A stretch of 40,766 nt of DNA, from positions 1 through 40,766 of IMG/VR virus record IMGVR_UViG_3300025133_000259; one strand, written 5' to 3'. The position numbers were made by a program, and so were the translations under genes. A model generated the notes under the pieces. The model was not told where the DNA came from. It saw only the letters and a list, made by a program, of their open reading frames with translations, and made no database searches. Shown piece after piece: positions 1-40,766 of the stretch (the first letter of the stretch is position 1; each line of letters starts with the position of its first letter). Source of the DNA: a virus.

Positions 1-103
1 GCTCTTTGCCAAGCAAAGCTTCAAACCGTTGCTCTCCGTTTTCCACTTCTACGCGAACAGCAGCGGCAGGGCGGCGATACATCTGGTGCCAGTAGTTAGA
101 CAT
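1..103 (-). CDS. hypothetical protein, 3' part cut by window edge
   Basis: A reading frame begins with ATG at 103 and stays open to the left edge, giving at least 34 residues that start MSNYWHQMYRRPAAAVRVEV. A strong Shine-Dalgarno (GAGGAGAG) lies just upstream. A consensus promoter at 122-149 puts the predicted transcript start about 12 bases before the ATG, so this looks like a gene with its own promoter. The visible part has no motif I recognise; it is basic near the start and then becomes acidic (residues like VEVENGEQRFEALLGKE). The C-terminus lies outside the window, so length and family cannot be judged. Confidence 0.6.
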   Translation of the reverse strand, partial: MSNYWHQMYRRPAAAVRVEVENGEQRFEALLGKE

Positions 104-121
104 TGCTCTCTCCTCAACCTT

Positions 122-149
122 ACAATAGCACGGATAGAGGAGGTGTCAA
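122..149 (-). promoter_or_regulatory. sigma70-type promoter (repeat family)
   Basis: On the minus strand, TTGACA (144-149) is followed after 16 bases by TATTGT (122-127). The spacer and the AAAAC before the -35 box nearly match those of the promoters at 3466-3493, 6127-6154 and 6564-6591. It lies between the end of the aminotransferase gene and the start at 103, so it should drive the gene leaving the left edge. Confidence 0.75.
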
Positions 150-162
150 GTTTTATCTTACT

Positions 163-1407
163 TTATTTGCCGCTTTTTACAATCTTTTTTAAACGACGGA
201 CGCCTTCTTTAATCACCGCTATGTCTGGTCCGTAAGAGAACCTGACGTGATTGGAGAACCGAGATGTCCCTGGGCGTCGCTTGCCTGGGTTTACGTCAAA
301 GAACTCACCAGGCACAACGATGACCTGCTCTTCCATAGCCGCTCTGAAGAAGCTCATCCCATCGTTGATCCCGTCGGGCAGGGCTGAAACATTGCCCCAG
401 GCATAAAACGCACCATCGGGCTCTCGCTCAAAAATAACTCCCATCTCCTGCAAGCCGTCAAGCATGAGTCGGCGCTTTTCGCGGAAGCATAGTTTAAGAG
501 CCGCAGTCTCCTGCTTCATAGCCGAAGGATCTAGCAAAGGAACTATTGCTCGTTGAGCCGGGCGACAGGCACCGCCGTCAAGGAAGCTGCCCGCGGAGGT
601 AACAGATTCAATAACATGCTCTGGTCCAACTATCCAAGAGATGCGCCAGCCTGGATATCGCCAGTTCTTTGTCGCACCGTCAAGAATAACTACAGGGTCA
701 GCGTTAACATCTTCAACATACCGAGCAGCACTTAAAGTTTCATCAAGGGCTAGACCTGAATATACATAAGAGCTATAGAACTCGTCCATTAGCATATAGC
801 AATCAAACTCTCTTCCGATGCCGACCCAATCTTCTAAGGCTTTGCCTTTGATGGTCTTGCCCGTGGGATTACAAGGGTTGGAAACCAGCACAGCGCCGAG
901 ACCGCGACCGTGGACTTCCCTGCGAAGATTGTTTGTCGTAAACGCATATCCCTTTTCAGGATCAAGCAAGATTGGAATAGGGTTGAAGCGATTAAATGTA
1001 GAAAGCAATTCTTCATACGCAGTATAATCTGGCACGAAGTGACCTAGGTTAATGTTCCCAAGTGATGCAGCCAGTCTAGCCAGCGCAAGCCTGCCGCCTG
1101 AGACGACAGAAACATTCTTTGCCGTATACTTTGAGGCTTTGCCTTGTCGGAAAGTTTCATTATAATAGTTGGCGATAGCCTCTCTTAGCTCAGGCAAGCC
1201 AGAGACGGGAGCGTATTCGTTATCAGCGTCAACTACTTTAATGTTTTCTATTCTCTCCACTCCCCCTGGAATGAGATCAGTCTGTGGCTGACCCTGCCCC
1301 AAGTTGCACCAGTCAGGATTACCTCTATAGAAACCCAGCTTGCTTGCCTCTTGAACTACATAAACAACACCTGTTCTTGGAACTTTTCTAAACACACTAT
1401 CTGACAT
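163..1407 (-). CDS. PLP-dependent aminotransferase, class I/II
   Basis: A 414-residue fold-type I pyridoxal-phosphate enzyme of full length for the aspartate/aromatic aminotransferase group. Visible motifs are YAPVSGLPELREAI (65-78), SNPCNPTG (176-183, Asn180), MDEFYSSY (207-214, Asp208 and Tyr211 for the cofactor), the Schiff-base lysine Lys247 in DGATKNWRYPGWR with Arg255 for the phosphate, and the substrate-carboxylate arginine Arg389 in HVRFSYG. The family moves amino groups between amino and keto acids; close relatives include ACC synthase, which uses S-adenosylmethionine, so the substrate is open. The start has an AGGA ribosome site 6-7 bases upstream. It lies last in a run of minus-strand genes after a 101-residue hypothetical protein. 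All catalytic residues are present, so it is probably active. Such an enzyme is rare in phages and was probably taken from a bacterium. Confidence 0.9.
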   Translation of the reverse strand: MSDSVFRKVPRTGVVYVVQEASKLGFYRGNPDWCNLGQGQPQTDLIPGGVERIENIKVVDADNEYAPVSGLPELREAIANYYNETFRQGKASKYTAKNVSVVSGGRLALARLAASLGNINLGHFVPDYTAYEELLSTFNRFNPIPILLDPEKGYAFTTNNLRREVHGRGLGAVLVSNPCNPTGKTIKGKALEDWVGIGREFDCYMLMDEFYSSYVYSGLALDETLSAARYVEDVNADPVVILDGATKNWRYPGWRISWIVGPEHVIESVTSAGSFLDGGACRPAQRAIVPLLDPSAMKQETAALKLCFREKRRLMLDGLQEMGVIFEREPDGAFYAWGNVSALPDGINDGMSFFRAAMEEQVIVVPGEFFDVNPGKRRPGTSRFSNHVRFSYGPDIAVIKEGVRRLKKIVKSGK

Positions 1408-1444
1408 CTTTGGTCCTCGGTTAAAGCTATCAGTATATAGTATT

Positions 1445-1750
1445 TTATTTGTCTTGCCGAGATTTTAAACAACTGACGGGTGAACGAAATCTTTGAGCCT
1501 CTAGCCCTGGGACCACCAGCGAGCCTTTTACCCAGTCCACGTCAGCCGATAAGAGGTTAGCATCTCCGTTGAAGTCGGCAATGACGCCGAGGCTGCCTGG
1601 GTCTTGGGTCATCTCAACGACGGTGCCTATCTCAAACCCTTCCTTCTTCGCAGCCATGGTTAAAGGATCTACTGATTTTTTTCTGAAGAACATTTTATTC
1701 CCTCTTAAAGAGTAATACATATTCCCTAGTTCAAAAAACTTCTTATTCAT
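1445..1750 (-). CDS. small hypothetical protein, possible SH3-like barrel
   Basis: A 101-residue protein whose ATG has a good AGGGGAG ribosome site. The first 40 residues are basic; the middle reads GTVVEMTQDPGSLGVIADF followed by a WVKGS strand. That is the spacing of small phage SH3-like beta-barrel proteins, in which a G-x-V strand precedes a GxV turn. Similar short proteins occur at 6158-6322, 6315-6542, 9912-10151 and 19843-20103. No catalytic motif is visible. It starts only 38 bases from the divergent plus-strand gene at 1789. Function unknown. Confidence 0.65.
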   Translation of the reverse strand: MNKKFFELGNMYYSLRGNKMFFRKKSVDPLTMAAKKEGFEIGTVVEMTQDPGSLGVIADFNGDANLLSADVDWVKGSLVVPGLEAQRFRSPVSCLKSRQDK

Positions 1751-1788
1751 TTTCTCCCCTATTTACATATAGTTGGAAAGGTTACGGA

Positions 1789-2223
1789 ATGATGACGCAA
1801 GGTGGCGATAGGTCTAAAAGAAAACGCAAAGTTGGTAGACCGAAAAAGAAAGACGAAACGAAACCTAAAACTCGCTCCATGGATAGAGCAGATAGGCAGC
1901 GTGCGAAGAAGTCTCGTAACAAGTTGAGCCAGAAACAGATTGATTGGATATTCTCTCAAAAAGGAACGGGCAAATCTACTAGACAAGTCGCCAAGGAATA
2001 CAAAAAGAAGTATCACAATATACACCGCATCAGTCACCAGATGGTTTGGAAGATGTGGAACGGTCAATGTCACAACCCTGATGCAGTGAAAGAAGAGAAG
2101 CCGTCAGCGAAAGCCAAGGGCGATATTTCCATTTATGATTTAATTGATAATGCGAAGAGCCTAGGTGACGAGGCTTTAGATGATTTACTTGACGAGATAT
2201 CTAATAAGAAGATACGTTATTAA
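1789..2223 (+). CDS. basic DNA-binding-like protein with AT-hook; only plus-strand gene
   Basis: This 144-residue protein is the only convincing plus-strand gene in the window. It has a GGAAAG ribosome site 8 bases before ATGATG. Residues 9-22 are very basic and contain an AT-hook-like core, KVGRPKKK, of the kind that inserts Arg-Gly-Arg-Pro into the minor groove. Residues 45-95 (LSQKQIDWIFSQKGTGKSTR onward) look like a helix-turn-helix with the recognition part near HRISHQMVWKMWNGQ, similar to homing-nuclease or transposase-type HTH domains. The C-terminus is acidic (DEALDDLLDEIS). It ends convergently with the gene at 2220, overlapping it by 4 bases. I see no clear promoter of its own. A transcription or chromatin-binding role is inference. 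Confidence 0.75.
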   Translation: MMTQGGDRSKRKRKVGRPKKKDETKPKTRSMDRADRQRAKKSRNKLSQKQIDWIFSQKGTGKSTRQVAKEYKKKYHNIHRISHQMVWKMWNGQCHNPDAVKEEKPSAKAKGDISIYDLIDNAKSLGDEALDDLLDEISNKKIRY

Positions 2224-2585
2224 TCGTTGATGTGATGGTCGTGGTCTAGCCCGCAGGTGTCGCCGCACATATCTCTGGCTGTCTCTTTTACCTTGTCTGC
2301 CTCTAGGTCGCTCCCTGACATCTTGCAGTAAACTGCCCATATCAAAGGGACAGCTATTGGATGGAGGCAGAGAAGCCAAGCGACTGGCATGGCTGCGTAG
2401 AATGCTGGATTGATGTAGTTTCCTAGGAGATACGCTATCGCTGGGAAGATTATGTCTTCTATTATTTCCCACACGATAAAAATAATCAAGAGCGCCTTCC
2501 CGTGCTTCAGGATGACGCTCTTGAGATTTTTTGAGTTCCAGAAGCCTACTCTATGCTCTATTGCTCTTCTTATTCGCTTAAACAT
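2220..2585 (-). CDS. two-helix membrane protein with Cys/His tail
   Basis: I start this at the ATG at 2585 (MFKRIRRAIEHRVGFWNSKN), giving 121 residues. A longer frame back to 2654 would overlap the previous gene by 53 bases. The ribosome site here is poor, so translation may depend on the upstream gene that ends at 2602. A basic N-terminal segment is followed by two hydrophobic stretches (about residues 29-50 and 58-83, the latter with AMPVAWLLCLHPIAVPLIWA). The polar tail carries CGDTCGLDHDHH, which could bind a metal ion. It is predicted to sit in the inner membrane. Function unknown; it shows no holin signature beyond size and topology. Confidence 0.65.
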   Translation of the reverse strand: MFKRIRRAIEHRVGFWNSKNLKSVILKHGKALLIIFIVWEIIEDIIFPAIAYLLGNYINPAFYAAMPVAWLLCLHPIAVPLIWAVYCKMSGSDLEADKVKETARDMCGDTCGLDHDHHIND

Positions 2586-2601
2586 AAAGTATATACATAA
2601 A

Positions 2602-2811
2602 TCAATCGGTTTTATCTTCTTCCGTTCTGAAAAACTCAACAGGGGTCGCTTCAAGCTCGCTTGTGGAGGGAAGCTTCTTTTCAGCCCTCAAGTAGGTTGC
2701 TTCGTCGTAACTCATCGTAGGCAGGACTACCTTGGGGATGTCCTCTAGTCTTTCATAGCGAGGCATAGCCTCTCGCTTCTTTTTCACCATTTTACGATAG
2801 CGTTCGTTCAT
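2602..2811 (-). CDS. small hypothetical protein
   Basis: A 69-residue protein with a good AAAGGA ribosome site about 9 bases before its ATG. The N-terminal third is very basic (MNERYRKMVKKKREAMPRYE) and the rest is acidic. No domain recognised. It is followed after 16 bases by the membrane-protein gene, suggesting co-transcription. Confidence 0.6.
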   Translation of the reverse strand: MNERYRKMVKKKREAMPRYERLEDIPKVVLPTMSYDEATYLRAEKKLPSTSELEATPVEFFRTEEDKTD

Positions 2812-2837
2812 ATTAGTTGTCCTTTCTAAAGACTGGT

Positions 2838-3443
2838 TTAAAAACCATATTGTTTAAGTTGTTTAATCGTGCTCTCAACATCATCTGGGTCGTGCTTGAT
2901 GGCGATGCCGCCACCCTCACGGAACTCGTTGACATATTTGTCACGGTCGTCAATCAGAAGTCCTTGTTTTCCGTTGTGAACTCCGTAGGGCTTCTTGCTG
3001 TCAGCCAAATTGACTTTTTCAACTGGGACGCCCAGTTCTCGTTCAACCCAGATCCGCTTGCCGATCTTGGAACCTTCTTCCATCGGGGCTGATAAAATCT
3101 CTAGCCCTGGAATGTCTTTGATATAATCCCACAATTCTTTGCCGCCTCGTTCCCAGCCGAGATTAGCCCAGAGTTCAGCGTCGTCTTCAACGAGCCGGTA
3201 CATGAAGTCTCTCGTCCGGTAGTTTCTTTTTAGGCTGCCTTCTTGGTCAGAACGAGCAATGTGCCACCTGCTGATCTCAACATCCCAGCCGCCGAGTTCT
3301 TTGGCTGCCGAGCGGGCAAGTTTGTGATCAGGATGATCAGGCTGATCTTTTAGTTCCTGAAAACGCTTGTTCATGTGTTCTAGGACGCCACCCTCAAAAT
3401 TGACAAGGACGCCATCCATATCGCTAAAGACTTGGTACTTCAT
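2838..3443 (-). CDS. HAD-superfamily phosphatase / 5'-nucleotidase-like
   Basis: A 201-residue haloacid-dehalogenase fold protein. Motif I is FSDMDGVLVNF with the nucleophile Asp8 and acid/base Asp10. The late motif LLIDDRDKYVNEF supplies the acidic pair that holds Mg2+, and a Lys-rich segment lies between them. The size and the DMDGVLVNF signature match the phage 5'(3')-deoxyribonucleotidase/HAD group, but the substrate cannot be read from sequence. I start it at ATG 3443 because a GGGAGG ribosome site lies 8-9 bases upstream, and because the promoter at 3466-3493 predicts a transcript start near 3459, downstream of the alternative ATG at 3464. It is the first gene behind that promoter. Confidence 0.8.
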   Translation of the reverse strand: MKYQVFSDMDGVLVNFEGGVLEHMNKRFQELKDQPDHPDHKLARSAAKELGGWDVEISRWHIARSDQEGSLKRNYRTRDFMYRLVEDDAELWANLGWERGGKELWDYIKDIPGLEILSAPMEEGSKIGKRIWVERELGVPVEKVNLADSKKPYGVHNGKQGLLIDDRDKYVNEFREGGGIAIKHDPDDVESTIKQLKQYGF

Positions 3444-3465
3444 AGGAGCACCTCCCTTCAACACT

Positions 3466-3493
3466 ATAATATCATGCCTAGGGCAGGTGTCAA
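3466..3493 (-). promoter_or_regulatory. sigma70-type promoter (repeat family)
   Basis: Minus-strand TTGACA (3488-3493), 16-base spacer, TATTAT (3466-3471), preceded by AAAAC as in the other copies. It directs transcription into the HAD phosphatase gene. The -35 box overlaps the last codons of the gene at 3490-3768. Confidence 0.85.
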
Positions 3494-3768
3494 GTTTTAT
3501 CTTGGAGGCTCTGAGCAGTGTGCATTACATTACGCACAGAATGTAGCGCAACTTGAAGGTCACGTTCGGTCTCTGCCAGTTCTTCCAGCATCTCCTTCTT
3601 CTGGTCAGACGAAGTGATGAGGCTCCTTACACTGTCTTGGAAATCCAGAAGAAACTGCTGTTGTTGGTTCTTTAGATCCTCAAACGACTGAGGCATTGAT
3701 AGCTCGTCCTTGACATAAGAAGGTACCAGTTCATACGCGGCTCGCGCATTAGATCGGTGGATGCACAT
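3490..3768 (-). CDS. hypothetical helical protein
   Basis: A 92-residue protein starting with ATG at 3768. Its A is also the last base of the preceding stop codon (TAATG), so the two genes are translationally coupled; an AGGAG site lies inside the end of the upstream gene. Residues 30-90 are rich in Gln, Leu and Glu (FEDLKNQQQQFLLDFQD onward) and should form a long amphipathic helix or coiled coil. No family recognised. Confidence 0.6.
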   Translation of the reverse strand: MCIHRSNARAAYELVPSYVKDELSMPQSFEDLKNQQQQFLLDFQDSVRSLITSSDQKKEMLEELAETERDLQVALHSVRNVMHTAQSLQDKT

Positions 3769-4151
3769 TATTTATTCTCCTCTTTCTTTTTTGTGTTTTC
3801 CTTGGGCTTGGTGCCGTATACTACAGCGTGCCCCTCGGTTAACAGAATGTTGTTTACGTTTTTGTTGTTGGCGGTAAATATCTCTACTAGGTATCTGCCA
3901 TACTTGCCCTTTTTATCTTTATGGGTGTTGACAGTAACTTCGGTTCCTACTGGGATTAGTTCTTCTACTCTCGCCTTCGCTAGTAATCCCTTTTCTCTTT
4001 CTTCGCCCCGAACTTCCCAGGCGTCAATCCTGTGGAGGCGAGTGCGGATATTCACTTGAACTGAAAGACCTAGGTCAATTCTTATATCAATCGTGTCGGC
4101 GTCAACAATCTTAAGCACCTCGGCACTATAAAAGTAGTCAATCTTTCCCAT
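3768..4151 (-). CDS. staphylococcal nuclease-like (thermonuclease) protein
   Basis: A 127-residue SNase-fold protein. The hallmark residues are in order: VDADTIDI at 16-23 (Asp17/Asp19/Asp22, Ca2+ site), the arginine and acid in RLHRIDAWEVRGEE (Arg38/Arg41 and the Glu50-51 region, general base) and GKYGRYL (Arg86), ending in a Lys/Glu-rich tail. The family cuts DNA and RNA non-specifically with calcium. There is no signal peptide, so it should act inside the infected cell, perhaps on host DNA, or inside the virion. It overlaps the NlpC/P60 gene by 14 bases and is coupled to the next gene by TAATG. Confidence 0.85.
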   Translation of the reverse strand: MGKIDYFYSAEVLKIVDADTIDIRIDLGLSVQVNIRTRLHRIDAWEVRGEEREKGLLAKARVEELIPVGTEVTVNTHKDKKGKYGRYLVEIFTANNKNVNNILLTEGHAVVYGTKPKENTKKKEENK

Positions 4152-4628
4152 CGTTTATTTCCTCTATGGTCTCTAGTAAATTGTGTAGCTTGCCGGGTGA
4201 AAGGTTCTTATGCCGGTAAATGTTTCTAAGGATTCCGGCATGACTCAGGGCATGTGCTATCCACTGACTGCAATACCATCGGTTTTCTCTTCTAACTCCA
4301 AAGGAAGTTAAGTAAGTAAATAGCATCCCTGCCCAGTCATACCTGTCGCCAGCCGTTGACGAAAAGAAAAACTCTAAATCCGCCAGTTCGTCATCAGTAA
4401 TGGAGATTGAAATAATATCCCACTCTTCTGCTGCAAACGACTCACCTTGTCTTTCTTCTACAACGGCAGTCTTAAAGGGTGATATCCCAACAACCCTCCC
4501 GTTGGGCAATATTAACTCTGCGTGAGTGTAGATGCTTTCGGTATACCACTGAATAATCTTGTGCTGCAAGCCGACAAGACCTTTGTAAAATGCAATTCTT
4601 AAAGTATGGGTTGTTACCCCAACGGCAT
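4138..4628 (-). CDS. permuted NlpC/P60 papain-like protein, apparent 5' frameshift
   Basis: The body codes for a permuted papain-like NlpC/P60 (YiiX-type) protein. The active-site His is early, in SIYTHAEL, and the Cys is late, in NRWYCSQWIAHAL. These enzymes cut amide or peptide bonds in cell wall or lipids. The family's usual N-terminal strand (RIAFYKGLVGLQHKIIQW) is encoded in frame upstream of the first ordinary in-frame start codon, TTG at 4569. The only good start is ATG at 4628 with AAGGAGAG ahead of it, but that frame reads ATG CCG TTG GGG TAA. A one-base slip back at the GGGG run (4617-4620), or one extra G there, joins MPLG to VTTHTLRIAFYKG and restores the whole protein. It is either a programmed -1 shift, a phase-variable homopolymer, a mutation or a sequencing error. 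Confidence 0.7.
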
Positions 4629-4665
4629 TTTATCTCTCCTTGCAGCATAAACAGTGTGTAAGTAT

Positions 4666-4899
4666 CTATACAGCAGTATCTAAAATATTCAAAACTTCTT
4701 CTAAAGTGTGCTGGTCGTTTGTTTTGTTCCGAATTTTATAAATTTGCATTGCCGATTTGAAGGCGGTTGTGTCTAGACGAGTCTTGAACTCTGCGAAAAG
4801 TTCTTTACGGTCGTCGCGAAGAGTCGCGATCTCGTTGTCTAAATTTGACAAGCGCTCAAGAAGCTCAGTTACCGTGTCTTTGAAATTGCTACTACTCAT
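4666..4899 (-). CDS. GapR-like (DUF2312-type) coiled-coil protein, tentative
   Basis: A 77-residue, largely helical protein. The pattern ELLERLSNLDNEIATLRDDR, followed by KELFAEFKTRLDTTAFKSAM and a basic KIRNK, resembles the GapR/DUF2312 family: a heptad coiled coil, then EVYAEAK, then a basic helix that binds over-twisted DNA. The likeness is in spacing rather than strict identity, so the call is tentative. It is the first gene upstream of the NlpC/P60 gene, separated by about 40 bases. Confidence 0.45.
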   Translation of the reverse strand: MSSSNFKDTVTELLERLSNLDNEIATLRDDRKELFAEFKTRLDTTAFKSAMQIYKIRNKTNDQHTLEEVLNILDTAV

Positions 4900-4929
4900 T
4901 GTTTTTCCTTTTCTAAACTAAATTGTTTA

Positions 4930-5124
4930 TTATGCGGCACCGAGTTCGTGCCAGTAAGTTACTTTGCTAAAATGACTATGTGCGGAAAGATCCCAGAAGT
5001 CTTCGTTCGCCATCAGTCTGTCGTATGCTGCGACTTTATCCGCCGGAAACGATTGCCAGGTTTGCATAGCCATCAAGGCTTTCTCTGGAAGCTTCTGACG
5101 GTTATTATGTTGTTCAGTTTGCAC
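4930..5124 (-). CDS. small hypothetical protein, GTG start
   Basis: A 64-residue protein starting with GTG behind an AGGGAG ribosome site. It is polar and aromatic-rich toward the C-terminus (FWDLSAHSHFSKVTYWHELG). No motif recognised. It belongs to the run of short genes at 4666-6084. Confidence 0.55.
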   Translation of the reverse strand: MQTEQHNNRQKLPEKALMAMQTWQSFPADKVAAYDRLMANEDFWDLSAHSHFSKVTYWHELGAA

Positions 5125-5148
5125 AGCTATTCTCCCTAATTTTCGTAT

Positions 5149-5388
5149 TCACACAAGCCAGTATCCGAGCAGAAAGCCTACTAAAAGAAACACTGGGTTT
5201 AGTGCTTTGTATAGCGTCGCTCGGGTGTGCCAATACGCCGTAGCAGCAATGAAGCCCTTGATAACCGTCCTTAGTTCGTCTTTAGTTATCTGGTCGTCAG
5301 TGGCGAAGAGGGCACGGAACATTTGATGTTCTGTCGGCATCTCAACCATAAGCTCCTCTTTGTCGTCGTCGTTGTCATAGAAGTTCAT
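5149..5388 (-). CDS. small protein with C-terminal membrane anchor
   Basis: 79 residues. An acidic N-terminus (MNFYDNDDDKEELMVEM) and a soluble middle are followed by a hydrophobic C-terminal segment (LNPVFLLVGFLLGYWLV), so it is probably tail-anchored with its bulk in the cytoplasm. Its start overlaps the end of the preceding gene by 14 bases. Function unknown. Confidence 0.6.
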   Translation of the reverse strand: MNFYDNDDDKEELMVEMPTEHQMFRALFATDDQITKDELRTVIKGFIAATAYWHTRATLYKALNPVFLLVGFLLGYWLV

Positions 5389-5584
5389 AAATCTCTACCT
5401 TATATTGCCTTCCGGTCTTGCTTTCCGAAATAAGCATCGTAAAGTCATCAAGTGCCGCGAGCACTTTGCCGTTGAGCCTTTCACGGGAAAACTCCTTTGA
5501 GCCTCGCTTGTTGATAGTCTCTTCCAAAGAGTTCCACTCTACCGTCTTGTTGATAAAGTGGGATGCCGATGTTGAATAAATCAT
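5375..5584 (-). CDS. small hypothetical protein
   Basis: 69 residues with a good AAGGAA ribosome site. The sequence mixes basic and hydrophobic residues and ends in a beta-rich stretch (KTGRQYKVEIYELL). No domain recognised. It overlaps the following membrane-anchored gene by 14 bases, so both are probably translated from one message. Confidence 0.55.
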   Translation of the reverse strand: MIYSTSASHFINKTVEWNSLEETINKRGSKEFSRERLNGKVLAALDDFTMLISESKTGRQYKVEIYELL

Positions 5585-5595
5585 TCTACTGTTCC

Positions 5596-5874
5596 TTAAT
5601 GAACGGTTGCGTTCGTAGTTTCTAAACTTTCAAGCTGACTCTCTATCTTAATCGCTGCGAAGAGCAGACGTTGCCGGTGGGCAGCCTCTGTCAGCCCCAT
5701 GCCGTCAAGGTGGTTCAGAAAATCAACGGGGTGGATTGGAGCACCGAGGCTCTCTAAAATCTCACACGCCTCGCGATATTGGGCGGTCTGTTCATCAACA
5801 GTGGAGGCGGGTTCTTCTTCTGTAACCTCGCCTCCGCCAATGATCCGCATCAAGTGACTCAAAACGTCTTCCAA
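5596..5874 (-). CDS. hypothetical protein, TTG start
   Basis: A 92-residue protein. The start codon is TTG, chosen because AAAGGAG lies about 9 bases upstream. The first 30 residues are acidic; the rest looks helical (REACEILESLGAPIHPVDFL, then HRQRLLFAAIKIESQLESLE). No recognised family. It is followed after 11 bases by another small gene. Confidence 0.55.
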   Translation of the reverse strand: MEDVLSHLMRIIGGGEVTEEEPASTVDEQTAQYREACEILESLGAPIHPVDFLNHLDGMGLTEAAHRQRLLFAAIKIESQLESLETTNATVH

Positions 5875-5895
5875 CTTAGTTCTCCTTTTCCAAGA

Positions 5896-6084
5896 TTACC
5901 GATTAAAAGCAGGAACACGCGGCTTGAACGCCGAGGAACCTTCGTTTTGAAGGGAGTCTAGAGCGTCAACCATGCCTTGGAGGGCTTCGTTGGCTTGTCC
6001 GCCTGCGGTGTTGTTGATGGTTGCTGATTGAAGACTACGCAGGTGACTGCGAGCCATGGCGAAGGCTGAGTTGATGTTGTCCAT
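5896..6084 (-). CDS. small helical hypothetical protein
   Basis: 62 residues, mostly a predicted amphipathic helix rich in Ala, Asn and Ser (DNINSAFAMARSHLRSLQSA). The ATG has a GGGAG site in an A-rich context. It is the first gene after the promoter at 6127-6154 and so heads the run of small genes to its left. Confidence 0.6.
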   Translation of the reverse strand: MDNINSAFAMARSHLRSLQSATINNTAGGQANEALQGMVDALDSLQNEGSSAFKPRVPAFNR

Positions 6085-6126
6085 CTTTTTTTCTCCCTGG
6101 AAGGGTTTATCCCTTTCCTCAACTAT

Positions 6127-6154
6127 ACATTAGCACGGTTAGAGTATGTGTCAA
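6127..6154 (-). promoter_or_regulatory. promoter, repeat family, weaker -10
   Basis: Minus-strand TTGACA (6149-6154), 16-base spacer, TAATGT (6127-6132). The spacer core TAACCGTGCTA is shared with the copy at 6564-6591. The -10 box is the poorest in the family. It would drive the gene at 5896-6084. Confidence 0.6.
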
Positions 6155-6157
6155 GTT

Positions 6158-6322
6158 TTATTTGTTGCCCGGAATCCGGCGAAGTTTGCGGGTAAGAATC
6201 CACCTCTTCTCGCCGCCAACAAAGACTTGTGTTTGAGCAGGACTCGCCACATTGTCTTGTTGGAGCACCACAGCAAGTTGGTGTGTATAAGCAGTTCTCG
6301 CGATGGACCCAACCTCAAACAT
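6158..6322 (-). CDS. 54-residue SH3-like small protein
   Basis: A short frame starting with ATG at 6322 and ending in TAA at 6158-6160. It overlaps the end of the gene at 6315-6542 by 8 bases and has AAGGCAGG upstream. Residues begin MFEVGSIARTAYTHQLAVVL, continue with QVFVGGEKRWI and end RKLRRIPGNK. The pattern of a G-S-I-A strand, an AVVL strand and a WI strand matches the small SH3-like barrels encoded nearby. It exactly fills the space between the upstream gene and the promoter at 6127-6154, which supports it as a real gene. Confidence 0.65.
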   Translation of the reverse strand: MFEVGSIARTAYTHQLAVVLQQDNVASPAQTQVFVGGEKRWILTRKLRRIPGNK

Positions 6323-6542
6323 TTTTGCCTGCCTTGCTTAACAAGCGGAGATTGCTTTCAATCACGCAGGTCGGCGTACTGGGGTATGGTCCCGTGGTTG
6401 CTGAGAATAAAACAATCGGTCGGTTACTCTTGGGATTGCGACCCGTGACGATGCCGTAGGTAGGAAGGTCATCCTCGTGTCGCAGATTGGGGTGCAGCGC
6501 CAACTGCACAAGGTCGCCGGGTTGAACTTGGTAGGAACTCAT
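6315..6542 (-). CDS. SH3-like small protein
   Basis: 75 residues. VQPGDLVQLA (6-15) and YGIVTGRN, with a final SNLRLLSK, match the pattern of small phage SH3/KOW-like barrels (G-D-L-V, then G-I/L-V). It is driven by the nearly perfect promoter at 6564-6591, with a GGGAG ribosome site in between. The gene at 6158 overlaps its stop codon. Function unknown; such domains usually bind protein or RNA. Confidence 0.65.
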   Translation of the reverse strand: MSSYQVQPGDLVQLALHPNLRHEDDLPTYGIVTGRNPKSNRPIVLFSATTGPYPSTPTCVIESNLRLLSKAGKNV

Positions 6543-6563
6543 TTTGTCTCTCCCTCCAACAGT

Positions 6564-6591
6564 ATAATAGCACGGTTAGAGGAGGTGTCAA
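6564..6591 (-). promoter_or_regulatory. sigma70-type promoter (repeat family)
   Basis: Minus-strand TTGACA (6586-6591), 16 bases, TATTAT (6564-6569), the best-conserved copy of the dispersed promoter. The -35 box overlaps the stop region of the gene at 6588-6968; transcription enters the gene at 6542. Confidence 0.85.
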
Positions 6592-6968
6592 GTTTTATTT
6601 TCGTGTAGCCAAGTAGGGTTCTTATATTTTCTGGTCATCTTGACCATCTTCAGTAGCCGAGCTACAGGGAGGGCGTTCCACTGTTTAATCTTGAACAGCC
6701 CCTCTTGGTCGCCGAGGGCAACGGGCTCGCAGCCTAGCTTGATGAGCTTCTTGGTCAGGAAGGTAAACTTCTTCTGGGTTTCACGTTCTACGCTCACCCC
6801 TACCCATTGATCACCCCAGCCCTCAAGCAGTTGGTCTTTGCCTTTGTATGTTCCCCGAGCCGTTACGACAGGGAGACAGTCTTCTGATCTCTTTAGTCGT
6901 AGGTTGTTCTCCCGAGCCCACTTGCGAAACTCTCGTCGCGACTTTCTATCTTCTTTTTCGGTCATCAT
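6588..6968 (-). CDS. hypothetical basic protein
   Basis: A 126-residue, strongly basic protein that starts at ATG 6968, whose A is also the last base of the preceding stop codon. The N-terminus (KEDRKSRREFRKWARENNLR) is a charged helix. The middle (VVTARGTYKGKDQLLEGWGD) may be beta-rich, and the C-terminus is Lys-rich. No family recognised. An RNA- or DNA-binding role would fit the charge but is inference. Transcribed from the promoter at 7247-7275. Confidence 0.6.
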   Translation of the reverse strand: MMTEKEDRKSRREFRKWARENNLRLKRSEDCLPVVTARGTYKGKDQLLEGWGDQWVGVSVERETQKKFTFLTKKLIKLGCEPVALGDQEGLFKIKQWNALPVARLLKMVKMTRKYKNPTWLHENKT

Positions 6969-7219
6969 TAGGAAATTCCCCCTCTTGTTCTGTGTTCTTC
7001 TTTTAATTGCCGAGCTACCTGCGACAGGTCAGCGCCTGCGGTGACGACTGCCTCCTTGATGCGTGGATTATGTTCGCCGACGGGAACGAGGTAGTCGTGC
7101 CAGACAGTGTAAGCCATGGCTGATATCTCTGGATATCCGCGCTGAGCCAACTGCCGATTAACCTCTGGAAGGTTCATCTTGTTCTTCACACACTCATAGA
7201 TAATCAGCCGCTGCCGCAT
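6968..7219 (-). CDS. hypothetical protein
   Basis: 83 residues from ATG 7219, chosen over the ATG at 7240 because an AAAGGAG site lies 5 bases upstream and because the promoter at 7247-7275 would start RNA at about 7240. It is helical and basic, with VNRQLAQRGYPEISAMAYTV and QVARQLKEEHRT. The first half reads like a weak helix-turn-helix (LPEVNRQLAQRG), as in small recombination-directionality or DNA-binding proteins, but that is not firm. Confidence 0.6.
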   Translation of the reverse strand: MRQRLIIYECVKNKMNLPEVNRQLAQRGYPEISAMAYTVWHDYLVPVGEHNPRIKEAVVTAGADLSQVARQLKEEHRTRGGIS

Positions 7220-7246
7220 TCGCGCTCCTTTGCTTTTCATACTAAT

Positions 7247-7275
7247 ATTATACCATGGGGTGGTCGCGGTGTAAA
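7247..7275 (-). promoter_or_regulatory. sigma70-type promoter
   Basis: Minus-strand TTTACA (7270-7275), 17-base spacer, perfect TATAAT (7247-7252). It lies between the YkuK-like gene and the gene starting at 7219. The spacer differs from the repeat family. Confidence 0.8.
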
Positions 7276-7284
7276 GGAAAAAGC

Positions 7285-7746
7285 TTAGCGAGTGAACATA
7301 TCTGCGATGTCCGCAGCCCAGGCGTGTGGCTTGGTTACGACGTTGTAGCCGCAGCCTTTTAAGATGCCTGTTATCTCATCATAAGAGTTGTTACTCTTGT
7401 ATTCCTTGAGGGGATTTATATCAACGTGAACCGTCGGGGCGATACCTGTTCGGCTGTGAATGTCTTGCGCCAAATCAAGCAGAGTATAACATTCAGCAAA
7501 GAGCCTGTCTCTGACTGTATCAAATGCTCCCTGCTTGTCTCTGCGATATGCTACGATCACGCCGCTGCCCTTTTCCCGAACGCAAACTGTTGTCACCATG
7601 AGGCTGTAGCCTGTGTAGTTCTTGCTATCACAACCGACATGAAGAGACTGGTATTCCTTAAGCGGGAGAACCGAGGCTAAGTGACCGTTGAGATCTTTGG
7701 AGAACCCCTCGGCTAGCCCTTCCCACACAGGGTCGCGGGTAGTCAT
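7285..7746 (-). CDS. YkuK-like (DUF458) RNase H-fold protein
   Basis: A 153-residue protein matching the YkuK/DUF458 family of RNase H-like proteins. The conserved acidic positions are present: Asp40 in HVGCDSK, Glu85 in FAECYTLL, Asp109 in VHVDINP, and the terminal HAWAADIADM (Asp146 and Asp149). The KSNN and GILKGCGY segments between them also fit the family. The fold implies Mg2+-dependent nuclease activity, but the biochemical role of the family is poorly known. It is coupled by TGATG to the small membrane gene at 7746-7871. Confidence 0.8.
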   Translation of the reverse strand: MTTRDPVWEGLAEGFSKDLNGHLASVLPLKEYQSLHVGCDSKNYTGYSLMVTTVCVREKGSGVIVAYRRDKQGAFDTVRDRLFAECYTLLDLAQDIHSRTGIAPTVHVDINPLKEYKSNNSYDEITGILKGCGYNVVTKPHAWAADIADMFTR

Positions 7747-7871
7747 CAGGCACCTCTCCTAGTTTCTTTCACAGTGTCTGCCAAGAGAACACCAGCTATG
7801 GCAATCAAAAACAATCCGCCGATGACAGCAGAAATGGCAGCACCCGTAGTTGTCGTTAGTAAATCTTTCAT
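7746..7871 (-). CDS. 41-residue single-pass membrane protein
   Basis: A short frame with ATG at 7871, ending in TGA whose last base is the A of the next gene's ATG (TGATG). It reads MKDLLTTTTGAAISAVIGGL, then FLIAIAGVLLADTVKETRRG. One hydrophobic segment (about residues 11-31) and a basic C-terminus predict an inner-membrane protein with the tail in the cytoplasm. The size would suit a holin-like or superinfection-exclusion peptide, but nothing proves either. A terminator-like hairpin lies just upstream at 7892-7919. Confidence 0.65.
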   Translation of the reverse strand: MKDLLTTTTGAAISAVIGGLFLIAIAGVLLADTVKETRRGA

Positions 7872-7891
7872 AAATTATTCTGGTTCCCGCC

Positions 7892-7919
7892 AAAACAAAA
7901 GCGAGCTATAATTGCTCGC
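7892..7919 (-). terminator. Rho-independent terminator
   Basis: On the minus strand, GCGAGC (7914-7919), a 7-base loop and GCTCGC (7901-7906) form a perfect 6-bp GC-rich stem followed by TTTTGTTTT (7892-7900). It would end or attenuate transcripts coming from 8204 and beyond before the genes at 7871 and 7746. Confidence 0.75.
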
Positions 7920-7926
7920 CCTTGCC

Positions 7927-8006
7927 ACCTATGAGTTTCAGGTCAGCGGGAATCACCCCCCTTCGTATGGATTTTGATTATAGTGTGAAAAGACCAAATC
8001 ATAGGT
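7927..8006. other. possible structured RNA bounded by an inverted repeat
   Basis: An 8-base perfect inverted repeat, ACCTATGA (7927-7934) and TCATAGGT (7999-8006), encloses about 64 bases. Inside is a second pair, GGTC (7941-7944) with GACC (7992-7995), and a GGG...CCC hairpin. On the minus strand a TATAAT lies at 7977-7982 but has no good -35 box. It is not a tRNA: there is no T-loop TTC and no anticodon arm. The RNA would end just before the terminator at 7892-7919. Confidence 0.35.
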
Positions 8007-8012
8007 TATTTT

Positions 8013-8204
8013 TTATTCATCGTGCCAATCGTCACTCTCTTCTGATTCTTTCAATAGCCGAGCTACCTCGCGCTTTCGCGACATATAATAAATGATGCAG
8101 AAAGGGTAGGCGAAACTTACTATATTAAAAGTGCCGTAAGTCAAGTCATACACAAAAAGTGCTGCGAAAACCAGTATAAAGAAATCATAAAAGAATAAAA
8201 ACAT
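8013..8204 (-). CDS. small membrane protein
   Basis: 63 residues. Two hydrophobic segments (about 2-20 and 26-41, aromatic-rich: FLFFYDFFILVFAALFVYDL) are followed by a charged tail, RKREVARLLKESEESDDWHD. The ATG lies 8 bases after a GGAGG site and directly abuts the previous stop. An inner-membrane hairpin with both ends in the cytoplasm is likely. It lies beside the transglycosylase operon, so a lysis role (holin or antiholin) is possible but unproven. Confidence 0.65.
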   Translation of the reverse strand: MFLFFYDFFILVFAALFVYDLTYGTFNIVSFAYPFCIIYYMSRKREVARLLKESEESDDWHDE

Positions 8205-8546
8205 TTAATTAACCTCCAGTGAAAAGCCTATGGAACTTAATACGTCACGAGTATAGTTGACGTCTTCGTTGAGAATGGCGAAGGTCTCTGTCTGCTCTCT
8301 GGACAACAACAGACTTTCGCTGTCTTCAGCCATGGGGCATTCTGCCAACCCTACGTTGAGATATTCTCGTTGGGCGGCATGGGCGGCGATGGCGAGGCAG
8401 ATAGCCAAGACGCTATCAGTGGTCATGTGTTCTTCTTCAATATCCAGCAGGCACTTCTGTAGATAATCTATATCCCCGTTCAATTCAGCGAGCCCTTGGC
8501 GGAGCGTGCCAAGGGGCAACAAGTATGATGTAGAGTCAGTCATCAT
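8205..8546 (-). CDS. hypothetical helical protein
   Basis: 113 residues, acidic and helical (LRQGLAELNGDIDYLQKCLL; VLAICLAIAAHAAQREYLNV). Its start lies inside the last codons of the transglycosylase gene (overlap 11 bases). No family recognised. Confidence 0.55.
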   Translation of the reverse strand: MMTDSTSYLLPLGTLRQGLAELNGDIDYLQKCLLDIEEEHMTTDSVLAICLAIAAHAAQREYLNVGLAECPMAEDSESLLLSREQTETFAILNEDVNYTRDVLSSIGFSLEVN

Positions 8547-9051
8547 GTTGCCTGCTCCATTGGGGAAACCTTCTTTGTAGATAGTTTCGTTTGCGGACCA
8601 CTGCGTTTCTATATTTTATAATCTTGCTTATGTTTTTAGAACGGGTCCAGCCAGAACCGCCATTATAGCAGGCAAAGAGATTGTTTTTCCTGCAAGATGG
8701 TCTCCAAGATAGTTTCGCAGCCACGGCAAAGGCGTAGAGCGTGTTGACCCTGGGCTTCACCATTTCTCGCTTAAACTCTTTATATGAGCGAAAGCCTAGT
8801 GCTGCGTGGTGCCACCTATAATTTATCTGGAATATTCCTACGTCACCCGTATTACTCACAGCAGAAGGATTGAAGGAACTCTCGTGCCAAGCGATAGCGA
8901 CGTAAGTGTGAGGGTCAAGGCGTTTTTTCTTTGCTAGGCGCACTATCATACTAGCATGTTTCTTCTGACTTGCGGACCACTGGTCGGGCATGCTAGGATA
9001 GTATGCCTGCTGAAAAGAAACATAATGTAGAACAAGGCTAATCCAAATCAA
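8536..9051 (-). CDS. lytic transglycosylase (SLT domain)
   Basis: A 171-residue lytic transglycosylase that cuts the glycan chain of peptidoglycan. The SLT motifs are WHESSFNP with the catalytic Glu57, GDVGIFQIN (about 69-77) and the late ACYNGGSGW. The N-terminus has a short hydrophobic stretch (MIWISLVLHYVSFQQAYY) that may be a signal peptide or membrane anchor. It could be an endolysin or, if in the virion, an entry enzyme. It overlaps the ClpP-like gene upstream by 14 bases and the next gene by 11, so these are translated together. Confidence 0.88.
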   Translation of the reverse strand: MIWISLVLHYVSFQQAYYPSMPDQWSASQKKHASMIVRLAKKKRLDPHTYVAIAWHESSFNPSAVSNTGDVGIFQINYRWHHAALGFRSYKEFKREMVKPRVNTLYAFAVAAKLSWRPSCRKNNLFACYNGGSGWTRSKNISKIIKYRNAVVRKRNYLQRRFPQWSRQHDD

Positions 9052-9640
9052 CGTCTACCCTGACCTCAAGGCTTAAAGAAGGGACGCGAATGTGGTTGGC
9101 AATATTATATTTCAAACACTCTTCTGCGTCTAGAAACCAGTCAGCGTGACCTTTTTTGTGAACTATCTTTTTAAAAAAGTCTGCTCGCTTCCCGCAATTC
9201 TTAGCCATCATTGAAAAGATCAACTGGTCAAGGCGCTCGGATTCGGCAGCATTTGCCTTTACCTCTTCAACCTTTCCTCTGCCGCCGCTGGATACATCGT
9301 GTATCATTACTGTGGCATCGGGTGCCATGAAGCGGTAGCCCTCAGAACCAAAGGTGCAAAGAACAGCGCCACAAGACATCGCTTTACTTTCAACGATGGT
9401 GGCAATCCGCTGCTCGGTATTTTTAATCTCTGCAATCATAGACATGAGAGAATATACCTGACCGCCATAACTATCAATCACAATAGGGATGATTGGTTGA
9501 CCCGAGTTGCGAGCCAAATCCATATCTTCGGCGAACTTTGACGCCGAGTCCTCTGTAAACTTATTCACTCTAACAATTTTAGGAACACTATGCAGTTTAA
9601 TTTCCTTGATACTGGGATCAATTGTTCGGTTGAAGTTCAA
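9038..9640 (-). CDS. ClpP-like serine protease (S14 family)
   Basis: A 200-residue ClpP-fold protease. IDSYGGQVYSLMSMIAEI (about 55-72) is the family's GG-containing strand-helix. Catalytic Ser89 lies in KAMSCGAVL and His114 in MIHDVSSGG, and the C-terminal helix-strand DAEECLKYNIANHI gives the usual ending. Phage ClpP-like proteins are often head-maturation proteases, but no portal or capsid gene is near, so a cytoplasmic regulatory role is as likely. I see no partner ATPase in the window. Confidence 0.85.
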   Translation of the reverse strand: MNFNRTIDPSIKEIKLHSVPKIVRVNKFTEDSASKFAEDMDLARNSGQPIIPIVIDSYGGQVYSLMSMIAEIKNTEQRIATIVESKAMSCGAVLCTFGSEGYRFMAPDATVMIHDVSSGGRGKVEEVKANAAESERLDQLIFSMMAKNCGKRADFFKKIVHKKGHADWFLDAEECLKYNIANHIRVPSLSLEVRVDVDLD

Positions 9641-9645
9641 AATTC

Positions 9646-9915
9646 TTATCCTTTCAGGAGTTGTTTGCCGGATTTTAGATATTCTCTCAAGTCATCATAT
9701 CCTCCGACGAAATGCTGTGTGCCATCTTTCATTATCTCTAGTATCAAGGGAACAGTCTTCCAGCCGGGCTGGTGTCTTCCAATGGCTTCTACTAACAGTT
9801 CGGGCTGGTTGTCTGTGGCGGAGACTTCGTAGCCATGCCCGTTTTCTGCTATGAGGCGCGTTGCCGCATGGCAATAAGGACAGGCTGAACGAGTGTATAG
9901 TAGAAACCTTCTCAT
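9646..9915 (-). CDS. glutaredoxin
   Basis: An 89-residue glutaredoxin/thioredoxin-fold protein. The active-site CPYC spans Cys12-Cys15, the cis-proline lies in KTVPLI, and the glutathione-binding glycine pair is in FVGGYDDL. It passes electrons from glutathione to disulfides; the obvious phage-encoded client is the class II ribonucleotide reductase at 27449-29335, which must be re-reduced through its C-terminal cysteines. It overlaps the upstream gene by 4 bases. Confidence 0.88.
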   Translation of the reverse strand: MRRFLLYTRSACPYCHAATRLIAENGHGYEVSATDNQPELLVEAIGRHQPGWKTVPLILEIMKDGTQHFVGGYDDLREYLKSGKQLLKG

Positions 9916-10151
9916 CCCATCTCCTTTTCTTTCTTGCCTACTGGAAGGCAGTCTTCAAGAAGAGCCAACCACTCTGATCCGTCAAACATCACCCTGTTGT
10001 AAATATGAGGCACTGTTGGGTATTCCCCAAGAAAAACAGTTGTAAGAGGTTCAATTAAGTTAATGAAATCAGAAGCGACGCCATGGTCTTCGTCTAGCTT
10101 AACCAGCGTTACATTGGAAGGGATAAATACTAAACTCCCTATCAGCATCAC
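9912..10151 (-). CDS. small hypothetical protein, possible SH3-like barrel
   Basis: 79 residues. The beta-rich start, IGSLVFIPSNVTLVKLDE, with later PHIYNRVMFDGSEWLALLED resembles the small barrel proteins elsewhere in this window. It starts inside the end of the gene at 10148 (4-base ATGA-type overlap) and overlaps the glutaredoxin gene at its other end. No function assigned. Confidence 0.55.
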   Translation of the reverse strand: MMLIGSLVFIPSNVTLVKLDEDHGVASDFINLIEPLTTVFLGEYPTVPHIYNRVMFDGSEWLALLEDCLPVGKKEKEMG

Positions 10152-10600
10152 TCCTCGCCTTCTGAAACGTCACTGTCGCTTTCGGCTGTCTGTTGTTCTA
10201 AGTTCAGTCTACGCAAAAAGCTGTTAAAGCCCGTAGCCTCTTCAGCTTGCTCTCGCAAGACTTTAACTGCTGTCGTAAGGCGGGCTGCGTCTTCGTCACT
10301 TAGCACGTTATCCAAGTTCTCCGAAGTATTCGCAGTGGTTACGCAACCAGAAAGTATGTTCGTTAGTTGAACTAGGTGGCGGGATACTTCTGCGATGTCT
10401 GCGCGGATATCTTGCAGGTTCTCTACCGCTGCCTGAACATCTTCGGTTGTCTGGATTGACTCTCCGGTGTCGTCATCCCAAATAACGCTAGATAAATCAG
10501 TCGCAAGATATCTCAACTCTCGGGCTTGTAATCTTAAAAGAGCCCCTACATGTGCCGGGACATCTTCTACTCTCACGTTTAATGTAATCTGTGCTTCCAT
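10148..10600 (-). CDS. hypothetical helical protein
   Basis: 150 residues from ATG 10600 (MEAQITLNVRVEDVPAHVGA), chosen because AAAGGAAAG lies directly upstream; the earlier ATG at 10642 overlaps the previous gene. A short beta segment is followed by a long, acidic helical region (VENLQDIRADIAEVSRHLVQ) and an acidic tail (SDSDVSEGEE). No family recognised. Confidence 0.6.
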   Translation of the reverse strand: MEAQITLNVRVEDVPAHVGALLRLQARELRYLATDLSSVIWDDDTGESIQTTEDVQAAVENLQDIRADIAEVSRHLVQLTNILSGCVTTANTSENLDNVLSDEDAARLTTAVKVLREQAEEATGFNSFLRRLNLEQQTAESDSDVSEGEE

Positions 10601-10620
10601 TTTTCTTTCCTTTCGCTGGG

Positions 10621-10803
10621 TTATTCCCAGCCTCTCTTCCATTTAATTTTGTGCTTTGCCTTGCGGCTCTTACCCTTTTGTACGTCGTTCTCTCTTGTAT
10701 GGTGAACTCCACCACCCGTCTTAAAAGTATTCTCTAAGAATAAGGGCGTCTTTACAGTATACTTCTTTTTCTTTCGGGATTTAGCCTTTTTTTTGTTAGC
10801 CAT
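10621..10803 (-). CDS. very basic small protein
   Basis: 60 residues, dominated by Lys and Arg (MANKKKAKSRKKKKYTVKTP; later KGKSRKAKHKIKWKRGWE). CAGGG lies upstream of the ATG in an A-rich context. The charge suggests nucleic-acid binding, but no fold is recognisable. Confidence 0.55.
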   Translation of the reverse strand: MANKKKAKSRKKKKYTVKTPLFLENTFKTGGGVHHTRENDVQKGKSRKAKHKIKWKRGWE

Positions 10804-10822
10804 TTTTTTGCCCTGCCGAGTT

Positions 10823-11266
10823 TTACCGAGTGATCATCATGTCCATAAACATCTTAACCCAGGCAGCCGCAGAAGTCAAGACTAAAGCCCATATAAATTT
10901 TGAGGCTCCCTCTTTCCAAGTGCGGAGTTCTCTTACTTCGGTACGCAGTTCGTCATAGCCTTCAAGCTCTTTATCAATAGACTTGCGCCAGATTTGAGTT
11001 TCTTTGTGCTCCTCAATTATGGGGCGTGTGGTCTGAATAAATTCCTGTCGGCGATTTGATTCCATTTCTAGATCTTTGATTCGGCTGAACAAACCTAGGT
11101 CAGGATCATACAGTGCTTTTTTGATTGAGCGAACATCTTCTCCAACGGTGGAGACTTGTTCAGTCAATTTGTCAAAGCCGCCGTTAAGAGCCTTAGCCGA
11201 GGATAGCCGTTGTTCTATCCCGTCTAGCTTTTCATACAGCGCCTTGGCTAGTTGTTCATCATCCAT
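10823..11266 (-). CDS. coiled-coil protein with C-terminal membrane anchor
   Basis: 147 residues from ATG 11266 (MDDEQLAKALYEKLDGIEQR), chosen for the AAGGAG site; the ATG at 11302 would have no site. A long heptad-like coiled coil (about 5-115) leads to a C-terminal hydrophobic segment (FIWALVLTSAAAWVKMFMDM). The arrangement resembles XhlA-type phage proteins that work beside holins, but no holin is identified. It follows the GroEL gene after a hairpin. Confidence 0.6.
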   Translation of the reverse strand: MDDEQLAKALYEKLDGIEQRLSSAKALNGGFDKLTEQVSTVGEDVRSIKKALYDPDLGLFSRIKDLEMESNRRQEFIQTTRPIIEEHKETQIWRKSIDKELEGYDELRTEVRELRTWKEGASKFIWALVLTSAAAWVKMFMDMMITR

Positions 11267-11305
11267 AATTACAAGTCTCCTTAGAAGCGAGCTACTATTC
11301 ACTTA

Positions 11306-11326
11306 CCTTATAAGTAGCCGATAAGG
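11306..11326 (-). repeat. hairpin after groEL
   Basis: CCTTAT (11306-11311) and ATAAGG (11321-11326) form a perfect 6-bp stem with a 9-base loop, just after the GroEL stop codon. There is no T-tract, so it is more likely an RNA-stability or processing element than a terminator. Confidence 0.4.
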
Positions 11327-11330
11327 AGTG

Positions 11331-12923
<1,593 letters not shown>

Positions 12924-13373
12924 TTAGCTACCCTCTACGTTTAACACTTCAATCTCAAAAATAAGGTCTTCGCCTGCAAGTGGATGGTTCAAATCAGCCG
13001 TTACTGATTCGTCAGTTACTTCCGTGATCGTTGCCATTAAATGATCGCCGTCTTCATTCATTAGCGGGATAGGCATGCCCGCTGCGAGTTCTGTGCCTTC
13101 TGGAAAGGCTGCACGCTCTAGAGTAGTGACCGCTTCGGGATGGCGAGTGCCGTAGGCGTCTTCCGCAAGGATAGTAACGGTCTTGTTCTCACCCTCGTTC
13201 ATGCCGACTAATGCGTTGTTAAACCCTGCGATTAGTTCGCCAGAGCCCACAGTCGTAGTCAGTGGCTGCCCTCGCTCATGGGAGTTGTCAAACTGCGTCC
13301 CATCTCTGAATCTTCCTGTGTAGTGGATGGTCACAATGTTTCCGTCTTGTATTTGGTTGCTGTTGTTAGTCAT
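12924..13373 (-). CDS. FKBP-type peptidyl-prolyl isomerase, SlyD-like
   Basis: 149 residues. The FKBP half is VTIHYTGRFRDGTQFDNSHE, with GELIAGFNNALVGMNEGENK. The insert-in-flap chaperone domain (EDAYGTRHPEAVTTLERAAF to about 118) follows, then NHPLAGEDLIFEIEVL returns to the FKBP barrel. This is the SlyD layout: prolyl isomerisation plus binding of unfolded chains. The His-rich metal-binding tail of E. coli SlyD is missing. It sits directly between the Mom-like gene and groEL, and its stop is 3 bases from the GroEL start region, so the two chaperones are co-expressed. Confidence 0.9.
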   Translation of the reverse strand: MTNNSNQIQDGNIVTIHYTGRFRDGTQFDNSHERGQPLTTTVGSGELIAGFNNALVGMNEGENKTVTILAEDAYGTRHPEAVTTLERAAFPEGTELAAGMPIPLMNEDGDHLMATITEVTDESVTADLNHPLAGEDLIFEIEVLNVEGS

Positions 13374-13374
13374 A

Positions 13375-14295
13375 CTAGTTTCCTCTTTCTTTAGGATAAG
13401 GTAGGTTTACCTTCTTTGGATTATATTGTACAAACATTTCTTTAAGATTTTTAGTCTCTTTTTTAGTTTTCCCGAGAATATAGCAATATTTGTGTTTTGG
13501 TGGGACAACACGGGAATCGCAAGAGTCTCTAAATCGCTTCTCCTCCGCTTTTATCTTGTCTTTTAAACCAGCAGGCATCGTATCCCATTTGGGAGTGTAT
13601 TTGCCTAGGTAGGTCTTCCACTCTTCATAAGGCATTCCAAGGGCTTCGGCGTAGCGTCTGTATTTTGATTTCTTTCTGAACTCTCTGTCGCTGAACCAAC
13701 CTTTTTCTGGGTGTTGAGGGTCTTTGTATACCTTGTTTGTTCCCGAGGTTTGACCTAGATAGGTCCAGTTGAGTGCTTGATAGATTGTTCCCAGTTCTTT
13801 GGCTAGTGGGTCGCTGTATGCTTCAAAACATCTGAACTCTGTATTCTTAACCATCCACTTGCACGCTCGTGATACTAACCAAGAGCCCATGTTCTTTGGA
13901 GCCCAACTAATTGATGCACCCCTTGAGACGAGTTTGATGATGTTTTTATTCTCTTTGCCGAGAAGATGACTGAACGCATTAGGAGTAGCCATTACAATGA
14001 CGCCAGCCAAAGTGCCCGAGGGCTTTAGGCGTGCTGTGAAGCGATGAGTGGGTCGGTTGGGTAGACATCCCAAGAACTCGTGTTTGATGATAAACTCTTT
14101 GATTTCTCTACACTGGTCTTTGTCTGACTTATCCACATAGGCAAAGTCAAAGTCCGAGGTGCGGAGGGCTTCAGCCCACTCAATAGTTTTTCCTAGTTCC
14201 TGTAAGTCGTCTGTGGTATTCCGAAGTCTTACTTCGTATTGCCAGCAGTGATTTTCTTGAAGGTCTTTGAATCGTTCAAAGGGGTCGGCTTTCAC
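13375..14295 (-). CDS. Mom-like GNAT DNA-modification protein
   Basis: A 306-residue protein with the features of the phage Mu Mom family (GNAT fold; in Mu, Mom changes adenine to a carbamoylmethyl form that blocks restriction). The core is about 80-185: HRFTARLKPSGTLAGVIVMA, ISWAPKNMGSWLVSRACKWM and the hallmark EAYSDP then GTIYQALNWTYLG (159-181). The C-terminus shows the family's usual close, KHKYCYILGKTKKETKNL, then LPYPKER. It begins with GTG behind a GAGGG site and overlaps nothing. The protein is longer than Mu Mom, with an extra basic segment (about 200-260) that may bind DNA. The neighbours are chaperones, so timing is unclear. A Mom-fold relative with another substrate remains possible. 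Confidence 0.75.
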   Translation of the reverse strand: MKADPFERFKDLQENHCWQYEVRLRNTTDDLQELGKTIEWAEALRTSDFDFAYVDKSDKDQCREIKEFIIKHEFLGCLPNRPTHRFTARLKPSGTLAGVIVMATPNAFSHLLGKENKNIIKLVSRGASISWAPKNMGSWLVSRACKWMVKNTEFRCFEAYSDPLAKELGTIYQALNWTYLGQTSGTNKVYKDPQHPEKGWFSDREFRKKSKYRRYAEALGMPYEEWKTYLGKYTPKWDTMPAGLKDKIKAEEKRFRDSCDSRVVPPKHKYCYILGKTKKETKNLKEMFVQYNPKKVNLPYPKERGN

Positions 14296-14310
14296 TAGCC
14301 CTCACTTTCT

Positions 14311-15774
14311 CTATACCCATTCATGAATTTTTCTGTTATCTCTGGGGTACATCCCCACCCGCATATTATTAATCCCGTAGTTGGCGCGACCAGAGGCGAA
14401 GCGAGTCACCAGGGTTGGAGCATAGCCTTCGTCAAAATCGCCGTCAAGATCTTTTCTTACCATAAGGTGATAGGCGCTTAAGTTATATACCCCTTGGGTA
14501 TCCGTTTTTTGAATTTCAAAGGGTCCTTGTGCGACTACATCCACATTCTCCACCCCCCCTTCTCCGGCGGGGTCATATTCGTTTCCGAACATCGCTAGCA
14601 TCTTTAGGCGAGCATCTTTGATTACTCTGCCATAACTTAGACCTCTTGGATACTCCCAACGAATAGGATTTCCTTCTTCGTCACGATTAACAACTTCCAG
14701 CTTACTGCGTAGTGTTTTTATAAAATCTACAACCTCAGGGTGCAAAAAGATATCTTGCCCTGCTTTCTTAGTTACTCCGCCCCACTGACCGAACGACTTT
14801 GGAGCACTGCCATCTTTATGAGAGATGTAAATTTTGTCTCCATCTTCGCCGTAAAGAATAAAATCTGTCTTAGGGTCCATTCCGTTGACTTTTCCCATAG
14901 AGCGAACGCCAACTATCCCATCAAATGTTTCTAGCAGTTCACCCTTCTGAGACAAAAGCCTTACAGTTATAGGTTGCTTATCGTTGTTACTTATAGCCGC
15001 CTGAATGAGTTTTTGCAACTCGCCTTTGGCGAAGTCTTCTTTCTCAGTGCCAGATTCTGACGATTTGCCCCCGAATTCGGCAGTCTTGTGCAGTTTCCGA
15101 AGAGAGATGCCTTTGCCGTCGGCGGTGGGAAACATTCTAGAATAAGGACCAAGAATCTTCTGTACGTCTTCCAAAGAAAAGCCGCCCTTGTCGCGGAGCT
15201 TCCCTAGAAGGGCTATCAGCTTGGGATCTTTTTTAAGAAGGACCTCCTCCTCGCTCCCTTCTATCTGGAAGGGTTCTTCGTTCTCTATTTTTTTAATCAA
15301 AACTGCTAGACGAGAGGGTTGACGCACAAACATGGGAAAATCCAAGCGTGCCTCCTCTACAACTTCAGCCTCCCCTGCTTCAACAAGCAGGTTGCGGGAG
15401 AAGCTATCTATCATCCCCTCTAGCACAGAGAAACCTTCGTGTATCTTCGCAGCGTCCACTTGTTGTTTCTCAATCGCCCCTATTAACTTTGGGCTGTGCC
15501 ATTGGAGTTCTTCCGCCACATCAGGGCAACCGCATGACTCTGCGGCTGATGCGACATACTCATCAACATTATTAGCCGATAGACCATCTAGGAAAAGACC
15601 CTCAATAAAAGCCTGTTGTTCTGTGAACGCCATGGTTCCCCAGTCACGCTCATAGTTGAAGCCATTAATGTTTAGCCGGCGGGTTAGTTCCCCGACCTTT
15701 TCCTTGAACTCACCAGTAATGTCTGGCTTGGACGCCAGTTCTACAGCTTGTTCCTTAGTTACCTTGAAGGACAT
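14311..15774 (-). CDS. uncharacterised 487-residue protein
   Basis: I do not recognise this family. The first 170 residues are helical and acidic (KVTKEQAVELASKPDITGEF). The second half is a mixed alpha/beta domain: KLHKTAEFGGKSS, then DFILYGEDGDKIYISHKDGS, FGQWGGVTKKAG and RGLSYGRVIKDARLKMLAMF. The strand-turn-strand ending in SHK with an upstream Asp is the spacing of PD-(D/E)xK nuclease-type cores, except that Ser replaces the acidic residue, so this is only a hint. The middle Cys pair (CGC) could bind metal. It overlaps the upstream small gene by 20 bases and may have its own promoter at 15796-15825. Confidence 0.6.
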   Translation of the reverse strand: MSFKVTKEQAVELASKPDITGEFKEKVGELTRRLNINGFNYERDWGTMAFTEQQAFIEGLFLDGLSANNVDEYVASAAESCGCPDVAEELQWHSPKLIGAIEKQQVDAAKIHEGFSVLEGMIDSFSRNLLVEAGEAEVVEEARLDFPMFVRQPSRLAVLIKKIENEEPFQIEGSEEEVLLKKDPKLIALLGKLRDKGGFSLEDVQKILGPYSRMFPTADGKGISLRKLHKTAEFGGKSSESGTEKEDFAKGELQKLIQAAISNNDKQPITVRLLSQKGELLETFDGIVGVRSMGKVNGMDPKTDFILYGEDGDKIYISHKDGSAPKSFGQWGGVTKKAGQDIFLHPEVVDFIKTLRSKLEVVNRDEEGNPIRWEYPRGLSYGRVIKDARLKMLAMFGNEYDPAGEGGVENVDVVAQGPFEIQKTDTQGVYNLSAYHLMVRKDLDGDFDEGYAPTLVTRFASGRANYGINNMRVGMYPRDNRKIHEWV

Positions 15775-15997
15775 CTTTAATTTCCTTAGTAACTAATTGT
15801 ATCAGACTTTCGTGTTCGATGTCAACTTCTTTCTCGCCGACTCTGATAATTAATCTGGCTGGCTCTTCAACTTCAGGTGCGATAGCAATCATCTCTCCGC
15901 ACTCGCCTACTAGCCCTTCCTCTTCCAGTCTTGCCTGCTCTTCTAATATGATTTGAGACAATCTTGATTTCGTGATTTTTAGAATATTATTAGCCAT
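15755..15997 (-). CDS. small protein with capsid-targeting-like N-terminus
   Basis: 80 residues. The N-terminus, MANNILKITKSRLSQIILEE, resembles those of the kinase at 20149-20952 and, more loosely, two others, and ends in an L-x-E that fits T4-type prohead-protease cut sites. The rest is acidic (ARLEEEGLVGECGEMIAIAP) and ends with a helical segment. An AAGGAGGG site lies about 10 bases upstream of the ATG. Function unknown; packaging into the head is inference. Confidence 0.55.
   Translation of the reverse strand: MANNILKITKSRLSQIILEEQARLEEEGLVGECGEMIAIAPEVEEPARLIIRVGEKEVDIEHESLIQLVTKEIKDVLQGN
15796..15825 (-). promoter_or_regulatory. possible promoter inside the 80-residue gene
   Basis: Minus-strand TTGACA (15820-15825), 18-base spacer, TACAAT (15796-15801). 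It lies within coding sequence, but the predicted start near 15790 would leave a short leader with AAGGAAA before the ATG at 15774. It may also arise by chance from coding constraints. Confidence 0.45.
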
Positions 15998-16049
15998 GGT
16001 ATGTTACCCTCCTTGTGGGTTCTCTTTATAGTCTATATAGGATACTGTA

Positions 16050-16727
16050 TTAACAAACGAGTTTTAATCTCTCTGTCTCTTTTATTGCCGAAAGATGAGC
16101 CCTCGCGATGGCTGTCGTTCCTTCGTCTGAAAGCATATATAAGCACTCTTTCTCGTTTGTGAAAAATCCGTTTTCAGTTAAGATAGCAGGCATAGAAGTT
16201 CGCCTAAGTATATAAAATCCCGCTGATTTTGAGCCGCGGTTTTTCAAGCCCGTAACACTTTTAATGTGCTGCTGGAATATGATTGCGAGCTTGCGACCGA
16301 CTTCGCTGCCGGTGCAGTAATAAGTCTCCGCACCCGTAACATTAGTCCAATCCACGCCGTTGCCAAATGCGTTGCCGTGAATTGAAATCAATATCTTCTT
16401 TTTTGGAGTTACCAGATCATCTGCTCGCTTACACCTTTCCGACAGGGAAATGTCTCGGTGTTCTTCTGGGACAAGAAGATGGTAGTCTATGCCCTCATCG
16501 TGAAGCATGGCGCAGAGCTTTTGTGAGACCTCGCGATTAAACTTATATTCTAAAAGCTGGGTGCCATCAGAAAAAAAGGGGGATCGTTTACCGGGTGTGG
16601 TGCTGGCGTGTCCGTTGTCTAAAATCCAAAGGTAGTTGCTCTCTGGCTTCTGCGGCGGAACGGTTGGCTTGGCAGGTGGGATCATTGTATTGGTCATCCA
16701 TCTTATTAGCAGTTCTATAAGTTTCAT
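16050..16727 (-). CDS. N-acetylmuramoyl-L-alanine amidase (Amidase_3), endolysin
   Basis: A 225-residue zinc amidase of the AmiC/Amidase_3 type, which cuts the amide between MurNAc and the stem peptide. The metal ligands and base are in order: His40 in LDNGHAS, Glu60, His117 in ISIHGNAFG and the catalytic Glu185 in ILTENGFFTN. A hydrophobic/basic N-terminus (MKLIELLIRWMTNTMI) may be a signal or membrane anchor, and a Pro-rich linker follows. The ATG has a strong AGGAGGGG site, and a terminator-like hairpin stands directly before it (see 16739-16767). Together with the transglycosylase it gives two different wall-cutting activities. Confidence 0.92.
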   Translation of the reverse strand: MKLIELLIRWMTNTMIPPAKPTVPPQKPESNYLWILDNGHASTTPGKRSPFFSDGTQLLEYKFNREVSQKLCAMLHDEGIDYHLLVPEEHRDISLSERCKRADDLVTPKKKILISIHGNAFGNGVDWTNVTGAETYYCTGSEVGRKLAIIFQQHIKSVTGLKNRGSKSAGFYILRRTSMPAILTENGFFTNEKECLYMLSDEGTTAIARAHLSAIKETERLKLVC

Positions 16728-16738
16728 TTCCCCTCCTA

Positions 16739-16767
16739 AAACAACAAAGGAGAGCCAAAGCCCTCCT
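16739..16767 (-). terminator. terminator or attenuator before the amidase gene
   Basis: Minus strand: AGGAGGGC (16760-16767), CTTT-type loop, GCTCTCCT (16748-16755) with one G-U pair, then TTTGTTGTTTT. It follows the acidic-protein gene (16796-17398). The 3' arm can also pair with the amidase Shine-Dalgarno AGGAGGGG (16730-16737). Confidence 0.65.
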
Positions 16768-16795
16768 GAGTTGCACAGAGATGTTGTTCTCTACT

Positions 16796-17398
16796 TTACT
16801 TGGCTTTGCGTAGGAGGCGCTCTACGACGCGGGCTAGAACAGCCTCTACCACCTCGTCATCTTCAACGACCACGACCTCATCTAGAGTGTCTTCGGCTTT
16901 GTCTTCAGTTTCGGTGACGGTTTCAGTTTCAGTTTCGGTTTCGGCTTTGTCTTCGGTTTCGGTGACGGCACGGTTGGCGGGAGCCAACTCTTCTTCTTCA
17001 TCACCCATCGCAAGCTCGGCGTCCATCGCAGGCTCAGCGTCTAGTGCTGGTGCGTCGTCAAGAGCAGGCTCAGCGTCTAACGCTGGTGCTTCTTCGCCAC
17101 CTTCCATTGAGATAGGCACGCCTGTCTCAGCAGTAAGGGCAGCAACGACGGTAGCAACAATGTCTTCTACCTTTGCTTCAATCTCGGGGGAGGCGTCGGC
17201 AGCAGGTGCTTCGGCGTCCATCTCCATGTCTAAAGCAGGTGCTTCAGCGTCCATGGCTAGGTCGTCGGCAGGAGCATCGTCCATTTCCAACTCTTCTTCA
17301 CCTTCCTCGTTAAGGAAGTTTTCAGTTAATGGGGTGATAGCAGCTAGCTTGCCCCAGCGGCGAATTTGAGTCTCCGCAATGATACGCTTCTTAGACAT
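16796..17398 (-). CDS. acidic repeat protein, possible internal head or scaffold protein
   Basis: A 200-residue protein. The first 30 residues (MSKKRIIAETQIRRWGKLAA, then ITPLTENFLNEE) are basic/amphipathic and end in an L-x-E site. The middle consists of imperfect repeats of acidic/alanine units (DAEAPALDMEMDAEAPAADA; EAPALDAEPALDDAPALDAE). A TETEDKAETETE stretch follows, and then a final helix, EAVLARVVERLLRKAK. The layout fits a scaffold-like or packaged internal head protein, or a DNA-mimic protein; none can be proven. A promoter and an operator-like palindrome lie upstream (17444-17487), and a terminator follows. Confidence 0.65.
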   Translation of the reverse strand: MSKKRIIAETQIRRWGKLAAITPLTENFLNEEGEEELEMDDAPADDLAMDAEAPALDMEMDAEAPAADASPEIEAKVEDIVATVVAALTAETGVPISMEGGEEAPALDAEPALDDAPALDAEPAMDAELAMGDEEEELAPANRAVTETEDKAETETETETVTETEDKAEDTLDEVVVVEDDEVVEAVLARVVERLLRKAK

Positions 17399-17443
17399 TG
17401 TTTTTCATCTCCTTGTTGTCTTGAAAACCAAGTAATAGTAAAG

Positions 17444-17487
17444 TGTTGATATTTTCAACATTATAAATAGTTAAGCCTTTTGTTAAA
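17444..17487 (-). promoter_or_regulatory. promoter with operator-like palindrome
   Basis: Minus strand: TTTAAC (17482-17487), 16-base spacer, perfect TATAAT (17460-17465). Directly after it lies a perfect inverted repeat, TGTTGA-N5-TCAACA (17444-17460), centred at the predicted transcript start. The site is well placed for a dimeric repressor of the acidic-protein gene. The whole 17399-17499 gap is non-coding. Confidence 0.6.
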
Positions 17488-17499
17488 CGACCACTATTG

Positions 17500-17763
17500 T
17501 TAAAAATCGTCATAAGCCTCAGCCGCAAACATTCTAGCAAGCTTTTTCTTGATCTGCTGCTCTATCTGATATACTCTAACATGGCTAACACCTAGGCGCT
17601 TGGCTGTCTCTTCTAGTGTAAGCCCGTCGTCATTCTTGTTGGCGCATACAATTGAACAGTTGTTGTCTTCTGGATGTTTAATCCAATGCCTACAGTCTGA
17701 CTTGGTGCAGGCTAGGCATCTACGTTCGTGAAACGCATGGCAGGGTTCTTTTTTAATCTTCAT
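17500..17763 (-). CDS. sigma region 4-like HTH regulator with Cys-rich N-terminus
   Basis: 87 residues. The C-terminal half, LTLEETAKRLGVSHVRVYQI followed by EQQIKKKLARMF, matches the sigma70 region 4.2 helix-turn-helix (TLEEI...LGVSRERVRQIE...LRKL). The N-terminal half has cysteines at 8, 16, 19, 24, 36 and 40, with interspersed His, and probably holds a zinc ion. There is no region 2, so it cannot be a full sigma factor. It may be an appropriator of host polymerase, an activator or a repressor. It starts 1 base after the end of the GMPR/IMPDH gene and lies just upstream of the promoter at 17444-17487, which it may control. Confidence 0.7.
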   Translation of the reverse strand: MKIKKEPCHAFHERRCLACTKSDCRHWIKHPEDNNCSIVCANKNDDGLTLEETAKRLGVSHVRVYQIEQQIKKKLARMFAAEAYDDF

Positions 17764-17764
17764 T

Positions 17765-18856
17765 TTAAAACCCCGAGTTATTCTTTTTTATTGCTCCCGA
17801 GACGTTGACGATATGGGGCTTGCTTTCTACAAATCCCGCGGAGGTTTGCTGAATCCATTGAGCGTTGGCTCGTAGCTCAGTTAGGTTTCTTGCATTGCTA
17901 TAGCTGCATCCGCTCTTGAGCCCGCCGATGAGATTAGCGATGGTGTCAATTACGGTGCTCCGGCAGGGAACATAGGAGGTCACTCCTTCTGCTGCGGAAT
18001 GAGTTCCTCGCCAATCAAGTTGGGCGTCCTTGGAAGCCATGCCTCTGTATAGTTTTACACAGGTGCCATCGGCAAGTTTCTTGCGCTTGCCTGGCGACTC
18101 CAAAGTGCCTCCAAGAAGAGAGCCGCACATTACAAAGTCGGCACCTGCGGCGATGGCTTTGGTTATGTCGCCGCTGTTCTTGATGCCGCCGTCGGCGATT
18201 ATCTTGACATCTCGGTCAGTGCGAGCGCATTCAAAGATGGTCTGGAGCCCTGGCATGCCGTGCCCCGTTTGAACCCGTGTGCTACAGATTGATCCTCCTC
18301 CAATATTACAGCGAACACTGTCGGCTCCCCAATCGGCTAGGTCGTTCACCCCTTCTAAAGTGGCTACATTGCCTGCCATGATGTGGAGAGCGCCCTTGGG
18401 GAAGTGTTGTCTTAGGCTTTCTAGGGCATTCTTCATCAGGAGGTGATGACCGTGAGCTACATCTACGCATAGAATGTTTGCCCCAGCCTTCACTACTTCT
18501 TCCGCTCTTTCTAAAAAATCTCCCGCTACGCCGACTGCTGCGCCGATGTTGGGTAGGAAAACGGAGTCCGTTAATAGTTGGTTGTGCGCCTCCAAAACCA
18601 TTAAGGCTTGCTGCTCAATCGTGTTGTAGCGGTGGATGATGGCTGCCCCGCCTGCTTTCGCCATAGCGACTGCCATGTCTGTCTCGCTCACTGTATCCAT
18701 CGGCGAGGCGAAGATAGGGGAGGTTAGTCTGGTACCGGCACCCAAGTTAGAGCTTACATCTACCTGTTTTCGGCTTGTGATGTCGCTGTATTGCGGTTTA
18801 AGCAAAACGTCGTCATAAGCCAATGCTAGTGGAATGTCTAAGTCATTATTATTCAC
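17765..18856 (-). CDS. IMP dehydrogenase/GMP reductase family, GMP reductase-like
   Basis: A 363-residue TIM-barrel enzyme. The N-terminal [16 protein letters not shown] is the family signature, with the catalytic Cys191 in [19 protein letters not shown] (186-203), [10 protein letters not shown] (222-231), [11 protein letters not shown] and AEGVTSYVP (289-297). It has no CBS (Bateman) domain. The flap between GMAS and AEG is short, as in GMP reductase, and lacks the Arg-Tyr dyad of IMP dehydrogenase flaps, so GMP reductase (GMP to IMP, NADPH) is the better reading. Either reaction would alter the purine pool for phage DNA. It is the last large gene before the sigma-4-like gene and overlaps the zinc-protein gene by 8 bases. 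Confidence 0.88.
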
Positions 18857-19160
18857 TTTGTTCCCCTTCAGGGTTAATAGTATTGATTATTTCCCGAGCT
18901 TTCTGTGTGCAGTCCGGGCAGAAGAGTGAAATCGTTTCCTGTTCTGATTTTGCAACGACAGTCCAAGTCATATGGGCTTCCCGTGTCTTTGGGAGGTCTG
19001 CGGAGCAGGCGGAACAGGCGCTTGGAAGTTTGTTGAACATTCCTATCTGTTTTTCTGCTGCCTTTTGGGCTGTGTCATCTGATAAATTTTTACGGCTGGG
19101 TTTGTTCTTCTTTTTCTTGTTGCGCTTAACCTGTTTAGCGTGCTTTTTTGTTCCCGACAT
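18849..19160 (-). CDS. small zinc-ribbon-like protein
   Basis: 103 residues from ATG 19160, chosen for its GAGGAAT site and the small gene that ends just upstream. The first 40 residues are a Lys-rich stretch (GTKKHAKQVKRNKKKKNKPS). Two Cys pairs, CSACSAD and later LFCPDCTQ, could bind one zinc ion. The basic tail and zinc knuckle suggest nucleic-acid binding, but no family is recognised. It overlaps the GMPR/IMPDH gene by 8 bases. Confidence 0.6.
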   Translation of the reverse strand: MSGTKKHAKQVKRNKKKKNKPSRKNLSDDTAQKAAEKQIGMFNKLPSACSACSADLPKTREAHMTWTVVAKSEQETISLFCPDCTQKAREIINTINPEGEQSE

Positions 19161-19161
19161 T

Positions 19162-19275
19162 TTATTCCTCGTCAATCTTTCCGCCAAAGAAGGCGGAAGC
19201 GATGAACAAAGCCGAGGCGAAGGTCGCAAGAAGAATAGCAAAACCGTATACCAAGTATTGTGCGAAGTTCTCCAT
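19162..19275 (-). CDS. 37-residue single-pass membrane protein
   Basis: A short frame with ATG at 19275, two bases after the dUTPase stop, and TAA at 19162-19164. The residues, MENFAQYLVYGFAILLATFA then SALFIASAFFGGKIDEE, form one long hydrophobic helix (about 7-30) with an acidic tail. It fits exactly between dUTPase and the zinc-protein gene, and its stop overlaps the ribosome site of the latter. Function unknown; phage peptides this small often act on host membranes. Confidence 0.6.
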   Translation of the reverse strand: MENFAQYLVYGFAILLATFASALFIASAFFGGKIDEE

Positions 19276-19277
19276 TT

Positions 19278-19850
19278 TTACATTCCCGTTGAGCCGAAGC
19301 CACCGGCTTGGCGTTCTAAACTAGCTTCACTGTCGTAAATCTGTTCTTGCTCTTCAAACTCTAGGTCAGTCGTAATCTGAACAAAAACGGCTTGGGCAAT
19401 TTTTTGACCCGGCTGGATCAGGATGCAACTGTGACCCACATTGTGAAGAATCACCTTTACCTCTCCTGTATATCCCTGGTCTACGACACCGCCGCCAACA
19501 TGGATGCCCTTCTTCAAACTCAACCCTGACTTGTTTTTGATTTCAAGCATGTGCCCGGCAGGAACTTCAATGCGTAGCCCCGTTGGGAGAAGTGCTCGCT
19601 CTGAAGGAGCGATGCTTACCGGCATCGTTGAATTGATGTTCTCCGGGGCGAAGCGTAAATCTGCCCCTGCGTCAGTTGGATGGGCTCTTTCCGGCAGGAT
19701 GGCATTCTCCCTTAGACGGTGAACTCTTACTTTATTATTGCTATTGTTTGCCGAAGGTTGCGCTTCAGTTTCATAACCGGGACATGCCTTTTTTAAATTG
19801 CAGCCGCAGTTGTAACACTCGTCGTCGCTCGCTGATTGTCTGTTAGTCAT
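19278..19850 (-). CDS. dut: dUTPase (trimeric, Dut family) with Cys-rich N-terminus
   Basis: A 190-residue dUTP pyrophosphatase that turns dUTP into dUMP, lowering uracil in DNA and feeding dTMP synthesis. All five trimeric-dUTPase motifs are visible: I PTDAGADLR (58-66), II IKNKSGLS (104-111), III GGVVDQGYTGEVK (120-132), IV PGQKIAQ (147-153) and V ERQAGGFGSTG (179-189). The first 40 residues are extra, with Cys12, Cys15, Cys17 and Cys23 (ECYNCGCNLKKACPG), possibly a zinc site not usual in dUTPases. It overlaps the upstream SH3-like gene by 8 bases. Confidence 0.92.
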   Translation of the reverse strand: MTNRQSASDDECYNCGCNLKKACPGYETEAQPSANNSNNKVRVHRLRENAILPERAHPTDAGADLRFAPENINSTMPVSIAPSERALLPTGLRIEVPAGHMLEIKNKSGLSLKKGIHVGGGVVDQGYTGEVKVILHNVGHSCILIQPGQKIAQAVFVQITTDLEFEEQEQIYDSEASLERQAGGFGSTGM

Positions 19851-20103
19851 CTTTCTCTACTTTCTTTATAAATTGGTCAAGGAATATTCTTTCTCTATTC
19901 CCTGAATTGTTGATTACTGTTGCTGATTGTTGTTGACCCTTGCGAAGGCGCGGGTGCTTGTGGACTAGTAAACCCATACACTCTTGTTGGGTCACTCTTT
20001 CGCCATCTCGCAAGTATGGATGCACCTGCGACAGGTCTCTGGTTTTTCTGTATCTGATAAGGTCGCCTAGCTGTAGGTCTGCCCATCGTCGTCGTCTAGA
20101 CAC
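19843..20103 (-). CDS. SH3-like small protein, GTG start
   Basis: 86 residues starting at GTG 20103. I prefer this to the ATG at 20115 because the GGGAG site sits 5 bases before the GTG. The promoter at 20124-20152 puts transcript start near 20117, leaving the ATG almost leaderless. The strand pattern (LQLGDLIRYRK, MGLLVHKHPRL, ATVINNSGNRERIFLDQFIK) is that of the small phage SH3-like barrels. It is the first gene after this promoter, upstream of dUTPase. Function unknown. Confidence 0.6.
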   Translation of the reverse strand: MSRRRRWADLQLGDLIRYRKTRDLSQVHPYLRDGERVTQQECMGLLVHKHPRLRKGQQQSATVINNSGNRERIFLDQFIKKVEKDD

Positions 20104-20123
20104 GAAGTCTCCCATCTATTAAT

Positions 20124-20152
20124 ATATTACAAGGAGTTTAGGGTTTTGTCAA
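20124..20152 (-). promoter_or_regulatory. sigma70-type promoter
   Basis: Minus-strand TTGACA (20147-20152), 17-base spacer, TAATAT (20124-20129). It drives the SH3-like gene and probably dUTPase onward. The -35 box overlaps the end of the P-loop kinase gene. Confidence 0.75.
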
Positions 20153-20952
20153 GTATTTGTTTGAGAATTAATCCACTCTTGGGCGGCGGGATTGGTAACT
20201 GGAGAGTTTACAAAACTGGCTGATGCTTTCATCACTTCGTCAGCGACGGGCTTGTATTCGTTATTGTCAATATAGATAAAGTCTTCTCCGAAGAGGGCTT
20301 CATACTTTTGTTTGTTCTCTTGAACCTTGTGCCAAAGGTCGTCTACTAGGTCTTTGCCGAGTTTGCGCTCCCGTTTAGCGTTGCGCTCTTGGGCAACGTC
20401 TAGGTCCACATCAATAAATACCATCATCGTATCGTAGCCAAGGTTTTCAAGCATTTCTTTATTGCCTGAAATCTTGTTATATTTGCCGCCTGTGCCGTCA
20501 ATGATTACACCGAGGCGACCATCTAGGAAGTTGTGGAATCTCTTGTTGGATAAATTTTTGGCGATGTTTCGGATTGATTCTGGGTCGTCATGTTTCTGAA
20601 TCTTGTCCCAAAGTTCTGGGTTTTCTTTTGATATCCTGGCGAGGTCGCCTTTATCTATGCCCGCTTTTTCTAGCCCTATTTCAAACAGCGTATCGGAGTT
20701 CACAACCTTCAAACCAGATGGAGAGAACGATACTTTATCAAAGACTTTATTTCCGTCTTCCGAGCGTAGACCGAATAGAACGTCAGTAACAAAACTCTTT
20801 CCTGAGCCTGGTCCACCTGCGAGGAATACAGCCTTAAAGATACCTGGGTCATTAACCCCCTCTTCTAGGTCTAGTGGAGACTCTAGGAGGATGTCGTTCT
20901 CTCTAATGCTTTCTCTGATTAATTGGAGGAGTGCTTCTTTTGTGATTTTCAT
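20149..20952 (-). CDS. P-loop kinase/zeta-toxin-like protein with capsid-targeting-like N-terminus
   Basis: A 267-residue P-loop NTPase. Walker A GGPGSGKS lies at about 46-53, a likely Walker B in LGVIIDGTGGKYNK, and a basic lid region in AQERNAKRERKLGKDLVDDL. This is the zeta-toxin/small-molecule kinase fold, whose members phosphorylate sugars, nucleotides or cell-wall precursors; the substrate is unknown. The first 20 residues (MKITKEALLQLIRESIREND) resemble those of the 80-residue protein at 15755 and carry I-R-E sites of prohead-protease type, suggesting the enzyme is packed into the head and injected. That is inference. A CGGGAG site precedes the ATG. Confidence 0.75.
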   Translation of the reverse strand: MKITKEALLQLIRESIRENDILLESPLDLEEGVNDPGIFKAVFLAGGPGSGKSFVTDVLFGLRSEDGNKVFDKVSFSPSGLKVVNSDTLFEIGLEKAGIDKGDLARISKENPELWDKIQKHDDPESIRNIAKNLSNKRFHNFLDGRLGVIIDGTGGKYNKISGNKEMLENLGYDTMMVFIDVDLDVAQERNAKRERKLGKDLVDDLWHKVQENKQKYEALFGEDFIYIDNNEYKPVADEVMKASASFVNSPVTNPAAQEWINSQTNT

Positions 20953-20992
20953 TTTGTCTCCCGAGGGTTGCGCGCTCTATAAGTAGTTGCTT

Positions 20993-23900
20993 TTAAGTCA
21001 ATCTCTTCAACATTTTAGAGATACTAAATGTGCTGAATCCCCATTTCTCTTCATGATTCAACTTACCCATATAAACTTTGTTGAGATATATCCTATCTGT
21101 GTCCCTTACTCCCCAACATTTAATGTCCTCATCTGCTCCATTAATATCAATCACTTTTAATATCCAATAGTCTTTCCCTTTTTTTGTCTTTCTTTTGATT
21201 ACTTCCCGAGGAATGAACCAGCAGACTTTGAGTTCAGGGTCAAACTCGGAGATTGGAGGGCAGGCGCTGTTGTGTAGTTTCGCTTGTAGTTGTTCAGACA
21301 TAACTGCGTCTACAGGGAAGATGCCTGTTAATGATGCGAAGTGCTCAATCTTCTCTTCGTTGGAGAAGTCGCCTTCGGGAGCATAGGTTTCTATGTTCTC
21401 TAGCAACTTCTTCTTTGACTTTGGTCGGTCAACGGCTACGGCTGACCAGTAGTGGTTGAGACCTGTGAACCGTATATCCATCAGGTCGTTGAGAGCCTGT
21501 GAGCGAACGAGAACATCTACCGCCTTCTTGTTGAGTTTAGAGTAGACGATTTCATCATGAAAGAGAAAGTCTTCAACAGTCTCAAAAGGTCGGTGGTTTA
21601 GTATCTGGTCAATCGCTGCATCGCCGAGACCCTTAATCCCGCCGAGAGGCTGGATGAGCGTTTTGCTGTCTTCGCTGATTTCCCATACCCGACCTGATTT
21701 ATTAATGCTGGGCGGGGCGATGGAGAAGCCGAGTTTCTTGGCGATGTTGATTGCTGCTGCTTTACGCTTCTCGGGCTCCTTGTCTAGGAACGCAGCAGCC
21801 CACTCTACCTCAAAGTAAGTTGAGAGCCAAGCACACTGGTAGGAGATAATGGCGTAACTATAACTATGCGAGGCATTAAAAGCATAGGCGTTGAAGTAAA
21901 TGAACTTCTGCCACATATCATCAGCCTCTCGTTGAGAGATGCCCTTTTCCAAACAACCTTCTACGAACTTCTTTTGGATTTCTGCCGACTTGCCGTCTTT
22001 GCCTGTGCCCCGCTTGGTTAGAACTTTGCGGAGGAGGTTGCCCTCGTCAAGAGAAATGTCTTTACCAAGTTTGTGAGCCAGCATCGCTAGTTGTTCTTGG
22101 AAAATCAAGAAACCCGTATTCTTCAACACTTCCTTTTCTAGCGGATGGCAGTAATCTACTACGTCTGGGTTCTCCCGCCAGTTAAGATACTGGTCGTGAA
22201 CCTTCGCAGCAAGAGGACCAGGGCGGTAGATCGCCGTGACGTTTGATAGTTCTTCAATAGAACGAGGCTGTGCCGAGGTGCAGAACTGCTGGACACCTTT
22301 TTGGGTGAACTGGAACGTTCCTACAAAGTTCCCCTGATGAAAGACGTGCTCCCATACGTTTTGGTCATCAAAGTCCATATTGTCTGGATTGAGATGTTCG
22401 TTGTAATAATTCTTGACATCTTCAAACGTTGGGTTCTCAATATTCTTGTGTCGCCGAAGAATGTGCTCAATCGCTCCTTGGATCATCCGAAGGGTGCTTA
22501 ACCCAAGAAGGTCAAACTTAATGAACCCCATGGGTTCCAGATGACGGACGTTCATTCCTTCTGCCCAAGGCGTCTGCCGTTTACCCTGAAAACTAATCAA
22601 GGGCATATGATGGCTAATGTTCTCCGAGACGATTGCTCCGCCAGCATGAGTAGAGAGACCCCGAGGGTTGCCTAGGATGTTCTCAACGTGAGTGGCGATG
22701 TGTGGATACTTATCAAAATAGTCTTGGAGCGTCTCCGAATACTCTTTAACCTCTTCGTAGGTTGGAGCATAGACGCCTGCGGTAATGCCTTGGGCTTTCT
22801 TCGCTTTTGGAGTTGCTTCAACTAGCATTTTGCCTGTTACGTTATTGACCTCGGTGAAGGGCACATCATAGAACTTGCTGATGTCTTTAATCAAAGAGCG
22901 AAGTTGTAGAGTGTTGACGTTGGAGATGGATACAACGGAGTCTTCACCCCACATCTCTGTTAGCTCCCGAACCAGAACTGCTCGCTCGGAAACATCAAAG
23001 TCAATATCTGGCATACCCGAAGAATACTTGCTAAGGAATCTCTCAAACTGTAACCCATATTTTAATGGGTCAACCTGTGTGATACCTAATACATACGACA
23101 TTAGAGCACCCGCTGCCGAGCCACGAGCAGTTCCGCAGAGTTGAGTTTCCCATGCCTTGTCGCTGATAGCTTTCATCGTTAAGAAGTATTTGGCGAAATC
23201 TCGCTCCTTGATTACATCAAGTTCATACTTTAGGCGATCAACATATTCCTTATTGCGATGGAGGTTCTTTTCTTTTAGCCCCCGAATACAATCTTCGGTC
23301 AGGGCTTGGATTGCTGTCTTGCCTTCTGGAACTACGAAGTCGGGAAGGCGAACCGTAGTATCAGGCTGAAAATCCTCAATAAGTTCCGAAGCGATGTAAT
23401 GGGTCCGCTCAATAGACGCACGGACGATATGGTCGTCATACTCTACCTTACGCTTGGCTGAATAGTATTTATATGAGTCCCACATCTCATCCCCGTTCTT
23501 GGGATAGAGTTCGTAGCCGATTTCATCTGTGTTCGCTGGGAGGGTGTTTGCGTCTTTTGCCCAAGCAGGAGCCTTGCCTGCCCATCCGATGCGTTTATAC
23601 ATCTCTCGGTCTTTCCACATCTCGGGGCGAGGGTAGTGGCTGTCTGCGGTTGAGATAAGTTCAACGCCCATCTCGGTGCATACTTGGATGACATAACTGT
23701 TGATGTCATGTTGCTCTGGGATGTTGTTCCATTGCAGTTCGCCATAAAAGCGGTCGCCGAAGATGTCTACAAATTGAGCGACGGTGTGGCGCATGGCGTC
23801 AAGAACATGGTCGTCTCCCTTTTCTCTGTTTGCGTAGTAGTCGCCAGCCAGAGGACCGCTCATGCAGGCAGAACTTACGATTAAGCCTTCGTTATGCTTC

Positions 23901-24415
23901 GCAAGCATATCAAAGTCAACACGAGGGTAGCGGTAGAAGTTGTCTGGGTGGTAACTATCTGAAATCAACTTAAACAGATTATTTAGCCCAACTTGGTTCT
24001 GGGCTATCACTACCAAGTGGTGGCGGAGGTTTAATGGATTACGCTGCTTCTTTTGGCGATCTTCATCTTCTACAACAAGACCGATTTCTTCCTTCTTGAC
24101 CTTCTTCTGGGTCTCTTTCCAATCGGCATACATTTTCCGCCACTTCTTGTGGGAAGGGAGGAAATACATTTCACAACCGAAGATGGGGCGGATGTCTCTG
24201 CCCTCTTTCTTCATCTTTTTGGCGTGCTCAATATAATATACAAGAGAGTTCATGTTGCCGTGGTTGGTCGTGGCGAACATATCCATCCCGTTTTCATACG
24301 CAAACTCTAAATGTTGAGACGGCTGACCGAAGCCATCAAATGGGCTCCCGATGCCGTCGTGGGTGTGTAGATTTACAAAGGGGAGGCTGGGGGTCTTACG
24401 CTGGGCGTTGCTCAT
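20993..24415 (-). CDS. dnaE: DNA polymerase III alpha subunit (family C)
   Basis: A 1140-residue family C replicative polymerase, near full length (E. coli DnaE 1160). The PHP domain has HTHD at 17-20, NHGN at 51-54 and GCE at 80-82, a divergent form that still keeps metal-binding residues. The palm has GSAAGAL (433-439) and the acidic cluster MPDIDFD (Asp470, Asp472, Asp474), where the first two align with the catalytic pair. The fingers, tandem HhH region and a C-terminal OB fold (KDYWILKVIDINGADEDIKC) follow. It copies DNA 5' to 3'; no clamp, exonuclease or loader genes are seen here. It lies apart from the family A polymerase at 35862. Start ATG 24415 has an AAAGG site. Confidence 0.95.
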   Translation of the reverse strand: MSNAQRKTPSLPFVNLHTHDGIGSPFDGFGQPSQHLEFAYENGMDMFATTNHGNMNSLVYYIEHAKKMKKEGRDIRPIFGCEMYFLPSHKKWRKMYADWKETQKKVKKEEIGLVVEDEDRQKKQRNPLNLRHHLVVIAQNQVGLNNLFKLISDSYHPDNFYRYPRVDFDMLAKHNEGLIVSSACMSGPLAGDYYANREKGDDHVLDAMRHTVAQFVDIFGDRFYGELQWNNIPEQHDINSYVIQVCTEMGVELISTADSHYPRPEMWKDREMYKRIGWAGKAPAWAKDANTLPANTDEIGYELYPKNGDEMWDSYKYYSAKRKVEYDDHIVRASIERTHYIASELIEDFQPDTTVRLPDFVVPEGKTAIQALTEDCIRGLKEKNLHRNKEYVDRLKYELDVIKERDFAKYFLTMKAISDKAWETQLCGTARGSAAGALMSYVLGITQVDPLKYGLQFERFLSKYSSGMPDIDFDVSERAVLVRELTEMWGEDSVVSISNVNTLQLRSLIKDISKFYDVPFTEVNNVTGKMLVEATPKAKKAQGITAGVYAPTYEEVKEYSETLQDYFDKYPHIATHVENILGNPRGLSTHAGGAIVSENISHHMPLISFQGKRQTPWAEGMNVRHLEPMGFIKFDLLGLSTLRMIQGAIEHILRRHKNIENPTFEDVKNYYNEHLNPDNMDFDDQNVWEHVFHQGNFVGTFQFTQKGVQQFCTSAQPRSIEELSNVTAIYRPGPLAAKVHDQYLNWRENPDVVDYCHPLEKEVLKNTGFLIFQEQLAMLAHKLGKDISLDEGNLLRKVLTKRGTGKDGKSAEIQKKFVEGCLEKGISQREADDMWQKFIYFNAYAFNASHSYSYAIISYQCAWLSTYFEVEWAAAFLDKEPEKRKAAAINIAKKLGFSIAPPSINKSGRVWEISEDSKTLIQPLGGIKGLGDAAIDQILNHRPFETVEDFLFHDEIVYSKLNKKAVDVLVRSQALNDLMDIRFTGLNHYWSAVAVDRPKSKKKLLENIETYAPEGDFSNEEKIEHFASLTGIFPVDAVMSEQLQAKLHNSACPPISEFDPELKVCWFIPREVIKRKTKKGKDYWILKVIDINGADEDIKCWGVRDTDRIYLNKVYMGKLNHEEKWGFSTFSISKMLKRLT

Positions 24416-24443
24416 TCAAGTGACCTTTCTTTGGTCGTATTTC

Positions 24444-24917
24444 TTACTCGGGGAGGGACATTTGGATATCTAGTGCTGGGAATGAGTGGTTTTCTAGTTC
24501 GGGTAGCCCGTAACCTTTAATCTTCCATCGTTTTTTTGGAAGACACTCAATAGGGGTCCACAAGTCTAGCTTCTTTCTCATTTCTTCTGACTGTTCCTTG
24601 ACGGCTCTGAACTCTTGGGCATTCTTCTTCACTTCTAGGGTCAATACTTTCACTGCCTCTGTGTTCTGTGTAGCTATTTTATCATATACCCCGAAATAGT
24701 CAAGCCCTAAAAGCACCGCTGATACAAATAAAACGCACACAATGAAAGTTGTGATGGCTGTCCATGCAATAGCAGACAGATAGTTTGGCTTAATAGTTTT
24801 AGTGTTAGAATTCACTGCTTCAAACTCATAAGTCTCATGAAGCTCCTCTTTTCCCTTAAGAGCGTTGTCTCTTATGTTTCGCCACTTCTTTCTGAAGTCA
24901 TCATCATTACTACTCAT
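24444..24917 (-). CDS. membrane-anchored coiled-coil protein
   Basis: 157 residues from ATG 24917, which overlaps the end of the gene at 24910 by 8 bases; a longer frame starting at 25208 would lie wholly inside that gene and is rejected. A charged N-terminal part (about 1-45) is followed by a transmembrane segment (AIAWTAITTFIVCVLFVSAV), a coiled coil (AVKVLTLEVKKNAQEFRAVK onward) and a polar tail. An inner-membrane protein with large soluble domains is predicted. Function unknown. Confidence 0.6.
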   Translation of the reverse strand: MSSNDDDFRKKWRNIRDNALKGKEELHETYEFEAVNSNTKTIKPNYLSAIAWTAITTFIVCVLFVSAVLLGLDYFGVYDKIATQNTEAVKVLTLEVKKNAQEFRAVKEQSEEMRKKLDLWTPIECLPKKRWKIKGYGLPELENHSFPALDIQMSLPE

Positions 24918-25305
24918 CGTCTTCTTCTTTCTTCTCCTCGGCTGGATTTGGCATACCGAAGAATTGTTGTTCGCCGTCTTCAAATGTAATAATGGTGCCG
25001 TTCTTTGGATGAGGGGCAATATGAACTTTAATAAAGTCAGAAAATGAATCAAAAACTGCGATGGAGCCTCGTGGGCGAGGCCATAACCAATGGAGGACAG
25101 CTTGACCAGTCGCAAGCTCAATGCCTTCAATAACCACGCCGTCGCCGCTGATGCCTGTCTCGTCTGAACGACGGCAGACTGTAAAAGTGCGGATGCCTTG
25201 TGGTGCAAGATGGGCAGGTGACTTTGGTTTTAAAGCTTCAGATGTCATTGCTTGCTCTTCTGCAACAATTTCTTCAACTACTTCTTCTTTATTCTCTTCG
25301 TTCAT
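24910..25305 (-). CDS. hypothetical protein
   Basis: 131 residues from ATG 25305, which is preceded by AAGGAGAAATAT. The N-terminal 30 residues are acidic (NEENKEEVVEEIVAEEQAMT). The core contains RRSDETGISGDGVVIEGIEL, HWLWPRPRGSIAVFDSFSDF and HPKNGTIITF, which look like a small conserved beta-rich domain shared among bacterial and phage hypothetical proteins. The C-terminus is again acidic. The start overlaps the MetK stop region. Function unknown. Confidence 0.6.
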   Translation of the reverse strand: MNEENKEEVVEEIVAEEQAMTSEALKPKSPAHLAPQGIRTFTVCRRSDETGISGDGVVIEGIELATGQAVLHWLWPRPRGSIAVFDSFSDFIKVHIAPHPKNGTIITFEDGEQQFFGMPNPAEEKKEEDDE

Positions 25306-25315
25306 ATATTTCTCC

Positions 25316-26278
25316 TTACCCCCAGGCGAAGCCATTTCCAAAATGACCCCATCCCGCCGTGCGGCTATAAGTAGGGGTTTTTAACTCAAGCAAGTTTGCG
25401 ATGCCGTCAGGCGTTAAATCATACTCGGTGATATTGTAAGAAACTCCATCAACAATAGCCGTGGCTTGAACTGGCTCTGGGTGTCCGATTGCATATGCGA
25501 GATACACCCTCACTTCATTCGCGTTGTGTGTTTTAAGATAATCTACTGCGATGCGGCGTGCCATATAAGCAGCGGACCTATCAACCTTGGAAGGGTCTTT
25601 CCCGCTGAATGCCCCTCCGCCGATTGGAACTCTTGGTCCATAGTTGTCTACTACGAGCTTGCGACCCGTAAGACCTGTATCGGCATCAAAGCCGCCAACT
25701 TCCCAATCGCCAGCAGGATTAGCATGTATCTCTATATCTGCCGTGTAGGCATCTTCGCCAAGAGACTCAAGCCAGTATTCTATTCTTTCTTGAAGGACCG
25801 CAGTTGGGGCATTTTGAAAACTTGCAACGACAGCGGTGATTTCGCCTGCGTCTAAGGTAATCTGTGTTTTTCCATCATAGGGGAACTCGGCATATAATAT
25901 TTGACATAGCTGCCTTGCTAAGAAAAGTTCCTGCGGGATGAGTGAGGGGTTTTCGTTACAGGCATAGCCGACCATAATACCTTGGTCGCCTGCACCGCCT
26001 GTGTCAACTCCTTGAGAGATGAAGCCACTTTGTTTAATAATATTGACATCAACTACATCTACATCAGAGTAGACATTGCGGACGACTTGTTCAAAATCAA
26101 CCTCGGCGGATGTGGTGACTTCCCCCATCAATACAATTTTACGATGACCGCCCATAGTCTCAATCGCAACCCTTGAATGAGGGTCTTGAGCCAGACAGGC
26201 GTCCAACACTGCATCTGAAATCCTATCACAGATTTTGTCTGGGTGGTGTGGGCTAACACACTCTGCTGTTCTAATCAT
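25316..26278 (-). CDS. metK: S-adenosylmethionine synthetase (MetK)
   Basis: A 320-residue methionine adenosyltransferase making SAM from ATP and methionine; most MetK proteins have 380-400 residues, so this one is trimmed. The key motifs are whole: the ATP-site HHPDKICDRISDAV (11-24), GAGDQGIMVGYA (96-107) and the phosphate loop GGGAFSGKDPSKVDRSAAY (about 231-249). The shorter length comes from loops between the three repeats, so activity is plausible. No SAM-using enzyme is clear in the window, but the PLP enzyme at 163 or methyltransferases elsewhere could use it. The enzyme would offset SAM hydrolysis by other phages or feed DNA methylation. It lies between the metalloprotease gene and the hypothetical gene at 24910. 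Confidence 0.92.
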   Translation of the reverse strand: MIRTAECVSPHHPDKICDRISDAVLDACLAQDPHSRVAIETMGGHRKIVLMGEVTTSAEVDFEQVVRNVYSDVDVVDVNIIKQSGFISQGVDTGGAGDQGIMVGYACNENPSLIPQELFLARQLCQILYAEFPYDGKTQITLDAGEITAVVASFQNAPTAVLQERIEYWLESLGEDAYTADIEIHANPAGDWEVGGFDADTGLTGRKLVVDNYGPRVPIGGGAFSGKDPSKVDRSAAYMARRIAVDYLKTHNANEVRVYLAYAIGHPEPVQATAIVDGVSYNITEYDLTPDGIANLLELKTPTYSRTAGWGHFGNGFAWG

Positions 26279-26305
26279 GTCGTTTCTTTCTTTGCTCGGT
26301 GGGAG

Positions 26306-27058
26306 CTATTGTGCCGCTGGAAATCTTTTGTTGGCATATGTGAGATACTTCTTCTTTAAATCAGCGAAGGCGGTCTGGGCAGCTTCGTCTGTGACATCTG
26401 TATCTTCTAGGTCCATTACTATTTTTTGTATTCCCGAGAACCAAGTGTCAAAGATGTTCATGAAAGGAACTTTCTTGGTCTTGGCTTTCTTATACATCCC
26501 AGAAACATATGCTTCCATTTCTTCTGGGCTGGTAAAGTATTCAAGTGCAGACTTGCGGGTCCTAAGAGATTGCCCGAAGTGGGAACCCTTGTATTCCCCG
26601 CTGTCGGTGCCCGTAGACTTCTTTACTGTTTGACGAGCATGTTCTAGTTCGTGGCGGATGAGGTTCTTAAGGTCAGGTAGCCATTCGCTGGTGGTGGCTA
26701 TCATTGCCTCTGGTGTGTTCGCTACGCCTTTGTCTGCGCTGATGAATATCAAGAGTTCCTTCTTGCGCTCAGCGAAGTGGGCTTGAGGAACACTTACAGC
26801 CTCTTGGTCTTCCGTGGCTTCAGCCGTGTTTTTAACAAGAACCTTAACCATGATTGATTTAACATCGGCTACATCAGTTAGTGTTTCTGGAACTTGTGGC
26901 TCAATCCAGTGGAAAGGCATACCAGAGTTGTGTAGTTCCCCCGTGGAGACCAACTCTTTAAAACTAAGGATAATCTCTCTTGAGATATCAGTAGATTCTC
27001 GGTCTAGTTTGCCTTCTCGTAGAAGGAATCTATTCCATTTTTCAGAAATCTTTTTCAC
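26306..27058 (-). CDS. HELEH zinc metalloprotease, possible packaged protein
   Basis: A 250-residue protein starting with GTG behind a CGGGAG site. RHELEHARQ (135-143) gives the zincin motif HExxH with His136, Glu137 and His140, and the Glu182 region in EEMEAYVSGMY fits a third metal ligand as in gluzincins. The rest is helical and beta mixed, with no signal peptide. The first 18 residues, MKKISEKWNRFLLREGKL, resemble the N-termini of T4-like packaged proteins, with an L-R-E cut site. A protease injected with the genome is an attractive idea, but its target is unknown. It is followed after 28 bases by metK. Confidence 0.7.
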   Translation of the reverse strand: MKKISEKWNRFLLREGKLDRESTDISREIILSFKELVSTGELHNSGMPFHWIEPQVPETLTDVADVKSIMVKVLVKNTAEATEDQEAVSVPQAHFAERKKELLIFISADKGVANTPEAMIATTSEWLPDLKNLIRHELEHARQTVKKSTGTDSGEYKGSHFGQSLRTRKSALEYFTSPEEMEAYVSGMYKKAKTKKVPFMNIFDTWFSGIQKIVMDLEDTDVTDEAAQTAFADLKKKYLTYANKRFPAAQ

Positions 27059-27115
27059 TTTAATCTCCCGAAAGAAGGTTTTGTGCGATTGTAAATAGTT
27101 CGTTTTGCTGGCTTG

Positions 27116-27397
27116 TTACTCAAAGGAGCACACTACGGAAGATTCAGGGATAAAGGTCACGGTTTCGCCAGCCACCTCTACCACTTCTGCGAGATGGGTC
27201 ATGGCAACGACAAAAGTGCCGCTAGGGTAGTCATATTGAGTATCAGTTGACGAACCTAGAACAACATACTGAGTATAGACCTGTGGCTCTTTATTAAACC
27301 CGTCAGGCACTAAAAATGCAGCCTCGGCTTTATCCTCTAATACATTGTTGGACACCTCAACAAGAAGGCGACGATTAATAGGTTGGAGATTTTTCAT
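27116..27397 (-). CDS. GroES-like co-chaperonin
   Basis: 93 residues from ATG 27397, chosen for its AAAGGAAT site and the promoter at 27414-27442. The start INRRLLVEV fits the first strand of GroES (RPLHDRVIV). A mobile-loop-like region (DKAEAAFLVPDGFNKEPQVY), VVLGSS, a YPSGTFVVAMTHL stretch and VTFIPESSVV near the end follow the GroES order of strands. It is divergent, as T4 gp31 is, so the call is by layout rather than clear identity. The phage GroEL at 11331 would need such a partner, which supports it. It has its own strong promoter. Confidence 0.6.
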   Translation of the reverse strand: MKNLQPINRRLLVEVSNNVLEDKAEAAFLVPDGFNKEPQVYTQYVVLGSSTDTQYDYPSGTFVVAMTHLAEVVEVAGETVTFIPESSVVCSFE

Positions 27398-27413
27398 TCT
27401 ATTCCTTTTCAAT

Positions 27414-27442
27414 AGTATATCGTATTGTGTTAGAGAAGTCAA
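27414..27442 (-). promoter_or_regulatory. sigma70-type promoter
   Basis: Minus-strand TTGACT (27437-27442), 17-base spacer, TATACT (27414-27419). It drives the GroES-like gene from a transcript start near 27407. Confidence 0.75.
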
Positions 27443-27448
27443 GAGCTA

Positions 27449-29335
27449 TTAAGTGATCTCGCAACTGCCGCCGCCGCATGCCACGCTAGCGGTCTGAGTT
27501 GTATTGTCTTCTAGCTCTACGATCTTCGTTAAATCAACATCTGCTAGAGTCTCCACTAAAGCCTCATAGGTCTCTTTAGAGCATGTCTCAAAGGGAGCCT
27601 GTTGGTAGGTATGATCTGCGTCATTATGAGGAAGGATGCTTAAGCCAGTATAGTGCTCTCTGTTTTTCCACATCCACTCGCCGACATCTTCCCATTCGTT
27701 TTCGCGAACTGGAACCGTGGCGGAGACGTTGTTCTTGTTTGCCCCTCTGCGATGGCCGGGAGCTACCCACTCCTGGCTGACCTTTTTAACTCGTTCAAGG
27801 AAGCGATAAGCAGATTCATTGCGGGTTATCGCCCCTTCTGGGGCTTTCTGAGGAACGGAAATAACCGCTGTGTCGTGAGGGCGGAAATACTCATCCTCAA
27901 TCAGTTCTGAGTGGTTTACTAGTAGATGAGTGTATATCGCTTCATTTTTACCGACGCGAATGCGGCGGATGTAATAGTCGTCGTGCCAAGCGTGAATGCC
28001 GCTAGAGGTGCCGAGAACCAGAGAGGTTGTGCCTGCTGGTTTTACTGCGGTGCAGCGGGCTGACGGACGGATGCCGATGAGTTCGGCTACTCGTGCATTC
28101 TCTTCTTTGACAACGCCGGCAGCTTCTGTAATGGAAATGTCGTCGCCCAATACCGCACCAGAGGCGATGCCCGTCATAGAAACTCCGATTAAGGCGTCTC
28201 GTTCCGTATTGCGTTGCCACACTCCTCGGAGATAGTGGAAGTCGGTGTATGACGCTTGCAGGGTTGCAATAAAAGCCGCTGATTTTGCTCGCTTGTTTAG
28301 GTCAGCCTGGTCTTCAACATTGCTGGCGTTAATCTCTACGAGATTGCAGAAGGTATTGTTTTTTAGGCTGATTTCGCAGCACGGGTTGACGCCTATTTCT
28401 TTATCGTTGCTGAATACGAAGCCGGGTTCGCCTGACCCAGAGGCTTTAACACGAGCCCACAAGTCCATAAACACCTCTTTGGTAATCCGGTGACGAAGAA
28501 GCACCACCGAGTTGTTAGCTCGCCCGCGATGCGGGGAGGTCTCCCACCAGTTGCCTGCCTTGCAGGATAACATTTCGTCATCATCCGCAGAAAAGAGAGC
28601 AATCATAGCGGCTCGGCGGATGCCGCCGGCTAAAACAGCATCAGCAATATGACACATAATGTCATGACATTCAGTGGTGGTTAATTTGTCGCCCTGTTCT
28701 TTGTCTTGCAGGATGCCTTCCAGCTTGACTAGACATTCTCGCAGGGGCTGGGGTCCGGGTGCCTTGCCCCCTGAAGTAATAAGGCGAGCGCCCTTGGGGC
28801 GGATGTCGCTGTAGTCAAAACGGATTTTTGAACCGCCGAAGTAATAACTTCTGACAAGCGCCTTAATCGCATCAGACCAGCCCTCAATGCTGTCTCCGAT
28901 GAGAAATCGCCGAGTGCGGGCGTTGTTTGGTTTATTAACCTCTGGCAACTGGTCTACATGGTGCCGCTGAACACTATAGCCGACACCGCAGCCTGAAAGC
29001 AAAAGAAACATTGCCTCGCTGAAGGAGCGATAATCGTTAACAGGCATGTAGGCACAGTTATTAATACGAGCGGGATTTACTTCAATAGGCTTTCCAGCGA
29101 ATTGGCTAGACCTCATACTGGGTAGGAGTTCTTTATTGAACACTGCCTCATACGCTTCGTCAATCTCTTCTTTCAGTTCCGGGAAACGTTTTGTGTGCAT
29201 CTTTTTATTGCGAAGCATCATCTCTTCATATGTTTCGCGACGTTCCTGTTCTGGTAGGTATTTCGCATATTTCATATAACTTGTGATGCTGGACAAAGTG
29301 CTGATTGATTTGTCAACGATTGAAGAAGTTGTCAT
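27449..29335 (-). CDS. nrdJ: ribonucleotide reductase, class II (adenosylcobalamin), monomeric NrdJ type
   Basis: A 628-residue reductase that makes deoxyribonucleotides with a cobalamin radical. Signature points: Cys94 in INNCAYMP and Cys330 in TFCNLVEIN (the redox pair), and Cys319/Glu321 in NPCCEI (thiyl and base). Near the end, Cys620-Cys625 in ACGGGSCEIT shows the CxxxxC pair that monomeric RTPR-type enzymes use to be re-reduced. There is no ATP-cone and no separate small subunit, which fits class II. It is shorter than Lactobacillus RTPR (about 740). The enzyme depends on vitamin B12 from the host or medium. It lies beside the helicase and nuclease genes; the glutaredoxin at 9646 could reduce it. 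Confidence 0.93.
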   Translation of the reverse strand: MTTSSIVDKSISTLSSITSYMKYAKYLPEQERRETYEEMMLRNKKMHTKRFPELKEEIDEAYEAVFNKELLPSMRSSQFAGKPIEVNPARINNCAYMPVNDYRSFSEAMFLLLSGCGVGYSVQRHHVDQLPEVNKPNNARTRRFLIGDSIEGWSDAIKALVRSYYFGGSKIRFDYSDIRPKGARLITSGGKAPGPQPLRECLVKLEGILQDKEQGDKLTTTECHDIMCHIADAVLAGGIRRAAMIALFSADDDEMLSCKAGNWWETSPHRGRANNSVVLLRHRITKEVFMDLWARVKASGSGEPGFVFSNDKEIGVNPCCEISLKNNTFCNLVEINASNVEDQADLNKRAKSAAFIATLQASYTDFHYLRGVWQRNTERDALIGVSMTGIASGAVLGDDISITEAAGVVKEENARVAELIGIRPSARCTAVKPAGTTSLVLGTSSGIHAWHDDYYIRRIRVGKNEAIYTHLLVNHSELIEDEYFRPHDTAVISVPQKAPEGAITRNESAYRFLERVKKVSQEWVAPGHRRGANKNNVSATVPVRENEWEDVGEWMWKNREHYTGLSILPHNDADHTYQQAPFETCSKETYEALVETLADVDLTKIVELEDNTTQTASVACGGGSCEIT

Positions 29336-29349
29336 TATGTTTTTCCTTT

Positions 29350-30951
29350 TTAATCTGTTTCGCCAGCGATAGGCTTTTTCTTGTTTGCGTCTTCTTCAAG
29401 CAGCCTTGTTTTAAGGTCTCTCAAAGATTGTCTGAAATTATGAGTCCCCACTTCCTTTATGTCCAAAGGTCTGTTTTTTTCAAGACCCTGTTCAGGCTCG
29501 GGGGAGGTTTCTGTTTTATCTTCTGCTTGACCTTTCTGGTTCCTCTTCTCTGAGAGGAACTTTTTATATTTATTCTTCAGATGGTCTTCTTGTTCTTTTT
29601 TTGTTGTCAGTTTTGCTTTGCCGAAGTTTGTTGTTTCTTCATCTTGTGGTAAAACCTGCATGTCAACCCTTGACAAATCAATGTTCATTGGATAGACAAT
29701 TCCATCAAGACCGTTGCGGTTTTTAGCGATGAACATTTTGCCGGTATTTTCCATCTTATCTTCTTTGGTTCGGGCGATGGAACAGATGAAGTCAGCCACA
29801 AAACACTTGTTAAACGCCTCAGAGATTGACTCCATAGTAATGACTTCAGCATTGACGCCACTTCTGTTAGTCTGGCTGGCTGTGACCACTGGAACGTCAT
29901 ACTTCTGGGCTAGTCCTCGCAGGTCTTCGTAGATGCCTTCCAAGCCGTGTCGCAACTCTTGATTGTTGAAGCCGTTTTTCTCTGGACGCAGCAGATCTGC
30001 ATAGTCTACGATAATCATGTCTGGGTTGATGCCTCTTTGCCGTAGGCGCTCTAGGTGATTTTCAATTGTGCGAACAGATGCCGACTTCGTAGGATATTCC
30101 TTGATTATCAATTGCCCTGGGATATGGAGGATGGTCTGCTTAACAAGGTCCTTCTGCGTGTGCAGCCTGTTAAGTTGAAAGCCCGTAACACAGGAATCAT
30201 AACGCTGTCCGACTACTCGGTCGGCGAGTTCCAAAGTATAATGGATCACCGTATTGCCCTTGGCGAGCGCTCTCGTTCCAAAATGAACTAGAGCCATACT
30301 CTTGCCCGACCCAGTGCTTGCGATGACTACGCCAAGTTCTCGTTTACCGAGACCTCCCTTGGTAATCTCGTCAATCTCGTCCCAGCCGGTAGTAATGGGT
30401 CCGCGAACTACTTTTTCATAACGCTCTTCAAAGTCTTCAACGAACTCGTGTCCGAAGTCGTTGCTTTCGCCCAATAACATCGCGTCATTGATTACTTTGG
30501 AGATTTGTTCAAAAGAAGAACTTTGAAGCAGGTTCACGCTCTTGAGAATAGCCTCTTTTAACTTCTGTTTGCGGCAGAAGTCAAGCGCCTTTTCCTTGAC
30601 ATAACCAATATCTTCGCTGTCTATATCTTCGGTCTTAATACGAACCAGTAGATCTCTTACTTGCTTCTGGACAACTTCCGAATAGTCTTCCATTTCAGTT
30701 CGCACCACTGAAGCCATAATGCTCAATGTCGGATGAACTTCATACTTAGACTTGTAGTCAAACACTAGCTGCGTAAATGCTTGAAGATACTTAAGTTCTA
30801 AATAACTAACATCTAGAACCTCGGTCATCTGGTTGGCGAAGGGGCGGTCATACAGGATTGCCTTTACAAGCTTTTCCTGAAAGGATTTGCCAAACTTGCT
30901 AAAAGTCTCTTGCTCTCTATTGATTAGAGGAGTTGCGGTCATTGAGTCCAT
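29350..30951 (-). CDS. DnaB-type replicative helicase (gp41-like)
   Basis: A 533-residue hexameric 5'-3' helicase of the RecA/DnaB fold. An N-terminal helical domain (about 1-170) precedes the ATPase, with Walker A ASTGSGKS (211-218), Walker B MIIVDYADLL (312-321), TASQTNR (357-363) and KNRNG (410-414). The Lys/Glu-rich tail has SEKRNQKGQAEDKTETSPEP. It unwinds DNA ahead of the polymerase. It overlaps the end of the FEN-nuclease gene by 13 bases; an internal ATG at 30942 is an alternative start. No primase is seen in the window. Confidence 0.93.
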   Translation of the reverse strand: MDSMTATPLINREQETFSKFGKSFQEKLVKAILYDRPFANQMTEVLDVSYLELKYLQAFTQLVFDYKSKYEVHPTLSIMASVVRTEMEDYSEVVQKQVRDLLVRIKTEDIDSEDIGYVKEKALDFCRKQKLKEAILKSVNLLQSSSFEQISKVINDAMLLGESNDFGHEFVEDFEERYEKVVRGPITTGWDEIDEITKGGLGKRELGVVIASTGSGKSMALVHFGTRALAKGNTVIHYTLELADRVVGQRYDSCVTGFQLNRLHTQKDLVKQTILHIPGQLIIKEYPTKSASVRTIENHLERLRQRGINPDMIIVDYADLLRPEKNGFNNQELRHGLEGIYEDLRGLAQKYDVPVVTASQTNRSGVNAEVITMESISEAFNKCFVADFICSIARTKEDKMENTGKMFIAKNRNGLDGIVYPMNIDLSRVDMQVLPQDEETTNFGKAKLTTKKEQEDHLKNKYKKFLSEKRNQKGQAEDKTETSPEPEQGLEKNRPLDIKEVGTHNFRQSLRDLKTRLLEEDANKKKPIAGETD

Positions 30952-31904
30952 CCGTTCATCGTATCAATCATCTTTTCAATGTTCACGTTTAAAATACCAT
31001 CTTTAATCATCATAGACCTAATCGTTGTCCTGTTTAACTCTGAACCAGTATTTTTTACTGCCCAGTCTAGGTCGCTCATTCCTTCTAGTGAAATGTTCGT
31101 ATTGTATAATTGCATTATATCATAGTTCGCTGCGACTGTCTCTTTATTTTCTAATATTTTTTGATATACTTTTCCCGAAGTTTGTTCGGCGAAGGAAACG
31201 AGGTCTTCAGGGGCATAGCTTTGTTCTTCGGCTAGGAAGGGAAACTTTGAGATTACAGTCTTTGGACCGATGCCCTTGATGCCGTCAATGTTGTCTGACT
31301 TGTCGCCAATCATGGCTCTTGCTAGTGCGAAGTTATTGGGGTGGATTTTGTGTTTTTCCAGCACCCTAGGCACAGTCAAGACTTCCTTGGCTATCGGGCG
31401 ATAGAGGATTGTATCTTGGTCGCATAGTTGGATAAAATCCTTATCAGAGGAGACGATGACCTTCTGGTAGTCTTGGAAGTCTGCGCTCTCTCGGCAGACC
31501 CATGCGATTACATCATCTGCTTCTTGGTTGTCTAGTGCGAGTTGGATTACGGGCATTTGCTCCAGATATTCAATGAGGCGGAACTGCTGGTAGAGACGAT
31601 TCTTTCGCTCGTCATCTGGATTGGACATTTGGAATTCTCGGTTTAGACGAGGTGCCTTCCTGCCCTTCTTGTAGTTCTCGTTCATCTCTTTGCGTTTGGA
31701 GGAGTTAGATGACCCCTCCCAGCAGATTACTACTTTGTCTGGTTTTGTTTCCCGAATGTTTTTTTGGAGTGACTTTAAAAAGCCTGTGAGCCCGCCGATG
31801 GGGTTGCCTTCACGGTCAACCTGTGGGACAAGAACCCATGACCTCGTGAAAGTGTTTGCGCCGTCTATAATTAGAACTCGTTTTTTGCCGGTGTTATTAA
31901 CCAT
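30939..31904 (-). CDS. 5'-3' exonuclease / flap endonuclease (FEN, RNase H type)
   Basis: A 321-residue FEN-family nuclease of T4 RNase H/T5 type that removes RNA primers and 5' flaps. Metal-binding acids are in LIIDGAN (Asp14), EADDVIAW, SSDKDFIQL and GDKSDNIDGIKGIGPKT; the last part is the helix-three-turn-helix DNA-binding motif. It overlaps the dCMP-deaminase-like gene by 8 bases and the helicase gene by 13, forming a tight replication operon. Confidence 0.92.
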   Translation of the reverse strand: MVNNTGKKRVLIIDGANTFTRSWVLVPQVDREGNPIGGLTGFLKSLQKNIRETKPDKVVICWEGSSNSSKRKEMNENYKKGRKAPRLNREFQMSNPDDERKNRLYQQFRLIEYLEQMPVIQLALDNQEADDVIAWVCRESADFQDYQKVIVSSDKDFIQLCDQDTILYRPIAKEVLTVPRVLEKHKIHPNNFALARAMIGDKSDNIDGIKGIGPKTVISKFPFLAEEQSYAPEDLVSFAEQTSGKVYQKILENKETVAANYDIMQLYNTNISLEGMSDLDWAVKNTGSELNRTTIRSMMIKDGILNVNIEKMIDTMNGWTQ

Positions 31905-32355
31905 CGTTGATGCCTCTAAAATCTAATGTCCCTGTGCCGTATTCAGCAGTGAAAACAGCCTTCTTGATGCCTGCTTCGCTGATTGCCTTTTGACACATTT
32001 TACAAGGACAAGACATTCCTGGCTGCTCGTTGCGACCCTTGCGAGCCACATAGATTACTGCACCCTGGAGTTTGTGTTTGTCTTTTACCCGATTGATGGC
32101 GTCCATTTCAGCGTGGATGGAGCGGCAGAACTTATTGCCGTTTATTCCTGTGGAAACGGTTGCTGGGTGTGTCTTATATCTGTTCCTGCCTATCGCAAGC
32201 ACATTTCCGCCTTTTACTACCACTGCAACATGTCGGTGCAGTAGTTCTTCGCTATATTCATTGCCATCAATTTGCCTAAGTGCTAGTCTAAGGAACTTGT
32301 TTCTAATGTCATCTTGCCGCTCGGTCAGCGGCTGAATCGGGTCAGCGGCATCCAT
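31897..32355 (-). CDS. cytidine/deoxycytidylate deaminase family
   Basis: A 152-residue zinc deaminase. SIHAEMDAI (79-87; His81 ligand, Glu83 proton shuttle) and PCKMC (117-121; Cys118, Cys121) form the zinc site. dCMP deaminase, giving dUMP for dTMP synthesis, is the usual phage role and fits the neighbouring dUTPase and RNR. A nucleoside or RNA substrate cannot be excluded. It is the first gene behind the promoter at 32379-32407, with a GGGGAG site 6 bases before the ATG. Confidence 0.85.
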   Translation of the reverse strand: MDAADPIQPLTERQDDIRNKFLRLALRQIDGNEYSEELLHRHVAVVVKGGNVLAIGRNRYKTHPATVSTGINGNKFCRSIHAEMDAINRVKDKHKLQGAVIYVARKGRNEQPGMSCPCKMCQKAISEAGIKKAVFTAEYGTGTLDFRGINDG

Positions 32356-32378
32356 TGGCTACTCCCCTAACTAAACTA

Positions 32379-32407
32379 ATAATACACCAGTTTGGGCTAG
32401 GAGTCAA
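32379..32407 (-). promoter_or_regulatory. sigma70-type promoter
   Basis: Minus-strand TTGACT (32402-32407), 17-base spacer, TATTAT (32379-32384). It opens the operon deaminase, FEN nuclease, helicase, RNR. Its -35 box overlaps the stop region of the RecA gene. Confidence 0.8.
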
Positions 32408-33482
32408 CATTTTCTTCTGCAACTTTTAAAACAGTTTCTTGATCTAGGATTTGAAGCACCCGTGCCTTGAACTTCTCATCCTCAAGCATTTTTAACCAAG
32501 ACCCACCTTGGAACTTCTTGGATAAAGTGCCGTCTTCAAACTCTAGCGTCTTCCACGCACCCGCACCCTGAACATAGTCAGAGGTTTTGATGGCGTCTAG
32601 CCAACTCTCTTCATCTTGGATGCCGACTTTGTTGCCGCCCCATAGGATTTGAAAGTTGCACTTGCGACCCTGGGTTCCTCCACGAGATTTCTCAATCTTT
32701 GCCATGACAGATGAGCCGATGCGTTCGCCAAGTGAGTTCTCAATAAAAGATGCTCGGGCTTTGCGACCAGTAAGCCAGATACGCAAGGTATAAGCATACA
32801 AAAGGGCTTTTCCGCCAGGGGTGAAATAAGGGGTAGTTAATGCCTCGGCTGGTGTCTTTGGGATGTTGACCCGAAGTTGATTAATCACCAAAAGGGAGTG
32901 TTGACCTGCGTTGAGCGGGTTTAATAGTCGTTGAAGACCTGAACCGCAAATCTTTGGCTTGCGGAGCATACCCCCGGCATTTGGATTCAATGCCTCTGAT
33001 TCATTATCTGCATCGCACGGAGTAAACGCTAGACTATCCCATACAAACAGCACTTGGTTTTCAGTCTGTGCAATGACGGTATCAATAGTGTTAAAAACAA
33101 ATTCTACCGAAGTTGCTGGGATGTAAAGAAGTTTCTCTAGATCAACTCCCGACTTCTCTAGGAAGACTGCATCAATGGCTGACTCTGAATCAAAATAGAC
33201 AACATCCATTCCCATCTTTTGAGCATTAACAGCAGCCTGCACCGCCATGTAGCTCTTGCCCGTGGCTTCAAGCCCGGCTATCTCTGAAATCTTTCCTACC
33301 GGAATCCCTGCTCGGGTCCCCTGCTTGATGATGTTGTCCAGCCAGCGTGAGCCAGTTGGAATCCATTCAGTAACAGTTGAAGGATCATTCTCGCCAAGAT
33401 TATATGATATCTCTGCTTTTTTGTTCAGCATATCCTTCAATGCTTGAAGGTTACTATGCGCCTTTTTTGTTCTTGTAGCCAT
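32397..33482 (-). CDS. RecA/UvsX-like recombinase
   Basis: A 361-residue strand-exchange ATPase. Walker A GLEATGKS lies at 70-77, the Walker B strand in QVLFVWDSLAF, and the L1/L2 region and the VINQLRVN strand follow in RecA order. It resembles T4 UvsX/phage RecA in size and lacks the long RecA C-terminal domain. It would drive homologous recombination and recombination-primed replication on single-stranded DNA coated by the SSB encoded next to it. GGAAG precedes the ATG, and a 99-base non-coding gap with a weak dyad (ATCCAT 33524-33529, ATGGAT 33541-33546) separates it from SSB. Confidence 0.92.
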   Translation of the reverse strand: MATRTKKAHSNLQALKDMLNKKAEISYNLGENDPSTVTEWIPTGSRWLDNIIKQGTRAGIPVGKISEIAGLEATGKSYMAVQAAVNAQKMGMDVVYFDSESAIDAVFLEKSGVDLEKLLYIPATSVEFVFNTIDTVIAQTENQVLFVWDSLAFTPCDADNESEALNPNAGGMLRKPKICGSGLQRLLNPLNAGQHSLLVINQLRVNIPKTPAEALTTPYFTPGGKALLYAYTLRIWLTGRKARASFIENSLGERIGSSVMAKIEKSRGGTQGRKCNFQILWGGNKVGIQDEESWLDAIKTSDYVQGAGAWKTLEFEDGTLSKKFQGGSWLKMLEDEKFKARVLQILDQETVLKVAEENVDS

Positions 33483-33581
33483 TCAACTTCCAGTGGTTAA
33501 TAGGAAAGTGAGACACCCAGTTTATCCATGTTTATTACTTATGGATGGGCTGTGCCTCCCCGTGCCCTTGTTGCTTTTTAC

Positions 33582-34355
33582 TTAGCTAAGAAGTTCATTA
33601 AAAGCGTCGTCAATATCAGTTACCGCTTCAGTAGTAGTGGTAGCACTGGCATCGCTGTTCCCGAACTTAGAAACTTCGTTGCTGCCTTCTTCGGCAGTAG
33701 CTTCTCCGCCAAGAGTCTCTTCAAGGACTGCGGCAACTTCAGCCGTGGTCTTGCGTTCAAAGAGGTCGTCAAAATTAGGCATTGACTCTACAAGCTTATT
33801 AATCTCGTCATCAGTCGCCGCCAATGCGCTGGTCTTGCGAGCAGGGCGCACATCAGTAGTGGGCCAGCTTTGACCAGCAGCTTTGCCGTAGTCAATGCGA
33901 AGGTCGGTGCCTTCATGAAGATCGCTGATGTCGCCATACTCTGGGTCAAGAACGATACCGAGAAGCTTCTCGTAAGTGGTCTTGGAAAAGCCCCAAAGAC
34001 GAACGCCCTTGTCTTCTTCTCCGCGAACCACGACAGGAGCAAACACCCGCATCTTGGCGAAATAGTTACGGGCGAGGTTCTTTTCCTCGTCAGTCCCGTT
34101 CCAAAGTTGATTAGCAAACGAGCACACAGGGCAGTCGTCGTCATAATTCCGCTGAGGGCACAAAAGATTAGTGCGCTCGTTTGCGCCTAAGCCATAGTGA
34201 AAATGGAGGTCACGGAAGGGGTCTCCATCTGCTGGGGCTACAAGGCGAACAGTTTGAGTGCCGTCCTGTGGCTTCCAGAAGGAATCGTTAGTTCCCGAGT
34301 TCTTGGTAGTGAGCTTGTTATACTTCGCTCGCATCTTTTCAATATCGATAGCCAT
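33582..34355 (-). CDS. single-stranded DNA-binding protein (gp32-like)
   Basis: 258 residues from ATG 34355. The ATG at 34361 is only 1 base after AAAGGA, too close, so the second ATG is better placed. The core resembles T4 gp32: a basic N-terminus (KMRAKYNKLTTKNSG) for cooperativity, an OB-like fold with a zinc knuckle from His51/His53, Cys66, Cys75 and Cys78 (HFHYG; LLCPQRNYDDDCPVC), and an acidic tail ending in DIDDAFNELLS that would recruit replication partners. It has its own promoter at 34441-34469 and a leader of about 79 bases with a hairpin. Confidence 0.85.
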   Translation of the reverse strand: MAIDIEKMRAKYNKLTTKNSGTNDSFWKPQDGTQTVRLVAPADGDPFRDLHFHYGLGANERTNLLCPQRNYDDDCPVCSFANQLWNGTDEEKNLARNYFAKMRVFAPVVVRGEEDKGVRLWGFSKTTYEKLLGIVLDPEYGDISDLHEGTDLRIDYGKAAGQSWPTTDVRPARKTSALAATDDEINKLVESMPNFDDLFERKTTAEVAAVLEETLGGEATAEEGSNEVSKFGNSDASATTTTEAVTDIDDAFNELLS

Positions 34356-34371
34356 CGGCATATCCTTTCCT

Positions 34372-34388
34372 GCTGCATTTCACGCAGC
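34372..34388 (-). promoter_or_regulatory. hairpin in ssb leader
   Basis: GCTGC (34372-34376) pairs with GCAGC (34384-34388), a 5-bp stem with a 7-base loop directly before the AGGAAAGGA ribosome site of the SSB gene. It lies in the predicted leader from the promoter at 34441-34469. It could modulate translation, as the leader of T4 gene 32 does. Confidence 0.4.
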
Positions 34389-34440
34389 TTTGTTGTTCTA
34401 TCGCCGAGGAAATCCCGACTTTGTTTTTCTCTATAATCCT

Positions 34441-34469
34441 AATATACAGGAGGTCATTGGGGCTGTCAA
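34441..34469 (-). promoter_or_regulatory. sigma70-type promoter
   Basis: Minus-strand TTGACA (34464-34469), 17-base spacer, TATATT (34441-34446). It drives the SSB gene from a start near 34434. The AAC-type sequence before the -35 box differs from the repeat family. Confidence 0.75.
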
Positions 34470-34482
34470 GTAAAAAAGTGAT

Positions 34483-34968
34483 TTATTCTTCTTTTTTATT
34501 TTCGCCGACCAAATCAACCACATCGTCTGGTCCTTCTTCCGTAGTATATTCTACCTCAAGAATAGAGTCCAAGTCAACCTTTACTGCGCGAAGCTTTCCG
34601 CGGAGGGTGAGAAGGACGGTATTCTGGTATTTTTCCCAATCAAGTCTCAAATCCTTGCCTCGCTTCCCATGCTCTTCCTCAATCGCCGCATTAAGACCGT
34701 TGATCGTGTAAAGGGTGTTTGTGCTCTTCTTTCTGTGAAGGCGTAGTGTAAAATATGGCGTTTTGGTAAACTTGCCGCCATCGGGCTCAGTGTTAAATGT
34801 TATTACTCTCTTTGAATCATCTTCGGTATCCCGAAGAACAAAGACGTGTTTGTTCGTTAAAACATAGGCGTCTAAAATCGTGTTGATTGCTTTCTGTAGC
34901 TCTTCATCGCCTCCGCTAACAAACGCTGCTAATAGAACTCCTTTTCTCCTGTTGTCTGCGTTTGACAT
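34483..34968 (-). CDS. hypothetical protein between SSB and tubulin-like gene
   Basis: 161 residues. The beta-rich middle (KHVFVLRDTEDDSKRVITFN; YFTLRLHRKKSTNTLYTING) is followed by LRLDWEKYQNTVLLTLRGKL and a long acidic tail. I do not recognise it, though the NTLYTINGLNAA and DWEKYQN pieces look like conserved family motifs. GGAGG lies 11 bases before the ATG, with a competing out-of-frame ATG between them. Placed among replication genes, so a replication or regulatory role is possible. Confidence 0.65.
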   Translation of the reverse strand: MSNADNRRKGVLLAAFVSGGDEELQKAINTILDAYVLTNKHVFVLRDTEDDSKRVITFNTEPDGGKFTKTPYFTLRLHRKKSTNTLYTINGLNAAIEEEHGKRGKDLRLDWEKYQNTVLLTLRGKLRAVKVDLDSILEVEYTTEEGPDDVVDLVGENKKEE

Positions 34969-34985
34969 TCGTCATACTTCCTCCG

Positions 34986-35069
34986 TCATAAGTCGTAGAG
35001 TAAGTAGTAGGCAAAGTGTTTAAAGAGGTCTAGGTCGCCTGTATTTCGCTTGTATAAGACACCCTCCAT
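34986..35069 (-). CDS. possible 27-residue overlapping peptide
   Basis: ATG 35069 to TGA 34986-34988, out of frame with and overlapping the end of the gene at 35030. It reads MEGVLYKRNTGDLDLFKHFA, then YYLLYDL. The aromatic, hydrophobic ending looks like a real C-terminus, and it fills the space up to the next ribosome site. It could be a small gene or a frameshifted alternative end of the tubulin-like protein. The start lacks a clear ribosome site. Confidence 0.35.
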   Translation of the reverse strand: MEGVLYKRNTGDLDLFKHFAYYLLYDL

Positions 35070-35851
35070 ATGCGTGTGTTATCTAGGTCTGCCTCATGGA
35101 TGCTGAACGCATTATTAACCCCTTTTTGTTCCTGGGTTTTCATGAACTCTTTTATCTTTCTGAAAAGGCTCCCGTCTTCTTCCAACTGTTTTTTTGGGAC
35201 GCCGAAATAATAGTGGCGAGTAGTTGGATGAGCTAGGGTGAAAAAGTCGCTTGGTGCGCTTTCAAAGTCAAATGCAGCAAGTGAGCAAATCCTTGCGCCC
35301 GTTGGAATCTCGGTTGGGATGTGGACAGCAGATTTGACATGGTTAAAGTAGTTAATCATGGAAAAGTTCGCAACAATGTAACTGTGAAGGTATTCTTCAT
35401 ACTTTGCTACGGGAATGTTCTCCAACATCTCTTCCACTTTTTCAATATCTGCTACGAAGAACCTTTCCATTAGTCCTGAGCGGGTCAACTCTTGGAGTGC
35501 GCCGAATGCGAGGTTGTGTTGGGCAGTTTCTCGTGTTGATAGAGTAAGAAGAGAAGGGACCATATAAAATACTGAAATGGTAGCATCTTTCTTCTTGAGC
35601 ATCTCAATCGCTCTAAGCAAGATACCGTTTTCAGGCACGCCGCCGTATACCACAAAAAGAGCGTCGCAGCCCTTGGGTGCTTTGCCGCGGAACGCGCTCT
35701 TGATGGTTGATTCAGGAAAGCCTGCTTCGTATTCTTCCATAGTATCCCCTTTTTTAGGAATATCAAGATGAATGACGGTATAGTTGTCGTCTTTTTTAAA
35801 CTGATTTAATGTTTGGGTGACTGATTCGCCTACCCCGATTACAACTCGCAT
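35030..35851 (-). CDS. divergent tubulin/FtsZ-like GTPase-fold protein (tentative)
   Basis: A 273-residue protein I read as a distant tubulin/FtsZ-type fold. It begins RVVIGVGESVTQTLNQF (2-18), like the first nucleotide-binding strand and glycine loop of FtsZ. ALFVVYGGVPENGILLRAIE is at the place of the tubulin GGGTGTG loop; then comes ISVFYMVPS, a helix with QELTRSGL, and FSMINYF. The usual GGGTG signature is degenerate, so nucleotide binding is uncertain. Phage tubulin-like proteins (PhuZ, TubZ) position DNA or partition plasmid-like genomes. An AGAGGA site precedes the ATG. It lies between a hypothetical gene and the family A polymerase. Confidence 0.45.
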   Translation of the reverse strand: MRVVIGVGESVTQTLNQFKKDDNYTVIHLDIPKKGDTMEEYEAGFPESTIKSAFRGKAPKGCDALFVVYGGVPENGILLRAIEMLKKKDATISVFYMVPSLLTLSTRETAQHNLAFGALQELTRSGLMERFFVADIEKVEEMLENIPVAKYEEYLHSYIVANFSMINYFNHVKSAVHIPTEIPTGARICSLAAFDFESAPSDFFTLAHPTTRHYYFGVPKKQLEEDGSLFRKIKEFMKTQEQKGVNNAFSIHEADLDNTRIWRVSYTSEIQAT

Positions 35852-35861
35852 AGAAAATCCT

Positions 35862-37088
35862 CTAAATGTTCATTTTTTTAAGATTACCAAGGTTGTGCCC
35901 GGCGGAGACGTTAATCTTGAAATCTCCCCATTTTGTTGCCTGAATAGTTTGGATAAACTCTTTTAGAAGGGGTTTGTCCTCTACGGAAAAGTCTAGCACA
36001 ACGCTGTCGTGTATTAAAAAGGCAATATGGGTCTTGGTAGCATATTTGTCTAGTAGGTCGTTGAGCCTAACTGCTGCGTTCAATGTCATGTCTGCGGAGG
36101 TTGACTGAACGAGGAAGTTTAAGGCGTGATACTCGTCTGCTGGGATGGTTCTGTGGAAATCTGTTCTCACTGTCTTGCGGTCCCAATAGCGGTCAAGTAA
36201 AGTTTCTTTATCATAGAAGGTTTCAAGCACTTTTCCGTATTTGATAATTTTAGGGTGCCGAGAACCGTAGAGCCAGGCGAAGAAGTTCGTCTTTGCTTCG
36301 TCTCTCGTGATGTTTCCGTCAAATACGTTGTCCACGTTCCATTGATGAACATCCACAGTTGGCTGCTCGTGACCTAGCATACCTAATAATACACGAAGTT
36401 CTGCTCCATTGTAATCAAGTTCTATAAAAAAATCATTTTTTGGTTTAACGGCTGTTCTTAACTCTTTCTTGAGGGTCAGTATCGGGAAGCATCCCTTATT
36501 CGTAGTTAAACGACCTGTTCTTGTGCCGAACTGGTTGTAGTTGACGAACGGGGCAGATGTTCTCATCAAGTTTGACATGTTCCTGATTGTCTTATCTGAC
36601 GAGACTAGCCACTGAGGGGCAATCTCCATGTTGACCCGTTGTGTCTTAATGCTGTCTAGCAGTTTTGCGACTTCTAGCAGGTGGTCGTAATTTGTTGGTC
36701 TTTCGTAATTTTCCAAGACGTATTCTGTAACCCTGTTCTTAACCTCACACAACTCCTTAATGTCTCGCTCTGGAACCATATCCCAAATGCAGTTATTTCT
36801 CATATCCACTTTTGCGATTTTAAGGGCTCGGAGGTGTGCTTTCATTTTATTAGATGCGTCTTCCCATTCTTCCCTTAGAAAGTCTGGACAGATGTTCTGG
36901 ATTGTTTCTCCGTTTGTGTATAGGGACGCATACTCTTTGTTTCCGTATTTCTCAAGATGAGGGGAATACTTCCATGTTGCTTTGCTTTTTTTGATTGTTT
37001 GCCGAATTTCGGCGTCGTCAAAGATAAGGTCGCCGTCGTGATATACGCCAACGCAATCTAATTTTTCGTCAAGTGTTTGGAAAAACAC
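35862..37088 (-). CDS. family A DNA polymerase (PolA-type), compact
   Basis: I start this at GTG 37088 (408 residues), 13 bases after the previous stop, because AAAGGG lies just upstream; an earlier GTG at 37157 overlaps that gene. The polymerase motifs are NQFGTRTGRL (thumb/palm), motif A IELDYNGAELRVLLG with its Asp at about 225, motif B RDEAKTNFFAWLYG (O-helix Arg and Lys kept) and motif C AFLIHDSVVLDF, where Ser replaces the usual Glu after HD. Less than 200 residues precede the palm, and no whole 3'-5' exonuclease is visible. It may serve gap filling or lesion bypass beside the family C polymerase. Confidence 0.88.
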   Translation of the reverse strand: MFFQTLDEKLDCVGVYHDGDLIFDDAEIRQTIKKSKATWKYSPHLEKYGNKEYASLYTNGETIQNICPDFLREEWEDASNKMKAHLRALKIAKVDMRNNCIWDMVPERDIKELCEVKNRVTEYVLENYERPTNYDHLLEVAKLLDSIKTQRVNMEIAPQWLVSSDKTIRNMSNLMRTSAPFVNYNQFGTRTGRLTTNKGCFPILTLKKELRTAVKPKNDFFIELDYNGAELRVLLGMLGHEQPTVDVHQWNVDNVFDGNITRDEAKTNFFAWLYGSRHPKIIKYGKVLETFYDKETLLDRYWDRKTVRTDFHRTIPADEYHALNFLVQSTSADMTLNAAVRLNDLLDKYATKTHIAFLIHDSVVLDFSVEDKPLLKEFIQTIQATKWGDFKINVSAGHNLGNLKKMNI

Positions 37089-37101
37089 ACTACCCTTTCG
37101 G

Positions 37102-38337
37102 TTAGAGGATGTTCTTTTGTAAATGTTGGGCGGCGAGGATGAACGCTGCCTCTTCACTTACTCCCTCTTTACTAACTCCATTATAATACACATCATACAG
37201 TTCGCGCAAGCCTTTTTTATTTCTTTTATGATGCCCCGCTGAACGGGTCTCGTAAAGGCGGCAGTAGTAAAGGGTTTTCAGCATCCATAGCCAACCATAC
37301 TCTCCGTCGTTTACATCAAAGATGCTGCCTGCGACCATTTGTCTTAAGGTGGTGCCTGAAGAAGTGGAACAGCCGTCGTCGGATAGAACGGGCTCAAAAG
37401 CGTGCGGCTGCTTCTCTACGAAGGCGTTATACATGGTGAGTAGGTAAACCTGAAGTATTCCTATGTCTAAGACGAGCGAAGGGTAGAAATTATTCTCATA
37501 ATATGCCTCTAATATTTCGTCAGAGGTTGGGTTGGTTATTTCAAGGCTTTCAAGGCTTTGTGCCATGTATTCTTGACCCTTGGTTGAGGAAATATCAAAT
37601 ATAAGTCGCCAAGGTGCGTTCTGGTCTATAAGGAAGCCATGCTGGTTGGCTACATCGGCAAAGAACTCAAAACTCCCGTCGTGGACGTAGCGTTCCCCCT
37701 TTGGGAAGTCTAGGTCATGGGTAGCGTCTTCCGAGGTATCTATTATTAGACCCGAAACGTAAGGTGGGCAAAAGCTGCTATCAATGAAGCCTGAGCGGGT
37801 GACTGGAAGGAAGTTTGATGTGTCTCTGACGAAGTAAGCGAATTCACGAAGGAAGTCGCTGAAGGATTTAATACCCCGTTGTTTCTGCGGGCTGGATAGG
37901 TACTCGTTTGTGAACAAAGGATAGACGAGCGAGTTCATATGCTCGTTATATAGCTCATCGGTGCTCTCCCAACAGCGGGTGGCTTGTAGGTTGAAGAACG
38001 GGCTGTCGGAATGTATTCTGCCGTCGCTAGCAAGGTTTCTCATCCTAACCGTCATATCATCCCATGCTCTGTTTACGAAGTCTTGAGCATAGATAACTCT
38101 TTGGTCTTTGGCGAACCTCATTTGAGCGAGATTAGATTCTCTCAATACAAGTGGAACACCGTTTGGGCTAGTTCTTCCATATTTTTGATTCTGCCCTCGG
38201 AAATTAATCTGGTTGGGGATCATCCCTTCGTGAAATACGAGTTCTTGATAATCCTTTTTTGCGACAAACGACCGGCGGGCACCTAACTCGTTGGTGCCGT
38301 TAGTGTTTATTCTAAATGGGTCTTTTCGCTGTGCCAT
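37102..38337 (-). CDS. uncharacterised 411-residue protein, likely virion-associated
   Basis: No recognised domain. It is a mixed alpha/beta protein rich in aromatic residues (NQINFRGQNQKYGRTSPNGV; IGILQVYLLTMYNAFVEKQP). It sits between the replication genes and the large 801-residue protein with only 3 bases between them, so it probably belongs to the same structural operon. The ATG has GGGG upstream. No transmembrane segment. Proteins of this size next to baseplate genes are often tail or neck components, but that is inference. Confidence 0.6.
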   Translation of the reverse strand: MAQRKDPFRINTNGTNELGARRSFVAKKDYQELVFHEGMIPNQINFRGQNQKYGRTSPNGVPLVLRESNLAQMRFAKDQRVIYAQDFVNRAWDDMTVRMRNLASDGRIHSDSPFFNLQATRCWESTDELYNEHMNSLVYPLFTNEYLSSPQKQRGIKSFSDFLREFAYFVRDTSNFLPVTRSGFIDSSFCPPYVSGLIIDTSEDATHDLDFPKGERYVHDGSFEFFADVANQHGFLIDQNAPWRLIFDISSTKGQEYMAQSLESLEITNPTSDEILEAYYENNFYPSLVLDIGILQVYLLTMYNAFVEKQPHAFEPVLSDDGCSTSSGTTLRQMVAGSIFDVNDGEYGWLWMLKTLYYCRLYETRSAGHHKRNKKGLRELYDVYYNGVSKEGVSEEAAFILAAQHLQKNIL

Positions 38338-38340
38338 GTG

Positions 38341-40746
38341 TTACCCCTTGGTTGACTTAACGCCACCAGTCTTAGACTTTGGTTTGGGCTGGTAATCATT
38401 TTGCCAAATGCACTTAAGCTTTGTGTTGTATTTGTCTGCACTTAGTTCATGAGTGACCTTCGCCACTAAATAATACCCACCTATCTTGAGCTTCTTAGCT
38501 ACTTCTTTACCCATAGAGAACTCTGCGTTGATAAAAATAAGCGAACCTTGCTTGAACAGGGTTGTTCCTACAAGAGTTATCGTCGCATCTTGAGGGATAG
38601 CCATTACTGATATTTTATTTCCCGTAGAAGCACCAGCCATGTTAATGGCGTGCATATATTTATTTTCCTGTTGGGTGAAAGAGAACGATTTCACAGGTCC
38701 TCTATCTGCACCCAGCACTAGGTGGTAAATCCCCTTTCCTAAGTCTTCATCGTAGTTGCCGGTTCCGTTGAAGCCCTCGCGAGATAAGATAATAAGGTTG
38801 TCGCTGTAATCAGCCTGATCCCTAATCTCGGGCATGTTCCTAGATTTTGCCAGGTTGGCAACGGCAGGAGAGTTTTCATAATAACTCTCTCCTTTGGCAA
38901 ACTTAGCTAGCGACGTAAAATTAGAAAGGAAGAAGGTATATCCTGTTTGATTTACTGGTTCTCTTGGAACGAGGAGCCCTTCTGTATTCAGCGCAGGCTC
39001 CACTATCAGCTTGAGAACATCTTTGGCGAACTCTTTAAACGGGTAAGTGAGTCGTTGAGGTTTGACGACTTTATCCAGAAAGAAAGATTGGAAGCTTTTT
39101 AGAGATATAGGTATGTCAGCAATATTATATTCTCTTGAGCCTATGCCGGAAAGTAGCGGAGGGAGCGTAAAGTTGCCGAACATTATATTCTTCTCTGCGG
39201 TGCCTTTGCTCTTTTTACTAGCATCTCCACCGTTGGTCGTCAGATCATACGCCACATCCAAAAGGTCCCCCAAGAAAATATAAGCGACCTGAAGGCTAGA
39301 TGTGTCATTTCCTTCCATCCCTGCTGTGGCACCTAAGAGACCAGATCTGACACCCGAAATCAACTCTTCCCGTGTATCCCTATCGCCTTCTTTAGACGCG
39401 TCTATCATACCGCTCGCGATGGCTCCTTTGTTGCGCTTCTTTCTGCCGTGAGCAGTCGCAGCATTAACCCAGGTTCTCCCTTGAGCCGATGTAACTTTGC
39501 GCTGACCGAGGATATCTTTTTTTTCGTCGGCGTCTTTATACAAGCCCAAATAGGAAGCAGGTATCTGCTGTGCGAATATCTTATTTGACTCGTTCAGTTC
39601 CCTTAAAAAAGCCCCATACAGGTTGCCCTTTGATGCAGCAGCTACGTTTCCTGCTATAAGTTTTGAAGTCTCTAAAGCGGCTGAAGCCTTCTTAATGGCG
39701 TCGTCGTCGTCGCCAAGTTGAGCTATTTCTAATGCAACACGATGGAGGTCAATATCCAACATTGATCTGTAAGGGTCAAAAGTGATTGCATTGGCTTTTA
39801 CTAAAGCCGACCAAAACGCCGGTCCTCCGATTGGATTGTCGTCATCGGCTTTAAAGGCGGCTTCTATTATTCCTCTAATATAACTATCGCGATGGAGATT
39901 GGCAACCATCTTTGGATCTTTGCCAAGTAATTGGTCATACCGTAGGCGGGCCCTGTAAGTCTTGCCCGCTGTCAGTATGTTATAGCCTGGTCCAGAAAAG
40001 GCATTATCGGAGCGGGCAACATAGTCTATTTTTAGAGTTGCCTGTCCTTCGGCACCGAAAGTTAGGTTGTATTTCGTCATTTCTAAAACAATTACCTCTT
40101 GGGAGCTTTTAAGAAAGCCATGAAGAGCCTCTAGCCTCTTTGCTGATTTACCTGCTGCTTGTGCCGGGGATATGGAAGTTGACCAGCCGATGATTGCTTT
40201 CATTCTAGTAGCTGGTGTAGAAACCCTGCCTTCGGGGACCCCTTTATTAATAGAGGCTTTGATTGCCGCTTCTTCTACTTTGAGTTCGTTTATTCTTTGA
40301 GCTTTGTCATTACCAGAGGCATTCTTCGCTAGCGAGGGCTTGGGGCTATCGGGATTTAGGATAGGGACCAACATTTCAACATAAGGACCAGAGGTGAGGT
40401 CAGAGATTGATTGAAAGAATATCTCTACCGAAGCGGTCATGCTTTTCTCACCAGGGTGGTTGGTATGTTGCTCATAGACAAATGACTTTAGCCCTACTGA
40501 CCTCCCCTTTGCTGATTCTAAAAAGCTTTCTGGGGTTATTCCTTTCTTGTCGCCTCTGGAATATTTTACTTTTCCGTCTGCCTTAATATAGTTCCCGAAA
40601 TATAGAAGCTCATCTTTCAACTTGCCATTTGGCGAACCATCAGACATTGGCATGTATAACTTAATAGATGGAACAAGAGCAGAGAACTCTTGAGATGTTG
40701 CGTTTAAGAACGTCTCTGCCCCCAAGGACTTGTTCAAGGTGTTCAT
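38341..40746 (-). CDS. large virion structural protein, baseplate/tail-like
   Basis: An 801-residue protein that begins at ATG 40746, so it is complete within the window. Residues 1-45 (LNATSQEFSALVPSIKLYMP) and the long middle are unassigned. The final 130 residues (MHAINMAGASTGNKISVMAI; VGTTLFKQGSLIFINAEFSM; GKEVAKKLKIGGYYLVAKVT, then HELSADKYNTKLKCIW) follow the ending seen in phage tail-hub or baseplate proteins of the late-control type, where a strand carrying YYLV-K-V-H precedes the last strands. The ATG lies just after a likely upstream stop (TAA or TAATG) at the right edge. Structural function is likely, exact position uncertain. Confidence 0.65.
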   Translation of the reverse strand: MNTLNKSLGAETFLNATSQEFSALVPSIKLYMPMSDGSPNGKLKDELLYFGNYIKADGKVKYSRGDKKGITPESFLESAKGRSVGLKSFVYEQHTNHPGEKSMTASVEIFFQSISDLTSGPYVEMLVPILNPDSPKPSLAKNASGNDKAQRINELKVEEAAIKASINKGVPEGRVSTPATRMKAIIGWSTSISPAQAAGKSAKRLEALHGFLKSSQEVIVLEMTKYNLTFGAEGQATLKIDYVARSDNAFSGPGYNILTAGKTYRARLRYDQLLGKDPKMVANLHRDSYIRGIIEAAFKADDDNPIGGPAFWSALVKANAITFDPYRSMLDIDLHRVALEIAQLGDDDDAIKKASAALETSKLIAGNVAAASKGNLYGAFLRELNESNKIFAQQIPASYLGLYKDADEKKDILGQRKVTSAQGRTWVNAATAHGRKKRNKGAIASGMIDASKEGDRDTREELISGVRSGLLGATAGMEGNDTSSLQVAYIFLGDLLDVAYDLTTNGGDASKKSKGTAEKNIMFGNFTLPPLLSGIGSREYNIADIPISLKSFQSFFLDKVVKPQRLTYPFKEFAKDVLKLIVEPALNTEGLLVPREPVNQTGYTFFLSNFTSLAKFAKGESYYENSPAVANLAKSRNMPEIRDQADYSDNLIILSREGFNGTGNYDEDLGKGIYHLVLGADRGPVKSFSFTQQENKYMHAINMAGASTGNKISVMAIPQDATITLVGTTLFKQGSLIFINAEFSMGKEVAKKLKIGGYYLVAKVTHELSADKYNTKLKCIWQNDYQPKPKSKTGGVKSTKG

Positions 40747-40766
40747 TATTTTAGCCGAAGGTAAGA

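What the first reader, a model, noticed from the sequence alone, without database searches (positions are those of the whole stretch)
13375..14295. Mom-like DNA-hypermodification protein in a chaperone operon
The 306-residue protein shows the GNAT core and the hallmark EAYSDP...GTIYQALNWTYLG segment and the KHKY...LPYPKER ending of the phage Mu Mom family. In Mu this enzyme modifies adenine and protects DNA from restriction. Here it has an extra basic segment and no Com-like translational activator visible nearby. If active, the phage DNA would carry a bulky adenine modification and resist many host nucleases.
Basis: partly seen in the sequence, partly recalled or inferred. Interest (0 to 1): 0.7.

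Follow-up and report, generated by a model that had tools for sequence, protein, structure and literature searches.

The report
Phage Mom-like DNA-modification enzyme, altered subfamily
This phage gene encodes a relative of phage Mu's DNA-decorating enzyme Mom, but it belongs to a large, hardly described branch in which several otherwise invariant Mom positions are systematically replaced, so it probably modifies phage DNA while its exact chemistry cannot be assumed to be Mu's.

Summary
On the minus strand, 13375-14295 encodes 306 residues that match Pfam Mom (PF25680, 51 bits, cut-off 27) and PHROG 1384. A confident AlphaFold model (pLDDT 94.9) finds crystal Mu Mom (8bv8) as its best PDB match. 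FKBP and GroEL genes follow directly. No Com gene or start-site hairpin was found. The protein belongs to an 'EWLG' subfamily (81 sequences sampled) separated from Mu-type 'HYS' Mom (28) by one supported branch. The two classes share Ser124 (S124A is deposited as the inactive mutant of Mu Mom), Arg111, Asp149 and Tyr159 (Mu 241-residue numbering). Seven otherwise near-invariant Mom positions are changed, including His58 to Glu and Tyr59 to Trp/Phe. DNA modification is therefore likely, but the Mu product (N6-carbamoylmethyl-adenine) is unproven. Broad nuclease resistance is not supported: the window almost lacks TCGA (2 found, 141 expected), GGCC (4/146) and GTAC (11/78), so selection by restriction was not lifted. 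A close relative (73% DNA identity) lacks mom and FKBP at the same site and does not avoid TCGA. Verdict: real; a new variant of a known family.

The parts
13375..14295 (-). mom-like gene (306 aa, GTG start), EWLG subfamily of the Mom superfamily
14071..14079 (-). E73-F74-L75, replacing the family's H-Y-S (Mu241 H58-Y59-S60)
   Evidence: Glu in all 81 EWLG members, His in all 28 HYS members
13921..13923 (-). R125 (Mu241 R111), invariant in both classes
13882..13884 (-). S138, equivalent to Mu Ser124, whose Ala mutant is deposited as 'inactive mutant' (8bv8)
13753..13824 (-). core segment EAYSDP-LAKEL-GTIYQALNWTYLG (residues 158-181): D162 and Y172 kept, A159 and E167 switched
12924..13373 (-). 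FKBP-type peptidyl-prolyl isomerase, start codon one base after the mom stop; fused in frame to mom in relative L041
11331..12920 (-). GroEL-type chaperonin; directly follows mom (or mom-FKBP) in L016, L039, L041 and L046
14311..15774 (-). 487-aa gene ending 15 bases before mom; N-terminal ~140 aa shared with mom-less L123, C-terminal part (PHROG 13937) swapped between phages, conserved DPK[ST]DF...ISHKDG motif (possible nuclease, untested)

Best explanation
The protein is a phage DNA-modifying enzyme with the Mom (GNAT-like) fold, from a separate 'EWLG' subfamily. It most likely attaches a small group to bases of the phage's own DNA late in infection, using the serine/arginine/aspartate/tyrosine core shared with Mu Mom. 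The rest of the conserved neighbourhood is rebuilt: Glu-Trp/Phe in place of His-Tyr, and lost acidic residues. The attached group, the target base and the sequence specificity may therefore differ from Mu's N6-carbamoylmethyl-adenine. The gene is an accessory cassette together with an FKBP gene, expressed without a recognisable Com activator. Shown by sequence and model: family membership, fold, subfamily split, gene order, presence/absence in a close relative. Inferred: DNA as substrate, protective role, late timing.
For: Pfam and PHROG Mom matches, with 56 of 56 members of the alignment matching Pfam Mom. The AF2 model, pLDDT 94.9 and pTM 0.89, has crystal Mu Mom as best PDB match, E 2.8e-7, followed by GNATs, and Mom of Salmonella phage FSL SP-031 as best viral match. 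A Mu-type control model finds the same structure at 7e-13. The Ser whose mutant is deposited as inactive, plus Arg, Asp and Tyr, are kept in 98-100% of the clade. The subfamily split has support 100/97. DNA-related context: in three relatives the same domain is fused to a DUF7487 region carrying a D...ExK stretch; several viral structural matches are proteins named endonuclease-like; an N6/N4 DNA methylase of one sequence cluster lies within six genes in 11 relatives. Mom-endonuclease fusions in jumbo phages are described in PMC7824862. The closest phage L123/L124 lacks mom and FKBP at the same site.
Against: No biochemical evidence exists for any EWLG member in what was read. The switched residues could mean another substrate (tRNA or protein), as in many GNATs. 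The strong palindrome avoidance shows that any modification has not removed selection by restriction enzymes. Neighbours such as GroEL say nothing about DNA chemistry.
Confidence: 0.68

Rival explanations
1. It makes exactly the Mu modification, N6-carbamoylmethyl-adenine. The substitutions are neutral re-packing of the same active site.
For: Same fold and same Ser/Arg/Asp/Tyr core. Pfam treats both classes as one family.
Against: Seven near-invariant positions change together and stay changed in 81 diverse members. Zero TCGA(C/G)NY sites remain although about 35 are expected, so a Mu-like (C/G)A(C/G)NPy modification (specificity from general knowledge) evidently did not spare TCGA sites.
Confidence: 0.35
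2. The Mom-fold enzyme is one half of an attack-and-protect pair: a nearby or fused nuclease cuts unmodified host or rival DNA while Mom shields the phage's own DNA.
For: DUF7487-Mom fusions in L050, L051 and L066 with a D...ExK stretch; jumbo-phage Mom-endonuclease fusions in the literature; upstream genes next to mom are highly variable between phages and some carry D...(E/S)xK-like motifs.
Against: No Pfam, PHROG or PDB match identifies the window's upstream gene as a nuclease. Mom-less L123 keeps a gene with the same N-terminal part at the same place, so the pairing is not strict.
Confidence: 0.25
3. A GNAT enzyme acting on protein or tRNA, resembling Mom only by shared ancestry.
For: GNATs with such substrates appear among the structural matches. 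Conserved Mom residues are replaced.
Against: Mu Mom is the best PDB match, and the clade members match Pfam Mom and no general acetyltransferase family. Fusion partners and neighbours are DNA-related.
Confidence: 0.12

Closest known systems
Mom of Escherichia phage Mu (PDB 8bv8, 'Methylcarbamoylase mom')
   Same: GNAT-like fold, best PDB match; Ser124, Arg111, Asp149, Tyr159, Gly156, Asn163 equivalents kept; the ...YPK C-terminus
   Different: 19% identity; His58-Tyr59-Ser60 becomes Glu-Phe-Leu; Glu108, Asp116, Glu123 and Ser146 replaced; longer N-terminus and an insert; no overlapping com gene
Uncharacterised protein of Vibrio phage 501E54-1 (CAH9014377.1)
   Same: 43-44% identity over the full length, same EWLG class
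   Different: Different neighbourhood: a putative Dam methylase and thymidylate synthase nearby, no GroEL or FKBP annotated in the stretch examined
Jumbo-phage Mom-endonuclease fusions (PMC7824862)
   Same: Mom domain predicted to modify phage DNA
   Different: The window protein is not fused to a nuclease; only three of its relatives carry a fused DUF7487 region
Mom-like proteins of T4-like and Salmonella phages (AS-szw, Phynn, VSiP, FSL SP-031)
   Same: Mom family and fold
   Different: The ones aligned here (AS-szw, Phynn, VSiP) are HYS class and shorter, about 195-220 aa

Membership tests
Mom superfamily (Pfam PF25680 / PHROG 1384) | Profile match above the curated cut-off | tested here: met
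   51.2 bits against 27.1; 56 of 56 alignment members match
Mom superfamily (Pfam PF25680 / PHROG 1384) | GNAT-like Mom fold | tested here: met
   Top PDB match 8bv8, E 2.8e-7, probability 1.00
Mom superfamily (Pfam PF25680 / PHROG 1384) | Core residues equivalent to Mu Ser124, Arg111, Asp149, Tyr159 | tested here: met
   S138, R125, D162, Y172; conserved in both classes
Mu-type (HYS) Mom proper | His58-Tyr59-Ser60, Glu108, Asp116, Glu123, Ser146 | tested here: not met
   E73-F74-L75, L122, S130, G137, A159 in the window; the switch is fixed or nearly so in its clade
Mu-type (HYS) Mom proper | Product N6-carbamoylmethyl-adenine in DNA | not testable with these tools
   Needs LC-MS of DNA
Mu com/mom operon | Upstream overlapping com (CCCC zinc finger) and a translation-inhibiting hairpin | tested here: not met
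   No such ORF near mom; RNA fold z -0.6
Canonical acetyl-CoA GNAT | [QR]xxGx[GA] CoA-pyrophosphate signature | tested here: not met
   Absent in the window and in all 109 Mom sequences compared, Mu included

The most novel reading that the evidence does not exclude
EWLG Mom proteins form a widespread, uncharacterised family of phage DNA-modifying enzymes that install a base modification different from N6-carbamoylmethyl-adenine, with a rebuilt (Glu-Trp) active site.
Probability: 0.4. Interest if true: 0.72.

Novelty: new variant of a known kind. Interest (0 to 1): 0.5.

Why it matters
Mom is a rare GNAT-fold enzyme assigned to DNA-base chemistry, and its mechanism is not settled in the sources read. 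A large natural subfamily that keeps the serine/arginine/aspartate/tyrosine core while swapping the neighbouring residues gives a direct test of which residues set the transferred group. A pair of related phages, one with and one without the mom-FKBP cassette and with opposite restriction-site avoidance, gives a natural comparison for what such a modification protects against.

Tried and rejected
1) Com-like activator: none found. 2) Direct sequence match of the single protein to PDB: none at E<=1; the clade profile and the model found 8bv8. 3) 'Mom and DNA methylases exclude each other': dropped, because in L124 the methylase genes lie where the window contig has already ended, and in other lineages both co-occur. 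4) 'Mom relaxes restriction avoidance': not seen; mom-carrying contigs still lack lineage-specific palindromes. The avoidance may predate mom, so it does not disprove activity. 6) Subfamily tree without the diagnostic columns (quick search): perfect separation is lost by one change (2 instead of 1; long branches Mu and L105 meet), but starred branches do not force more than one. 7) The Karambelkar 2020 mutational paper on Mu Mom is not held, so only the PDB entry's S124A was used as functional evidence.

Full report
What is there. The window is a complete IMG/VR record of 40,766 bases, a linear phage fragment. On its minus strand, 13375-14295 encodes a 306-residue protein. It matches Pfam Mom (E 1.6e-13) and PHROG 1384 'Mom-like DNA modification protein' (E 1.4e-20). 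Its best named relative is an unannotated protein of Vibrio phage 501E54-1, 43% identical along the whole length. Against its closest relative L041 it shows 116 synonymous-only and 73 non-synonymous codon differences, i.e. purifying selection.

Fold. A model built with 56 relatives has mean pLDDT 94.9 and pTM 0.89. Its best PDB match is 8bv8, phage Mu Mom S124A, 'inactive mutant' (E 2.8e-7), then ordinary GNATs. In the viral library the best match is Mom of Salmonella phage FSL SP-031. A control model of a Mu-type member finds 8bv8 at 7e-13.

A separate subfamily. Relatives were collected from viral contigs, phage records and bacterial genomes; 109 proteins were aligned. They fall into two classes: 'EWLG' (81, with the window) and 'HYS' (28, with Mu). 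In Mu 241-residue numbering, Arg111, Ser124, Asp149, Gly156, Tyr159, Asn163 and Gly168 are kept in both. The switches are His58 to Glu (100% against 100%), Tyr59 to Trp (96%; Phe in the window), Ser60 to Leu, Glu108 to Leu, Asp116 to Ser/His, Glu123 to Ala/Gly, Ser146 to Ala; the usual His at position 154 (Arg in Mu) is Glu. Independent profile-profile alignment gives the same register at the HYS/EFL site; the smaller first alignment placed it one residue off. In the tree the classes are separated by one branch with support 100/97. When the diagnostic columns are removed and a quick search is used, long branches (Mu among them) blur the split slightly. Among phage records only Vibrio phage 501E54-1 and phage f2b1 were identified as EWLG carriers. 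Because the deposited inactivating position (Ser124, window S138) is kept, an active enzyme is likely. Because its surroundings are rebuilt, the product need not be Mu's. The EWLG sample was drawn with the window as a query, so its size is not a census.

Context. Downstream, FKBP starts one base after the mom stop codon, then GroEL. GroEL directly follows mom in L016, L039, L041 and L046. In L041 mom and FKBP form one open frame (a single contig, so possibly an assembly or sequencing effect). Endolysin, a lytic transglycosylase and a possible holin lie nearby, which suggests a late region, as for Mu mom (inference). In other lineages an N6/N4 DNA methylase or a UvdE-type protein lies close to mom, and in three relatives the protein is fused to a DUF7487 region with a D...ExK stretch. 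No Com-like gene or start-site hairpin was seen.

A natural comparison. Contigs L123 and L124 share 73% DNA identity with the window over 19.8 kb and 80-92% protein identity in many genes, but have no mom and no FKBP between the upstream gene and GroEL; their records contain no mom elsewhere. The cassette is therefore dispensable in this lineage, or was gained by the window's branch. These records are fragments, so a mom outside them cannot be excluded.

Restriction-site avoidance. The window contains 2 TCGA (141 expected), 4 GGCC (146), 11 GTAC (78) and 61 GATC (156). Synonymous-codon shuffles give z of -16, -11, -9 and -7. L123 has 116 TCGA where 131 are expected, but no CGCG (47 expected). 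In aligned DNA, 94 TCGA sites are found only in L123, one only in the window and one in both. None of about 35 expected TCGA(C/G)NY sites is left in the window. Other mom-carrying phages avoid other palindromes. Carrying mom has thus not lifted selection against these sites, including adenine-containing ones. This weakens the claim of broad nuclease resistance. It does not show that the enzyme is inactive, since avoidance may be older than mom and GGCC contains no adenine.

Judgement. The finding is real and the family call correct. Function as a DNA-modifying enzyme is likely but unproven; its exact chemistry is open. It is best described as a new variant of a known kind.

Noticed in passing
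window 1-40766: Extreme depletion of 4-bp palindromes TCGA (2/141), GGCC (4/146), GTAC (11/78), with weaker depletion of GATC, CGCG and others; absent or different in a relative 73% identical in DNA.
   Followed up: partly
L041:5977-7428: Mom and FKBP-type isomerase in one uninterrupted open frame (484 aa).
   Followed up: no
window 14311-15774: 487-aa gene with conserved N-terminal part and exchangeable C-terminal part (PHROG 13937) containing DPK[ST]DF...ISHKDG; the genes at this place in related phages are mostly different large proteins, some with D...(E/S)xK-like motifs.
   Followed up: partly
window 25316-26278: Phage-encoded S-adenosylmethionine synthetase (all three Pfam domains) with no DNA methylase recognised among the window proteins scanned.
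   Followed up: no
window 17765-18856: IMP dehydrogenase / GMP reductase-like protein, with relatives in many phages of this lineage.
   Followed up: no
window 163-1407: Class I/II aminotransferase in a phage; 85% identical counterpart in L001.
   Followed up: no
L050, L051, L066: DUF7487-Mom fusions (about 660 aa) near a Gp23-type major capsid gene.
   Followed up: no
L040:4456-7886: Possible modification module: a PDF...FKECK-bearing protein, N6/N4 DNA methylase, Mom, UvdE-type protein in a row.
   Followed up: partly
L107, L115, L116, L117: Two Mom-like genes of the HYS class in tandem.
   Followed up: no
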